Shown: positions 1-44,787 of the stretch, in pieces | Numbering within the stretch: the stretch's first letter is position 1 | Layout: the number at the start of each line of letters is the position of its first letter | Origin: an uncultured Sphingomonas sp. | GTDB lineage: Bacteria > Pseudomonadota > Alphaproteobacteria > Sphingomonadales > Sphingomonadaceae | Direction of reading: 5' to 3' | Assembly: GCA_913777325.1 (NCBI GenBank) | Contig: CAJYSA010000082.1 | Location: 1-44,787, forward strand | Length of the DNA stretch: 44,787 nt | The notes under the pieces: generated by a model | Seen by the model: the letters and a program-made list of their open reading frames with translations, nothing else | What the model was told of the DNA's origin: nothing | Database searches by the model: none | Program-made: the position numbers and the translations under genes

Positions 1-1906
1 CACCCTCGCGGGTCAGCGCGCCGAAGCCGATCGTCTCGCGCGCCATGTCCGCCGCGCCCGCATTGGTCGTCATGATCAGGATGACGTTGCGGAAATCGAC
101 GGTCTTGCCGTGCTGGTCGGTCAGGCGCCCGTTGTCCATCACCTGCAACAGGATGTTGAACAGGTCCGGATGCGCCTTCTCGATCTCGTCGAGCAGCAGC
201 ACGCAATGCGGGTTCTGGTCGACCGCGTCGGTCAACAGCCCGCCCTGATCGAAGCCGACATAGCCCGGGGGCGCACCGATCAGCCGGCTGACCGAGTGCC
301 GCTCCATATATTCGCTCATGTCGAAGCGCTGGAGCGGGATGCCCAGGATCGTCGACAATTGCTTGGCAACCTCGGTCTTGCCGACGCCGGTCGGGCCGGT
401 GAACAGGTAATTGCCGATCGGCTTTTCCGGTTCGCGCAGGCCGGCGCGCGCCAGCTTGATCGCCGACGACAGCTTCTCGATCGCCATGTTCTGCCCGAAC
501 ACGACGCGCTTCAGGTCGGTCTCCAGCGTCTCGAGCTGCTTCTTGTCGTCGGTCGACACGCTCTTCGGCGGAATGCGCGCCATCGTCGCGATCACCGCCT
601 CGATCTCCTTGGCGGTGATCGTCTTCTTGCGCTTCGAGGGGGCGACCAGCATCTGCATCGCGCCCACCTCGTCGATCACGTCGATCGCCTTGTCGGGCAG
701 CTTGCGATCGTTGATGTAGCGCGCCGACAGCTCGACCGCCGACTTGATCGCCTCGGGCGTGTACTTGACCGCGTGATGCTCCTCGAACGCGGAGCGCAAG
801 CCAGCGAGGATCTTGATCGTGTCCTCGATCGTCGGCTCGTTGACGTCGATCTTCTGGAAACGGCGCAGCAGCGCGCGATCCTTCTCGAAGTGGTTGCGGA
901 ACTCCTTGTAGGTGGTCGATCCGATGCAGCGGATCGTGCCGCCCGACAACGCGGGTTTCAGCAGGTTCGACGCGTCCATCGCGCCGCCGCTGGTCGCGCC
1001 CGCACCGATCACGGTGTGGATCTCGTCGATGAAGAGCACCGCATGCGGCAGCTTCTCCAGCTCGTTGACGACCGCCTTCAGCCGCTCCTCGAAGTCGCCG
1101 CGATAGCGGGTGCCGGCGAGCAGCGCGCCCATGTCGAGCGAATAGATGACGGCTTCCTTCAGCACGTCGGGCACCTCGCCCTCGACGATCTTGCGCGCCA
1201 GTCCTTCCGCGATCGCGGTCTTGCCGACGCCGGGATCACCGACGTAGAGCGGGTTGTTCTTCGAGCGGCGGCACAGGATCTGCACGGTGCGATCGACCTC
1301 CGCCGAGCGCCCGATCAGCGGATCGACCTTGCCGATCTTGGCCTTTTCGTTGAGGTCGACCGTGAATTGCTTCAGCGCGCTTTCGCCCTTCTTGCCCGGC
1401 GCCTCGGGCTTTTCCTTCTTCTCTTCCTCGGGCGCGCCCTTGGCGCTGGTCGCCTCCGGGGTGGCCGCGCCCTTGCCGACGCCGTGGCTGATGTAGCTCA
1501 CCGCATCCAGCCGGCTCATGTCCTGCTGCTGCAGGAAATAGACGGCGTAGCTCTCGCGCTCGGAGAACAGCGCGACCAGCACGTTGGCGCCGGTCACCTC
1601 GTCGCGGCCCGACGACTGGACGTGCAGGATCGCGCGCTGGACGACCCGCTGGAAGCCGCTGGTCGGCGACGGATCGGTCGCGGCGTCGACCTTCAGCGCG
1701 CCGAGTTCGGTGTCGAGATAATGCGCGACGGTGGTCTTCAGCTCGCCCAGGTCGACCCCGCACGCCGACATCACCTGTCCGGCATGTTCATCGTCGATCA
1801 GCGCGAGCAGCAGGTGTTCGAGCGTCGCATATTCGTGGCGGCGCGACGACGCGGCCTCGAGTGCCTTGTGCAGCGTGGATTCGAGGGCGCTGGCAAATGA
1901 CGGCAT
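1..1906 (-). CDS. clpA: ATP-dependent Clp protease ATP-binding subunit ClpA (3' end outside window)
   Basis: ClpA is the AAA+ unfoldase that feeds substrates to the ClpP peptidase in the cytoplasm. The visible 635 residues hold a Clp_N double repeat (about 1-140), a charged Lys/Glu linker (about 150-178), the first AAA module with Walker A GDPGVGKT (223-230) and a Walker B ending LFIDE, and the second AAA module with GPTGVGKT (504-511) and [10 protein letters not shown]. The absence of a long ClpB-type coiled coil between the two AAA modules and the N-terminal domain favour ClpA over ClpB. The start ATG is preceded by AAGGAG. The C-terminus lies beyond position 1, so the IGL loop that contacts ClpP cannot be checked. 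clpS, often adjacent, is not next to it here; the gene upstream encodes DUF1192. Confidence 0.96.
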
Positions 1907-1925
1907 CAGGTTACTCCTTGCAGGC

Positions 1926-1941
1926 CGCGTGAAGCCACGCG
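1926..1941 (-). promoter_or_regulatory. Hairpin in the clpA leader
   Basis: CGCGTG, a 4-nt loop and CACGCG form a perfect 6-bp stem just upstream of the clpA ribosome binding site. It could influence translation, but nothing beyond the symmetry supports a function. No convincing heat-shock sigma promoter was found in the 142-bp gap. Confidence 0.25.
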
Positions 1942-2048
1942 ACCCCTTGCCACGAATGTCGTGATGAAGGGGCGCCGCATCAAGCGGGTCCGTTCACCAC
2001 GTCTCGACCGCATGCCCCGGCAACTGTCGCTCGCTGCCGGCGCCGACC

Positions 2049-2255
2049 TTATTTTCTGAATAACGCGTCGGCACTTGCGCGATGGTTAACGGCGCCTTCG
2101 ATCTTTTTGCGCGCACGGGCGATCTCGCCTTCCAGCGCGGCGACCCGCGCCTCCAGCTCGACGACCGACAGGCGATCGAGATCCTCGCGCAGCAGCGCGG
2201 TCAGCGGATCGTCGGGGCGCGCCCCCAGGATGTCGTCCAGGTCCACGGGCAGCAT
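2049..2255 (-). CDS. DUF1192 family small protein
   Basis: A 68-residue protein with the typical DUF1192 layout: a short acidic N-terminus (DLDDILGARPDDPL), the conserved DLDRLSVVELEARVAALEGEI helix broken here only for description, and a basic end with the NHRASADALFRK pattern. The middle is predicted coiled coil. Function is unknown in the family, which is confined mostly to alphaproteobacteria. An in-frame ATG further upstream (2318) would add 21 residues that do not resemble the family and would run into the divergent oxidoreductase gene, so the internal ATG is preferred. It is in the same direction as clpA, 142 bp upstream. Confidence 0.8.
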   Translation of the reverse strand: MLPVDLDDILGARPDDPLTALLREDLDRLSVVELEARVAALEGEIARARKKIEGAVNHRASADALFRK

Positions 2256-2257
2256 CG

Positions 2258-2286
2258 TTGACGCTGGGGAAGTCGGAGTCAATATG
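2258..2286 (+). promoter_or_regulatory. Possible promoter of the quinone oxidoreductase gene
   Basis: TTGACG is followed after 17 bp by AATATG. The -35 is good and the -10 is weak. It lies in the divergent gap between the DUF1192 and oxidoreductase genes, giving a leader of about 25 nt. Confidence 0.3.
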
Positions 2287-2316
2287 ACCGTCACGCTAAG
2301 ACAGGTTGCGCTATCC

Positions 2317-3318
2317 ATGACCGACGTGCCCGATACGATGCTGGCGATCGATCCCGAAGAGGCGGGTGGGCCCGAGGTGCTGGCCCCGGTGCGCCGCGCG
2401 GTGCCGGTGCCGGGCGATGGCGAGGTGCTGGTGCGCGTCGCCGCCGCCGGGGTGAACCGCCCGGACGTGATGCAGCGGCGCGGGCTCTATCCGCCGCCGC
2501 CGGGCGCGCCCTCGACGCTGGGGCTGGAGATCGCGGGCGAGGTCGTCGCGCTGGGGGAGGGCGTCGATCCCGACATGCTGGGCGCGCGCGTCTGCGCGCT
2601 CGTCGCGGGTGGCGGCTATGCCGAATATGCGGTCGCGCCCGCCGCGCAATGCCTGGGCGTGCCCGACGCGCTGACAATGGAAGAGGCGGCGGCGCTGCCG
2701 GAGACGCTGTTCACGGTGTGGACGAACCTGTTCGAGCGCGCCTTCGCGGTCGAGGGTGACACGGTGCTGGTCCACGGCGGGACCAGCGGGATCGGGACGA
2801 TGGCGATAACGCTGGGCAATCTGTTCGGGCTGGAGGTGATCGTGACGGTCGGCTCCGACGAGAAGCGCGCGGCGGCGCTGCGGCTGGGCGCGGATCATGC
2901 GATCAATTACCGCGACGAGGATTTCGTCGCGCGCGTCAAGGAGATCACCGGCGGGCGCGGCTGCGCGGCGGTGCTCGACATGGTCGGCGGCGATTACGTG
3001 CCGCGCAACCTGGAATGCCTGGCCGACGACGGGCGCCACGTGTCGATCGCGGTGCAGCGCGGCGCCTCGACGACGGTGCCGCTGTTCGAGATCATGAAGC
3101 GGCGGCTGACGCTGACCGGATCGACGCTGCGCGCCCGCGACGCGGCGTTCAAATCGCTGGTCGCCGAGGAGATCGCGCGGACAGTGTGGCCGTTCGCGGC
3201 GGCGGGCAAGCTGAAGCCGGTCATGGACCGCAGCTTTCCGCTCAGCCAGGCCGCCGACGCGCATCGGCGGATGGAAGAGGGCAGCCATGTCGGCAAGATC
3301 GTGCTGACGATCGCCTGA
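2317..3318 (+). CDS. NAD(P)H-quinone oxidoreductase, zinc-free MDR family
   Basis: A 333-residue medium-chain dehydrogenase/reductase of the quinone oxidoreductase (QOR, PIG3-like) group, expected to reduce quinones or other carbonyl compounds with NADPH in the cytoplasm. The N-terminal GroES-like domain carries GVNRPDVMQRRGLYPPPPGA, the marker of the PIG3-like branch. The Rossmann domain has VHGGTSGIGTMAI as nucleotide loop. The zinc cysteine cluster of alcohol dehydrogenases is missing, as expected for QOR. The ATG at 2317 gives MTDVPDTMLAIDPEEAGGPE, which fits family N-termini; an in-frame ATG at 2284 would add 11 unusual residues. Confidence 0.88.
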   Translation: MTDVPDTMLAIDPEEAGGPEVLAPVRRAVPVPGDGEVLVRVAAAGVNRPDVMQRRGLYPPPPGAPSTLGLEIAGEVVALGEGVDPDMLGARVCALVAGGGYAEYAVAPAAQCLGVPDALTMEEAAALPETLFTVWTNLFERAFAVEGDTVLVHGGTSGIGTMAITLGNLFGLEVIVTVGSDEKRAAALRLGADHAINYRDEDFVARVKEITGGRGCAAVLDMVGGDYVPRNLECLADDGRHVSIAVQRGASTTVPLFEIMKRRLTLTGSTLRARDAAFKSLVAEEIARTVWPFAAAGKLKPVMDRSFPLSQAADAHRRMEEGSHVGKIVLTIA

Positions 3319-3363
3319 TCGTCGCGATGATCGCGGCGGCGGCTGGGGACGGCCCCGTGCGCC

Positions 3364-3795
3364 TCAGCCGTGGATGGGGTCCACGCCCAGCCGCGGGATC
3401 TCGATCACCGGGCAGCGGTCCATGACCACCTTCAGCCCCGCCGCCTCGGCCCGCGCGGCGGCATCGTGATCGATGACGCCCAATTGCAGCCACACCGCCT
3501 TCGCGCCGATCGCGATCGCCTGATCGACCACCGCGCCCGCCTCCGCCGAGCGGCGGAAGATGTCGACCATGTCGATCGGGTCGCCCAATTGGTCGAGATC
3601 GCGGAACACGAACTCGCCGTGGACATGCGTGCCGGTGATCTGCGGATTGACCGGGATCACGCGATAGCCATGCGCCTGCAGCGACGCCATCACGCCGTGC
3701 GACGGCCGCGTCGGCCGGTCCGAGGCGCCGACCAGCGCGATCGTGCGGACTTCCTCCAGCAAGGTGCGGATCTCGTCGTCGGTGGTCAGCGGCAT
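3364..3795 (-). CDS. CoA-binding domain protein (YccU type)
   Basis: A 143-residue single-domain protein of the CoA_binding_2 family. It has the Rossmann loop IALVGASDRPTRPSHGV near residues 18-34, then VIPVNPQ and the conserved DMVDIFRR segment, and ends with VMDRCPVIE. Such proteins bind CoA or a nucleotide in the cytoplasm; no defined reaction is established. It converges with the quinone oxidoreductase gene, with 45 bp between the stops that include the palindrome CGCGATgATCGCG at 3323-3335. Confidence 0.85.
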   Translation of the reverse strand: MPLTTDDEIRTLLEEVRTIALVGASDRPTRPSHGVMASLQAHGYRVIPVNPQITGTHVHGEFVFRDLDQLGDPIDMVDIFRRSAEAGAVVDQAIAIGAKAVWLQLGVIDHDAAARAEAAGLKVVMDRCPVIEIPRLGVDPIHG

Positions 3796-3840
3796 GGCTC
3801 GGCTCCTTCGCGGGTGAAACGATCCGGCGCGCCGAACGGT

Positions 3841-4698
3841 TCAGGGGGTGCGCAGCGCCCAACGCAACACGCGGGCAAGCCCGTCCGCGCCGGCGCGGAT
3901 CGCGGGGCGGGCGAGCGGCGCGGGGCGGCGATCGTGGAGGGCCGCTGCCCAGTCGGGCAACAGGTCCAGCGCGGCGGCGGCGGCCACCGCCAGGCCGGCG
4001 GCCTGCGTGCGGTCGGGGCCGGGCGCGAGCAGTGCGTCCGCGACGGTGCGGACGCGGTGGTCGCCGCGCAGTGCGGGGCGCACCGCGCGGTAATAAGCGG
4101 CGATATCGGCACGCGAGCGCGGCACGTCGCGCGCGCCCAGCCGCTCCGCGACGATCGCGACGTCGGCGATATACCGGTCCTGCGCGGCGGGCGGCAACGC
4201 CGCGTCGCGATAGCGCAGATAGGCACGCAGGAAGCTGTCGGTTTCGGCGACATGCACCCAGGTCAGCAGCGCGGGATCGTTGGCGTCATAGGGTGCGCCA
4301 TCGGGCAGCGTGCCGTGGATGCGGTCGTGGATCGCGCGGACCTGCGCGATCGTGCGCTCCGCCAGCGCGGTCGGGCCATAGGTGGTGACGGCGATGAATT
4401 GCGCGGTACGGCGTAGCCGGCCCAGCCGGTCGCGACGAAAGTCGCTATGATCCCAGACGCCGGCCAGCGCGCCGGGATGGAGCATCTGGAGCAGCAGCGC
4501 GGAGATGCCGCCGATCATCATCGCGGAAAAGTCGCCGTGGACGGCCCAGGCGGGGGAGTCGGCGGCGATCAGCCCGTCGTCGCCGGGCGCGCGGGCAAGG
4601 TCGAGCGTGCCGCTGCCCACCATCTCGCGCAGCGCCTGCGCGAGCGCGGCGCGGGCACGATCGACCGCTGGGGCGATCATCGGGTCGACGATCGCCAT
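3841..4698 (-). CDS. Oxygenase MpaB family protein (DUF2236)
   Basis: A 285-residue protein of the DUF2236/MpaB family, heme-containing or predicted oxygenases related to the latex-clearing protein Lcp and fungal MpaB. Family marks seen are the N-terminal GDFSAMMIGGISALLLQMLHP-like stretch (residues about 55-75), the GRLRRTAQFIAVTTYG segment and the WVHVAETDSFL motif with a conserved His. The start at 4698 leaves 25 bp to the end of mucR; an in-frame ATG at 4758 would overlap mucR and adds a family-atypical tail. Substrate unknown. Confidence 0.82.
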   Translation of the reverse strand: MAIVDPMIAPAVDRARAALAQALREMVGSGTLDLARAPGDDGLIAADSPAWAVHGDFSAMMIGGISALLLQMLHPGALAGVWDHSDFRRDRLGRLRRTAQFIAVTTYGPTALAERTIAQVRAIHDRIHGTLPDGAPYDANDPALLTWVHVAETDSFLRAYLRYRDAALPPAAQDRYIADVAIVAERLGARDVPRSRADIAAYYRAVRPALRGDHRVRTVADALLAPGPDRTQAAGLAVAAAAALDLLPDWAAALHDRRPAPLARPAIRAGADGLARVLRWALRTP

Positions 4699-4723
4699 CG
4701 GTCGCGCGCCCGCGCCGTATGCG

Positions 4724-5236
4724 TCAGCCCTCGGCTGCCGCGTTCTTGCGACGGCCACGGCCGCCGGTGGGGGCCGGCTCGCTCGCGGCGGGCGCGGCGT
4801 CGCTGCGGCGCGCGCCGGGCTTGCGGCCCAGGCCGATCTTCTTGGCCATGTCGCGGCGTGCTTCCGAATAGCTTTCGGCGACCATGGGATAGTCCGGCTT
4901 CAGCCCGTAGCGCTGGCGATAGTCGTCCGGGGTCAGGCCGTGGCCCGCCAGGTGGCGGCGCAGCGTCTTGTAAGGCTTGCCGTCGATCAGCGAGATCAGG
5001 TGATCCTTCGATGCCAGCGACTTCCGCACCGACACGGCGGGCGTATATTCGGTCGCGGGCTCTTCCGGCGCCGCCGGTGCAGTCGCGGACGACAGGTTCG
5101 TCACCGCATCGTGCATCGTGCGCAGAAACGCCGGAACGTCCTCGCCGGAGGCGCGGGTGTTGGGATTGGCCAGCCACGCGATGGTCAGTTCGGTGGCAAG
5201 CTCAACCGCATTGGCAGTCATGGTATCGTCGGACAT
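4724..5236 (-). CDS. mucR: MucR/Ros family transcriptional regulator
   Basis: A 170-residue DNA-binding regulator of the Ros/MucR family, H-NS-like silencers and cell-envelope regulators of alphaproteobacteria. The C-terminal domain has the family signatures KTLRRHLAGHGLTPDDYR, YGLKPDYPMVA and SEARRDMAKKIGLGRKPG. The first zinc ligand of Ros (Cys) is Ser82 here and the second position is Asp85, followed by His95 and His99, so the classic Cys2His2 site is not intact. The N-terminal half (about 1-65) contains the oligomerisation-type helix AVELATELTIAWLANPN. The ribosome binding site AAGGGAG lies 6 nt before the ATG. It is transcribed away from the amidohydrolase pair across a 224-bp AT-richer gap. 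Confidence 0.9.
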   Translation of the reverse strand: MSDDTMTANAVELATELTIAWLANPNTRASGEDVPAFLRTMHDAVTNLSSATAPAAPEEPATEYTPAVSVRKSLASKDHLISLIDGKPYKTLRRHLAGHGLTPDDYRQRYGLKPDYPMVAESYSEARRDMAKKIGLGRKPGARRSDAAPAASEPAPTGGRGRRKNAAAEG

Positions 5237-5262
5237 GGGGGGCTCCCTTACTTATGTGCGTC

Positions 5263-5291
5263 GCACTAGACAGCGTTTTGACGCAGGTCAA
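5263..5291 (-). promoter_or_regulatory. Promoter of mucR
   Basis: On the minus strand TTGACC (5291-5286), a 17-bp spacer and TAGTGC (5268-5263) give a reasonable housekeeping promoter with a leader of about 20 nt before the mucR ATG. Confidence 0.5.
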
Positions 5292-5322
5292 CGCGATCAG
5301 TACCAACAAATCAACATACATC

Positions 5323-5340
5323 TATTTGCGCGCGCAAATA
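5323..5340. promoter_or_regulatory. 18-bp perfect palindrome between mucR and amidohydrolase gene
   Basis: TATTTGCGCGCGCAAATA is a perfect palindrome with AT-rich shoulders, in an AT-rich patch (about 5300-5345) that stands out from the surrounding sequence. It lies about 32 bp upstream of the mucR -35 box. MucR proteins bind AT-rich sites and autoregulate in other alphaproteobacteria, so an operator for MucR or another dimeric regulator is an inference. Confidence 0.45.
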
Positions 5341-5394
5341 TCGACCGGGAACCTTTTCGGTCCAGCGTTTAAGCGCGGAATGACGCGCCTCCGC

Positions 5395-5424
5395 TTGACC
5401 GTTGCGCAACCGCGCGTCCATGAT
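5395..5424 (+). promoter_or_regulatory. Possible promoter of the amidohydrolase pair
   Basis: TTGACC is followed after 18 bp by CATGAT. The spacer begins with the palindrome GTTGCGCAAC. Weak -10, so only a candidate. Confidence 0.3.
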
Positions 5425-5460
5425 CGGGACAAGCAAAGCACGAATAAAAGGGGCATTGGC

Positions 5461-6879
5461 ATGAATTCGGACCGCGCGCGGCGTGCGTTGTTGTCGGTCG
5501 CGTTGCTGGCGCTGCCGCTGGCGGCGTGCGCCGCGACCAAGGAGAAGCCGGCGACCGCCGCGAAGAAGGCGCCGCCGGTCCGCTACGCGCGCGATCCCTA
5601 TCCATCGACCTATCGTGCCTATCCCGGCACGCCGACGCTGGTGCGCAACGTCACCGTGTTCGATGGCGAGGGCAACCGGATCGACAATGGCGCGGCGCTC
5701 TTCGCCGATGGCAAGGTGGTCGCGGTCGGGCAGGCGCTCGATGCCCCGGCGGGCGCGACGGTGATCGACGGGCAGGGCAAGTATCTGACCCCCGGCATCG
5801 TCGACATCCACAGTCATCTCGGCGACTATCCCAGTCCCGGCGTCCAGGCGCACTCCGACGGCAACGAGGCGACCGCCCCGGTCACCGCCGACGTCTGGGC
5901 CGAACACAGCGTCTGGCCGCAGGATCCCGGCTTCGGTCGCGCCCTGGCCAATGGCGGGGTGACGACGCTGCAGATCCTGCCCGGCTCGGCGAACCTGATG
6001 GGCGGGCGCAGCGTGGTGCTGAAGAACGTCTATGGCCGCACGATGCAGGCGATGAAGTTCCCCGGCGCGCCTTATGGCCTCAAGATGGCGTGCGGCGAGA
6101 ACCCCAAGCGCGTCTACGGAAGCAAAAATCGCGAACCATCCACGCGAATGGGCAATGTCGCGGTCGATCGCCAGACCTGGGCGAAGGCGGCGGCGTACAA
6201 GCGCAAATGGGACAAGTACGAGGCCGAGGGCGGCGACATGCCCGACCGCGATATCGGAATGGATACGCTGCGCGGCGTGCTGTCGGGCGAGATCATGGTC
6301 CAGAACCATTGCTACCGCGCCGACGAGATGGCGATCGTCCTCGATATGGCCCGGGAGTTCGGCTATCACGTCACCGCGTTCCACCACGCGGTGGAGGCGT
6401 ACAAGATCGCGGACCTGCTGAAGGCCAGCGGCACCTGCGCGGCGGTGTGGGCCGACTGGTACGGCTTCAAGATGGAAAGCTACGACGGGATCGGCGAGAA
6501 CCTGGCGATCCTCGAAAATGCCGGCGCGTGCGCGATGATCCACTCCGACGACGAGAACGGTATCCAGCGCCTGAACCAGGAGGTCGCCAAGGTGCTGTCC
6601 TCGGCGCGGCATTCGGGCATCCAGATCAGCGACGCGGCGGCATGGAAGTGGCTGTCGCTCGGCCCGGCGAAGGCGCTCGGCATCGATGCGCAGACCGGCA
6701 GCCTGAAGCCGGGCAAGATGGCCGACGTGGTGCTGTGGAACGGCAATCCGTTCAGCGTCTATACCCGGCCCGAAAAGGTGTGGGTCGACGGGGCGCTGTT
6801 GTACGACGCGAACGACCCGAAACGTCGCCCGGTGAGCGACTTCGAACTCGGCCAGCCCGGATCGGGAGACGTCAAGTGA
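5461..6879 (+). CDS. Amidohydrolase family lipoprotein (catalytic partner)
   Basis: A 472-residue amidohydrolase-superfamily protein. Residues 1-22 are a lipoprotein signal with lipobox LAAC (Cys23), so it is probably anchored in the periplasm. The metal site is present: HSH (His117, His119) in VDIHSHLG, later NHCYRADEM, TAFHHAVEAYK and the C-terminal MIHSDDENG with the catalytic Asp. The end LKPGKMADVVLWNGNPFS is the usual beta-sandwich return. Substrate unknown; relatives include imidazolonepropionase-like and peptidase-like enzymes. An AAAGGGG ribosome binding site precedes the ATG. It overlaps the next gene by 4 bp (GTGA), implying translational coupling. Confidence 0.88.
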   Translation: MNSDRARRALLSVALLALPLAACAATKEKPATAAKKAPPVRYARDPYPSTYRAYPGTPTLVRNVTVFDGEGNRIDNGAALFADGKVVAVGQALDAPAGATVIDGQGKYLTPGIVDIHSHLGDYPSPGVQAHSDGNEATAPVTADVWAEHSVWPQDPGFGRALANGGVTTLQILPGSANLMGGRSVVLKNVYGRTMQAMKFPGAPYGLKMACGENPKRVYGSKNREPSTRMGNVAVDRQTWAKAAAYKRKWDKYEAEGGDMPDRDIGMDTLRGVLSGEIMVQNHCYRADEMAIVLDMAREFGYHVTAFHHAVEAYKIADLLKASGTCAAVWADWYGFKMESYDGIGENLAILENAGACAMIHSDDENGIQRLNQEVAKVLSSARHSGIQISDAAAWKWLSLGPAKALGIDAQTGSLKPGKMADVVLWNGNPFSVYTRPEKVWVDGALLYDANDPKRRPVSDFELGQPGSGDVK

Positions 6880-8171
6880 AGCGCGCGCTGCTCCTTCTCG
6901 CCACGATGCTGGCGAGTCCGGCAATGGCCCAGACTGTGGCGATCACCGGCGGCACCGTCGCGATCGGCGACGGCTCCGCTCCCGTCGAGGGCGGCACGGT
7001 GGTGATCGCCAACGGCCGCATCGTCGCCGCCGGGCGCGGCGTCGCGGTGCCGGCGGGTGCGCAGGTGATCGACGCGACGGGCAAATGGGTGTCGGCGGGC
7101 GTCGTCTCGGCGCTCAGCGACCTCTCGCTGGTCGATGCCGATGGCGTGCAGGAAAGCAACGACGCCGGCGCGCGCAATTCGCCGTTCAAGGCATCGATCG
7201 ACGTGTCGCTGGGGGTCAATCCGGCGGCGGTGAAGGTCGCCAACGAGCGGCTGGGTGGCGTCACCCGCGCGATCGTGACGCCCAATGCGGGCGGCTCGAT
7301 CTTCGCCGGGCAGGGCGCGGTGATCGACCTCGGCGCCGATCCGGCGGCGGTGACGCGCCCGCGTGCCTTCCAGTTCGTCGAACTGGGCGAGGACGGCGGC
7401 AAGCTGGCGGGCGGCAGCCGCCCGGCGGCCTATGCGATGCTGCGCGACGCCTTCGCGCAGGCGCAGGATTACCGCCGCACCCCCGCCGCGTTCGATGGCC
7501 GCTCGCGCGACGCGCTGGTGACGCGCAGCGATGCCGCTGCGCTGCTGCGCGTGCTGGACGGCGAGGTGCCGCTGCTGGTGCATGTCGAGCGCGCGGCGGA
7601 CATCCGCAACGTCCTGGCGCTGACCCGCGACTATCCGAAGCTGAAGCTGGTGCTGGTCGGCGTGACCGAGGGCTGGCTGGTCGCGCGCGAGATCGCGGCG
7701 GCGAAGGTGCCGGTGATCGCGGCGGCGCTGGCCGACCTGCCTGCGCAGTTCGAGAATCTGGCCGCGACCGAATCGAACGTCGGGCGGCTGCGCGCGGCGG
7801 GCGTGCCGGTGGCGCTCGCCTCCACCGGCGCGTCGGGCGGCGACCATGTGCTGCGTCAGTTCGCGGGCAATCTGGTCGCGATCACGCGCGTGCCGGGCGC
7901 CACCGGGCTCGATTGGGGACAGGCGTTCGCGTCGATCACCAGCGGCCCGGCGGAGGCGATCGGCATGGGCGGAGAGATCGGCAGCCTGCGCGCCGGGCGC
8001 CGCGCCGATGTCGTGATCTGGGACGGTGACCCGCTGGAATTGTCGTCGGTGCCCGTGGCGACGTGGATCGACGGCGTGTCGCAGCCGATGCACTCGCGCC
8101 AGACCGAGCTGCGCGACCGCTATCTGACGCCCACCGAGGGCGCGTTGCCCAAGGCGTACGAGCGGCGGTGA
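6876..8171 (+). CDS. Amidohydrolase-like exported protein lacking metal ligands
   Basis: A 431-residue amidohydrolase-fold protein with a cleavable signal peptide (VKRALLLLATMLASPAMA, cut near residue 18). It starts with GTG inside the stop of the upstream amidohydrolase. The fold is recognisable from ITGGTVAIGDGSAPVEGG at the start and LRAGRRADVVIWDGDPLE at the end. However, the position of the metal-binding HxH is ALSDL (Leu80, Ser81, Asp82), and the segment matching the partner's catalytic IHSDDENG reads ASTGASGG. It is therefore probably not a metal hydrolase by itself and may be a structural or regulatory partner of the upstream protein. Confidence 0.82.
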   Translation: MKRALLLLATMLASPAMAQTVAITGGTVAIGDGSAPVEGGTVVIANGRIVAAGRGVAVPAGAQVIDATGKWVSAGVVSALSDLSLVDADGVQESNDAGARNSPFKASIDVSLGVNPAAVKVANERLGGVTRAIVTPNAGGSIFAGQGAVIDLGADPAAVTRPRAFQFVELGEDGGKLAGGSRPAAYAMLRDAFAQAQDYRRTPAAFDGRSRDALVTRSDAAALLRVLDGEVPLLVHVERAADIRNVLALTRDYPKLKLVLVGVTEGWLVAREIAAAKVPVIAAALADLPAQFENLAATESNVGRLRAAGVPVALASTGASGGDHVLRQFAGNLVAITRVPGATGLDWGQAFASITSGPAEAIGMGGEIGSLRAGRRADVVIWDGDPLELSSVPVATWIDGVSQPMHSRQTELRDRYLTPTEGALPKAYERR

Positions 8172-8292
8172 CCGCCTGAACGCCGACATCGGTTTGACGC
8201 ACGGGTGAGATGGGGGAGGGGGCGTGCCGCACCCTCCCCAAGGATCGTTGCACCTGTTACATCCCCGCGCGACACCAGAAAAAGGGGAGAGC

Positions 8293-9684
8293 ATGTCCAG
8301 TCTGTTCCGGCGCAAGCCGATCGCGATCGATCATCAGGGTGGCCCGGTGCTCGCGCGTACCTTGTCGTGGCCGCATCTGGTCGCGCTGGGGATCGGCGCG
8401 ATCGTCGGCACCGGCATCCTGACGCTGATCGGGGTCGGTGCCGACCGCGCCGGGCCGGCGGTGATGCTCAGCTTCGCGATCGCCGGTGCGATCTGCGCCT
8501 GCGCCGCGCTGGCCTATGCCGAAATGTCGACGATGATCCCCGCGTCGGGCAGTGCCTATACCTATAGCTATGTCGTGCTGGGCGAGGTGATCGCCTGGGT
8601 CATCGGCTGGTCGCTGATCCTCGAATATTCGCTGGTCGTCTCGACGGTCGCGGTCGGCTGGTCGGGTTATGCCTCGGCGCTGCTGACCCCGCTCGGCTTC
8701 CCGGTCGCGCTCACCAATGGGCCGGAACTGGGCGGGATCGTCAACGTGCCCGCGGTGTTCATCATCGCGGTGGTCGCGGCGCTGTTGTGCTTCGGCACGA
8801 AGGAGAGCGCGACGCTGAACGCGGTACTGGTCGCGATCAAGCTGGTCGCGCTGACGGTGTTCGTCGTGGTCGCGCTGCCGCATTTCGACGCCGCCAACCT
8901 GCATCCCTTCATGCCGCACGGCTTCGCGGCCTCGGTCGACCCCGACGGCAAGGAGCGCGGGGTGATGGCGGCGGCGGCGATCATCTTCTTCGCTTTCTAC
9001 GGCTTCGACGCGATTTCGACCGCGGCGGAGGAGACCAAGAACCCGGGCCGCGATCTGTCGATCGGGATCATCGGGTCGATGTTCGGGTGCATCGTCATCT
9101 ATGTCGGCGTCGCGGTCGCGGCGGTCGGCGCGCTCAGCTACACCCGTTTCGCGGGATCGCCCGAGCCGCTGGCGCTGATCCTGCGCGATATCGGGCGCCC
9201 GGGCTTCGCGACCTTCCTGGCGGCCAGCGCGGTGATCGCGCTGCCGACGGTGCTGCTCGGCTTCCTGTTCGGGCAGAGCCGGATCTTCTTCGTGATGGCG
9301 CGCGATGGCTTGCTGCCGGCGGGCATGGCGAAGGTCTCGCGGCGCGGGGCGCCGGTGCGGATCACGCTCATCACCGCAGCACTGGTCGCGGTAATCGCGG
9401 GCGTGATGCCGATCGATGCGATCGCGGCACTGGCGAATGCCGGGACGCTGGCGGCGTTCGTCGCGGTGTGCGTGTGCATGATGGTGATGCGCCGCCGCGC
9501 GCCCGATGCGGAGCGGACGTTCCGCGCACCGATGGCGAATGTCGTGGGGACGCTGGGCGTGCTGGGGTGCGTGTATCTGTTCTTCAGCCTGCCGCTGAAG
9601 ACGCAGGAATATTTCCTGCTGTGGAATGTCGCGGGGCTGGTGTTGTATTTCGCGTGGGGGCGGAAGCGGGCGGTGGTGGCCTGA
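8293..9684 (+). CDS. APC family amino acid permease
   Basis: A 463-residue inner-membrane transporter of the amino acid-polyamine-organocation family, cationic amino acid transporter type (YhdG/CAT-like). The first membrane helix has the signature GIGAIVGTGILTLIGVGA with the unwound substrate-binding GTGI. About twelve hydrophobic segments follow, and the conserved FFAFYGFDAISTAAEETKNP segment lies at about 230-250. The ATG at 8293 is preceded by AAAGGGGAGAGC. The substrate is probably an amino acid; which one cannot be told. It starts 121 bp after the amidohydrolase pair and may take up amino acids that those proteins release. Confidence 0.9.
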   Translation: MSSLFRRKPIAIDHQGGPVLARTLSWPHLVALGIGAIVGTGILTLIGVGADRAGPAVMLSFAIAGAICACAALAYAEMSTMIPASGSAYTYSYVVLGEVIAWVIGWSLILEYSLVVSTVAVGWSGYASALLTPLGFPVALTNGPELGGIVNVPAVFIIAVVAALLCFGTKESATLNAVLVAIKLVALTVFVVVALPHFDAANLHPFMPHGFAASVDPDGKERGVMAAAAIIFFAFYGFDAISTAAEETKNPGRDLSIGIIGSMFGCIVIYVGVAVAAVGALSYTRFAGSPEPLALILRDIGRPGFATFLAASAVIALPTVLLGFLFGQSRIFFVMARDGLLPAGMAKVSRRGAPVRITLITAALVAVIAGVMPIDAIAALANAGTLAAFVAVCVCMMVMRRRAPDAERTFRAPMANVVGTLGVLGCVYLFFSLPLKTQEYFLLWNVAGLVLYFAWGRKRAVVA

Positions 9685-9688
9685 TGTT

Positions 9689-9765
9689 CGTCATTGCGAG
9701 CGGAGCGAAGCAATCCAGGGCGTCTTGATCCGTCACTGGATTGCTTCGCTCCGCTCGCAATGACG
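9689..9765. repeat. Palindromic repeat pair, family A, copy 1
   Basis: Two 30-bp arms (9689-9718 and 9736-9765) are perfect reverse complements around a 17-bp centre. Each arm starts CGTCATTGCGAGC and ends AGCAATCCAG, and each can fold on itself (TTGC...GCAA). It fills the gap between the convergent permease and PhnA-domain genes. A second copy lies at 41929-42005. Confidence 0.9.
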
Positions 9766-9774
9766 GGCGCGACG

Positions 9775-10077
9775 TCAGCGCTTCCGCACGAACTCCGCGC
9801 GCAACACCAATCCCTTGATCCCGTCGAAGCGGCAGTCGATCTCCTGCGGATCGCCGGTCAGCCGGATCGACTTGATCGCGGTCCCCCGCTTCAGCGTCTG
9901 GCTGGTGCCCTTGACCTTCAGGTCCTTGATCAACGTCACCGCATCGCCATCCGCCAGCACGTTGCCGACCGCGTCGCGCACCTCGACGCCGTCGGGTGCC
10001 GCCACCGGCACCGTCGCCGCATCGGCTTCCGCGACCCATTCGCCGGTCGCTTCGTCATAGAAATACTCGTCGCTCAA
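9775..10077 (-). CDS. PhnA-domain protein (YjdM-like, without zinc ribbon)
   Basis: A 100-residue protein whose second half is the PhnA/YjdM C-terminal domain: VRDAVGNVLADGDAVTLIKDLKVKG (described in parts), TLKRGTAIKSIRLTGDPQEIDC and IKGLVLRAEFVRK. The N-terminal cysteine zinc ribbon of E. coli YjdM is absent. Despite the name phnA, no role in phosphonate use is established for this domain. No in-frame ATG fits; the start is TTG at 10077, preceded by GAGGG. It converges with the permease gene and lies downstream of acnA. Confidence 0.8.
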   Translation of the reverse strand: MSDEYFYDEATGEWVAEADAATVPVAAPDGVEVRDAVGNVLADGDAVTLIKDLKVKGTSQTLKRGTAIKSIRLTGDPQEIDCRFDGIKGLVLRAEFVRKR

Positions 10078-10091
10078 CCCTCGTGACCCCC

Positions 10092-10125
10092 ATAAAGAGA
10101 AAGGGAGGACCAGCGGCCCTCCCTT
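10092..10125 (-). terminator. Rho-independent terminator of acnA
   Basis: On the minus strand, AAGGGAGG and CCTCCCTT form an 8-bp perfect stem with a 9-nt loop, followed by the T-rich TTCTCTTTA. It lies 27 bp after the acnA stop codon. Confidence 0.75.
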
Positions 10126-10152
10126 CCCGAAAACACCCCTGACGGCGCTGCT

Positions 10153-12840
<2,688 letters not shown>

Positions 12841-13024
12841 GGGCAGTCCTTTCCTCAAGGGCCGTCGCCGGGCGCGGCGCGTGCGATCAGCGCGTGCGGG
12901 CGGCGACGGGAGCGAAACTCTCGATCGCCGCGGGCGATAGCAGCGGTGCCGCATGTGCGAAAGGGGGTGGCGCCCATCCGCGCGAGGCCGATGTCGGCGA
13001 AAGGGCGGCGCGGGGCCGGGCGGA

Positions 13025-14146
13025 TCACATCTCCGCGATCATCTCCGCCAGCACCTCCAGGCAGGCGACGCCCAGCGCCTTCGATCGTTCCGGGCTCCAC
13101 CCGAATTCGGGGTCCGGATTGGCGTCATGGTCCTTGAACGGCATCTCCAGCGTCACCGACACCGCCCCGAACCGCTCGGCGAGCTGGTTGGTCGACATCG
13201 ACAGGTTCGCCGCGCCGGCGGCGGCCTTCTCATAGCCGAGCGTGGTCTGGAAATCGGGGGTGTGCGCCGCCAGCCGCCGCCCGAATTCGGTGAAGGTCGC
13301 GCCATGCGCGTCGTTCCACGACGGAATGCCCTCGAACCCGGCGATGAAGTTCGCCGCGATCGCCTCGTCGCCGTGGACGTCGATCGCGAAGGTGACGCCG
13401 GTGGCGTCCATCTCGCGCAGGACGCACAGCACTTCGGGGCTGCGCTCCGCGCTGGGGGCGTGCCATTCGCGGTTCAGGTTCACGCCCGCCGCGTTGGTGC
13501 GCAGATGCCCGCGCCGCGTCCCGTCCGGGTTCATATTGGGCACGACATGGACGGTCGCCTCGCGCAGCAGCGGCGCGGCGGCGGGGCTGGTCAGCCACTC
13601 GAGCGCCCCCTCCATCCACCATTCGGCCATCGACTCGCCCGGATGCTGGCGGGCGTAGAGCCACACCTGCCGCGCGCCGCTGCCGATCCGGAAATAGTCG
13701 ATCGCCTGCCCGTCGAGCGAGGTACCGATCTGGCGGTGGGTGACGCCGGGACGGGCGGCGATCCGCGCGACCAGCCGCTCGTGCATCTCCATCGTGTACG
13801 GCGCGAAATAGGCGAACCAGGCGAGGTCGGTCTCCCCGCTCCATTCGAAGCTGAGCACGCCGGCGTCATAGCGCGTGTCGATCATCCGCCACGTGTCCAG
13901 GTCGGTCGAGGCGCGGGTGCGGTAACCCGGCCAGCCGAACGGATAGGCCGATTCGCCCGCGTTCAGGATCCGGAACGTCACGCGCTTCCCCCGCAGGCCG
14001 GCAGCGCGGAAGTAGAACCACTGGAAGAAGTCCGACTGGTGATCGCGCACGATCTCCAGGTCGCAGCGCCACGCCTCGCCCGATGATTCGATCGCGCGCA
14101 CGCGGATGTTGCCACTGTCGAAGGCGGCGTTGAGCTCAAGCGTCAT
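13025..14146 (-). CDS. M14 zinc carboxypeptidase, cytosolic carboxypeptidase (CCP)-like
   Basis: A 373-residue metallocarboxypeptidase of family M14, close in layout to bacterial relatives of the eukaryotic cytosolic carboxypeptidases: an N-terminal beta-rich domain (about 1-130, with [15 protein letters not shown]) and the peptidase domain. Zinc ligands are His168 and Glu171 (HPGES) and His258 (DVHGDE); the catalytic Glu is Glu334 (LEMPFKDH). [24 protein letters not shown], given here as a landmark in pieces PNMNPDG and NLNREW, is typical. There is no signal peptide, so it is cytoplasmic. Its ATG overlaps the stop of the upstream lipoprotein gene (ATGA). The bacterial substrate is unknown. 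Confidence 0.92.
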
Positions 14147-14745
14147 TTTACCTCGATCGTCCGCCCCGAATCGCCGGGGAAGTCCTTGAACAATGCGCCG
14201 GCCAGCCGCTGCGCGACCGTGGCGGCATCGGCGTCGGGGGCGCTGGTGTCGGTCAGCGATTGCGCCTGCCCTTCCCAGATCGCGTCGGCGCCGTGGCGGA
14301 TGCGCACCGCCAGCTCGGTGACCAAGCCGAGCCGACCGCCGCTGTCGCCGCCGACTGGGAAGCTCACCCCGCCGCCCAGGCCGGTGCCGCCGCGCCAGCC
14401 GCCCGAATAGCCGCCGCCGCCGATCCCGATCTGGATCGGCGAGCGACGCGGCGGCAGCCCGCGTTCGGCCCGGGTGAAGCCGACCGTGGCGATATAGTCC
14501 GGCTTCGCGCCCGCCGCCGGGGTGGTGAAGCCGTTGCGCAGCAGCTCCGCCTCGACCGCGGCGGCATAGGTCTTGTACTCGAGGCTGGCCGAGGAGGGGC
14601 CGGGCAGCGGCTCCACCGCGATCGTTCCGCGCTGTGCCACCGCGTCATAGTGGAAGCGCGTCGCCTGCACCGGAAAGCGTTGCGGACCGGTGGCGCACCC
14701 CGCCAACGGCACCAGCGAAACCAGCAGAAGAAGCGCGCGACGCAT
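14143..14745 (-). CDS. DUF4136 family lipoprotein
   Basis: A 200-residue lipoprotein: signal MRRALLLLVSLVPLAGC with lipobox LAGC (Cys17). The body matches DUF4136: TIAVEPL at the front, an AVEAELLRNGF segment, the PDYIATVGF strand and a Gly-rich stretch (about 119-150). The family is common in outer-membrane lipoproteins of proteobacteria; function unknown. It is coupled to the carboxypeptidase gene by a 4-bp overlap. An ATG at 14922 in the same frame has no lipoprotein signal and would run over the rpmJ start region, so it is rejected. Confidence 0.85.
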   Translation of the reverse strand: MRRALLLLVSLVPLAGCATGPQRFPVQATRFHYDAVAQRGTIAVEPLPGPSSASLEYKTYAAAVEAELLRNGFTTPAAGAKPDYIATVGFTRAERGLPPRRSPIQIGIGGGGYSGGWRGGTGLGGGVSFPVGGDSGGRLGLVTELAVRIRHGADAIWEGQAQSLTDTSAPDADAATVAQRLAGALFKDFPGDSGRTIEVK

Positions 14746-14811
14746 GACTGGACCCCCATTTCGATCGTTGCGACATAGCAACGCACACCCGCGCCGCAAG
14801 CTCCCGCTCGG

Positions 14812-14840
14812 TTGACTTTCGCGCCTGCCCTCTCTAGGCG
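14812..14840 (+). promoter_or_regulatory. Promoter of rpmJ
   Basis: TTGACT, a 17-bp spacer and TAGGCG lie 33 bp upstream of the rpmJ start. The -35 is strong and the -10 keeps only the leading TA, a pattern often seen in sphingomonads. Confidence 0.5.
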
Positions 14841-14872
14841 GCGCGCTTTCCCGTTTTCGAAGAAGCGCAGCC

Positions 14873-14998
14873 ATGAAGATCCGCAACAGCCTGAAGTCGC
14901 TCAAGGACCGCCATCGCGACAATCGCGTGATCCGCCGTCGCGGCCGGACCTATGTCATCAACAAGACGAATCGTCGCTTCAAGGCCCGTCAGGGCTAA
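14873..14998 (+). CDS. rpmJ: 50S ribosomal protein bL36
   Basis: A 41-residue, strongly basic protein: [18 protein letters not shown], then [20 protein letters not shown] and RQG. This is the longer, cysteine-free form of bL36 (the C-minus or type B form), which lacks the zinc ribbon ligands of the 37-38 residue type. It is part of the large ribosomal subunit. The HAD gene starts 6 bp after the stop, so the two are probably co-transcribed. Confidence 0.95.
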
Positions 14999-15004
14999 GC
15001 CACG

Positions 15005-15619
15005 ATGGCTGATCCGACGTCGGTGATCTTCGACGTCGGACACGTCCTGTACGACTGGAACCCGCGGGTTCTGTACGAGCGCCTGTTCGATGACGAACGG
15101 GCGCTCGACGTGTTCCTGAATCAGGTCGCCACCCGCACGTGGCATTTTCAGCACGACGCCGGTCGCCCGTTCGCGGAGACCAGCGCGGAGCTTGCCGCGC
15201 AATTTCCGGAACATGCGGAGATGATCGCGCTGTGGGGGCCGCGCTTCGGCGAGCAGATCCCGGGTCCGATCCCCGGCATGATCGAACTGGTCGAGGAACT
15301 GGACGCCGGCGGTGTGCCGCTGTTCGCGATCACGAATTTCTCGCATGAATTCTTCCCGCCGTTCCGCGCGCGCGAGGCGGCGGTGTTCGATCGCTTTCGC
15401 GATATCGTGGTGTCCGGCGCGGAACGGCTGGTGAAGCCGGATGCGGCGATCTACCGGCTGGCGCTCGACCGCTTCGGGCTGACGCCGGACGAGGCGTTCT
15501 TCATCGACGACAATGACGCCAACATCGCCGGCGCGCACGCGATGGGCATTCACGCGCATCTGTTCCGCGACGCCGCCACGGCGCGCGCCGCGCTGGTCGC
15601 GCACGGGCTGCTGCGTTAG
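15005..15619 (+). CDS. HAD family hydrolase (subfamily IA, YihX-like)
   Basis: A 204-residue cytoplasmic haloacid dehalogenase-type phosphatase. Motif I is FDVGHVLYDW with nucleophile Asp10; the usual second Asp of the DxD pair is Gly12, as in YihX-type proteins (FDLGNV). Motif II is AITNFS, motif III has Lys in KPDAAIY, and motif IV is FIDDNDANIAGA. YihX acts on alpha-glucose 1-phosphate in E. coli, but the substrate here cannot be inferred safely. It is probably in one transcript with rpmJ. Confidence 0.88.
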   Translation: MADPTSVIFDVGHVLYDWNPRVLYERLFDDERALDVFLNQVATRTWHFQHDAGRPFAETSAELAAQFPEHAEMIALWGPRFGEQIPGPIPGMIELVEELDAGGVPLFAITNFSHEFFPPFRAREAAVFDRFRDIVVSGAERLVKPDAAIYRLALDRFGLTPDEAFFIDDNDANIAGAHAMGIHAHLFRDAATARAALVAHGLLR

Positions 15620-15681
15620 GCGCGCGGAACGTTCGGACGCACCACGGCTTTCTCGTCCCGTCACCTGAACGGGAGCATCAG

Positions 15682-16056
15682 ATGGAAGACGATCGCGTGT
15701 GGGCGTTCGAGGAAAGCCTGTGGACCGGCGATGCGGATCATTACCGCGAATCGATCGACGAATCGGCGCTGATGGTCGTGCCGCAGCCGCCGTATGTGCT
15801 GGAGAGCGCGGCGGCCGTGGAGGCGGTGGCGCAGACGCCGCGCTGGGAAACGGTGACGTTCAGGGACGGTCGGATCGTCCGTCCGCAGGAGGGGCTGATC
15901 GTCATCGCCTATGGCGTGGAAGCGGTGAAGGGCGACGAGCGTTACGTCGCGCATTGCACCTCCACGTACCGCCGCGTCGCGCATGAGCAATGGACGGTGG
16001 TGCAGCACCAGCAGACCCCGCCGCTGACCGCCGACGCCCGCGCCGTCTCATCGTAA
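15682..16056 (+). CDS. NTF2-like (SnoaL/DUF4440-type) small protein
   Basis: A 124-residue protein with the NTF2-like cone pattern: an N-terminal helix with WTGDADHYRESID, the loop LMVVPQPPYVLESAAAVEAV and strands VIAYGVEAV and YVAHCTSTYRRV, ending in the conserved WTVVQHQQTP. Such proteins are small-ligand binding or unknown. A GGGAG-like ribosome binding site lies upstream (gaacGGGAGcatcagATG). Confidence 0.75.
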   Translation: MEDDRVWAFEESLWTGDADHYRESIDESALMVVPQPPYVLESAAAVEAVAQTPRWETVTFRDGRIVRPQEGLIVIAYGVEAVKGDERYVAHCTSTYRRVAHEQWTVVQHQQTPPLTADARAVSS

Positions 16057-16066
16057 CGCCTAAAAC

Positions 16067-16106
16067 GGGGCGGGGAAGCGGCCGAGCGTCGCCCGCCCCG
16101 CCCGCC
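16067..16106. terminator. GC-rich inverted repeats between convergent genes
   Basis: GGGGCGGG (16067-16074) pairs with CCCGCCCC (16092-16099). An alternative stem uses CGCCCGCC (16099-16106) with GGCGGGCG (16119-16126). There is no T-run, so a terminator role is inferred from position only. Confidence 0.35.
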
Positions 16107-16115
16107 ACCGTCCCG

Positions 16116-16313
16116 TCAGGCGGGCGCCAGTTCGCTCTCGACCGCCTGGGGATGGAGAAGGAAGCTCGCGGCGTCGCGATGCAATTCCTCTTCCAGTTCG
16201 ACGATATAGTCGTTCAGCGTCTGCAGCGAGAGCGGATCGGTGATCAGGGTATGGGCACGACGCGCGGCAGCCAGATCTATGCGTAACCGGTCGTTACGCT
16301 CCACCACCGTCAT
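16116..16313 (-). CDS. Small hypothetical protein
   Basis: A 65-residue protein, largely helical: RIDLAAARRAHTLITDPLSL, then LNDYIVELEEEL and a short C-terminal tail with LLHPQAVESELAPA. The ATG at 16313 is preceded by AAGGTGG at good distance. An in-frame extension upstream is rich in Arg and looks non-coding. I do not recognise a named family. It lies downstream of pyk in the same direction, separated by a terminator-like hairpin, and so probably has its own promoter in the AT-richer stretch 16315-16420. Confidence 0.65.
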   Translation of the reverse strand: MTVVERNDRLRIDLAAARRAHTLITDPLSLQTLNDYIVELEEELHRDAASFLLHPQAVESELAPA

Positions 16314-16450
16314 CGTCGCCACCTTCGTGTTCGTTCCACGTGCAACGAAGATGCTGTAGCGGCCGGATTGCCGCTTGTACGAAATTGCCCGCAGCCGGTT
16401 CAAAATTTGCAATCGTCTGGCATTTGCGACGAAGCGTGTCCGGCATGCGA

Positions 16451-16484
16451 AGGCCCGCCGCGATGCCTCCATCGCGACAGGCCT
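16451..16484 (-). terminator. Hairpin after pyk
   Basis: On the minus strand AGGCCTGTCGCGATG, a 4-nt loop and CATCGCGGCGGGCCT form a 15-bp stem with two G-T pairs, 20 bp after the pyk stop codon. It lacks a strong T-run. Confidence 0.55.
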
Positions 16485-16504
16485 CGTGGTGCGCCGGGGC
16501 GCGA

Positions 16505-17983
16505 TCAGTGCGCGTCGGGCGCGCGATAGTCCTTCAGTTCGTCGCCGGTAATCTGCACCACGTGCAGCACGTTGGTGGAGCCCGGAGTGCGGAACGGCAC
16601 GCCCGCCATCACGATCACGCGGTCGCCGGCCTGCGCGATCCCCTGGCGCAGCGCGATCCGCTTCGCCTTGGCGACCATTTCCTCGAACGACTCGACGTCG
16701 CGCGTGTTGACGTTGTGCGTGCCCCACAACAATCCCAGCCGCCGCGCGGTGTCGGTGCTGGGCGTCAGGACCAGGATCGGCACCGCCGGCCGCTCGCGCG
16801 CGATGCGCCGCGCGGTGGAGCCGGACATCGTGAAGCAGATGATCGCCGCCGCCGACACGGTGTCGGCGATGTTCTTCGCCGCTTCCGCCAGCGCGTCGGC
16901 GGTGGTCGGGTCGGGGCGGGTCACCGTGAAGTGGATGCGGTCGCCGTGCATCGGGTCGCGCTCCACCGCGTCGCCGATCGCGTTCATCATCGCGACCGAT
17001 TCGACCGGCCACTGCCCGGCGGCGCTTTCCGCCGACAGCATGATCGCGTCCGCACCGTCATAGATGGCGGTCGCGACGTCGGACACCTCGGCGCGGGTGG
17101 GCGAGGGCGACTGGATCATCGATTCGAGCATCTGCGTCGCGACCACCACCGGGCGGCCCATGCGGCGCGCGGTCTCGACGATGCGCTTCTGGAGCGGCGG
17201 CACCGACTGCGGCGGCAGTTCGACGCCCAGGTCGCCGCGCGCGACCATCACGCCGTCGCATGCCTCGACGATCTCCTCCAGCCGTTCGATCGCGGCGGGC
17301 TTCTCGATCTTGGCGAGCAACGCCGCCTTGCCGCCGATCAGCTTGCGCGCCTCCCACAGATCCTCGGGACGCTGCACGAACGACAGCGCGATCCAGTCGA
17401 CGCCCTGGTCGATCGCGAACGCCAGGTCGGAGCGGTCCTTCTCGGTCAGCGCCGCCATCGGGATCACGACGTCGGGAACGTTCAGCCCCTTGTTGTCGGA
17501 CAGCGGGCCGCCGACCTCGACGGTGGTGACGATCCGCTCCGCGTCGTGATCGGTGACGCGCAGCACCAGCTTGCCGTCGTCGAGCAGCAGGCGCGCGCCC
17601 GGCTCGATCGCGGCGAAGATCTCCTTGTGCGGCAGGCGCACGCGCGTGGCGTCGCCCGGCGTCGGATCATGGTCGAGCGTGAAGGTGCTGCCATGTTGCA
17701 GCACCACGCGCCCGCCGTCGAACTTGCCGACGCGCAGCTTGGGGCCCTGCAGATCGGCGAGGATTGTGGTGGGGCGCTGGAAGCGTTCCTCCATCGACCG
17801 GATCGCCTGGATCACCGCGATCTTCGATTGCTGGTCGCCGTGGCTCATGTTGACGCGGAACGCGTCCGCGCCCGCCTGGAACAGCGTGGTGATCATCTCC
17901 AGCGTGTTGCTGGCGGGACCGAGCGTCGCGAGCACGCGGACCTTGCGTGAGCGCGGAGCGATATGATTCGGGTTCAGGGTCAT
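16505..17983 (-). CDS. pyk: Pyruvate kinase
   Basis: Pyruvate kinase transfers phosphate from phosphoenolpyruvate to ADP in the last step of glycolysis and the Entner-Doudoroff route. At 492 residues it has the family length. Landmarks are KVRVLATLGPAS at the N-terminus, FRVNMSHG, the catalytic lysine segment LLAKIEKPAAIERL, the MVARGDLGVELP loop and VVATQMLESM. The C-terminal domain follows (about 350-480). The start follows AGGAAGG. It consumes phosphoenolpyruvate produced downstream of the sugar genes at 37-44 kb. Confidence 0.97.
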   Translation of the reverse strand: MTLNPNHIAPRSRKVRVLATLGPASNTLEMITTLFQAGADAFRVNMSHGDQQSKIAVIQAIRSMEERFQRPTTILADLQGPKLRVGKFDGGRVVLQHGSTFTLDHDPTPGDATRVRLPHKEIFAAIEPGARLLLDDGKLVLRVTDHDAERIVTTVEVGGPLSDNKGLNVPDVVIPMAALTEKDRSDLAFAIDQGVDWIALSFVQRPEDLWEARKLIGGKAALLAKIEKPAAIERLEEIVEACDGVMVARGDLGVELPPQSVPPLQKRIVETARRMGRPVVVATQMLESMIQSPSPTRAEVSDVATAIYDGADAIMLSAESAAGQWPVESVAMMNAIGDAVERDPMHGDRIHFTVTRPDPTTADALAEAAKNIADTVSAAAIICFTMSGSTARRIARERPAVPILVLTPSTDTARRLGLLWGTHNVNTRDVESFEEMVAKAKRIALRQGIAQAGDRVIVMAGVPFRTPGSTNVLHVVQITGDELKDYRAPDAH

Positions 17984-18049
17984 GCGCCTTCCTGCTTTGC
18001 CGTGCCGGCCTTAACCGCTAACGCCGCAGGATCAAATGACGGAGACAGC

Positions 18050-18340
18050 ATGGACCGCCTCGACACCCTTGACGATGCCGTAGCGGCGGCGGCCTTCCGG
18101 CGGCTGGTGCGGCATCTGCGCCATCGCACCGATGCGCAGAACGTGGACCTGATGGGACTGGCGGGCTTTTGCCGTAATTGCCTGTCCGACTGGGTGGGCG
18201 AGGCCGGCGGGCTGGACAAGGACACGGCGCGCGAGGCGATCTACGGCATGCCCTATGCGCAGTGGAAGGCGCAGCATCAGGGCGAGGCCACGCCCGAGCA
18301 ACTGGCGCGGATGGCGGACAGCGTGAAGAAGAACGCCTGA
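18050..18340 (+). CDS. DUF1244 family protein
   Basis: A 96-residue protein of the DUF1244 family, with the hallmark LMGLAGFCRNCLSDWV (two Cys) and YGMPYAQWKAQHQ. The family is widespread in proteobacteria; the function is unknown. It has a GGAGA ribosome binding site and is divergent from pyk across a 66-bp gap. Confidence 0.88.
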   Translation: MDRLDTLDDAVAAAAFRRLVRHLRHRTDAQNVDLMGLAGFCRNCLSDWVGEAGGLDKDTAREAIYGMPYAQWKAQHQGEATPEQLARMADSVKKNA

Positions 18341-18495
18341 ACGCCCGTTCGCGTCGCGCCGTCCGCGACGCCCTTGAGCATCGGCGCGCGCGGGCGTAGA
18401 CGCGCCGCCGCACCCAATCCGGGTAATCACCACGCCGTCCCCGCCTGCGCGATTCGTGCCGGCGCCGCGGGCGGCGTCGATCGTTTCGGGGACAT

Positions 18496-18765
18496 ATGAT
18501 GGCGGAAGAGCGTGGCGAAGGCATGGGCGGCGGATCGGTGGCGGCGGACGAGCTGCGGCTGCTGATCGAACGCGCCGAGCGGCTGGAGGAAGAGAAGAAG
18601 GGCATCGCCGACGACATCAAGGATGTCATGGCCGAGGCCAAGAGCCGTGGTTACGACGCCAAGGCGATCCGCAAAATTTTACAGATTCGCAAAAAGAAGC
18701 GTGAGGAATATCAAGAAGAACAGTCGATCCTCGAAGTCTATATGCAGGCGTTGGGCATGATCTGA
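18496..18765 (+). CDS. gapR: GapR family DNA-binding protein (UPF0335/DUF2312)
   Basis: An 89-residue member of UPF0335/DUF2312. In Caulobacter the homologue GapR binds overtwisted DNA ahead of replication and transcription and stimulates topoisomerases. The conserved body is present: [37 protein letters not shown] and [18 protein letters not shown], with the end [12 protein letters not shown]. The N-terminal coiled coil and the basic helix match GapR closely in length. Two consecutive ATGs (18496, 18499) are possible starts. Confidence 0.9.
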
Positions 18766-18842
18766 CATCTTGTCGGCGGCGCCGTTAACCTTCCCTTCGC
18801 TCTCCCTTTGTATACGTTTGCAACGGCCATCGCCGATGGGGG

Positions 18843-19388
18843 GTGAACAAGGTGCTTGCGGCGTTGCAGACGGGTTTTCGGCCACGGGAAGAGCGCATCA
18901 CCGTGCTCATCCCGTCCCGGATGCGGCTGGAGTCGCGCTGGCTCGACGTCGTGATCCACAACGTATCGTCGCGCGGTCTGATGGCGGGATGCGACGAGCC
19001 GCCCCCGGTCGGCAGCTATGTCGAGATCCGGCGCGGCACGATCGTGATCGTCGGGCGCGTGCAATGGAACAAGAGCCGCTTCTTCGGGCTGCGCTCGCAG
19101 GACCGGTTGTCGGTGAAGGCGCTGGTGGACGAGCCGCGGCTCGCCAGCCGCCCGGTGCGCAGCGGCGACAAGGAGAGCGCGGTCGCCGACCGCCGCGCCG
19201 AGCGCCGCCTAGCGCACGAGGCGCAGATGGCGCGACAGGTCGAACGCTCGCGCACCTTCGCCTCGGCGTTCCAGTTCGTGGTGCTGGTGCTGGTCGGGCT
19301 GACGATGGCCGGCATCGCCGCGCACACGGTATACGGGATGCTGTCCGCCCCGGCACAACAGATCGAGGCGGCTCTGAAGACGCCGTAA
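18843..19388 (+). CDS. PilZ-like domain protein with C-terminal membrane anchor
   Basis: A 181-residue protein starting with GTG. Residues about 15-95 resemble a PilZ domain: FRPREERITVLIPSRM, then the NVSSRGLMAG loop that matches the D/NxSxxG c-di-GMP motif, followed by VEIRRGTIVIVGRVQW. The first PilZ motif RxxxR is not exact (arginines at 13, 15 and 18), so c-di-GMP binding is uncertain. A basic, helical segment follows and then one hydrophobic helix (about 145-168, FQFVVLVLVGLTMAGIAAH). The domain would be cytoplasmic and membrane-tethered. Confidence 0.72.
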   Translation: MNKVLAALQTGFRPREERITVLIPSRMRLESRWLDVVIHNVSSRGLMAGCDEPPPVGSYVEIRRGTIVIVGRVQWNKSRFFGLRSQDRLSVKALVDEPRLASRPVRSGDKESAVADRRAERRLAHEAQMARQVERSRTFASAFQFVVLVLVGLTMAGIAAHTVYGMLSAPAQQIEAALKTP

Positions 19389-19438
19389 GCGGGCGGGATC
19401 GATCGTGGCGGTCGTGCGACCGGGCAGGTCGCCCTTTG

Positions 19439-19526
19439 CCCGTCATCCCCGCAAAGGCGGTCTGACCTCGCGCTTCTATCGACAGACCTACGCGTCTGGA
19501 TTTCCGCCTGCGCGGGAATGACGGGG
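19439..19526. repeat. Palindromic repeat pair, family B, copy 1 (degenerate)
   Basis: CGTCATCCCCGC plus AAGGCGG (from 19441) pairs with the reverse arm 19497-19523, which starts TGGATTTCCGCC and ends GGAATGACG. The right arm keeps the ATCCA end (as TGGAT); the left arm has lost it. It lies between the convergent PilZ-like and hydrolase genes. Confidence 0.7.
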
Positions 19527-19632
19527 TTTGGTGGTCTGCGGACCTACCGCTTTCTGGTGAGGCAGCGCGCATAGCTGAAGTTGGCTAACGCCGCCCGCCG
19601 TCCCGATTGGGATGGTCGAGTGGGAAAATGGA

Positions 19633-19675
19633 CGCCTTCCCAAAACCCGTTGCAGCCGATCATTTGGGAAAGCCG
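19633..19675. repeat. Stem-loop at the end of the alpha/beta hydrolase gene
   Basis: CGCCTTCCCAAA and TTTGGGAAAGCCG are near-complementary and span the stop codon of the hydrolase gene. The 13-bp TTTGGGAAAGCCG (19663-19675) recurs inverted at 20802-20814 beyond the other end of the gene, and CCTTCCCAAAACCCGTT here resembles CTTTCCCAAAACCTGTT there. It may serve as terminator or be a boundary repeat. Confidence 0.5.
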
Positions 19676-20643
19676 TGTTGCGACCGAACCCTAGCAACAA
19701 GCCTCTCCACCTGATCGCTCACCAATCCGGGATTTTCCTCGGCGATAGGATGATGGTTGTCCCTCGCGACGACCGTTTCGGTGTTCCTCGAAAGGGTCGC
19801 CAGCTTGGCTTGAGCGGCGGGCCATTCGGGTTCGTACTTCTCGGGAACACCCATGCCACCGGGACGGCCATGCTGGATGACGATCAAGGGGCGTGATCCT
19901 AGTGCGCCCGCCACGACCTTCGGGCGCGTGGCCACCGGGGTTTCCTCCCAACGATCTATCGTATCCCGAGCGTAGCTTGGCATGGGCTTCGACCAGACGG
20001 CATCGAATTGCCCACGCAGGTTCGACGGAAGAGCGTCCACCCATTCCGGCACGGCAAAGGGAAGCAACAGCCGGACAGCGCCCATGCGCCATCCCGCCTG
20101 CCAGATGGGGTCCATCATCCGCATCGAGGAGAACTCATCCGGGCTACCGCGAAACCACAGGTCGGGTTCGGAGCCGTCCACCATCACCATGCCCGCCACG
20201 CTGGACGGAAACTGATCGAAGAATGACAGGGCGATCACGTTGCCCCCGGATTCCGGCACGAGGACAAGCGGGGTCGCAAGATGCGCCCTTTGTACGATCT
20301 CCTTCAGATCGCGGACCTGATCGGCAAGCCCCATCGGCTTGGCGGGGGGATCGCTCCAACCAAGACCCGCTCGGTCATAGCTACATACCCTCGTGAACCC
20401 CGCGATCCTGCTCTGTGCGGCATACATCGTCACGGATGGGGTGCCGTCACCCGAGAGAAGAAGGACGGTCGGACTTCCCCGGCCAGCGCACCATAGATGC
20501 AGGCGATGGTCGCCTACCGATACCAATGCGCCGGGGGGCGGGAAACGCGCTGCATCCCGATGCTCGGCCCATCGCTGATACAGAAAGCCAAACACCAGCA
20601 GGACGCCGACGGCGATCCCGATCCGCTTCACAATTTTCACCAC
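19660..20643 (-). CDS. Alpha/beta hydrolase, membrane-anchored, lower-GC gene
   Basis: A 327-residue alpha/beta-hydrolase fold protein. Residues 6-22 form an N-terminal hydrophobic helix. Fold marks are the oxyanion region VLLLSGDGTPSVTMY, CSYDRAGLGWSD, the nucleophile elbow PESGG with Ser132, the acid strand VMVDGSEPD and the late DNHHP histidine. The elbow is unusual: the first Gly of GxSxG is Pro130. The start is GTG. Base composition is lower than in neighbours: two 60-bp lines I counted are 57% G+C, against about 77% in a line of the adjoining ATPase gene. Together with flanking repeats this suggests acquisition. Substrate unknown. Confidence 0.8.
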   Translation of the reverse strand: MVKIVKRIGIAVGVLLVFGFLYQRWAEHRDAARFPPPGALVSVGDHRLHLWCAGRGSPTVLLLSGDGTPSVTMYAAQSRIAGFTRVCSYDRAGLGWSDPPAKPMGLADQVRDLKEIVQRAHLATPLVLVPESGGNVIALSFFDQFPSSVAGMVMVDGSEPDLWFRGSPDEFSSMRMMDPIWQAGWRMGAVRLLLPFAVPEWVDALPSNLRGQFDAVWSKPMPSYARDTIDRWEETPVATRPKVVAGALGSRPLIVIQHGRPGGMGVPEKYEPEWPAAQAKLATLSRNTETVVARDNHHPIAEENPGLVSDQVERLVARVRSQHGFPK

Positions 20644-20974
20644 CGCCCCCCGTGCGCCATCATAAATGATCGCTCAAGTGCCTGCATGATCGGGGATCGT
20701 GGCGGCAATGCGGACTTGCCGGGGCGAGTAAGACTTTCCCGGAAAGGAACCCATAGCGGGAAGGTGGTCCTGCTGCTCGCGCCGACAGGCGACCGTAGCA
20801 TCGGCTTTCCCAAAACCTGTTCCCGATTGCTCTTTCCCGAAATTGGCCTTCGAGGATGGGGAAACGGGAATGACCGGGCTAAACGAATGGCCGCTATCGG
20901 GAGCCAGGATTGCTCGCCTGAACGACCGGGTCTGGGCGGAACCGGGCGCACTAAGTGACGTCCCTGTCCTCACC
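20644..20974. other. 331-bp gap rich in TTCCCG/CGGGAA motifs
   Basis: No convincing gene. The sequence holds many short TTCCC or GGGAA motifs in both directions (about 20735-20755, 20807-20850 and 20858-20880) and an inverted copy of the 13-bp TTTGGGAAAGCCG found at the other end of the hydrolase gene (20802-20814). The composition is like that of the hydrolase gene (60% G+C in one 60-bp line counted). Open frames here are short and lack family features. It may be remnant repeat or mobile DNA. Confidence 0.5.
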
Positions 20975-22435
20975 TCACGCCGCTTCGGCTGGCCCCGTCG
21001 TCCATCCCAGATGCGGGATCGTGATCGATCGCTTGCCGCCCATGTCGGTGCGGGTCACGAACAGGTCGCGGCTCTCGATATAGCCGATCAGCCGCTTCAC
21101 CCGCCCGATCGAGCTGGTGCCATAGGTGTCGGCGATCGCGACGTCCGAGGGGCAGGGGGCGCCGTCGCGCGCGGCCTTCGCGACCAGCAGGAACGCGCCG
21201 AGCATGTCGTCGGGCAGTCCGCCCGCCAGCGCCAGCACGCTCGCCCATTCCTCGGCATGCGGATCGAAGATCCCGGCCCGCGCGCACGACAGGCGGCGGC
21301 TGAACGCCGGCAGGTCCAGCGCGGGCTTGGCGATCCCGGCCATGCGGCAGCGGACCTGGAAATCCTGGAACAGCACCGCCGCCGGTCGCCCGGCGCTCTC
21401 GCCATCGGTGACGATCGCGCGCAGCACCTCGGCGTATACCGCCTCGACCTCTTCCTCGTTGCGGTCGGGCAGCGACGGCGCGGGGACGGCGGGCGCGGGC
21501 GCCTCGATATCGGACAGCAATTCCTCGGCGGGCACGCGGCGCGGGCGCGGGTCGAAGGTCATCGGCAGCGTCGGCGCCGCCTCCGGCGTCACGTCGAGCA
21601 AGGATTGCAGATCGACCGAGTCGGCCTGCGGCAGCGGCACCAGCTTGGGGCTGCCGCTGCGCGCCTGCGTTTCGACCGCGCCGATCTTCACCGTGATCGG
21701 GCGCCGCGACACCGCCGGCCCCAGCGCCATGAACGTGCCGCGTGCCAGATCGCGGATCGTCTCCGCCTGCCGCCGCTCCATGCCCAGCAGGTCGGCGGCG
21801 CGCGCCATGTCGATGTCGAGGAAGGTGCGCCCCATCAGGAAGTTGCTGGCCTCCGCCGCGACGTTCTTGGCCAGCTTCGCCAGCCGCTGCGTCGCGATCA
21901 CGCCCGCCAGCCCACGCTTGCGCCCGCGACACATCAGGTTGGTCATCGCCGACAGCGAGGCGCGGCGGACCTCCTCGGCCACTTCGCCCCCGGTGGTGGG
22001 CGCGAACAATTGCGCCTCGTCCACCACCACCAGCGCGGGATACCAATGTTCGCGCGGCGCATCGAACAGCGCGTTCAGAAATCCGGCGGCGCAGCGCATC
22101 TGCCCCTCGGCCTCCAGCCCCTCCAGGCTCAGCACCACGCTGGCGCGATGTTCGCGCAGGCGGGCGGCGATTCGCGCCAGCTCGCGCTCGGCATAATCCG
22201 CGCCCTCGATCACGACATGGCCGTAGCGGTCGGACAGGGTGACGAAATCGCCCTCGGGGTCGATCACCACCTGCTGCACCTGCCCCGCGCTGCGTTCGAG
22301 CAGGCGGCGCAGCAGGTGCGACTTGCCGGACCCGGAATTGCCCTGCACGAGCAATCGGGTGGCGAGCAATTCTTCGAGGTCCATGGTCACGGGCGCGCCG
22401 CGCTCGTCGTGCCCCATGTCTACGCTGACGGTCAT
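20975..22435 (-). CDS. HerA-like/DUF87 ATPase
   Basis: A 486-residue P-loop ATPase of the HerA/FtsK-related DUF87 group. Walker A is GNSGSGKS (32-39), followed by a VVIDPEGDF strand typical of HerA; Walker B is LVVVDEAQLF with Asp139-Glu140. GRKRGLAGVIATQRLAKLAK is the sensor/arginine-rich segment. The C-terminal region (about 250-486) has an acidic-Pro linker and a winged-helix-like segment, DTYGTSSIGRVKRLIGYIE. Proteins of this kind occur singly in sphingomonads without the NurA nuclease; no nurA is seen here. Role unknown, probably DNA-associated. Confidence 0.8.
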   Translation of the reverse strand: MTVSVDMGHDERGAPVTMDLEELLATRLLVQGNSGSGKSHLLRRLLERSAGQVQQVVIDPEGDFVTLSDRYGHVVIEGADYAERELARIAARLREHRASVVLSLEGLEAEGQMRCAAGFLNALFDAPREHWYPALVVVDEAQLFAPTTGGEVAEEVRRASLSAMTNLMCRGRKRGLAGVIATQRLAKLAKNVAAEASNFLMGRTFLDIDMARAADLLGMERRQAETIRDLARGTFMALGPAVSRRPITVKIGAVETQARSGSPKLVPLPQADSVDLQSLLDVTPEAAPTLPMTFDPRPRRVPAEELLSDIEAPAPAVPAPSLPDRNEEEVEAVYAEVLRAIVTDGESAGRPAAVLFQDFQVRCRMAGIAKPALDLPAFSRRLSCARAGIFDPHAEEWASVLALAGGLPDDMLGAFLLVAKAARDGAPCPSDVAIADTYGTSSIGRVKRLIGYIESRDLFVTRTDMGGKRSITIPHLGWTTGPAEAA

Positions 22436-22532
22436 GATCGCGCCCCGTGTGGCCGATCAGGGGCGGGTTGAGCAAGCGCTTTGCGTGCGGCGGGCGCGCG
22501 GCTAGAGCGCGGCACACGAAAGGAGCCGTCGC

Positions 22533-23075
22533 ATGGCACACCGTCAACCGATCGCCGATCTCGCGCTGCGCCTGCTCGGCAAGCCGCAGCACTCGCTGGA
22601 TGCCGAAGAGCGGCGCGTCCTGGACATGATGGACGCGGGCACCACCGTCAGCCGCGATGCCGCCGACGAGGCCGATCTGCGGGCCAGCTTCGGCGACCGG
22701 CTGGCGGACAAGGTGGCGGCGGTCGGCGGGTCATGGGGCTTCATCATCGCCTTCACGGTGGTGCTGCTCGGCTGGATGCTGCTCAACACCGACGTGCTCG
22801 CGCATTTCGGGATGCAGTTCGATCCGTATCCCTACATCTTCCTGAACCTGATGCTGTCGACGCTGGCGGCGGTGCAGGCGCCGGTCATCATGATGAGCCA
22901 GAACCGCCAGGCCGCGAAGGACCGGCTGGCCGCCAGCCTCGACTATGAGACCAATCTGCGCGCCGAGCTCGAGATATTGCGGCTCCACGAAAAGCTCGAC
23001 CTGATCGTGGCGGAACGGCTGGCGACGCTGGAGGCGAAAATCGACCGCTTGGCGAATGGGGGCGGCACGGCCTAA
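22533..23075 (+). CDS. DUF1003 family membrane protein
   Basis: A 180-residue inner-membrane protein. The DUF1003 core has two hydrophobic helices: [17 protein letters not shown] (about 69-85) and [19 protein letters not shown] (about 103-121), joined by a short loop with [10 protein letters not shown]. It then has the family motif [11 protein letters not shown] and a C-terminal helical region with [10 protein letters not shown]. Function unknown. An AAAGGAG ribosome binding site precedes the ATG. Confidence 0.9.
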
Positions 23076-23104
23076 AGGCGGGGGATTATCCGTCAGAGGC
23101 GATC

Positions 23105-23848
23105 ATGGCAGGCCATTCCAAGTTCAAGAACATCATGCACCGCAAGGGCGCGCAGGATAAGAAGCGCTCCGGCATGTTCTCCAAGCTCAGCCGCGAAATC
23201 ACCGTGGCGGCCAAGATGGGGATGCCCGATCCCGACATGAACCCGCGCCTGCGCGCCGCGGTGAACGCCGCCAAGGCGCAGTCGATGCCCAAGGACAATA
23301 TCCAGCGCGCGATCGACAAGGCGTCGAAGGGCGATACCGAGAATTACGAGGAGATCCGCTACGAGGGCTTCGGCCCGGGCGGGGTCAGCCTGATCATCGA
23401 GGCGCTGTCCGACAACCGCAACCGCACCGCGACCAACGTGCGCACCGCGGTGTCCAAGAACGGCGGCAACCTGGGCGCGAGCGGATCGGTCAGCCACGGC
23501 TTCGACCGGATGGGCCTCATCAACTATCCCGCGAGCGCCGGCGACGCCGAAAAGGTGTTCGAGGCAGCGCTGGAGGCCGGTGCCGAGGACGTGACGTCGA
23601 GCGAGGATGGCCACGAAATCTGGACCGAACAGGCGTCGCTCCACGAAGTCGCCAAGGCGCTGGAGCCGGTGCTGGGCGAGGCCGAGGGCGCGAAGCTGGC
23701 GTGGCGCCCGCAGACGATGGTCGAGGTGACCGAGGCGGATGCGGCGACGCTGTTCAAGCTGATCGACGCGCTGGACGACGACGACGACGTGCAGACGGTG
23801 TGGGGCAATTACGAAGTGTCCGACGAGGTGATGGCGAAGCTGGGGTGA
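23105..23848 (+). CDS. yebC: YebC/PmpR family regulator (TACO1-like)
   Basis: A 247-residue protein of the YebC family, described in different bacteria as a DNA-binding regulator or as a factor that helps ribosomes through proline stretches. The family start [18 protein letters not shown] is present, as are [34 protein letters not shown] and the [14 protein letters not shown] loop. It commonly lies upstream of ruvC; here a nuclease cassette with inverted repeats separates the two. Confidence 0.96.
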
Positions 23849-23874
23849 TGCAGGGGCGGGGGTGGCGATTTAAA

Positions 23875-23909
23875 AGCCCCTCCCCTTGAGGGGAGGGGTT
23901 GGGGTGGGG
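23875..23909 (+). repeat. Inverted repeat C, left copy
   Basis: A 35-bp G/C-homopolymer-rich element beginning AGCCCCTCCCCTTGAGGGGA and ending GGGTTGGGGTGGGG. It contains its own hairpin (CCCCTCCCC/GGGGAGGGG). The right copy at 24269-24303 is its reverse complement with 33 of 35 matches. It sits 26 bp after yebC and directly before the ATG of the DUF559 gene, where it supplies the purine-rich ribosome binding stretch. Confidence 0.9.
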
Positions 23910-23911
23910 GA

Positions 23912-24313
23912 ATGACGAGCGAGACTGAATTGCTGGCGCGCGCCGCGGAAATGCGCCGCAATCCTACAGAGTGGGAGAAGCGGCTCTGGCGCGAACTCTC
24001 CGGCACGAAGCTCGGCCATAAATTCCGACGCCAGCACGTTATCGCCCCTTACATCGCCGACTTCTTCTGCCCGGCGAAAGGAGTGATCGTGGAGGTCGAT
24101 GGCGACACGCACGATCCGGTGGCGGACATGATGCGCGACCGCTTCACTGCCAAAAAAGGCTTCCGCACCCTGCGCTTCTCGAACTTGGACATTCGCGAGA
24201 ACATGGAAGGCGTCCTGCTCACGATCGTCCACACGCTCCAAGCCACGCCCGATCGCTGGTCCGGCCTGCCCCACCCCAACCCCTCCCCTGAAAGGGAGGG
24301 GCTTGCGCGATGA
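23912..24313 (+). CDS. DUF559 endonuclease-like protein in an inverted-repeat cassette
   Basis: A 133-residue protein of the DUF559 family, related to Vsr/PD-(D/E)xK nucleases. Visible marks: [31 protein letters not shown] with Asp50, [11 protein letters not shown] with Glu61, Asp63 and His67, and [17 protein letters not shown]. It should be a cytoplasmic DNA endonuclease-fold protein; no activity is established for the family. The last 15 residues ([15 protein letters not shown]) are encoded by the right inverted repeat and are not part of the fold. The stop overlaps the ruvC start by 4 bp (ATGA). G+C of one 60-bp line is 62%, below the neighbours. Confidence 0.88.
24269..24303 (-). repeat. 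Inverted repeat C, right copy
   Basis: Reverse complement of the left copy with two substitutions. It codes for the C-terminus of the DUF559 protein and contains GGGAGGGG (24294-24301), which lies 8 nt before the ruvC ATG and is the only visible ribosome binding site for ruvC. Confidence 0.9.
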
Positions 24314-24816
24314 TCATTCTCGGCCTCGATCCCGGCCTCGGCACGACCGGCTGGGGCGTCATCCGCGCCGAGGGCAACCGCCTCAGCCACGTCGGCAACG
24401 GCCAGATCCGCACCGACCCGTCGATGCAGCTGCCGCGACGGCTCGCGAACCTCTACTCGGCGTTGATCGACGTCATCCGCGCCGAGCGCCCCGACGAGGC
24501 GGCGGTCGAGGAAGTGCTGGGCAACACCAACGCGCAATCGACGCTGAAGCTGGGGCAGGCGCGCGGCGTCGTGCTGCTGGCGGCGAGCGGCGCGGGGCTG
24601 ACGATCGGGGAGTACCACCCCTCGACCGTCAAGAAGGCGGTCGTCGGCACTGGCGGCGCGGAGAAGCGGCAGATTCAGGCGATGATGGCGGTGCTGCTGC
24701 CCGGCGCGAAGCTGGCCGGGCCGGATGCGGCGGACGCGCTGGCGGTCGCGATCTGCCACGCGCACCATGTCGCGAGCGCGCAGGGGATGATGCGCCGCGC
24801 GCGGGCGGGGGCGTAG
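24310..24816 (+). CDS. ruvC: Crossover junction endodeoxyribonuclease RuvC
   Basis: RuvC resolves Holliday junctions with RuvAB during recombination repair. At 168 residues it has the usual size. The catalytic acids are Asp7 ([12 protein letters not shown]), Glu67 ([13 protein letters not shown]), Asp139 and Asp142 ([16 protein letters not shown]). [17 protein letters not shown] is the conserved DNA-contact region. The ribosome binding site comes from the right inverted repeat of the DUF559 cassette. ruvA and ruvB do not follow; a palindromic repeat and a convergent gene lie downstream. Confidence 0.97.
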
Positions 24817-24865
24817 AGCCGGCCACCGACATTCGCGTGGGGTACGACCTCTGTCGAACTCCGTT

Positions 24866-24959
24866 CGTCATCCCGGCGTAGGCCGGGATCCACGCCACCG
24901 CAGGAACCGACGCCGGCAATATTGCGGATAGGTGGACCCCGTTTGCGCCGGAGATGACG
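24866..24959. repeat. Palindromic repeat pair, family B, copy 2
   Basis: The left arm (24866-24892) starts CGTCATCCCGGCGTAGG and ends CGGGATCCA. The right arm (24933-24959) is TGGACCCCG...CCGGAGATGACG, its approximate reverse complement. The centre is 40 bp. Each arm has an inner hairpin (CCCGG/CCGGG). It is placed between the convergent ruvC and the secreted hypothetical gene. Confidence 0.8.
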
Positions 24960-24968
24960 GGGCGGAGG

Positions 24969-25430
24969 TCAGGGCCGCAACATCAGCCCCTCGGTTTCGA
25001 CGATGCGGATCGTATGGACCAGATGGTCCTCGCCAAAGGCGTAACGGACCGCGCGCGTTCGCGGACGCGCATCCGAGAACGCGCCAGGCGGCACGTCGGA
25101 ATGATCGTCATACTGGTCCAGCACGAGGATCGAGTCCCACCCCAGCGTGTAGGAAAGCACGCGGCGGTCCAGCTTGCCCAGCCGGTGCCGTTCCGTCGCC
25201 ACCCACGCGGCCTTGTCGCGCGCGACCGTCTCGCCGTTGACGGTGACGGTCAGGTCGGGGGCGAGATCGGCGACAGAGGCATCGAACGTCGTCGCGGTCG
25301 CGGTCGGCACGACACGCTTGACGCTCGCCATGATATAGTCGGGTGGAGGTGGGCCGGGGGAGGCGAACGACGCCCCGCCGCTCATCAGCGACACCGCGGC
25401 AACCACCCATCGCCCGCGACCGATCCTCAT
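24969..25430 (-). CDS. Secreted hypothetical protein
   Basis: A 153-residue protein with a signal peptide: MRIGRGRWVVAAVSLMSGGASFA, cut near 23. The mature part has strands LTVTVNGETVARDKAAWVAT and SYTLGWDSILVLDQYDD and ends TIRIVETEGLMLRP, a pattern that suggests an NTF2/SnoaL-like beta fold, though no motif decides this. The ATG at 25430 is chosen because a start at 25457 places an Arg-rich tail before the signal. Probably periplasmic; function unknown. Confidence 0.65.
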   Translation of the reverse strand: MRIGRGRWVVAAVSLMSGGASFASPGPPPPDYIMASVKRVVPTATATTFDASVADLAPDLTVTVNGETVARDKAAWVATERHRLGKLDRRVLSYTLGWDSILVLDQYDDHSDVPPGAFSDARPRTRAVRYAFGEDHLVHTIRIVETEGLMLRP

Positions 25431-25517
25431 GACCGCCGTCCTTCGTCTGACATGCAACCGGCCCGATCATGAGCCACCGCCAGACGTCCGGCAACAGCGC
25501 GGTCGCTTACGCGCACC

Positions 25518-27791
25518 TCAGCGCGCAATTCCCCCCGCCGCCAGCACCGCCAGCGTTACCAGATCGCCCGCCGTGGACGTCATCGGCGCGATCTGCACCG
25601 GCTTTTCCATGCCGACCAGCATCGGGCCGATCATGTCGTCGCCGCCGAGTTCGCGCAGCAGCTTGGCGGAGATGTTGGCCGATTGCAGCCCCGGCATCAC
25701 CAGCACGTTGGCCGGGCCGGACAGCCGCGCGAACGGGAAGTTCTTCAGCTGGCGCGGGTTCAGCGCCACGTCGGGCGCCATCTCGCCTTCATATTCGAAC
25801 CCGACCTTGCGATCGTCGAGCACCTTCACCGCGCCACGGATGTTGTCGAGCCACTGGCCCGCCGGGTTGCCGAACGTCGAATAGCTGAGGAACGCCACAC
25901 GCGGTTCCTGGCCCAGCCGGCGTGCGACGGCGGCGGTCTGCTCGGCGATATCCGCCAGTTCCTCGGCGGTCGGGCGCTCGTTGACGGTGGTGTCGGCGAT
26001 GAAGACGGTGTGCGACTGGCCGACCAGCACGTGGATGCCGAAGGCGGTGCGGCCCGGCGCGGGGTCGATCACGCGCTTGATCTCGCGCATCGACTGCGCG
26101 AACGGGCGCGTCACGCCGGTGATCATCGCGTCCGCTTCGCCGAGCTGGAGCAGCACCGAGCCGAAGATGTTGCGATCCTGGTTGATCATCCGCTCGACCT
26201 CGCGGCGCAGGAAGCCGCGACGTTGCAGACGCTCGTAGAGGAAGTCGACCATGCGCGGCACCAGCGGCGAGACGCGGCTGTTGTGCAGCTCATACTCTTC
26301 CGGATTGGCGATGCCCAGCGCGCGCAGCTTGTCGTACACGTCCTCGCGCCCGACCAGCACCGGCGTGCCGTAGCCGCCTTCCTTGAACGCGATCGCCGCG
26401 CGCAGCACGACTTCCTCTTCGCCTTCCGCGAACAGCACGCGCTTCGGGTTCGCCTTGGCGCCCTCATAGGCGAGGCTCAGCACCGAGGTGGTCGGGTTCA
26501 GCCGCGCGCGCAGCGCCGCCGCATAGGCGGTCATGTCAAGGATCGGCTTGGTCGCGACCCCCGAGTCCATCGCCGCCTTGGCGACGGCGGCGGGAACGAT
26601 CTCCATCAGGCGCGGGTCGAACGGCGACGGGATGATATATTCCGGACCGAAGCTGTGCTGCACGCCGTAGGCGATCGCGACTTCCTCGGGCACGCGCTGC
26701 CGCGCCAGTTCGGCGATCGCATTGGCGGCGGCGATCTTCATCGCGTCGTTGATACCCGTGGCGCGCACGTCGAGCGCGCCGCGGAAGATGAACGGGAAGC
26801 AGATCACGTTGTTGACCTGGTTCGGATAGTCCGAGCGCCCGGTCGCGACGATCGCGTCGGGGCGCGCCGCCTTGGCCAGTTCGGGGCGGATCTCCGGCTC
26901 CGGATTGGCCATCGCGAAGATGATCGGGGCGGGCGCCATGTCGACCACCATCTCGGGCTTCAGCGCGCCCGCCGCCGACAGGCCCAGGAACACGTCGGCG
27001 CCGTGCAGCGCCTCGGTCAGCGTGCGGCGATCGGTGTTGGCGGCATGCGCCGACTGCCACTGGTTCACGTCGTCGCGACCCTGGTAGATCACGCCGGTGC
27101 GGTCGCAGATCAGCACATTGTCGTGCCGCACGCCCATCGCCTTGATCAGCTCGGTGCACGCGATCGCCGCCGCGCCCGCGCCGTTCACGACGACCTTGAT
27201 CTCCGACAGCTTGCGCCCGGTCAGCAGGCAGGCGTTGATGACCCCGGCGGCGCAGATGATCGCGGTGCCGTGCTGGTCGTCATGGAAGACCGGGATGTTC
27301 ATCCGCTCGCGCAGCGTCTGCTCGATGATGAAGCATTCCGGCGCCTTGATATCCTCGAGGTTGATGCCGCCGAACGTCGGCTCCATCAGCTCGACCGCGT
27401 CGATGATCCGGTCGACGTCCTCGCTCTTCAGCTCGATGTCGATCGAATCGACGTCGGCGAAGCGCTTGAAGAGGACCGCCTTGCCCTCCATCACCGGCTT
27501 GCCGGCCAGCGCGCCGAGGTTGCCCATGCCCAGGATCGCGGTGCCGTTCGAGATGACGGCGACCAGATTGCCCTTCGCGGTGTAATCGTAAGCCGTTGAC
27601 GGATCGTCGGCGATCGCCTGCACCGGGATCGCGACGCCCGGCGAATAGGCCAGCGCCAGGTCGCGCTGCGACGCCATCGGCTTGGACGGGACGATCTCGA
27701 TCTTGCCCGGGCGCCCTTCGGAGTGAAACAATAATGCTTCGCGCTCGAACTGGACGTTGCGCTCGTCGGGCTGGGTGCGATCGTCGGTCAT
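25518..27791 (-). CDS. maeB: NADP-dependent malic enzyme with C-terminal phosphotransacetylase-like domain
   Basis: A 757-residue MaeB-type enzyme that decarboxylates malate to pyruvate with NADP. The N-terminal malic domain holds LALAYSPGVA, FHDDQHGTAIICAAG (metal ligand Asp) and the Rossmann loop VVNGAGAAAIAC. A region with PNQVNNVICFPFIFRGALD follows. The C-terminal part (about 430-757) is phosphotransacetylase-like (RVLFAEGEEEVVLRAA, LSYSTFGNP and VMPGLQSANIS); in such proteins this part is not catalytic but mediates regulation and oligomerisation. It links the TCA cycle with pyruvate, next to the pyk function. Confidence 0.96.
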   Translation of the reverse strand: MTDDRTQPDERNVQFEREALLFHSEGRPGKIEIVPSKPMASQRDLALAYSPGVAIPVQAIADDPSTAYDYTAKGNLVAVISNGTAILGMGNLGALAGKPVMEGKAVLFKRFADVDSIDIELKSEDVDRIIDAVELMEPTFGGINLEDIKAPECFIIEQTLRERMNIPVFHDDQHGTAIICAAGVINACLLTGRKLSEIKVVVNGAGAAAIACTELIKAMGVRHDNVLICDRTGVIYQGRDDVNQWQSAHAANTDRRTLTEALHGADVFLGLSAAGALKPEMVVDMAPAPIIFAMANPEPEIRPELAKAARPDAIVATGRSDYPNQVNNVICFPFIFRGALDVRATGINDAMKIAAANAIAELARQRVPEEVAIAYGVQHSFGPEYIIPSPFDPRLMEIVPAAVAKAAMDSGVATKPILDMTAYAAALRARLNPTTSVLSLAYEGAKANPKRVLFAEGEEEVVLRAAIAFKEGGYGTPVLVGREDVYDKLRALGIANPEEYELHNSRVSPLVPRMVDFLYERLQRRGFLRREVERMINQDRNIFGSVLLQLGEADAMITGVTRPFAQSMREIKRVIDPAPGRTAFGIHVLVGQSHTVFIADTTVNERPTAEELADIAEQTAAVARRLGQEPRVAFLSYSTFGNPAGQWLDNIRGAVKVLDDRKVGFEYEGEMAPDVALNPRQLKNFPFARLSGPANVLVMPGLQSANISAKLLRELGGDDMIGPMLVGMEKPVQIAPMTSTAGDLVTLAVLAAGGIAR

Positions 27792-27834
27792 GGCGACAGC
27801 CCTTACGGAATGCGCGGGCGGTTGGGAATATCTG

Positions 27835-28311
27835 CTAGCGTTGCTCGTGCGCGAGCAGATGTTGCTTCGCGGCCAGCCCACCCGCGAACCCGGTCAGCGC
27901 GCCCGATCGCCCGATGACGCGGTGGCACGGCGTGACGATCGAGATCGGGTTGCGCCCGTTCGCCGCGCCCACCGCGCGGGTGGCGGTGGGGCGACCGATC
28001 GCGCGCGCGATATCGGCATAGCTGCGCGTCTCGCCGTACGGGATGGCACCCAGCGCGCGCCACACGTCGCGCTGGAAGGCGGTGCCGCGCGGGTCGAGCG
28101 GCAGGTCGAAGGTCGTGCGCGCGCCGGCGAAATACTCGCCCAGTTGGGCGGCGGCGGCGGCGAGCACCGGATGATCGTCGCGCTGGCTGGTCGCCTCCAG
28201 CCGCACGCGCCCCGGCTTGTCGTCGGGCCACAGGATCGCGACGAGCGCGGCATCGTCGGCGACCAACGTCAACGCGCCGAGCGGGGAGGAAAGGGTGGTG
28301 CGATAGAGCAT
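27835..28311 (-). CDS. ogt: Methylated-DNA--protein-cysteine methyltransferase
   Basis: A 158-residue O6-alkylguanine repair protein that transfers the alkyl group to its own Cys. The active site is PCHR with Cys129 in ISIVTPCHRVIG, preceded by the helix-turn-helix RSYADIARAIGRPTATRAVG and the AANGRNP segment. There is no AdaA domain, so this is an Ogt-type stand-alone protein. The ATG at 28311 is preferred to 28365, which would add a family-atypical N-terminus. It lies 43 bp upstream of maeB in the same direction. Confidence 0.93.
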   Translation of the reverse strand: MLYRTTLSSPLGALTLVADDAALVAILWPDDKPGRVRLEATSQRDDHPVLAAAAAQLGEYFAGARTTFDLPLDPRGTAFQRDVWRALGAIPYGETRSYADIARAIGRPTATRAVGAANGRNPISIVTPCHRVIGRSGALTGFAGGLAAKQHLLAHEQR

Positions 28312-28412
28312 GGCGATGCTTCTACCGGCTTGCGCGCATGGTCGCATCCCGTTGCTTGCGGTCAAAGTGGCGGGTGGCCGCCGTGCCTCCGTCGGCCTAT
28401 GATCCCGTCGTC

Positions 28413-28616
28413 ATGGACACACGTCGTATCATCGAGGACTATCACCGGTGGGCGAACCGCGATGACGCGGCGCTGGCCGCAGACCTCGCCCGTGCGGAAG
28501 CCGACGTGGCGGCAGGGCGGGTGCACGCCCATGCGGTTGTCGGCGAATGGTTGAAGACCTGGGGCAAGCTCGGGCGCCTGCCCTTCAGGGAGTGGCTTGC
28601 GCGCCGTGATGGCTGA
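28413..28616 (+). CDS. Small antitoxin-like protein
   Basis: A 67-residue protein, MDTRRIIEDYHRWANRDD onward. The part DLARAEADVAAGRVHAHAVV followed by GEWLKTWG resembles the C-terminal toxin-binding helix of RHH/CopG-type antitoxins (pattern AxADIAAGRxxxHxxVxxWLxxWG). No toxin gene is next to it; the downstream gene is mutS, whose ATG is 60 bp further. It could be an orphan antitoxin or an unrelated small protein. Confidence 0.55.
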   Translation: MDTRRIIEDYHRWANRDDAALAADLARAEADVAAGRVHAHAVVGEWLKTWGKLGRLPFREWLARRDG

Positions 28617-28675
28617 CGGCATCGCGATGCCACGTGCGCATTCCTGACACGCCACGCGACTCTCGGACTTCTTCC

Positions 28676-31282
<2,607 letters not shown>

Positions 31283-31289
31283 GGAAAAG

Positions 31290-31335
31290 TTACAATATGT
31301 CCCGGCGGGGGAGTATTGTAAATTTCAAAGCTTTG
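31290..31335 (+). promoter_or_regulatory. Inverted repeat and palindrome upstream of the PEP-CTERM gene
   Basis: TTACAATA (31290-31297) and TATTGTAA (31314-31321) are perfect 8-bp inverted repeats with a 16-bp GC-rich centre; CAAAGCTTTG at 31326-31335 is a perfect palindrome. This AT-rich patch lies between mutS and the PEP-CTERM gene and looks like a regulator binding region. It could also form a terminator-like hairpin after mutS, but without a T-run. Confidence 0.5.
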
Positions 31336-31416
31336 TAGATCCTTTACCATAGTCGTGCCGGCGCTTACGTCTTTCGCGCCGCCGCAGGACGGCTGCGAAA
31401 TAAAGGGTCGCTCGCC

Positions 31417-32340
31417 ATGATGAAGTTCGCTTTCGCCGCCAGCACCGCGGTCATGTCATTGCTGAACAGCGCGCCGGCGCTCGCCAACGCGCCCAATACC
31501 TATCTGGGGGTGCAGGCAAATGTGATCCACGGCGACACCAACAACCAATATGCCGTCAACCGCAACGATGCCTCCGTCGTCGTCACGCAGAACTACAAGA
31601 CCGTCTCCACCGACAATAGCGCCCGCGCCCGTCTGGAGACGCCGACGGTGTCCGCCGGGGCCGGCGCCGCATCGGCCTATGTCGATCTCGCGACGGGAAA
31701 AATGGGCGCCTATGCCAGCGCGCCGCAATTGCCGCCGAACGAAATGGGCCAGCTCAACCTGACGTCCAACGCCAGCGCGTCGCTCAAGGAGCGGCTTCTT
31801 TTCACCGCGATCGGCGCCACGTACAAGACGCTGACCAAGATCGATTATGAGGTCACGCTGCACGGAGTGTTCAGCGGCACCGGCGGCTGGGGGCTGGACG
31901 GTGGATTGGGCAAGTCCGATCAATATGGCTCGCAATTCGCGGTGGGCGGCAGGTCGATGGCGGATGCCGCCGTTTCCTGGAAGAAGGGCAACGCCACCTA
32001 CACGGCGCTGTCGGCGACCGAGGGCGTCTTTCGCGGCAGCGCGTCGTTCTGGGGTGAAACCTGGAACCCGCTTCTCGAGCTGCAGCTGGATCTGCATGCC
32101 TATAGCATGAACCCGGACACGCTCGCCGCCGGGCTGGCCGATATGGGCAATACGGCCACCATCAAGTTCAGCCTGCCCAGCACCGTGACGATGACGTCGG
32201 CCTCCGGGCAGTTCCTCACCGGTGGCGGCGCGGCGGCGGTGCCCGAGCCGGCGACCTGGCTGACGATGCTGCTGGGGTTCGGCGCGGTCGGCGTGGCGGT
32301 GCGGCGTCGCCGCGGGGCGCTGGCTCCCGCGCGCCGCTGA
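31417..32340 (+). CDS. PEP-CTERM (PEPxxW) sorting-domain protein
   Basis: A 307-residue exported protein. The signal peptide is within MMKFAFAASTAVMSLLNSAP and ends near ALA at about residue 23. The C-terminus is a sorting signal: VPEPATWLTMLLGFGAVGVA followed by RRRRG, that is the PEP motif, one hydrophobic helix and a basic end. It is recognised by an exosortase/EpsH-type enzyme, not found in this window. The common form is PEPATWAMM; here WLTM. The mature part is a beta-rich, Asn/Ser/Thr-rich extracellular or surface-type protein with no known catalytic motif. Confidence 0.85.
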   Translation: MMKFAFAASTAVMSLLNSAPALANAPNTYLGVQANVIHGDTNNQYAVNRNDASVVVTQNYKTVSTDNSARARLETPTVSAGAGAASAYVDLATGKMGAYASAPQLPPNEMGQLNLTSNASASLKERLLFTAIGATYKTLTKIDYEVTLHGVFSGTGGWGLDGGLGKSDQYGSQFAVGGRSMADAAVSWKKGNATYTALSATEGVFRGSASFWGETWNPLLELQLDLHAYSMNPDTLAAGLADMGNTATIKFSLPSTVTMTSASGQFLTGGGAAAVPEPATWLTMLLGFGAVGVAVRRRRGALAPARR

Positions 32341-32371
32341 TCGACGGAGCGGGCCGCGTCGGGCACGGCCC

Positions 32372-32415
32372 TGACGTGGGAAAGCGTTGCCGGCGCGCGG
32401 CTCTTTCCCACGTCA
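32372..32415. terminator. Hairpin between the PEP-CTERM gene and glnD
   Basis: TGACGTGGGAAAG and CTTTCCCACGTCA are perfect 13-bp inverted repeats with an 18-nt GC-rich loop, 31 bp after the PEP-CTERM stop. There is no T-run. It may be a terminator or an operator for glnD. Confidence 0.5.
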
Positions 32416-32505
32416 CACCGTCCGGGCGCTGCGATTGATGACTGCATTGCACCTTGCCCGCCAAGGGGGGCGACGCGTTAACCGTCAGCCGCTATCCCGC
32501 CCCCT

Positions 32506-35247
32506 ATGATCGGCCGTTTCGACCACCTTCCCAATCGCCGCGCGATCGTCGATCGGCGCCTGCTCGCCGAGCAGGTCGCCGCCGCTACGGCCAAGGATAC
32601 CTCCGCGCTACGGCATCAGGTCAGCCTGCTGCTCAAGGCGGCGCTGGACGCCGGGCGCGCGGAGATCGCGCGGCGGCTGACCGCGAACCCGTCGCGCGGG
32701 ATCGAGGCGGCCAATGCGCAGGCCTATCTGGTCGACCAGTTGCTGCGCGTGCTCGCCGACTTCACGATCGACCGGCTCTATCCGCTCGCCAACCCCACCG
32801 CCGGGGAGCGGCTGCTGCTGATCGCGGTCGGCGGGTACGGGCGCGGCGAGATGGCACCCTTTTCCGACGTCGACATCGGTTTCCTCACCCCCGGCAAGCA
32901 GACCCCATGGGCCGAGCAGGTGATCGAATCCATGCTCTACACGCTATGGGATCTGGGGCTGAAGATCGGCCATTCCAGCCGCTCGCTCGACGAGATGGTG
33001 CGCCAGGCGAAGGGCGACGTCACGGTGCGCACCGCGCTGCTGGAGGGGCGCTACGTCTGGGGCGACGAGGATCTCTACGACGAGGCGTCGCGCCGCTTCC
33101 ACGACGACGTGCGACGCGGCACCGAGCGGCAGTTCGCCGCCGACAAGTTGGCGGAACGCAACGCGCGCCACGTGCGGATGGGCGACACGCGCTACGTGGT
33201 CGAGCCGAACGTGAAGGAAGGCAAGGGGGGCTTGCGCGATCTCCACGCGCTGTTCTGGATCGGAAAATACACGTACCAGGTGCAGCGATCGAACGAGCTG
33301 GTCGCGGTCGGGCTGTTCACGCGTGAGGAATATCGGCTGTTCCAGCGCGCCGACAATTTCCTGTGGGCGGTGCGCTGCCACCTGCATCTGATCGCGGGGC
33401 GCGGCGAGGACCGGCTGACCTTCGACTATCAGCGCGAGATCGCGCAGCGGATGAATTACGCCGACCGGCCCGGCAAGTCGGCGGTCGAGCGGTTCATGCA
33501 ATTCTACTTCCTCCAGGCGCGTACCGTCGGCTCGCTGACGGGGCTGTTCCTGGCGCATATGGACGAGCGTTTCTCGCGCCGCCGCCGGCTAGGGCTGACG
33601 GTGGCGCGCACGCCGAAGCGGCTGAACGGCTTCGCGGTCGATGGCGGGCGGATCGCCTTGCCGTCGGACGACTTCTTCCGCGCCGATCCGCGCCGGCTGG
33701 TGGAGATCTTCGCGCTCGCCGCCGAACAGGGGATGGAGATCCACCCGCTCGCGCTGCGCTGCGCGACGCGCGACGCGCGGCTGGTGACGGCGGTGCGGCG
33801 CGACGCGCGGGCGAACGCGCGCTTCCTCGATCTGCTGGCGGGCGGGCACGATCCCGAACTGCCGCTGCGCTGGATGAACGAAACCGGCGTGCTCGGGCGG
33901 TTCGTGCCGGACTGGGCGCGGATCGTCGCGCAGATGCAGTTCGACATGTATCATCACTATACGGTCGACGAGCATACCACGCGTGCGCTGGGGCTGCTGG
34001 CGCGGATGGAGGCGGGCGCGCTGGCCGGCGACCATCCCCTGCCCAGCGAGATCATGGCGCAGATCGTGTCGCGGCGCGTGCTGTACGTCGCGGTGCTGCT
34101 CCACGATATCGCCAAGGGGCGCGGCGGCGACCATTCGATCCTGGGCGCGGAGGTGGCGGAGCGGCTGTGCCCGCGTTTCGGGCTGACCCCGGCGGAGACC
34201 GAGACGGTCGCATGGCTGGTCCGCCACCATCTGTTGATGAGCGGCACCGCCTTCCGCCGCGACCTCACCGATTTCAAGACGATCCTCGACTTCACCGAGG
34301 TGGTGCAAAGCCCGGAGCGGCTGCGGTTGCTGCTGGTGCTGACCGTCGTCGATATCCGCGCGGTCGGGCCGGGGACGTGGAACGGGTGGAAGGGGCAGTT
34401 GCTCGGCGACCTGTACGATCGCGCCGAGGAGGTGCTGCGGCTCGGCCACAAGCAGAAGGGGCGGGGGGAGCGGGTGGTCGCCAAGCAGGAGGCTTTGCGC
34501 ACCGCGATGCAATGGGATGCCGCCGCGCTGGCCGCCTATGTCCGTCGCCTGCCAGAGCCCTATTGGATCGCCGAGCCGGACGACGTGCTGGCGCACAATG
34601 CCGCGTTCGTGACGCAGACCGGCGAGGTGCAGCTCGCGATCGACGCGCAGGTCTATCCCGAACGCGGCGCGACGCTGGTCACCGTCTATGCCGCCGATCA
34701 TCCGGGGCTGTTCAGCCGCATCGCCGGCGCGATCCATGTCGCGGGCGGCAACATCATCGACGCGCGCATTCACACCACGCGCGATGGTATGGCGCTTGAC
34801 AATTTCCTGGTCCAGGATCCGCTCGGGCGGCCGTTCGACGAGGCGGGGCAGCTCGTACGGCTGAAGACCGCGATCGAGGATGCGCTGGCCGGGCGCGGCA
34901 AGCTGACCGACCGGCTGAAGGCCAAGCCGCTGCCACGCGCGCGCGCCGACGCGTTCCGGATCGAGCCGAACGTGCTGATCGACAACAAGGCGTCGAACCG
35001 CTTCACCGTGGTGGAGGTCGCCGCGCGTGACCGCCCGGCGCTGCTCAACCAGCTTGCCTACGCGCTGTTCCTGTCGAAGGTGACGATCCACTCCGCGCAT
35101 GTCGCCACCTATGGCGAGCGCGCGGTCGACGTCTTCTATCTGACCGACCTGACCGGCGACAAGATCGCCTCCACCACGCGCGTCCGCGCGCTGGAGAAGC
35201 GCCTGCTGGCGGCGGCGGCGGGCGCACCGGCGGACGAGGCGGGGTGA
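32506..35247 (+). CDS. glnD: Bifunctional uridylyltransferase/uridylyl-removing enzyme GlnD
   Basis: GlnD modifies the PII proteins with UMP under nitrogen limitation and removes it when glutamine is high. At 913 residues it is full-length. The nucleotidyltransferase domain has VGGYGRGEMAPFSDVDIGFL (Gly109-Gly110 and Asp121-x-Asp123). The HD domain has MYHHYTVDEHT and LLHDIAKGRGGDHS. Two ACT domains lie at the C-terminus (VTVYAADHPGLFSRIAGAIH and VVEVAARDRPALLNQLAYAL). The ATG at 32506 fits family N-termini. It is not next to glnB or glnA. Confidence 0.97.
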   Translation: MIGRFDHLPNRRAIVDRRLLAEQVAAATAKDTSALRHQVSLLLKAALDAGRAEIARRLTANPSRGIEAANAQAYLVDQLLRVLADFTIDRLYPLANPTAGERLLLIAVGGYGRGEMAPFSDVDIGFLTPGKQTPWAEQVIESMLYTLWDLGLKIGHSSRSLDEMVRQAKGDVTVRTALLEGRYVWGDEDLYDEASRRFHDDVRRGTERQFAADKLAERNARHVRMGDTRYVVEPNVKEGKGGLRDLHALFWIGKYTYQVQRSNELVAVGLFTREEYRLFQRADNFLWAVRCHLHLIAGRGEDRLTFDYQREIAQRMNYADRPGKSAVERFMQFYFLQARTVGSLTGLFLAHMDERFSRRRRLGLTVARTPKRLNGFAVDGGRIALPSDDFFRADPRRLVEIFALAAEQGMEIHPLALRCATRDARLVTAVRRDARANARFLDLLAGGHDPELPLRWMNETGVLGRFVPDWARIVAQMQFDMYHHYTVDEHTTRALGLLARMEAGALAGDHPLPSEIMAQIVSRRVLYVAVLLHDIAKGRGGDHSILGAEVAERLCPRFGLTPAETETVAWLVRHHLLMSGTAFRRDLTDFKTILDFTEVVQSPERLRLLLVLTVVDIRAVGPGTWNGWKGQLLGDLYDRAEEVLRLGHKQKGRGERVVAKQEALRTAMQWDAAALAAYVRRLPEPYWIAEPDDVLAHNAAFVTQTGEVQLAIDAQVYPERGATLVTVYAADHPGLFSRIAGAIHVAGGNIIDARIHTTRDGMALDNFLVQDPLGRPFDEAGQLVRLKTAIEDALAGRGKLTDRLKAKPLPRARADAFRIEPNVLIDNKASNRFTVVEVAARDRPALLNQLAYALFLSKVTIHSAHVATYGERAVDVFYLTDLTGDKIASTTRVRALEKRLLAAAAGAPADEAG

Positions 35248-35288
35248 CGGAGTCCTTGTGGGGCATGGCGCCGGCGCTTCCGCATGAG

Positions 35289-35383
35289 CGTCACCCCGGA
35301 CTTGTTCCGGGGTCCACGGTGCCGCAGGATCACAGGACGCGGGGGCGCGGAGCGGTGGATGCCGGGACCAGCCCGGCATGACG
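35289..35383. repeat. Palindromic repeat pair, family B, copy 3
   Basis: The left arm (35289-35316) starts CGTCACCCCGGACTTG and ends CGGGGTCCA. The right arm (35356-35383) is TGGATGCCGGG...CCGGCATGACG, its approximate reverse complement. Each arm has an inner hairpin; the centre is 39 bp. The right arm carries the first ATG of the GIY-YIG gene (35378-35380). Confidence 0.85.
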
Positions 35384-35707
35384 GTGGAGAGGGGTTTGAG
35401 GGAACGGCAACCCTGCGTCTACATCATGGCAAGCGCCGTGAACGGGACGCTATATGTCGGCCTCACCTCCAACCTGATCCATCGTGTGCAACAGCATCGC
35501 GACGGCATCTTCGGCGGCTTTACCGAGCGCTACGGGGTGAAGCGTCTCGTCTGGTACGAAATGGCCGACACGATGGACGCGGCCATCGGCGCGGAGAAGC
35601 GCATCAAAAGGTGGCCGCGCGAATGGAAACTCAATCTGATCGAGCGTGACAACCCGCACTGGGACGATCTTGCGGTCTCGCTCGGATTCACGACCATGCG
35701 CGGTTGA
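35378..35707 (+). CDS. GIY-YIG nuclease domain protein
   Basis: A 109-residue single-domain GIY-YIG protein of the UPF0213/YhbQ type. Motif 1 is VYIMASAVNGTLYVG (VYI and YVG in place of GIY and YIG). The catalytic Arg lies in LIHRVQQHR and the metal-binding Glu in IGAEKRIKRW. Family proteins are presumed DNA endonucleases; biological role unsettled. The first ATG (35378) is inside the right arm of a palindromic repeat; internal starts GTG 35384 or TTG 35396 are also possible, and the domain begins only at about residue 12. G+C of one 60-bp line is 60%, below that of glnD. Confidence 0.85.
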   Translation: MTVERGLRERQPCVYIMASAVNGTLYVGLTSNLIHRVQQHRDGIFGGFTERYGVKRLVWYEMADTMDAAIGAEKRIKRWPREWKLNLIERDNPHWDDLAVSLGFTTMRG

Positions 35708-35785
35708 CCGCCCGCGTCACGCGCAGGCAACGACGGGGTGCCGCAATGCGATCGGCACGACGACGTCTTTGGGGGGACTGAGCGA

Positions 35786-37363
35786 ATGACGACCGAATGG
35801 TGGCGGGGCGCCGCGATCTACCAGATCTATCCGCGCAGCTTCGCCGATGCGAACGGTGATGGCGTGGGCGACCTGCGCGGGATCACCACGCATCTGGAGC
35901 ATGTCGCGTCGCTGGGCGTGGATGCGATCTGGATTTCGCCCTTCTACACCTCGCCGATGGCCGATTTCGGCTATGACGTCGCCGATTATTGCGACATCGA
36001 TCCGGTGTTCGGCACGCTCGCCGATTTCGACGCCTTGGTGGCGCGCGCGCACGCGCTGGGCTTGCGCGTCATCACCGATCAGGTGTGGTCGCACACGTCG
36101 GACCAGCATCCGTGGTTCACGCAGAGCCGTGCGTCACGGGATGGCGACAAGGCCGACTGGTACGTCTGGGCCGACGCGAAGCCCGACGGCACCCCGCCCA
36201 ACAACTGGCAATCGGTGTTCGGAGGCGCGGCGTGGACATGGGACGCGCGGCGCGGGCAATATTATCTGCACACCTTCCTGAAGGAGCAGCCGCAGCTCAA
36301 CATCCGCCACCCGGCGGTGCAGGACGCGCTGCTGGCGGTCGGGCGCTTCTGGCTCGATCGCGGCGTCGACGGCTTCCGGCTCGACGCGATCAACCACGGC
36401 ATGGGCGCGGCGGACCTGGCCGACAATCCGCCCGCGCCGCCGTCCGATCGCCCGCGCACGCGCTCGTTCGATTTCCAGACCAAGACGCACAGCCAGGACC
36501 AGCCCGACATGCTGCCGTTCGTCGAGCGGATCCGCGCGCTGACCGACGGCTATGACGCGCGCTTCTCGGTCGCGGAGATCGGCGGGGGCGACAATGACGC
36601 GGTGCGCAAGGCCTATACCGCGCCGGGCCGGCTGGAGACGGCCTATGGCTTCGACTTCCTGTACGCCGATCGGCTGACCCCGGAACTGGTTCATGACGCG
36701 CTGTCGCAATGGCCGGGCGCGCCGGGCGAGGGCTGGCCAAGCTGGGCGTTCGAGAACCACGACGCGCCGCGCGCCGTCTCGCGCTGGGCGCTACCCGCGG
36801 ATCGCGACCGGTTCGCCCGCGCCAAGATCGTGCTGCTGGCGGCGCTGCGCGGCAACATCTTCCTGTACCAGGGCGAGGAACTGGGGCTGACGCAGGTCGC
36901 GGTCCCGTTCGAGAAACTGCGCGATCCGGAGGCGATCGCCAACTGGCCGCTGACGCTCAGCCGCGACGGCGCGCGCACGCCGATGCCGTGGACGGTGGAG
37001 GCGCCGGGGCATGGCTTCACCGGTGGCGACGAGGCGTGGCTGCCGTTCGGCGCCGATCACGCCGCGATGGCGGTGACGGCGCAGGAGGCCGACGCGGCGT
37101 CGCTGCTCCACTGGACCCGGCGGGCGCTGGCGCTGCGCCGCGCGCATCCCGCGCTGCGCCTGGGCGCGCTGCGCTTCATTGATGCGCCGCCGGGGGTGGT
37201 CGCCTTCGAACGCGCGCATGATGGCGAGCGGCTGCTGTGCGTCGTCAACCTGTCGCCCGATCCGAGCAGGTTCGCGGCGGGCGCGGCGGCGCCGTTGCTG
37301 TCGCACGGCGTCGCGGGCGACGCGTTCGATGGCTATGGCGCGCTGATCGCGCGACTGGCGTAA
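35786..37363 (+). CDS. Alpha-glucosidase, GH13 family
   Basis: A 525-residue GH13 enzyme of the oligo-1,6-glucosidase/alpha-glucosidase group that hydrolyses alpha-glucosidic bonds in maltose or isomaltose-type oligosaccharides. The family start WWRGAAIYQIYPRSF is present. Catalytic residues are nucleophile Asp200 (GFRLDAINH), acid/base Glu264 (SVAEIGGG) and Asp326 (FENHD). Region I is DQVWSH (98-103), with Ser for the usual Asn. No signal peptide, so it is cytoplasmic and acts on imported sugars. GGGGGGAC lies before the ATG. It faces the galactose operon. Confidence 0.93.
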   Translation: MTTEWWRGAAIYQIYPRSFADANGDGVGDLRGITTHLEHVASLGVDAIWISPFYTSPMADFGYDVADYCDIDPVFGTLADFDALVARAHALGLRVITDQVWSHTSDQHPWFTQSRASRDGDKADWYVWADAKPDGTPPNNWQSVFGGAAWTWDARRGQYYLHTFLKEQPQLNIRHPAVQDALLAVGRFWLDRGVDGFRLDAINHGMGAADLADNPPAPPSDRPRTRSFDFQTKTHSQDQPDMLPFVERIRALTDGYDARFSVAEIGGGDNDAVRKAYTAPGRLETAYGFDFLYADRLTPELVHDALSQWPGAPGEGWPSWAFENHDAPRAVSRWALPADRDRFARAKIVLLAALRGNIFLYQGEELGLTQVAVPFEKLRDPEAIANWPLTLSRDGARTPMPWTVEAPGHGFTGGDEAWLPFGADHAAMAVTAQEADAASLLHWTRRALALRRAHPALRLGALRFIDAPPGVVAFERAHDGERLLCVVNLSPDPSRFAAGAAAPLLSHGVAGDAFDGYGALIARLA

Positions 37364-37372
37364 GGCCCGCTC

Positions 37373-37401
37373 CCGGGGGCGGGGGCCAGCCCCGCCCCCG
37401 G
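37373..37401. terminator. 12-bp hairpin between convergent genes
   Basis: CCGGGGGCGGGG and CCCCGCCCCCGG are perfect reverse complements around a 5-nt loop. It lies between the GH13 gene and the sugar dehydrogenase gene, so it can terminate both. Confidence 0.7.
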
Positions 37402-37406
37402 CGCGG

Positions 37407-38363
37407 TCATTCCACGAACGGCGCGACCGCGACGTGGCGCCCGCGCAGGAAGGCGTCAGCGACCAGCCACAACGGTGACACGTCGACGTCGCTCTCACCC
37501 GCGCGCACGATGTCGGCGAACCGCGCGTACAGCCCCGGATATTCGCCGTGCAGGTCGCCGTCGTGCGCCAGCGCTTCCTTGCCGTCGATGGTCAGCACCG
37601 ATCCGCCCTTGGCGAGCAGCAAGGTGCCGGCGGCGGTGCGCACCTCGATATCCCAATGCTGCGGGCCTTCCTGTCGGAAGTCGAGGTCCATGTCGATCGC
37701 GCACCCGGCGGTGTCGCGGAACGCCACGCGCGCGGCGATCGGCGCGGCGCGGTTCGACGGCACGTCCAGCTCGGCGCGCTCGACGAAGAACGGGCGCGGC
37801 AGGATGCGCGTCGCGATCGACAGCGCGTTGATGCCCGGATCGAACACCCCGAAGCCGCCCGGCTCCCAGATCCAGTCCTGCCCCGGATGCCAGACGCGCA
37901 CGTCCTCGCGCCAGGTGATCGTCGCGCCCTGCACCTCTTGCCCGGCCAGCCATGCGCGCGCCGGCTCGACGCCATCGGCGTAGCGCGAGTGCCAGCTCGC
38001 GAACAGGCTGACGCCCTTCGCCGTCGCCGCCTCGTCCAGCGCCGCGACCTCGGCCAGCGTCGCGCCCGGCGGCTTCTCCAGGAACACGTGCCAGCCCTGT
38101 TCGATACAGAACATCGCGATCGCGTGGCGCACCTGTGGCGGCGTGCACAGCGCCACCGCGTCGATCGCGGTCCCGCTGGCGGCGAGTTCCTCGACATTGC
38201 GATAGAAAGGCAGGCCGTTCACGCTCTCGCCGCTGCGGCTGACGGTCGCGGCCAGTTCGATGTCGGCGTTGCCGGCGATCGCGGGCAGATGCTGGTCGTG
38301 CGCGATCTTGCCCATGCCGACCAGCGCCAGTCGGATCGGATGGGGGCGGATCGGCGCGCTCAC
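37407..38363 (-). CDS. D-galactose/L-arabinose 1-dehydrogenase (Gfo/Idh/MocA family)
   Basis: A 318-residue NAD(P)-dependent sugar dehydrogenase. Residues 11-22 form the Rossmann loop RLALVGMGKIAH and Glu96-Lys97-Pro98 is the EKP catalytic motif (VFLEKPPGA). It resembles bacterial D-galactose 1-dehydrogenases, which often also oxidise L-arabinose, giving the 1,5- or 1,4-lactone. Operon neighbours dgoK and dgoA favour galactose. The start is GTG at 38363 and overlaps the stop of the AraD1-like gene by 4 bp (GTGA). Confidence 0.85.
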   Translation of the reverse strand: MSAPIRPHPIRLALVGMGKIAHDQHLPAIAGNADIELAATVSRSGESVNGLPFYRNVEELAASGTAIDAVALCTPPQVRHAIAMFCIEQGWHVFLEKPPGATLAEVAALDEAATAKGVSLFASWHSRYADGVEPARAWLAGQEVQGATITWREDVRVWHPGQDWIWEPGGFGVFDPGINALSIATRILPRPFFVERAELDVPSNRAAPIAARVAFRDTAGCAIDMDLDFRQEGPQHWDIEVRTAAGTLLLAKGGSVLTIDGKEALAHDGDLHGEYPGLYARFADIVRAGESDVDVSPLWLVADAFLRGRHVAVAPFVE

Positions 38364-39355
38364 AGCGAACGCACCGTGACCGGCGCGGGCGCCGCATCGG
38401 TCAGTTCGTTGCGCAAGGGGAGCGCGAACGGCGCCGCCTCGATCTCGAACACGTCACCGGCCTGCGTCTTCACGCCATCGGCGACCGACAGCGTCGCGGT
38501 GCCGAAGAAATGCACATGCACGTCGCCCGGACGACGGAAGCCCGCGTACTTGAAGTGATGATGCTCCAGGTTGGCGAGGTGATGCGACATATTGTCCTCG
38601 CCGGTCAGGAACGGCTTTTCCCACAGCGTCTGCCCGTCGCGCACGATCCGGCTCGTGCCCCGAATGTCCGCCGGCGGCGTACCGAGCAGCAATTCCGCGC
38701 CCAGCGACGCCTGCCGCAGCTTGGAATGCGCCAGCCAGAGGTAATTGTGCTTCTCGGTCACGTGATCGCTGAACTCGTTGGCCAGCGCGACGCCCAGCCG
38801 ATACGGCGTGCCGTCCTCGCCGATCAGATAGATGCCCGCCAGCTCCGGCTCCTCGCCGCCGTCCTGCGCGAAGGCGGGCGATGCGAACGGCGCTTCGGGC
38901 GCGACCAGCGACTGGCCGTCGCCCTTGTAGAACCACTCCGGCTGCTGCCCGACCTGACCCACGCCGGGCTTGCCGCCCTCCACGCCCTCCAGGAACATCC
39001 GCATCGAATCGGTCTGATGCTCCGACGATGCCGCCGCCTTGTGCATCGCGTCGCGCCCCGATGCGGAGCCGAGGTGCGTCAGCCCGGTGCCCGCGAGCAG
39101 GAGCCGGGCACTGTCCTCATGGTCGATCGCCGGCAACAGATGCCCGGCGTCCAGTTCGGCGGCGATATCGACCGTCTCGTCGGTGCGGCGCGCGGTCGCG
39201 GCATCGAGCAGCGAGGTGCCCGCCGCGATCGCCGCCAGCGCCAGTTCGCGCGTCGTCTGGACGTCCGACAGGAAGACCGCGCGGTCGCCCTCGGCCAGGA
39301 TCACGCGGCGACGCCCGCCGGCATCGCGATGTTGCAGCAAACGATGGTGGGTCAT
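38360..39355 (-). CDS. AraD1/GguC-like protein of the fumarylacetoacetate hydrolase superfamily
   Basis: A 331-residue FAH-superfamily protein of the AraD1/GguC kind. Marks are QPEWFYKGDGQSLVAPEAPF, EEPELAGIYLIGEDGTPYRL, GVALANEFSDHVTEKHNYLW and HVHFFGTATLSVADGV; acidic residues in EEPE and NEFSDH are likely metal ligands. Relatives are assigned to dehydration of L-2-keto-3-deoxyarabonate in the L-arabinose pathway, so the operon may serve two sugars. The gene begins 3 bp after dgoA stops and overlaps the dehydrogenase gene. Confidence 0.82.
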   Translation of the reverse strand: MTHHRLLQHRDAGGRRRVILAEGDRAVFLSDVQTTRELALAAIAAGTSLLDAATARRTDETVDIAAELDAGHLLPAIDHEDSARLLLAGTGLTHLGSASGRDAMHKAAASSEHQTDSMRMFLEGVEGGKPGVGQVGQQPEWFYKGDGQSLVAPEAPFASPAFAQDGGEEPELAGIYLIGEDGTPYRLGVALANEFSDHVTEKHNYLWLAHSKLRQASLGAELLLGTPPADIRGTSRIVRDGQTLWEKPFLTGEDNMSHHLANLEHHHFKYAGFRRPGDVHVHFFGTATLSVADGVKTQAGDVFEIEAAPFALPLRNELTDAAPAPVTVRSL

Positions 39356-39358
39356 TCC

Positions 39359-39994
39359 TCAATCCTTGAGCGCGGAGAGATAGCGGCGCGCCTCCTGCGC
39401 GACCGCGTCGGCGGACTTGCCGGGACGATACAGGTTGGAGCCGAGCCCGAAGCCGTCCGCCCCGGCGGCGCGCCAGTCGGCCATGTTCTCGGGGGTGATC
39501 CCGCCCACCGCCAGCATCTTCGTCGTCTTGGGCAGCACCGCGCGCTGCGCCTTCAGATACGCAGGCGTGGTGCCGTCGGCGGGGAACAGCTTCAGCGCGG
39601 TCGCCCCCGCCGCCAGCGCGGCGAACCCCTCGCTGGCGGTGAAGTAACCCGGCATCGAGATCAGCCCGCGCGCCACGCTGGCGCGGATCACGTCGGTGTT
39701 GGTGTTGGGGGACACGATCAGCGTGCCGCCGACATCGGCGACACGCCCGACGTCCTCGGTGGTCAGCACCGTCCCCGCGCCGACCAGCGCGCGGTCGCCG
39801 ATGCGCTCCACCAGGATGCGGATGCTGTCGAACGGATCGGGCGAGTTCAGCGGCACCTCGATCAGCGTGAAGCCGGCCTCGACCAGCGCATCGCCGATCG
39901 CGGGCGCCTCCGCCGGGGTCAGCCCGCGCAGGATCGCGACCAGCGGCGCGGCGGCGAACGCGGTGTCGAAACGGGTGTGGGTCTCGGTCGTCAT
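39359..39994 (-). CDS. dgoA: 2-dehydro-3-deoxy-6-phosphogalactonate aldolase
   Basis: A 211-residue class I aldolase of the KDPG/KDPGal family, which splits 2-keto-3-deoxy-6-phosphogalactonate into pyruvate and glyceraldehyde 3-phosphate. The Schiff-base lysine is Lys135 (TALKLFPAD) and the general base Glu46 (LIEVPLNSP). LVAILRGLTPAEA and GGITPENMADW are typical of the galactonate branch. The start overlaps the dgoK stop (ATGA). Confidence 0.93.
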   Translation of the reverse strand: MTTETHTRFDTAFAAAPLVAILRGLTPAEAPAIGDALVEAGFTLIEVPLNSPDPFDSIRILVERIGDRALVGAGTVLTTEDVGRVADVGGTLIVSPNTNTDVIRASVARGLISMPGYFTASEGFAALAAGATALKLFPADGTTPAYLKAQRAVLPKTTKMLAVGGITPENMADWRAAGADGFGLGSNLYRPGKSADAVAQEARRYLSALKD

Positions 39995-40869
39995 CGTGTC
40001 AGCTCCCAAAGGCGTTGGATGCCGGCGAGGAAGGCGCGTTCGCTGTTCAGCGCGATGGCCGCGCCGCCGCACTGGCCGATCGCCGCGGCATAGAGTTCGG
40101 CGAGCGCACCGCCTGCGAGCAGTTGCACCGTGCGCCCCGTCAGATCGTCGCGCGCGCCGACGTCGGCACCGATCAGCACCCCGCTGGCGAAGGCCGCCGC
40201 GTCGTCCGCGGCGAGCCGTCCCAGCAGCACACGCGCGCGTACCTCGAACAGCGCGACGGTCAGGTCGCGCGCGCCCGCGCCGCGCGCCACGCCGTCGCGG
40301 AACGCCGCACCGTCTGTGACCGCGCCGTCGAGCATCCCCGCCAGGATGCCGTGCCCGCGCAGCAGGGCGAACAGCTCGCCGGTCAGCGCGGTGGCCACGT
40401 CGGTGATGCGCCCCGCCGTGGTCGCGATCCACTTGTTGTGCGTGCCCGGCTGGCAGAACAGCGCGTCGGCCGGCGCCAGCCCGGCCGCGATCGCGCCGAG
40501 CACCTGCACCTCCTCGCCGCGCATCACATCGGCCCGCGCCTCCCCCCGCAGCGCGACGCCGGGCACCAGCACCACATCCTCGTCGGCCAGCGTCACGCAC
40601 CCGCGCGCCAGATCGCGCAGGTCGGCGGGCGCATCGACATACGGGACTTCGTGCCAGCCGCGATTGGACCCGACCATCCCGGCCGCGATGATCGGCAACG
40701 CGCCGAGTTCGTCCCGAAGCGCACCGATCTCCGCCGGATAGCCGTCCGGCGGCACAGACAGGACACCGCGCGCGTTTCTGGAGGTTATTTTGGGCACACC
40801 GTCGGCACCGACGCGCCACGCACGGCGGTTCGTCGTCCCCCAATCGATGACGATATAGTCACCCGCCAC
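39991..40869 (-). CDS. dgoK: 2-dehydro-3-deoxygalactonokinase
   Basis: A 292-residue kinase that phosphorylates 2-keto-3-deoxygalactonate at O6. Marks are DYIVIDWGTTNRRAW (ATP site), the SRNARGVLSV segment, IIAAGMVGSNRGWHEVPYVD and LFCQPGTHNKWI. The start is GTG at 40869, preceded by GGGAGGA. It is the first gene of an operon with dgoA, the AraD1-like gene and the sugar dehydrogenase, all overlapping or nearly so. Confidence 0.93.
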   Translation of the reverse strand: MAGDYIVIDWGTTNRRAWRVGADGVPKITSRNARGVLSVPPDGYPAEIGALRDELGALPIIAAGMVGSNRGWHEVPYVDAPADLRDLARGCVTLADEDVVLVPGVALRGEARADVMRGEEVQVLGAIAAGLAPADALFCQPGTHNKWIATTAGRITDVATALTGELFALLRGHGILAGMLDGAVTDGAAFRDGVARGAGARDLTVALFEVRARVLLGRLAADDAAAFASGVLIGADVGARDDLTGRTVQLLAGGALAELYAAAIGQCGGAAIALNSERAFLAGIQRLWELTR

Positions 40870-40885
40870 GCCATCCTCCCAATTA

Positions 40886-40900
40886 TTTGTAGGACATAAA
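40886..40900. promoter_or_regulatory. GntR-type operator candidate in the dgoK/lactonase divergent region
   Basis: TTTGTAGGACATAAA contains TGT-N3-ACA, the GT-N3-AC core seen in FadR-subfamily GntR sites. On the minus strand a promoter can be read as TTGACC (40920-40915), a 16-bp spacer and TATGTC, so the site overlaps the -10 of the dgoK operon. A similar site is at 43413-43428. Confidence 0.45.
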
Positions 40901-40977
40901 GCCTTGCACGGGGAGGTCAAGGCTGTGCGATGCGGGCGCGATCCTGTACGCCCGTCCAGCGAAACGAGGAGAGTGTG

Positions 40978-41850
40978 ATGACCGAGGTGCGGACGTTGTG
41001 GCGCGGGGCGGCGACGCTGGGCGAGGGGCCGGCGTGGGATCCGTTGCTGGGCGTGCTGTGGTTCGTCGACATCAAGCAGCAGCGCGTCCATCGCTACGAT
41101 CCCACCTCGGGCGAGGTCACCAGTTGGGCGGCCCCGGCGCAGGTCGGTTGGGTGTTGCCCAGCGTCGGCGGCACGCTGGTCGCCGGGTTGCAGACCGGGC
41201 TGGCGCGGTTCGATCCCGAGACGGGCGAGTTCACCCCGCTGGCCGAGGTCGAGCCGGATCTGCCGGGCAACCGCCTGAACGACGCCACCGTCGCGGCGGA
41301 CGGCTCGGTCTATTTCGGGTCGATGGACGACGGCGAAAGCGCGATCACCGGACGCGTCCACCGCTGGGACGGGCAAAGCGTGACGACGACCGATATCGCC
41401 CCGGTCGCGATCACCAACGGTCCCGGCATCTCGCCGGACGGAACGACGCTTTATCATGTCGATACGCTGGGCGGGGTGATCCATGCGGTCGAGCTGCACG
41501 GCGATGGATCGGTCGGCGCGGCGCGCACCTTCGTCACGATCGACCAGGCGGACGGGCATCCGGACGGGGTGACCGTCGATTCCGCCGGGAACGTCTGGGT
41601 CGGGCTATGGGGCGGCTGGTGCGCGCGCTGCTACGCGCCCGACGGATCGTTGGTGCAGGAGGTGAAGCTCCCCGCCGCCAACGTCACCAAGATCGCGCTG
41701 GGCGGCGCCGATCTGAAGACCGCCTTCGCCACCACCGCGCGCAAGGGGCTGGACGAGGCCGCGCTGGCCGAACAGCCCGACGCGGGCGGCCTCTTCGCGT
41801 TCGACGTCGCGGTGCCCGGTCAGCCACTCCCCCCGGTGCGCGTCGGCTGA
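40978..41850 (+). CDS. SMP-30/gluconolactonase family sugar lactonase
   Basis: A 290-residue six-bladed propeller lactonase expected to open the galactono- or arabinonolactone formed by the sugar dehydrogenase. The family metal ligands are present: Glu16 (LGEGPAWD), Asn147 (ITNGPGIS) and Asp196 (GHPDGVTVD), and Asn101 in NRLNDATV is the substrate contact. The ATG at 40978 follows GAGGAGA; an earlier in-frame ATG at 40930 lacks this. It is divergent from dgoK. Confidence 0.92.
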   Translation: MTEVRTLWRGAATLGEGPAWDPLLGVLWFVDIKQQRVHRYDPTSGEVTSWAAPAQVGWVLPSVGGTLVAGLQTGLARFDPETGEFTPLAEVEPDLPGNRLNDATVAADGSVYFGSMDDGESAITGRVHRWDGQSVTTTDIAPVAITNGPGISPDGTTLYHVDTLGGVIHAVELHGDGSVGAARTFVTIDQADGHPDGVTVDSAGNVWVGLWGGWCARCYAPDGSLVQEVKLPAANVTKIALGGADLKTAFATTARKGLDEAALAEQPDAGGLFAFDVAVPGQPLPPVRVG

Positions 41851-41857
41851 TACGACG

Positions 41858-41890
41858 ACGGCCGGCGGCTCGCAGGGAGCCACCGGCCGT
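41858..41890 (+). terminator. Terminator hairpin after the lactonase gene
   Basis: ACGGCCGGCGGCTC and GAGCCACCGGCCGT pair over 14 bp with one mismatch and a 5-nt loop, 8 bp after the stop, followed by TTCC. Confidence 0.65.
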
Positions 41891-41928
41891 TCCACGTTCG
41901 CCCGCGAAAGGGTGGTCGGGCCCCACGC

Positions 41929-42005
41929 CGTCATTGCGAGCGGAGCGAAGCAATCCAGGGCGTCCTGGTGCGTCGCTGGATGGCTTCGCGACGCTCGCAA
42001 TGACG
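41929..42005. repeat. Palindromic repeat pair, family A, copy 2
   Basis: The left 30-bp arm (41929-41958) is identical to the left arm of copy 1 at 9689. The right arm (41976-42005) has three mismatches. The 17-bp centre is also similar to copy 1 (GGCGTC...CGTC). It lies between the convergent lactonase and MFS genes. Confidence 0.9.
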
Positions 42006-42051
42006 TGGAAAGCCATCGCACCGCCTCCGCCGGGGCGAAGGTCCGCCTTCT

Positions 42052-43362
42052 TCACTCCACCGGCACGTCCGGCAGCGCGTTGGTCGCCTTGGCGCCCCAC
42101 AGCGCGTAGAACAGGATGTACAGCTCGCACGCGGCGGTCAGCAGGAACGACGGCTGCAGCCCGAACGTGTCGGCCAGCTTGCCCTGCACCACCACCAGCG
42201 CGCCGCCGGCGATCGCCATGATCAGCAGCCCCGATCCTTCCTCGGTCAGCGGCCCCAGCCCCTTGATTCCCAGCGTGAAGATCGTCGGGAACATGATCGA
42301 GTGGAACAGCCCGACCGAAATCAGCGCCCACATCGCGACCGGGCCGGTGGTGAAGACGGTGATCAGCATCACGATGAACGCGCCGATCGAGAAGGCGGCG
42401 AGCACCGTCTCGGCGGGGATGCGCTGCATGATCGCGGAGCCGGCGAAGCGCCCGATCATCATCCCGCCCCACAGCAGCGTCAGGTAGCGTCCGGCCTGCT
42501 CGGCGGTCACGTTGGCGATCTGCGGCTGGCTGACGAAGTTCACGAACAGGTTGGCGACGCCGATCTCGGCGATCAGATAGATGAAGATCGCGGGGATGCC
42601 GAACACCAGGTTGCGATGCTTCCACAGCGAGTGGTTCTTGCGCTCCTCCTTGGCGACGCGGCTGGTCGACGATCCCATCGCGGGCAGCGGGAAGCGCGCG
42701 ATCACCACGGCGAGCACGACCAGCACGATCGCGACGAGGACGTAGGGGAGGATCACCGATTGCGCGTCGGCCAGTCGCTCCGCCTCGGTCAGCACGGTGC
42801 CGGTCGCCGCCGTGCCGCCCTTCGAGCGCCCGAGGATCAGGTAGGCGCCGAACAGCGGGGCCAGCATCGTGCCGGCGGAGTTGAGCGCCTGCACCAGGTT
42901 GAGCCGCGACGAGGCGGTCTCCGACGGGCCGATCACCGCGACATACGGGTTGGCCGCCACCTGCAGCAGCGTGATCCCGCTGGCGATGACGAACAGCATG
43001 ATCAGCGTGACGCCATAGCTCGGCAGGCTGGCCGCGAGCACCATGCCCAGCGCGCCGGCGGCCATGATCAGCAGCCCGATCACCAGCGACTTCTGATAGC
43101 CGATGCGCTCGATCAGCTTGGCGGCGGGGATCGAGGCGAAGAAATAGGCGATGAACCACACGCTCTCGATCAGCGTCGTCTGCGTGTAGTTCAGGTCGAA
43201 CACGCTGCGCAGGTGCGGCAGCAGCGTGTTGTTGATGACGGTGATGAACCCCCACATGAAGAACAGGCTGGCCAGCAACGTCAGCGCGCGACCGTACGAC
43301 GGCATCGCGCCGCCGCCTCCGGGCGACATGGTGCCCGGCGAAATGGGGGGTCCGGCCATCAT
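42052..43362 (-). CDS. FucP-like MFS sugar transporter
   Basis: A 436-residue major facilitator with 12 predicted membrane helices, of the fucose/glucose/galactose:H+ symporter (FHS) family. Marks are FFMWGFITVINNTLLPHLR in helix 1 (FMWGF), QVAANPYVAVIGP and SRLNLVQALNSAGTMLAP, all conserved in FucP and GluP. It probably imports galactose, glucose or arabinose into the cytoplasm. GAGGAGAGG precedes two consecutive ATGs (43362, 43359), so the start may be 3 bp shorter. It is divergent from the aldose epimerase gene. Confidence 0.92.
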   Translation of the reverse strand: MMAGPPISPGTMSPGGGGAMPSYGRALTLLASLFFMWGFITVINNTLLPHLRSVFDLNYTQTTLIESVWFIAYFFASIPAAKLIERIGYQKSLVIGLLIMAAGALGMVLAASLPSYGVTLIMLFVIASGITLLQVAANPYVAVIGPSETASSRLNLVQALNSAGTMLAPLFGAYLILGRSKGGTAATGTVLTEAERLADAQSVILPYVLVAIVLVVLAVVIARFPLPAMGSSTSRVAKEERKNHSLWKHRNLVFGIPAIFIYLIAEIGVANLFVNFVSQPQIANVTAEQAGRYLTLLWGGMMIGRFAGSAIMQRIPAETVLAAFSIGAFIVMLITVFTTGPVAMWALISVGLFHSIMFPTIFTLGIKGLGPLTEEGSGLLIMAIAGGALVVVQGKLADTFGLQPSFLLTAACELYILFYALWGAKATNALPDVPVE

Positions 43363-43412
43363 CCTCTCCTCAACCTGATCGTCTACGACGGCGGCGGGCT
43401 TGCGTCGCGCAG

Positions 43413-43428
43413 ATATGTCTGACTATAT
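43413..43428. promoter_or_regulatory. GntR-type operator candidate in the MFS/epimerase divergent region
   Basis: ATATGTCTGACTATAT shows GT-CTG-AC with symmetric ATA flanks. Aligned with the site at 40886 both read T-x-TGT-xx-GAC with AT-rich flanks, which suggests one regulator for both promoter regions. No GntR gene is in the window. Confidence 0.45.
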
Positions 43429-43491
43429 TTGCCGCCAAGTAGCGGTCAATGCGACAAACGCGTTTGACTGGCAAGTCCAGGAGGGGTGTCA

Positions 43492-44643
43492 GTGAGCATT
43501 TCGGTAGCGCGGTGGGCAGTGGGCGTGGGGACGGCATTGGCGGCAGGACTGGCCGGTTCGCAGGCGCAGGCGGCCACCGCGGAGCGCGCCGCGTTCGGCA
43601 CGCTGCCGGATGGAACCGCGATCGAGGCGGTGGTGCTGAAGGGCGCCAACGGCGTGAGCGCACGGATCATGACGCTCGGCGCGACGCTGCAATCGTTCAA
43701 CGCGCCCGACCGCAATGGCAAGGTCGCCGACATCACGCTCGGCTACGACGATGCCGCCAGCTACGTCACCAATCCTAATTTCTGGGGCCAGACGGTCGGT
43801 CGCTACGCCAATCGCATCGCGGGCGGCAAGTTTTCGATCGACGGCAAGGTCTATCAGCTGCCGCTCAACGACAAGACCAACTCGCTGCACGGCGGGACGA
43901 AGGGTTTCGACAAATATATCTGGCGGATTACTGCGGTGAAGTCGGGTCCGCAGGCCAGCGTGACGATGGTGATGACCAGCCCGGCGGGCGATCAGGGCTA
44001 TCCCGGAACGTTGCAGGTGTCGGCGACCTACAGCCTCGACGACAAAGGTGCGCTGACCATCGATCTGAACGCGAAGACCGACGCGCCGACGATCGTCAAC
44101 CTGACCAATCACGCGTTGTTCGATCTGGCGGGCGAAGGCTCGGCGGGAGGCATCTATGCGCAGCGGATGACGGTGCCGGCATCGCGCTATACACCCGTGA
44201 ATCAGGCGCTGATCCCGACGGGCGAAATGGCGCCGGTCGCGGGTACGGTGTTCGATTTTACGCGCCCGCGCGCCATCGGGCAGAGCGTGCGCGACGGACG
44301 CGATCCGCAGATCGTGATCGGTCGCGGCTACGACCACAATTTCGTGCTCGACAAGGGCGCGACCGCCGAGCCGGGGCTGGCGGCGCGGGTCGAGGATCCC
44401 GCCTCGGGGCGCGTGCTGGAGGTGCTGACCACCGAGCCGGGCGTGCAATTCTACTCCGGCAATTTCATCGACGGCAGCTTCGTCGGCAAGCAGCGTCATG
44501 TGTATCGCATGGGCGACGGCTTCGCGCTGGAGCCGCAGAAGTTCCCGGACACCCCCAACCAGCCATCGTTCGGCTCCGCGCGAGTCGATCCGGGCAAGCC
44601 CTATCACCATCGCATGGTGTATCGCGTCTCGGTAGCGCGTTGA
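43492..44643 (+). CDS. Aldose 1-epimerase, periplasmic
   Basis: A 383-residue galactose mutarotase-type enzyme that interconverts alpha- and beta-anomers of aldoses. The signal peptide is MSISVARWAVGVGTALAAGL ending near AQA at residue 27-28, so it is periplasmic. Catalytic marks: NRIAGGKFSIDG, the histidine in LHGGTKGFDKYIW, VNLTNHALFDLAG with His, and the base Glu in LTTEPGVQFYSGN. GTG at 43492 is 7 nt after AGGAGG, so it is preferred to the GTG at 43486. It precedes an IlvD/Edd gene by 18 bp. Confidence 0.92.
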   Translation: MSISVARWAVGVGTALAAGLAGSQAQAATAERAAFGTLPDGTAIEAVVLKGANGVSARIMTLGATLQSFNAPDRNGKVADITLGYDDAASYVTNPNFWGQTVGRYANRIAGGKFSIDGKVYQLPLNDKTNSLHGGTKGFDKYIWRITAVKSGPQASVTMVMTSPAGDQGYPGTLQVSATYSLDDKGALTIDLNAKTDAPTIVNLTNHALFDLAGEGSAGGIYAQRMTVPASRYTPVNQALIPTGEMAPVAGTVFDFTRPRAIGQSVRDGRDPQIVIGRGYDHNFVLDKGATAEPGLAARVEDPASGRVLEVLTTEPGVQFYSGNFIDGSFVGKQRHVYRMGDGFALEPQKFPDTPNQPSFGSARVDPGKPYHHRMVYRVSVAR

Positions 44644-44661
44644 TCCACGGAGTTTCCTGAC

Positions 44662-44787
44662 ATGACCGCCTCTATCGACGCGACGAAGCTGCGCAGCCGA
44701 GCGTGGTTCGACAATCCGGCGAACATCGACATGACGGCGCTGTATCTGGAGCGCTATCTGAACTTCGGGTTGAGCCTGGACGAGCTG
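44662..44787 (+). CDS. IlvD/Edd family dehydratase (5' end only)
   Basis: The first 42 codons of a dehydratase: MTASIDATKLRSRAWFDNPA, then NIDMTALYLERYLNFGLSLDEL. The RSRAWFDNP and MTALYLERYLNFGLS pattern belongs to sugar-acid dehydratases of the IlvD/Edd family (L-arabonate, D-xylonate or D-galactonate type) rather than to IlvD of amino acid synthesis. In this locus it would make 2-keto-3-deoxygalactonate for DgoK. The metal-cluster cysteines lie beyond the window. Confidence 0.85.
   Translation, partial: MTASIDATKLRSRAWFDNPANIDMTALYLERYLNFGLSLDEL

Follow-up and report, generated by a model that had tools for sequence, protein, structure and literature searches.

A DUF559 nuclease gene between inverted triplex-type hairpin repeats in a Sphingomonas genome, and the association of its family with such repeats in other bacteria

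The DUF559 unit between yebC and ruvC

The window, by which we mean the whole 44,787-nucleotide stretch of uncultured Sphingomonas sp. DNA analysed, carries a small nuclease gene enclosed by two inverted repeat arms and situated, as an earlier note on this DNA had described, between yebC and ruvC (Table 1). The arms are 36 nt each, 94% complementary and 359 nt apart: the inverted repeats described in that note are present, with their dimensions revised from 35 bp and 33 matches. The pair scores 30 in a local alignment, whereas the same alignment with the same spacing at 707 other places in the window never scores above 15. The DUF559 ATG does start 2 nt past the left arm as described, and the right arm and the final 14 codons of the reading frame share a start point; 12 of these codons lie inside the arm, rather than the 15 previously read from it.

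Table 1 Features of the DUF559 unit and its neighbours in the window.
Feature	Position	Strand	Basis
Left repeat arm	23874..23909	+	Repeat search, pattern match, mirror test
Right repeat arm, inverted	24269..24304	-	Repeat search, pattern match
DUF559 (PF04480) nuclease ORF, 133 aa, ATG start	23912..24313	+	ORF list, Pfam, structure model
PF04480 match within the ORF	23933-24238	+	Pfam
yebC, left neighbour (context, outside the unit)	23105..23848	+	
ruvC, right neighbour (context); ATG at 24310 overlaps the DUF559 stop	24310..24816	+	

Both arms consist of a palindromic hairpin, CCCCTCCCC-loop-GGGGAGGGG, with TT and GGGGTGGGG on the side facing the gene. In the left arm the hairpin occupies positions 23877-23898 and reads CCCCTCCCC-TTGA-GGGGAGGGG, followed by the linker TT and the third-strand tail GGGGTGGGG. 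The left and right hairpins double as direct repeats of each other. The sequence between the arms has a G+C content of 61.8%, compared with 68.4% for the window, 66.0% for yebC and 72.6% for ruvC, and equally low values occur in 4.1% of the window's 359-nt stretches; the lowered G+C already remarked on for this unit is genuine though mild. A separate inverted pair of the CGTC type, CGTCATCCCGGCGTAGGCCGGGATCCACGCC ... GTGGACCCCGTTTGCGCCGGAGATGACG, lies just past ruvC at 24866-24959.

The reading frame matches the Pfam family DUF559 (PF04480) with 94.2 bits (cut-off 20.6), and an alignment of 36 DUF559 rows that includes the window protein has 16 invariant columns. Its sole NCBIfam family match is to NF007294, the model of YcjD, at 64.6 bits, far under the cut-off of 218. 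The structure model (pLDDT 88.9) predicts the fold of a Vsr/EDxHD endonuclease, the catalytic fold expected of an EDxHD homing endonuclease, and the homing endonuclease I-Bth0305I ranks second in the fold search. The window protein differs from I-Bth0305I in that, at 133 aa, it is too short for the extended DNA-binding region described in PMC3943268, and its gene lies between repeats and not in an intron.

Five DUF559 matches were found in this genome. Four are standalone genes (the window gene, C47, C123 and the broken C10), and each of these lies between inverted hairpin repeats, every one with a variant of its own. The remaining match is a domain within a 1520-aa ORF, with no such repeats found in the stretch read around it. 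Searching the genome with the window repeat pattern, allowing up to 3 mismatches, returned seven copies and none of the reversed pattern: two at the window gene, two at the C47 gene, two that make up an inverted pair enclosing no gene (C48) and a lone copy (C49).

Pairing of DUF559 genes with triplex-type repeats

Searches of 61 genomes of the order returned at least 150 DUF559 places, of which 132 were used after leaving out 18 fragments, contig-edge matches or domain matches in long ORFs; excluding two further loci at contig edges left 130. An inverted pair scoring at least 14 within 250 bp of the domain was present at 118 of these 130 loci and in 2 of 256 control segments taken from the same loci. 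The other 12 loci each have, by eye, at least one such hairpin, which is one-sided, interrupted or decayed. As a comparison, we inspected the 350-bp flanks of GIY-YIG genes from the same genome set, without control segments: the triplex-type repeat occurs at none of 26 usable loci (of at least 30).

The association extends beyond the order. A database-wide scan with the same pair criterion used the best 80 of at least 562 confirmed matches, reduced to 77 by excluding two at edges and one (L250) that is an N-run artefact; 59 of the 77 loci are bracketed, against 3 of 453 control segments. Judged by their titles, the 80 matches come mostly from Pseudomonadota, and also from Chloroflexi, Desulfobacterales, Rokubacteria and Gastranaerophilales; a Dadabacteria locus (L267) and a Nitrospinota locus (L272) are among the unbracketed ones. 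Eight plasmid loci were inspected singly. Clear pairs are seen in Deinococcus (L138 and L141), Sinorhizobium (L142) and Pseudanabaena (L143), and a weak pair in L140; in L136, L137 and L139 a clear pair was not found and the hairpins are one-sided. A chance origin of the bracketing is ruled out by the control segments (2/256 and 3/453) and by the placements within the window. On these data it is close to certain that a DUF559 gene and its triplex repeats belong together as a cognate unit. The expectation that DUF559 genes elsewhere would be flanked in this way is borne out both in the order and in the database scan. No published link between a DUF559 gene and these repeats was found in the open-access literature.

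The type of repeat follows the protein subfamily. We distinguished seven types of arm from their sequences and built a tree of 125 rows from the DUF559 domain alone; labels were assigned by regular expressions except for seven set by hand (L205, L208, L209 and L213 to F; L072 to D; L176 and L178 to A), and five loci without a label were left out. Repeat type changes 13 times on this tree, where the minimum possible is 6 and the mean of shuffled labels 81.8, and none of 200 shuffles was as low. Type D, to which the window belongs (15 rows), and type E (13 rows) each occupy one side of a starred branch in this domain tree, which is short of columns and leaves 59 of its 121 inner branches open. 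Keeping one row per neighbourhood cluster (43 rows, 20 draws) gave 7-10 changes, compared with a shuffled mean of 26.7 and minimum of 22. Genome labels change 112 times on the same tree, and several subfamilies can share one genome.

The 130 loci fall into 45 neighbourhood clusters. All 13 type-B genes occupy a single neighbourhood, and the 13 type-E genes occupy 13. The ruvC neighbourhood is incidental to the unit, and the coupling to ruvC that the earlier note had suggested is not supported.

The number of repeats in a genome depends on the presence of the cognate gene. Pattern searches underlie all our repeat counts; a stricter pattern gave 0 to 125 copies per genome across the 61 genomes of the order, with the reversed control at 0 in all. 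Among 37 genomes of the genus, type-D repeats have a median of 26 (2-125) in the 15 type-D genomes and 1 (0-19) in the 22 without (p=2e-6, uncorrected for kinship), the type-D label being taken from the arms and coinciding with one clade of the protein tree. Removing six incomplete genomes and the gene's own two arms gave medians of 24 and 0 (p=3e-5, again kinship-uncorrected). At the scale of the phylum, 43 of 199 genomes contain the published TMECO pattern of triplex repeat. A DUF559 match counted as strong (E below 1e-10, a limit set after viewing the list) is present in 33 of these 43 and in 29 of the 156 others (Fisher 2e-12, kinship-uncorrected; the 33/10/29/127 table was tallied by hand), and at the search's default limit the figures are 35/43 and 45/156 (Fisher 8e-10). 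The ten TMECO genomes that lack a strong match, including ones with 36, 21, 12 and 8 copies, argue against a strict dependence of the repeats on the gene; their repeats could be relics or be served by another helper.

E. coli K-12 YcjD is also a DUF559 protein, and a TM repeat adjoins its gene. There, one clear TM repeat and one imperfect hairpin both lie on the 3' side of ycjD, unlike the bracketed window gene, and no repeat of this kind was found on the 5' side. At least 80% of the fabI-ycjD-sapF stretch is present in 3333 of 5426 E. coli genomes. Two of the remaining genomes were inspected and have a regulator and efflux genes at that place, in agreement with PMC12817139, in which the ycjD locus alternates with the eef operon between E. 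coli strains.

Gene-less pairs, insertion sites and the third strand

Many copies of the repeat are arranged in inverted pairs that enclose no gene. Of the copies in G016, 30 of 47 form 15 such inverted pairs, and of those in G031, 32 of 44 form 16; in G009 only 6 of 24 are paired. In the first two genomes the hairpins lie outermost and the tails innermost. Among 40 such pairs collected across six genomes, 30 measure 95-105 bp, about 97 bp being typical of the full range of 95-147 bp, and when all are oriented alike AG immediately precedes 34 and CT immediately follows 24. Target-site duplications were not readable by eye in these 40 pairs, nor at the carboxylase and G029/G032 loci described below.

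The third strand obeys a rule: the tail can be predicted from the purine half of the stem, read backwards, an A of the stem being faced by either A or T. For the mirror test we chose arms solely by the G content of their tails and exchanged stems among arms of the same length. The mirror is perfect in 112 of the 139 arms with G-rich tails, and the observed sum was reached in none of 1000 permutations. The other 94 of the 233 unique arms lie outside this test. Comparing own with swapped stems over all 233, which include two-hairpin types that the mirror test does not model, gave 1946 wins, 777 ties and 401 losses in 3124 comparisons. At the type-D locus L206 both stem halves are altered and the tail is altered to match. 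Separately, in the two-hairpin types F, G and H (for example L085, L091 and L181) stem and third strand are joined by a linker that, by eye, is itself a small hairpin, variable in sequence with its pairing kept. The right arms of L108, L130, L131 and L176 have other palindromic elements inside the right hairpin, as if it had been targeted (AGTTGCAGG...CCTGCAACT, AGTTTGGG...CCCAAACT and another in L176).

In their geometry the window arms match the BoxC/PIT/TM repeats, known as intrastrand triplex motifs. Knowledge of BoxC in E. coli goes back to the 1990s, and the motifs are widespread: a 2015 survey counted, across 262 genomes, 3610 copies of a single pattern (PMC4666352). The window arms have the same pyrimidine-purine hairpin and a purine third strand mirroring the purine half, and the wider family shares with BoxC/PIT/TMECO the C-rich stem half, purine half, 2-3 nt linker and G-rich third strand, the arrangement of arms in inverted pairs, and variability from strain to strain. 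The exact TMECO pattern, found at nine other sites of this genome, is absent from the window arms, which read GGGGAGGGG-TT-GGGGTGGGG and not GGGNGAGGG-N3-GGGNGAGGG. Because its arms deviate from the published pattern, the window repeat is, by sequence, a sister variant of TMECO and not TMECO itself. Two differences concern the system as a whole: BoxC/PIT/TM are known as sequence motifs, whereas here the repeats are tied to a gene family, and the variants found here outnumber the published pattern. PMC4666352 reports BoxC/PIT/TM without association to high-mobility elements and leaves their function and mechanism open; it reports no mobilising gene for them, and ycjD is absent from its text.

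Comparison of relatives shows that insertions are polymorphic. Sixty genomes have a yebC match, and the loci of 30 relatives were compared. The gap between yebC and ruvC holds a DUF559 gene with type-D arms in 6 of the 30, this genome included; an inverted pair without a gene, of variants other than type D, in 4 (L119, L125, L131 and L134); and no insert in another 4, with gaps of 2-29 nt, so that the empty sites the earlier note had looked to in relatives do exist. In the remaining 16 the gap contains a lone hairpin or arm, a different repeat or gene, or sequence of unclear nature. A further repeat family, of the CGCAGAGGCGCAGAG type, occupies the gap in other species (L107, L113, L122 and L128), and such other families indicate that the site gathers several classes of repeat.

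The gene-less type-D pair C48 of this genome (~56158-56257; L010, L336) lies in frame inside a gene, which we take to be that of a biotin-dependent carboxylase alpha-subunit, and adds about 35 residues. This insert is common to G084, absent from G083, G035 and G079, and replaced by a different insert in G016. G029 has a 417-bp DUF559 unit where G032 has one hairpin, composed of the two outer stem halves, left and right; this solo hairpin represents either a deletion between the direct-repeat hairpins or an insertion target. A clean insert-free junction was not found: the carboxylase sites without insert have variable linkers, and G032 has its solo hairpin.

Candidate mobilisation by DUF559 nucleases and its alternatives

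By analogy, the REPtron is best read as the nearest known counterpart of the DUF559-repeat system. According to PMC3116915 and PMC8266576, it comprises a single-copy RAYT gene flanked by REPs, together with REPIN doublets that are non-autonomous, and its enzyme and repeat co-evolve. The window unit has the same layout, a small one-gene unit between inverted hairpin repeats with gene-less inverted doublets of ~100 bp elsewhere; each enzyme subfamily likewise has its own repeat type, and the enzyme gene is low-copy and often at a fixed site. The enzymes differ, a predicted DUF559 nuclease of Vsr/EDxHD fold standing in place of an HUH tyrosine transposase, for which this genome has no Y1_Tnp match, and so do the repeats, which here are a hairpin with a third-strand tail and without GTAG. 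The likeness to REP/RAYT elements that had been suggested for this unit thus extends to several points: the bracketed gene, the gene-less inverted pairs, one repeat type per subfamily, and a copy number that tracks the gene.

We think it probable, with considerable room for doubt, that the DUF559 nuclease mobilises its cognate triplex repeats, in a REPtron-like system where a Vsr/EDxHD nuclease replaces the tyrosine transposase. The window unit would then be the gene-bearing form of a two-part system of DUF559 nuclease and cognate triplex-forming hairpin repeats. Here we infer that the nuclease recognises, cuts and copies the repeat, and that it acts on single strands. A single-stranded repeat can fold into a hairpin whose G-rich tail returns along the stem to form the third strand; the nuclease of a subfamily would most likely recognise the repeat type that belongs to it, in this folded state, and cut there or close by; and the resulting break or freed strand would allow host repair or replication to copy or move the inverted pair elsewhere, with the gene or, more often, with none. 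As a whole, the interpretation of the earlier note is supported. As to its cassette moving with its own nuclease, the gene is often fixed at one site, as are all 13 type-B genes, for which reason spreading may concern the repeats more than the gene.

The synteny of many of the genes, with 45 neighbourhoods for 130 loci, fits vertical inheritance as well as it does movement. Counting against mobilisation are the lack of a readable target-site duplication, the ten DUF559-poor TMECO genomes, the one-sided ycjD repeats, and the proposal, in PMC12907096, that the Caulobacter DUF559 protein VsrA is a mismatch-repair enzyme. A repair role is the main rival, although we judge it unlikely: DUF559 proteins would be Vsr-like repair or clean-up enzymes for lesions, breaks or stalled forks at unstable repeats, staying close to these repeats and matched to them without spreading them. 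Repeat copies are, however, more numerous and not fewer where the gene is present, type-E genes are in 13 of 13 cases in different neighbourhoods, and a repair enzyme of general scope would hardly be expected to have subfamilies each matched to a single repeat variant.

Somewhat less likely again is homing, in which the nuclease would cut a unit-free allele and repair would copy the unit in, the repeats being mere borders or target. The fold match to I-Bth0305I, the recurrence of DUF559 units at the same site in several species and the solo hairpin of G032 at the place of the G029 unit are consistent with this, but a single cognate site leaves unexplained the dozens of copies elsewhere, many of them gene-less, and their matching to the subfamily. 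We consider it improbable that the gene is a passenger, carried by happenstance between two copies of a repeat spread by another agent, by slippage or by recombination. Hairpins that are also direct repeats would let recombination delete or move the interior, and 10 of 43 TM-bearing genomes are missing a strong DUF559 match; a passenger would nevertheless not follow repeat type and copy number, nor account for bracketing at 118 of 130 DUF559 loci against 0 of 26 GIY-YIG loci in the same genomes. A tyrosine-transposase reading, with the repeats as REPs dependent on a RAYT, has a very slim chance, and we reject it for this genus: the layout and size of the repeats are like those of REPINs (PMC3116915), but, besides the lack of a Y1_Tnp match in this genome, only G033 of the 15 type-D genomes has any, and GTAG is absent beside the hairpin in the window arms.

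Returning to mobilisation by the nuclease, a wider form of it is conceivable, and we put its chances a little below even: DUF559 proteins may be the dedicated mobilisers of BoxC/PIT/TM repeats throughout Bacteria, recognising a folded three-stranded DNA end independently of tyrosine transposases, with a parallel GIY-YIG class serving other repeats, CGTC REPs included. A gene family that brackets itself, subfamily by subfamily, is a possible missing partner of widespread scattered bacterial repeats, and YcjD of E. coli K-12 is a candidate that can be tested in a laboratory organism. If mobilisation is true, DUF559 would gain a function, and REP-like replicators would have arisen more than once with unrelated enzymes.

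CGTC REPs are stated, in PMC3733652, to be without a dedicated transposase. At the GIY-YIG loci (L367-L396), 17 of 26 usable genes lie between inverted repeats within 350 bp, counted without control segments. These repeats belong to other families, for example CCGTTCGCCCTGAGCTTGTCGAAGGGC and GTCATTCCCGCGAAAGCGGGAATCC, and some resemble CGTC REPs. The window has a GIY-YIG gene of its own at 35411-35635 (+), with a pair, CGTCACCCCGG..CCGGGGTCCA / GGATGCCGGG..CCCGGCATGACG, just upstream at 35289-35383.
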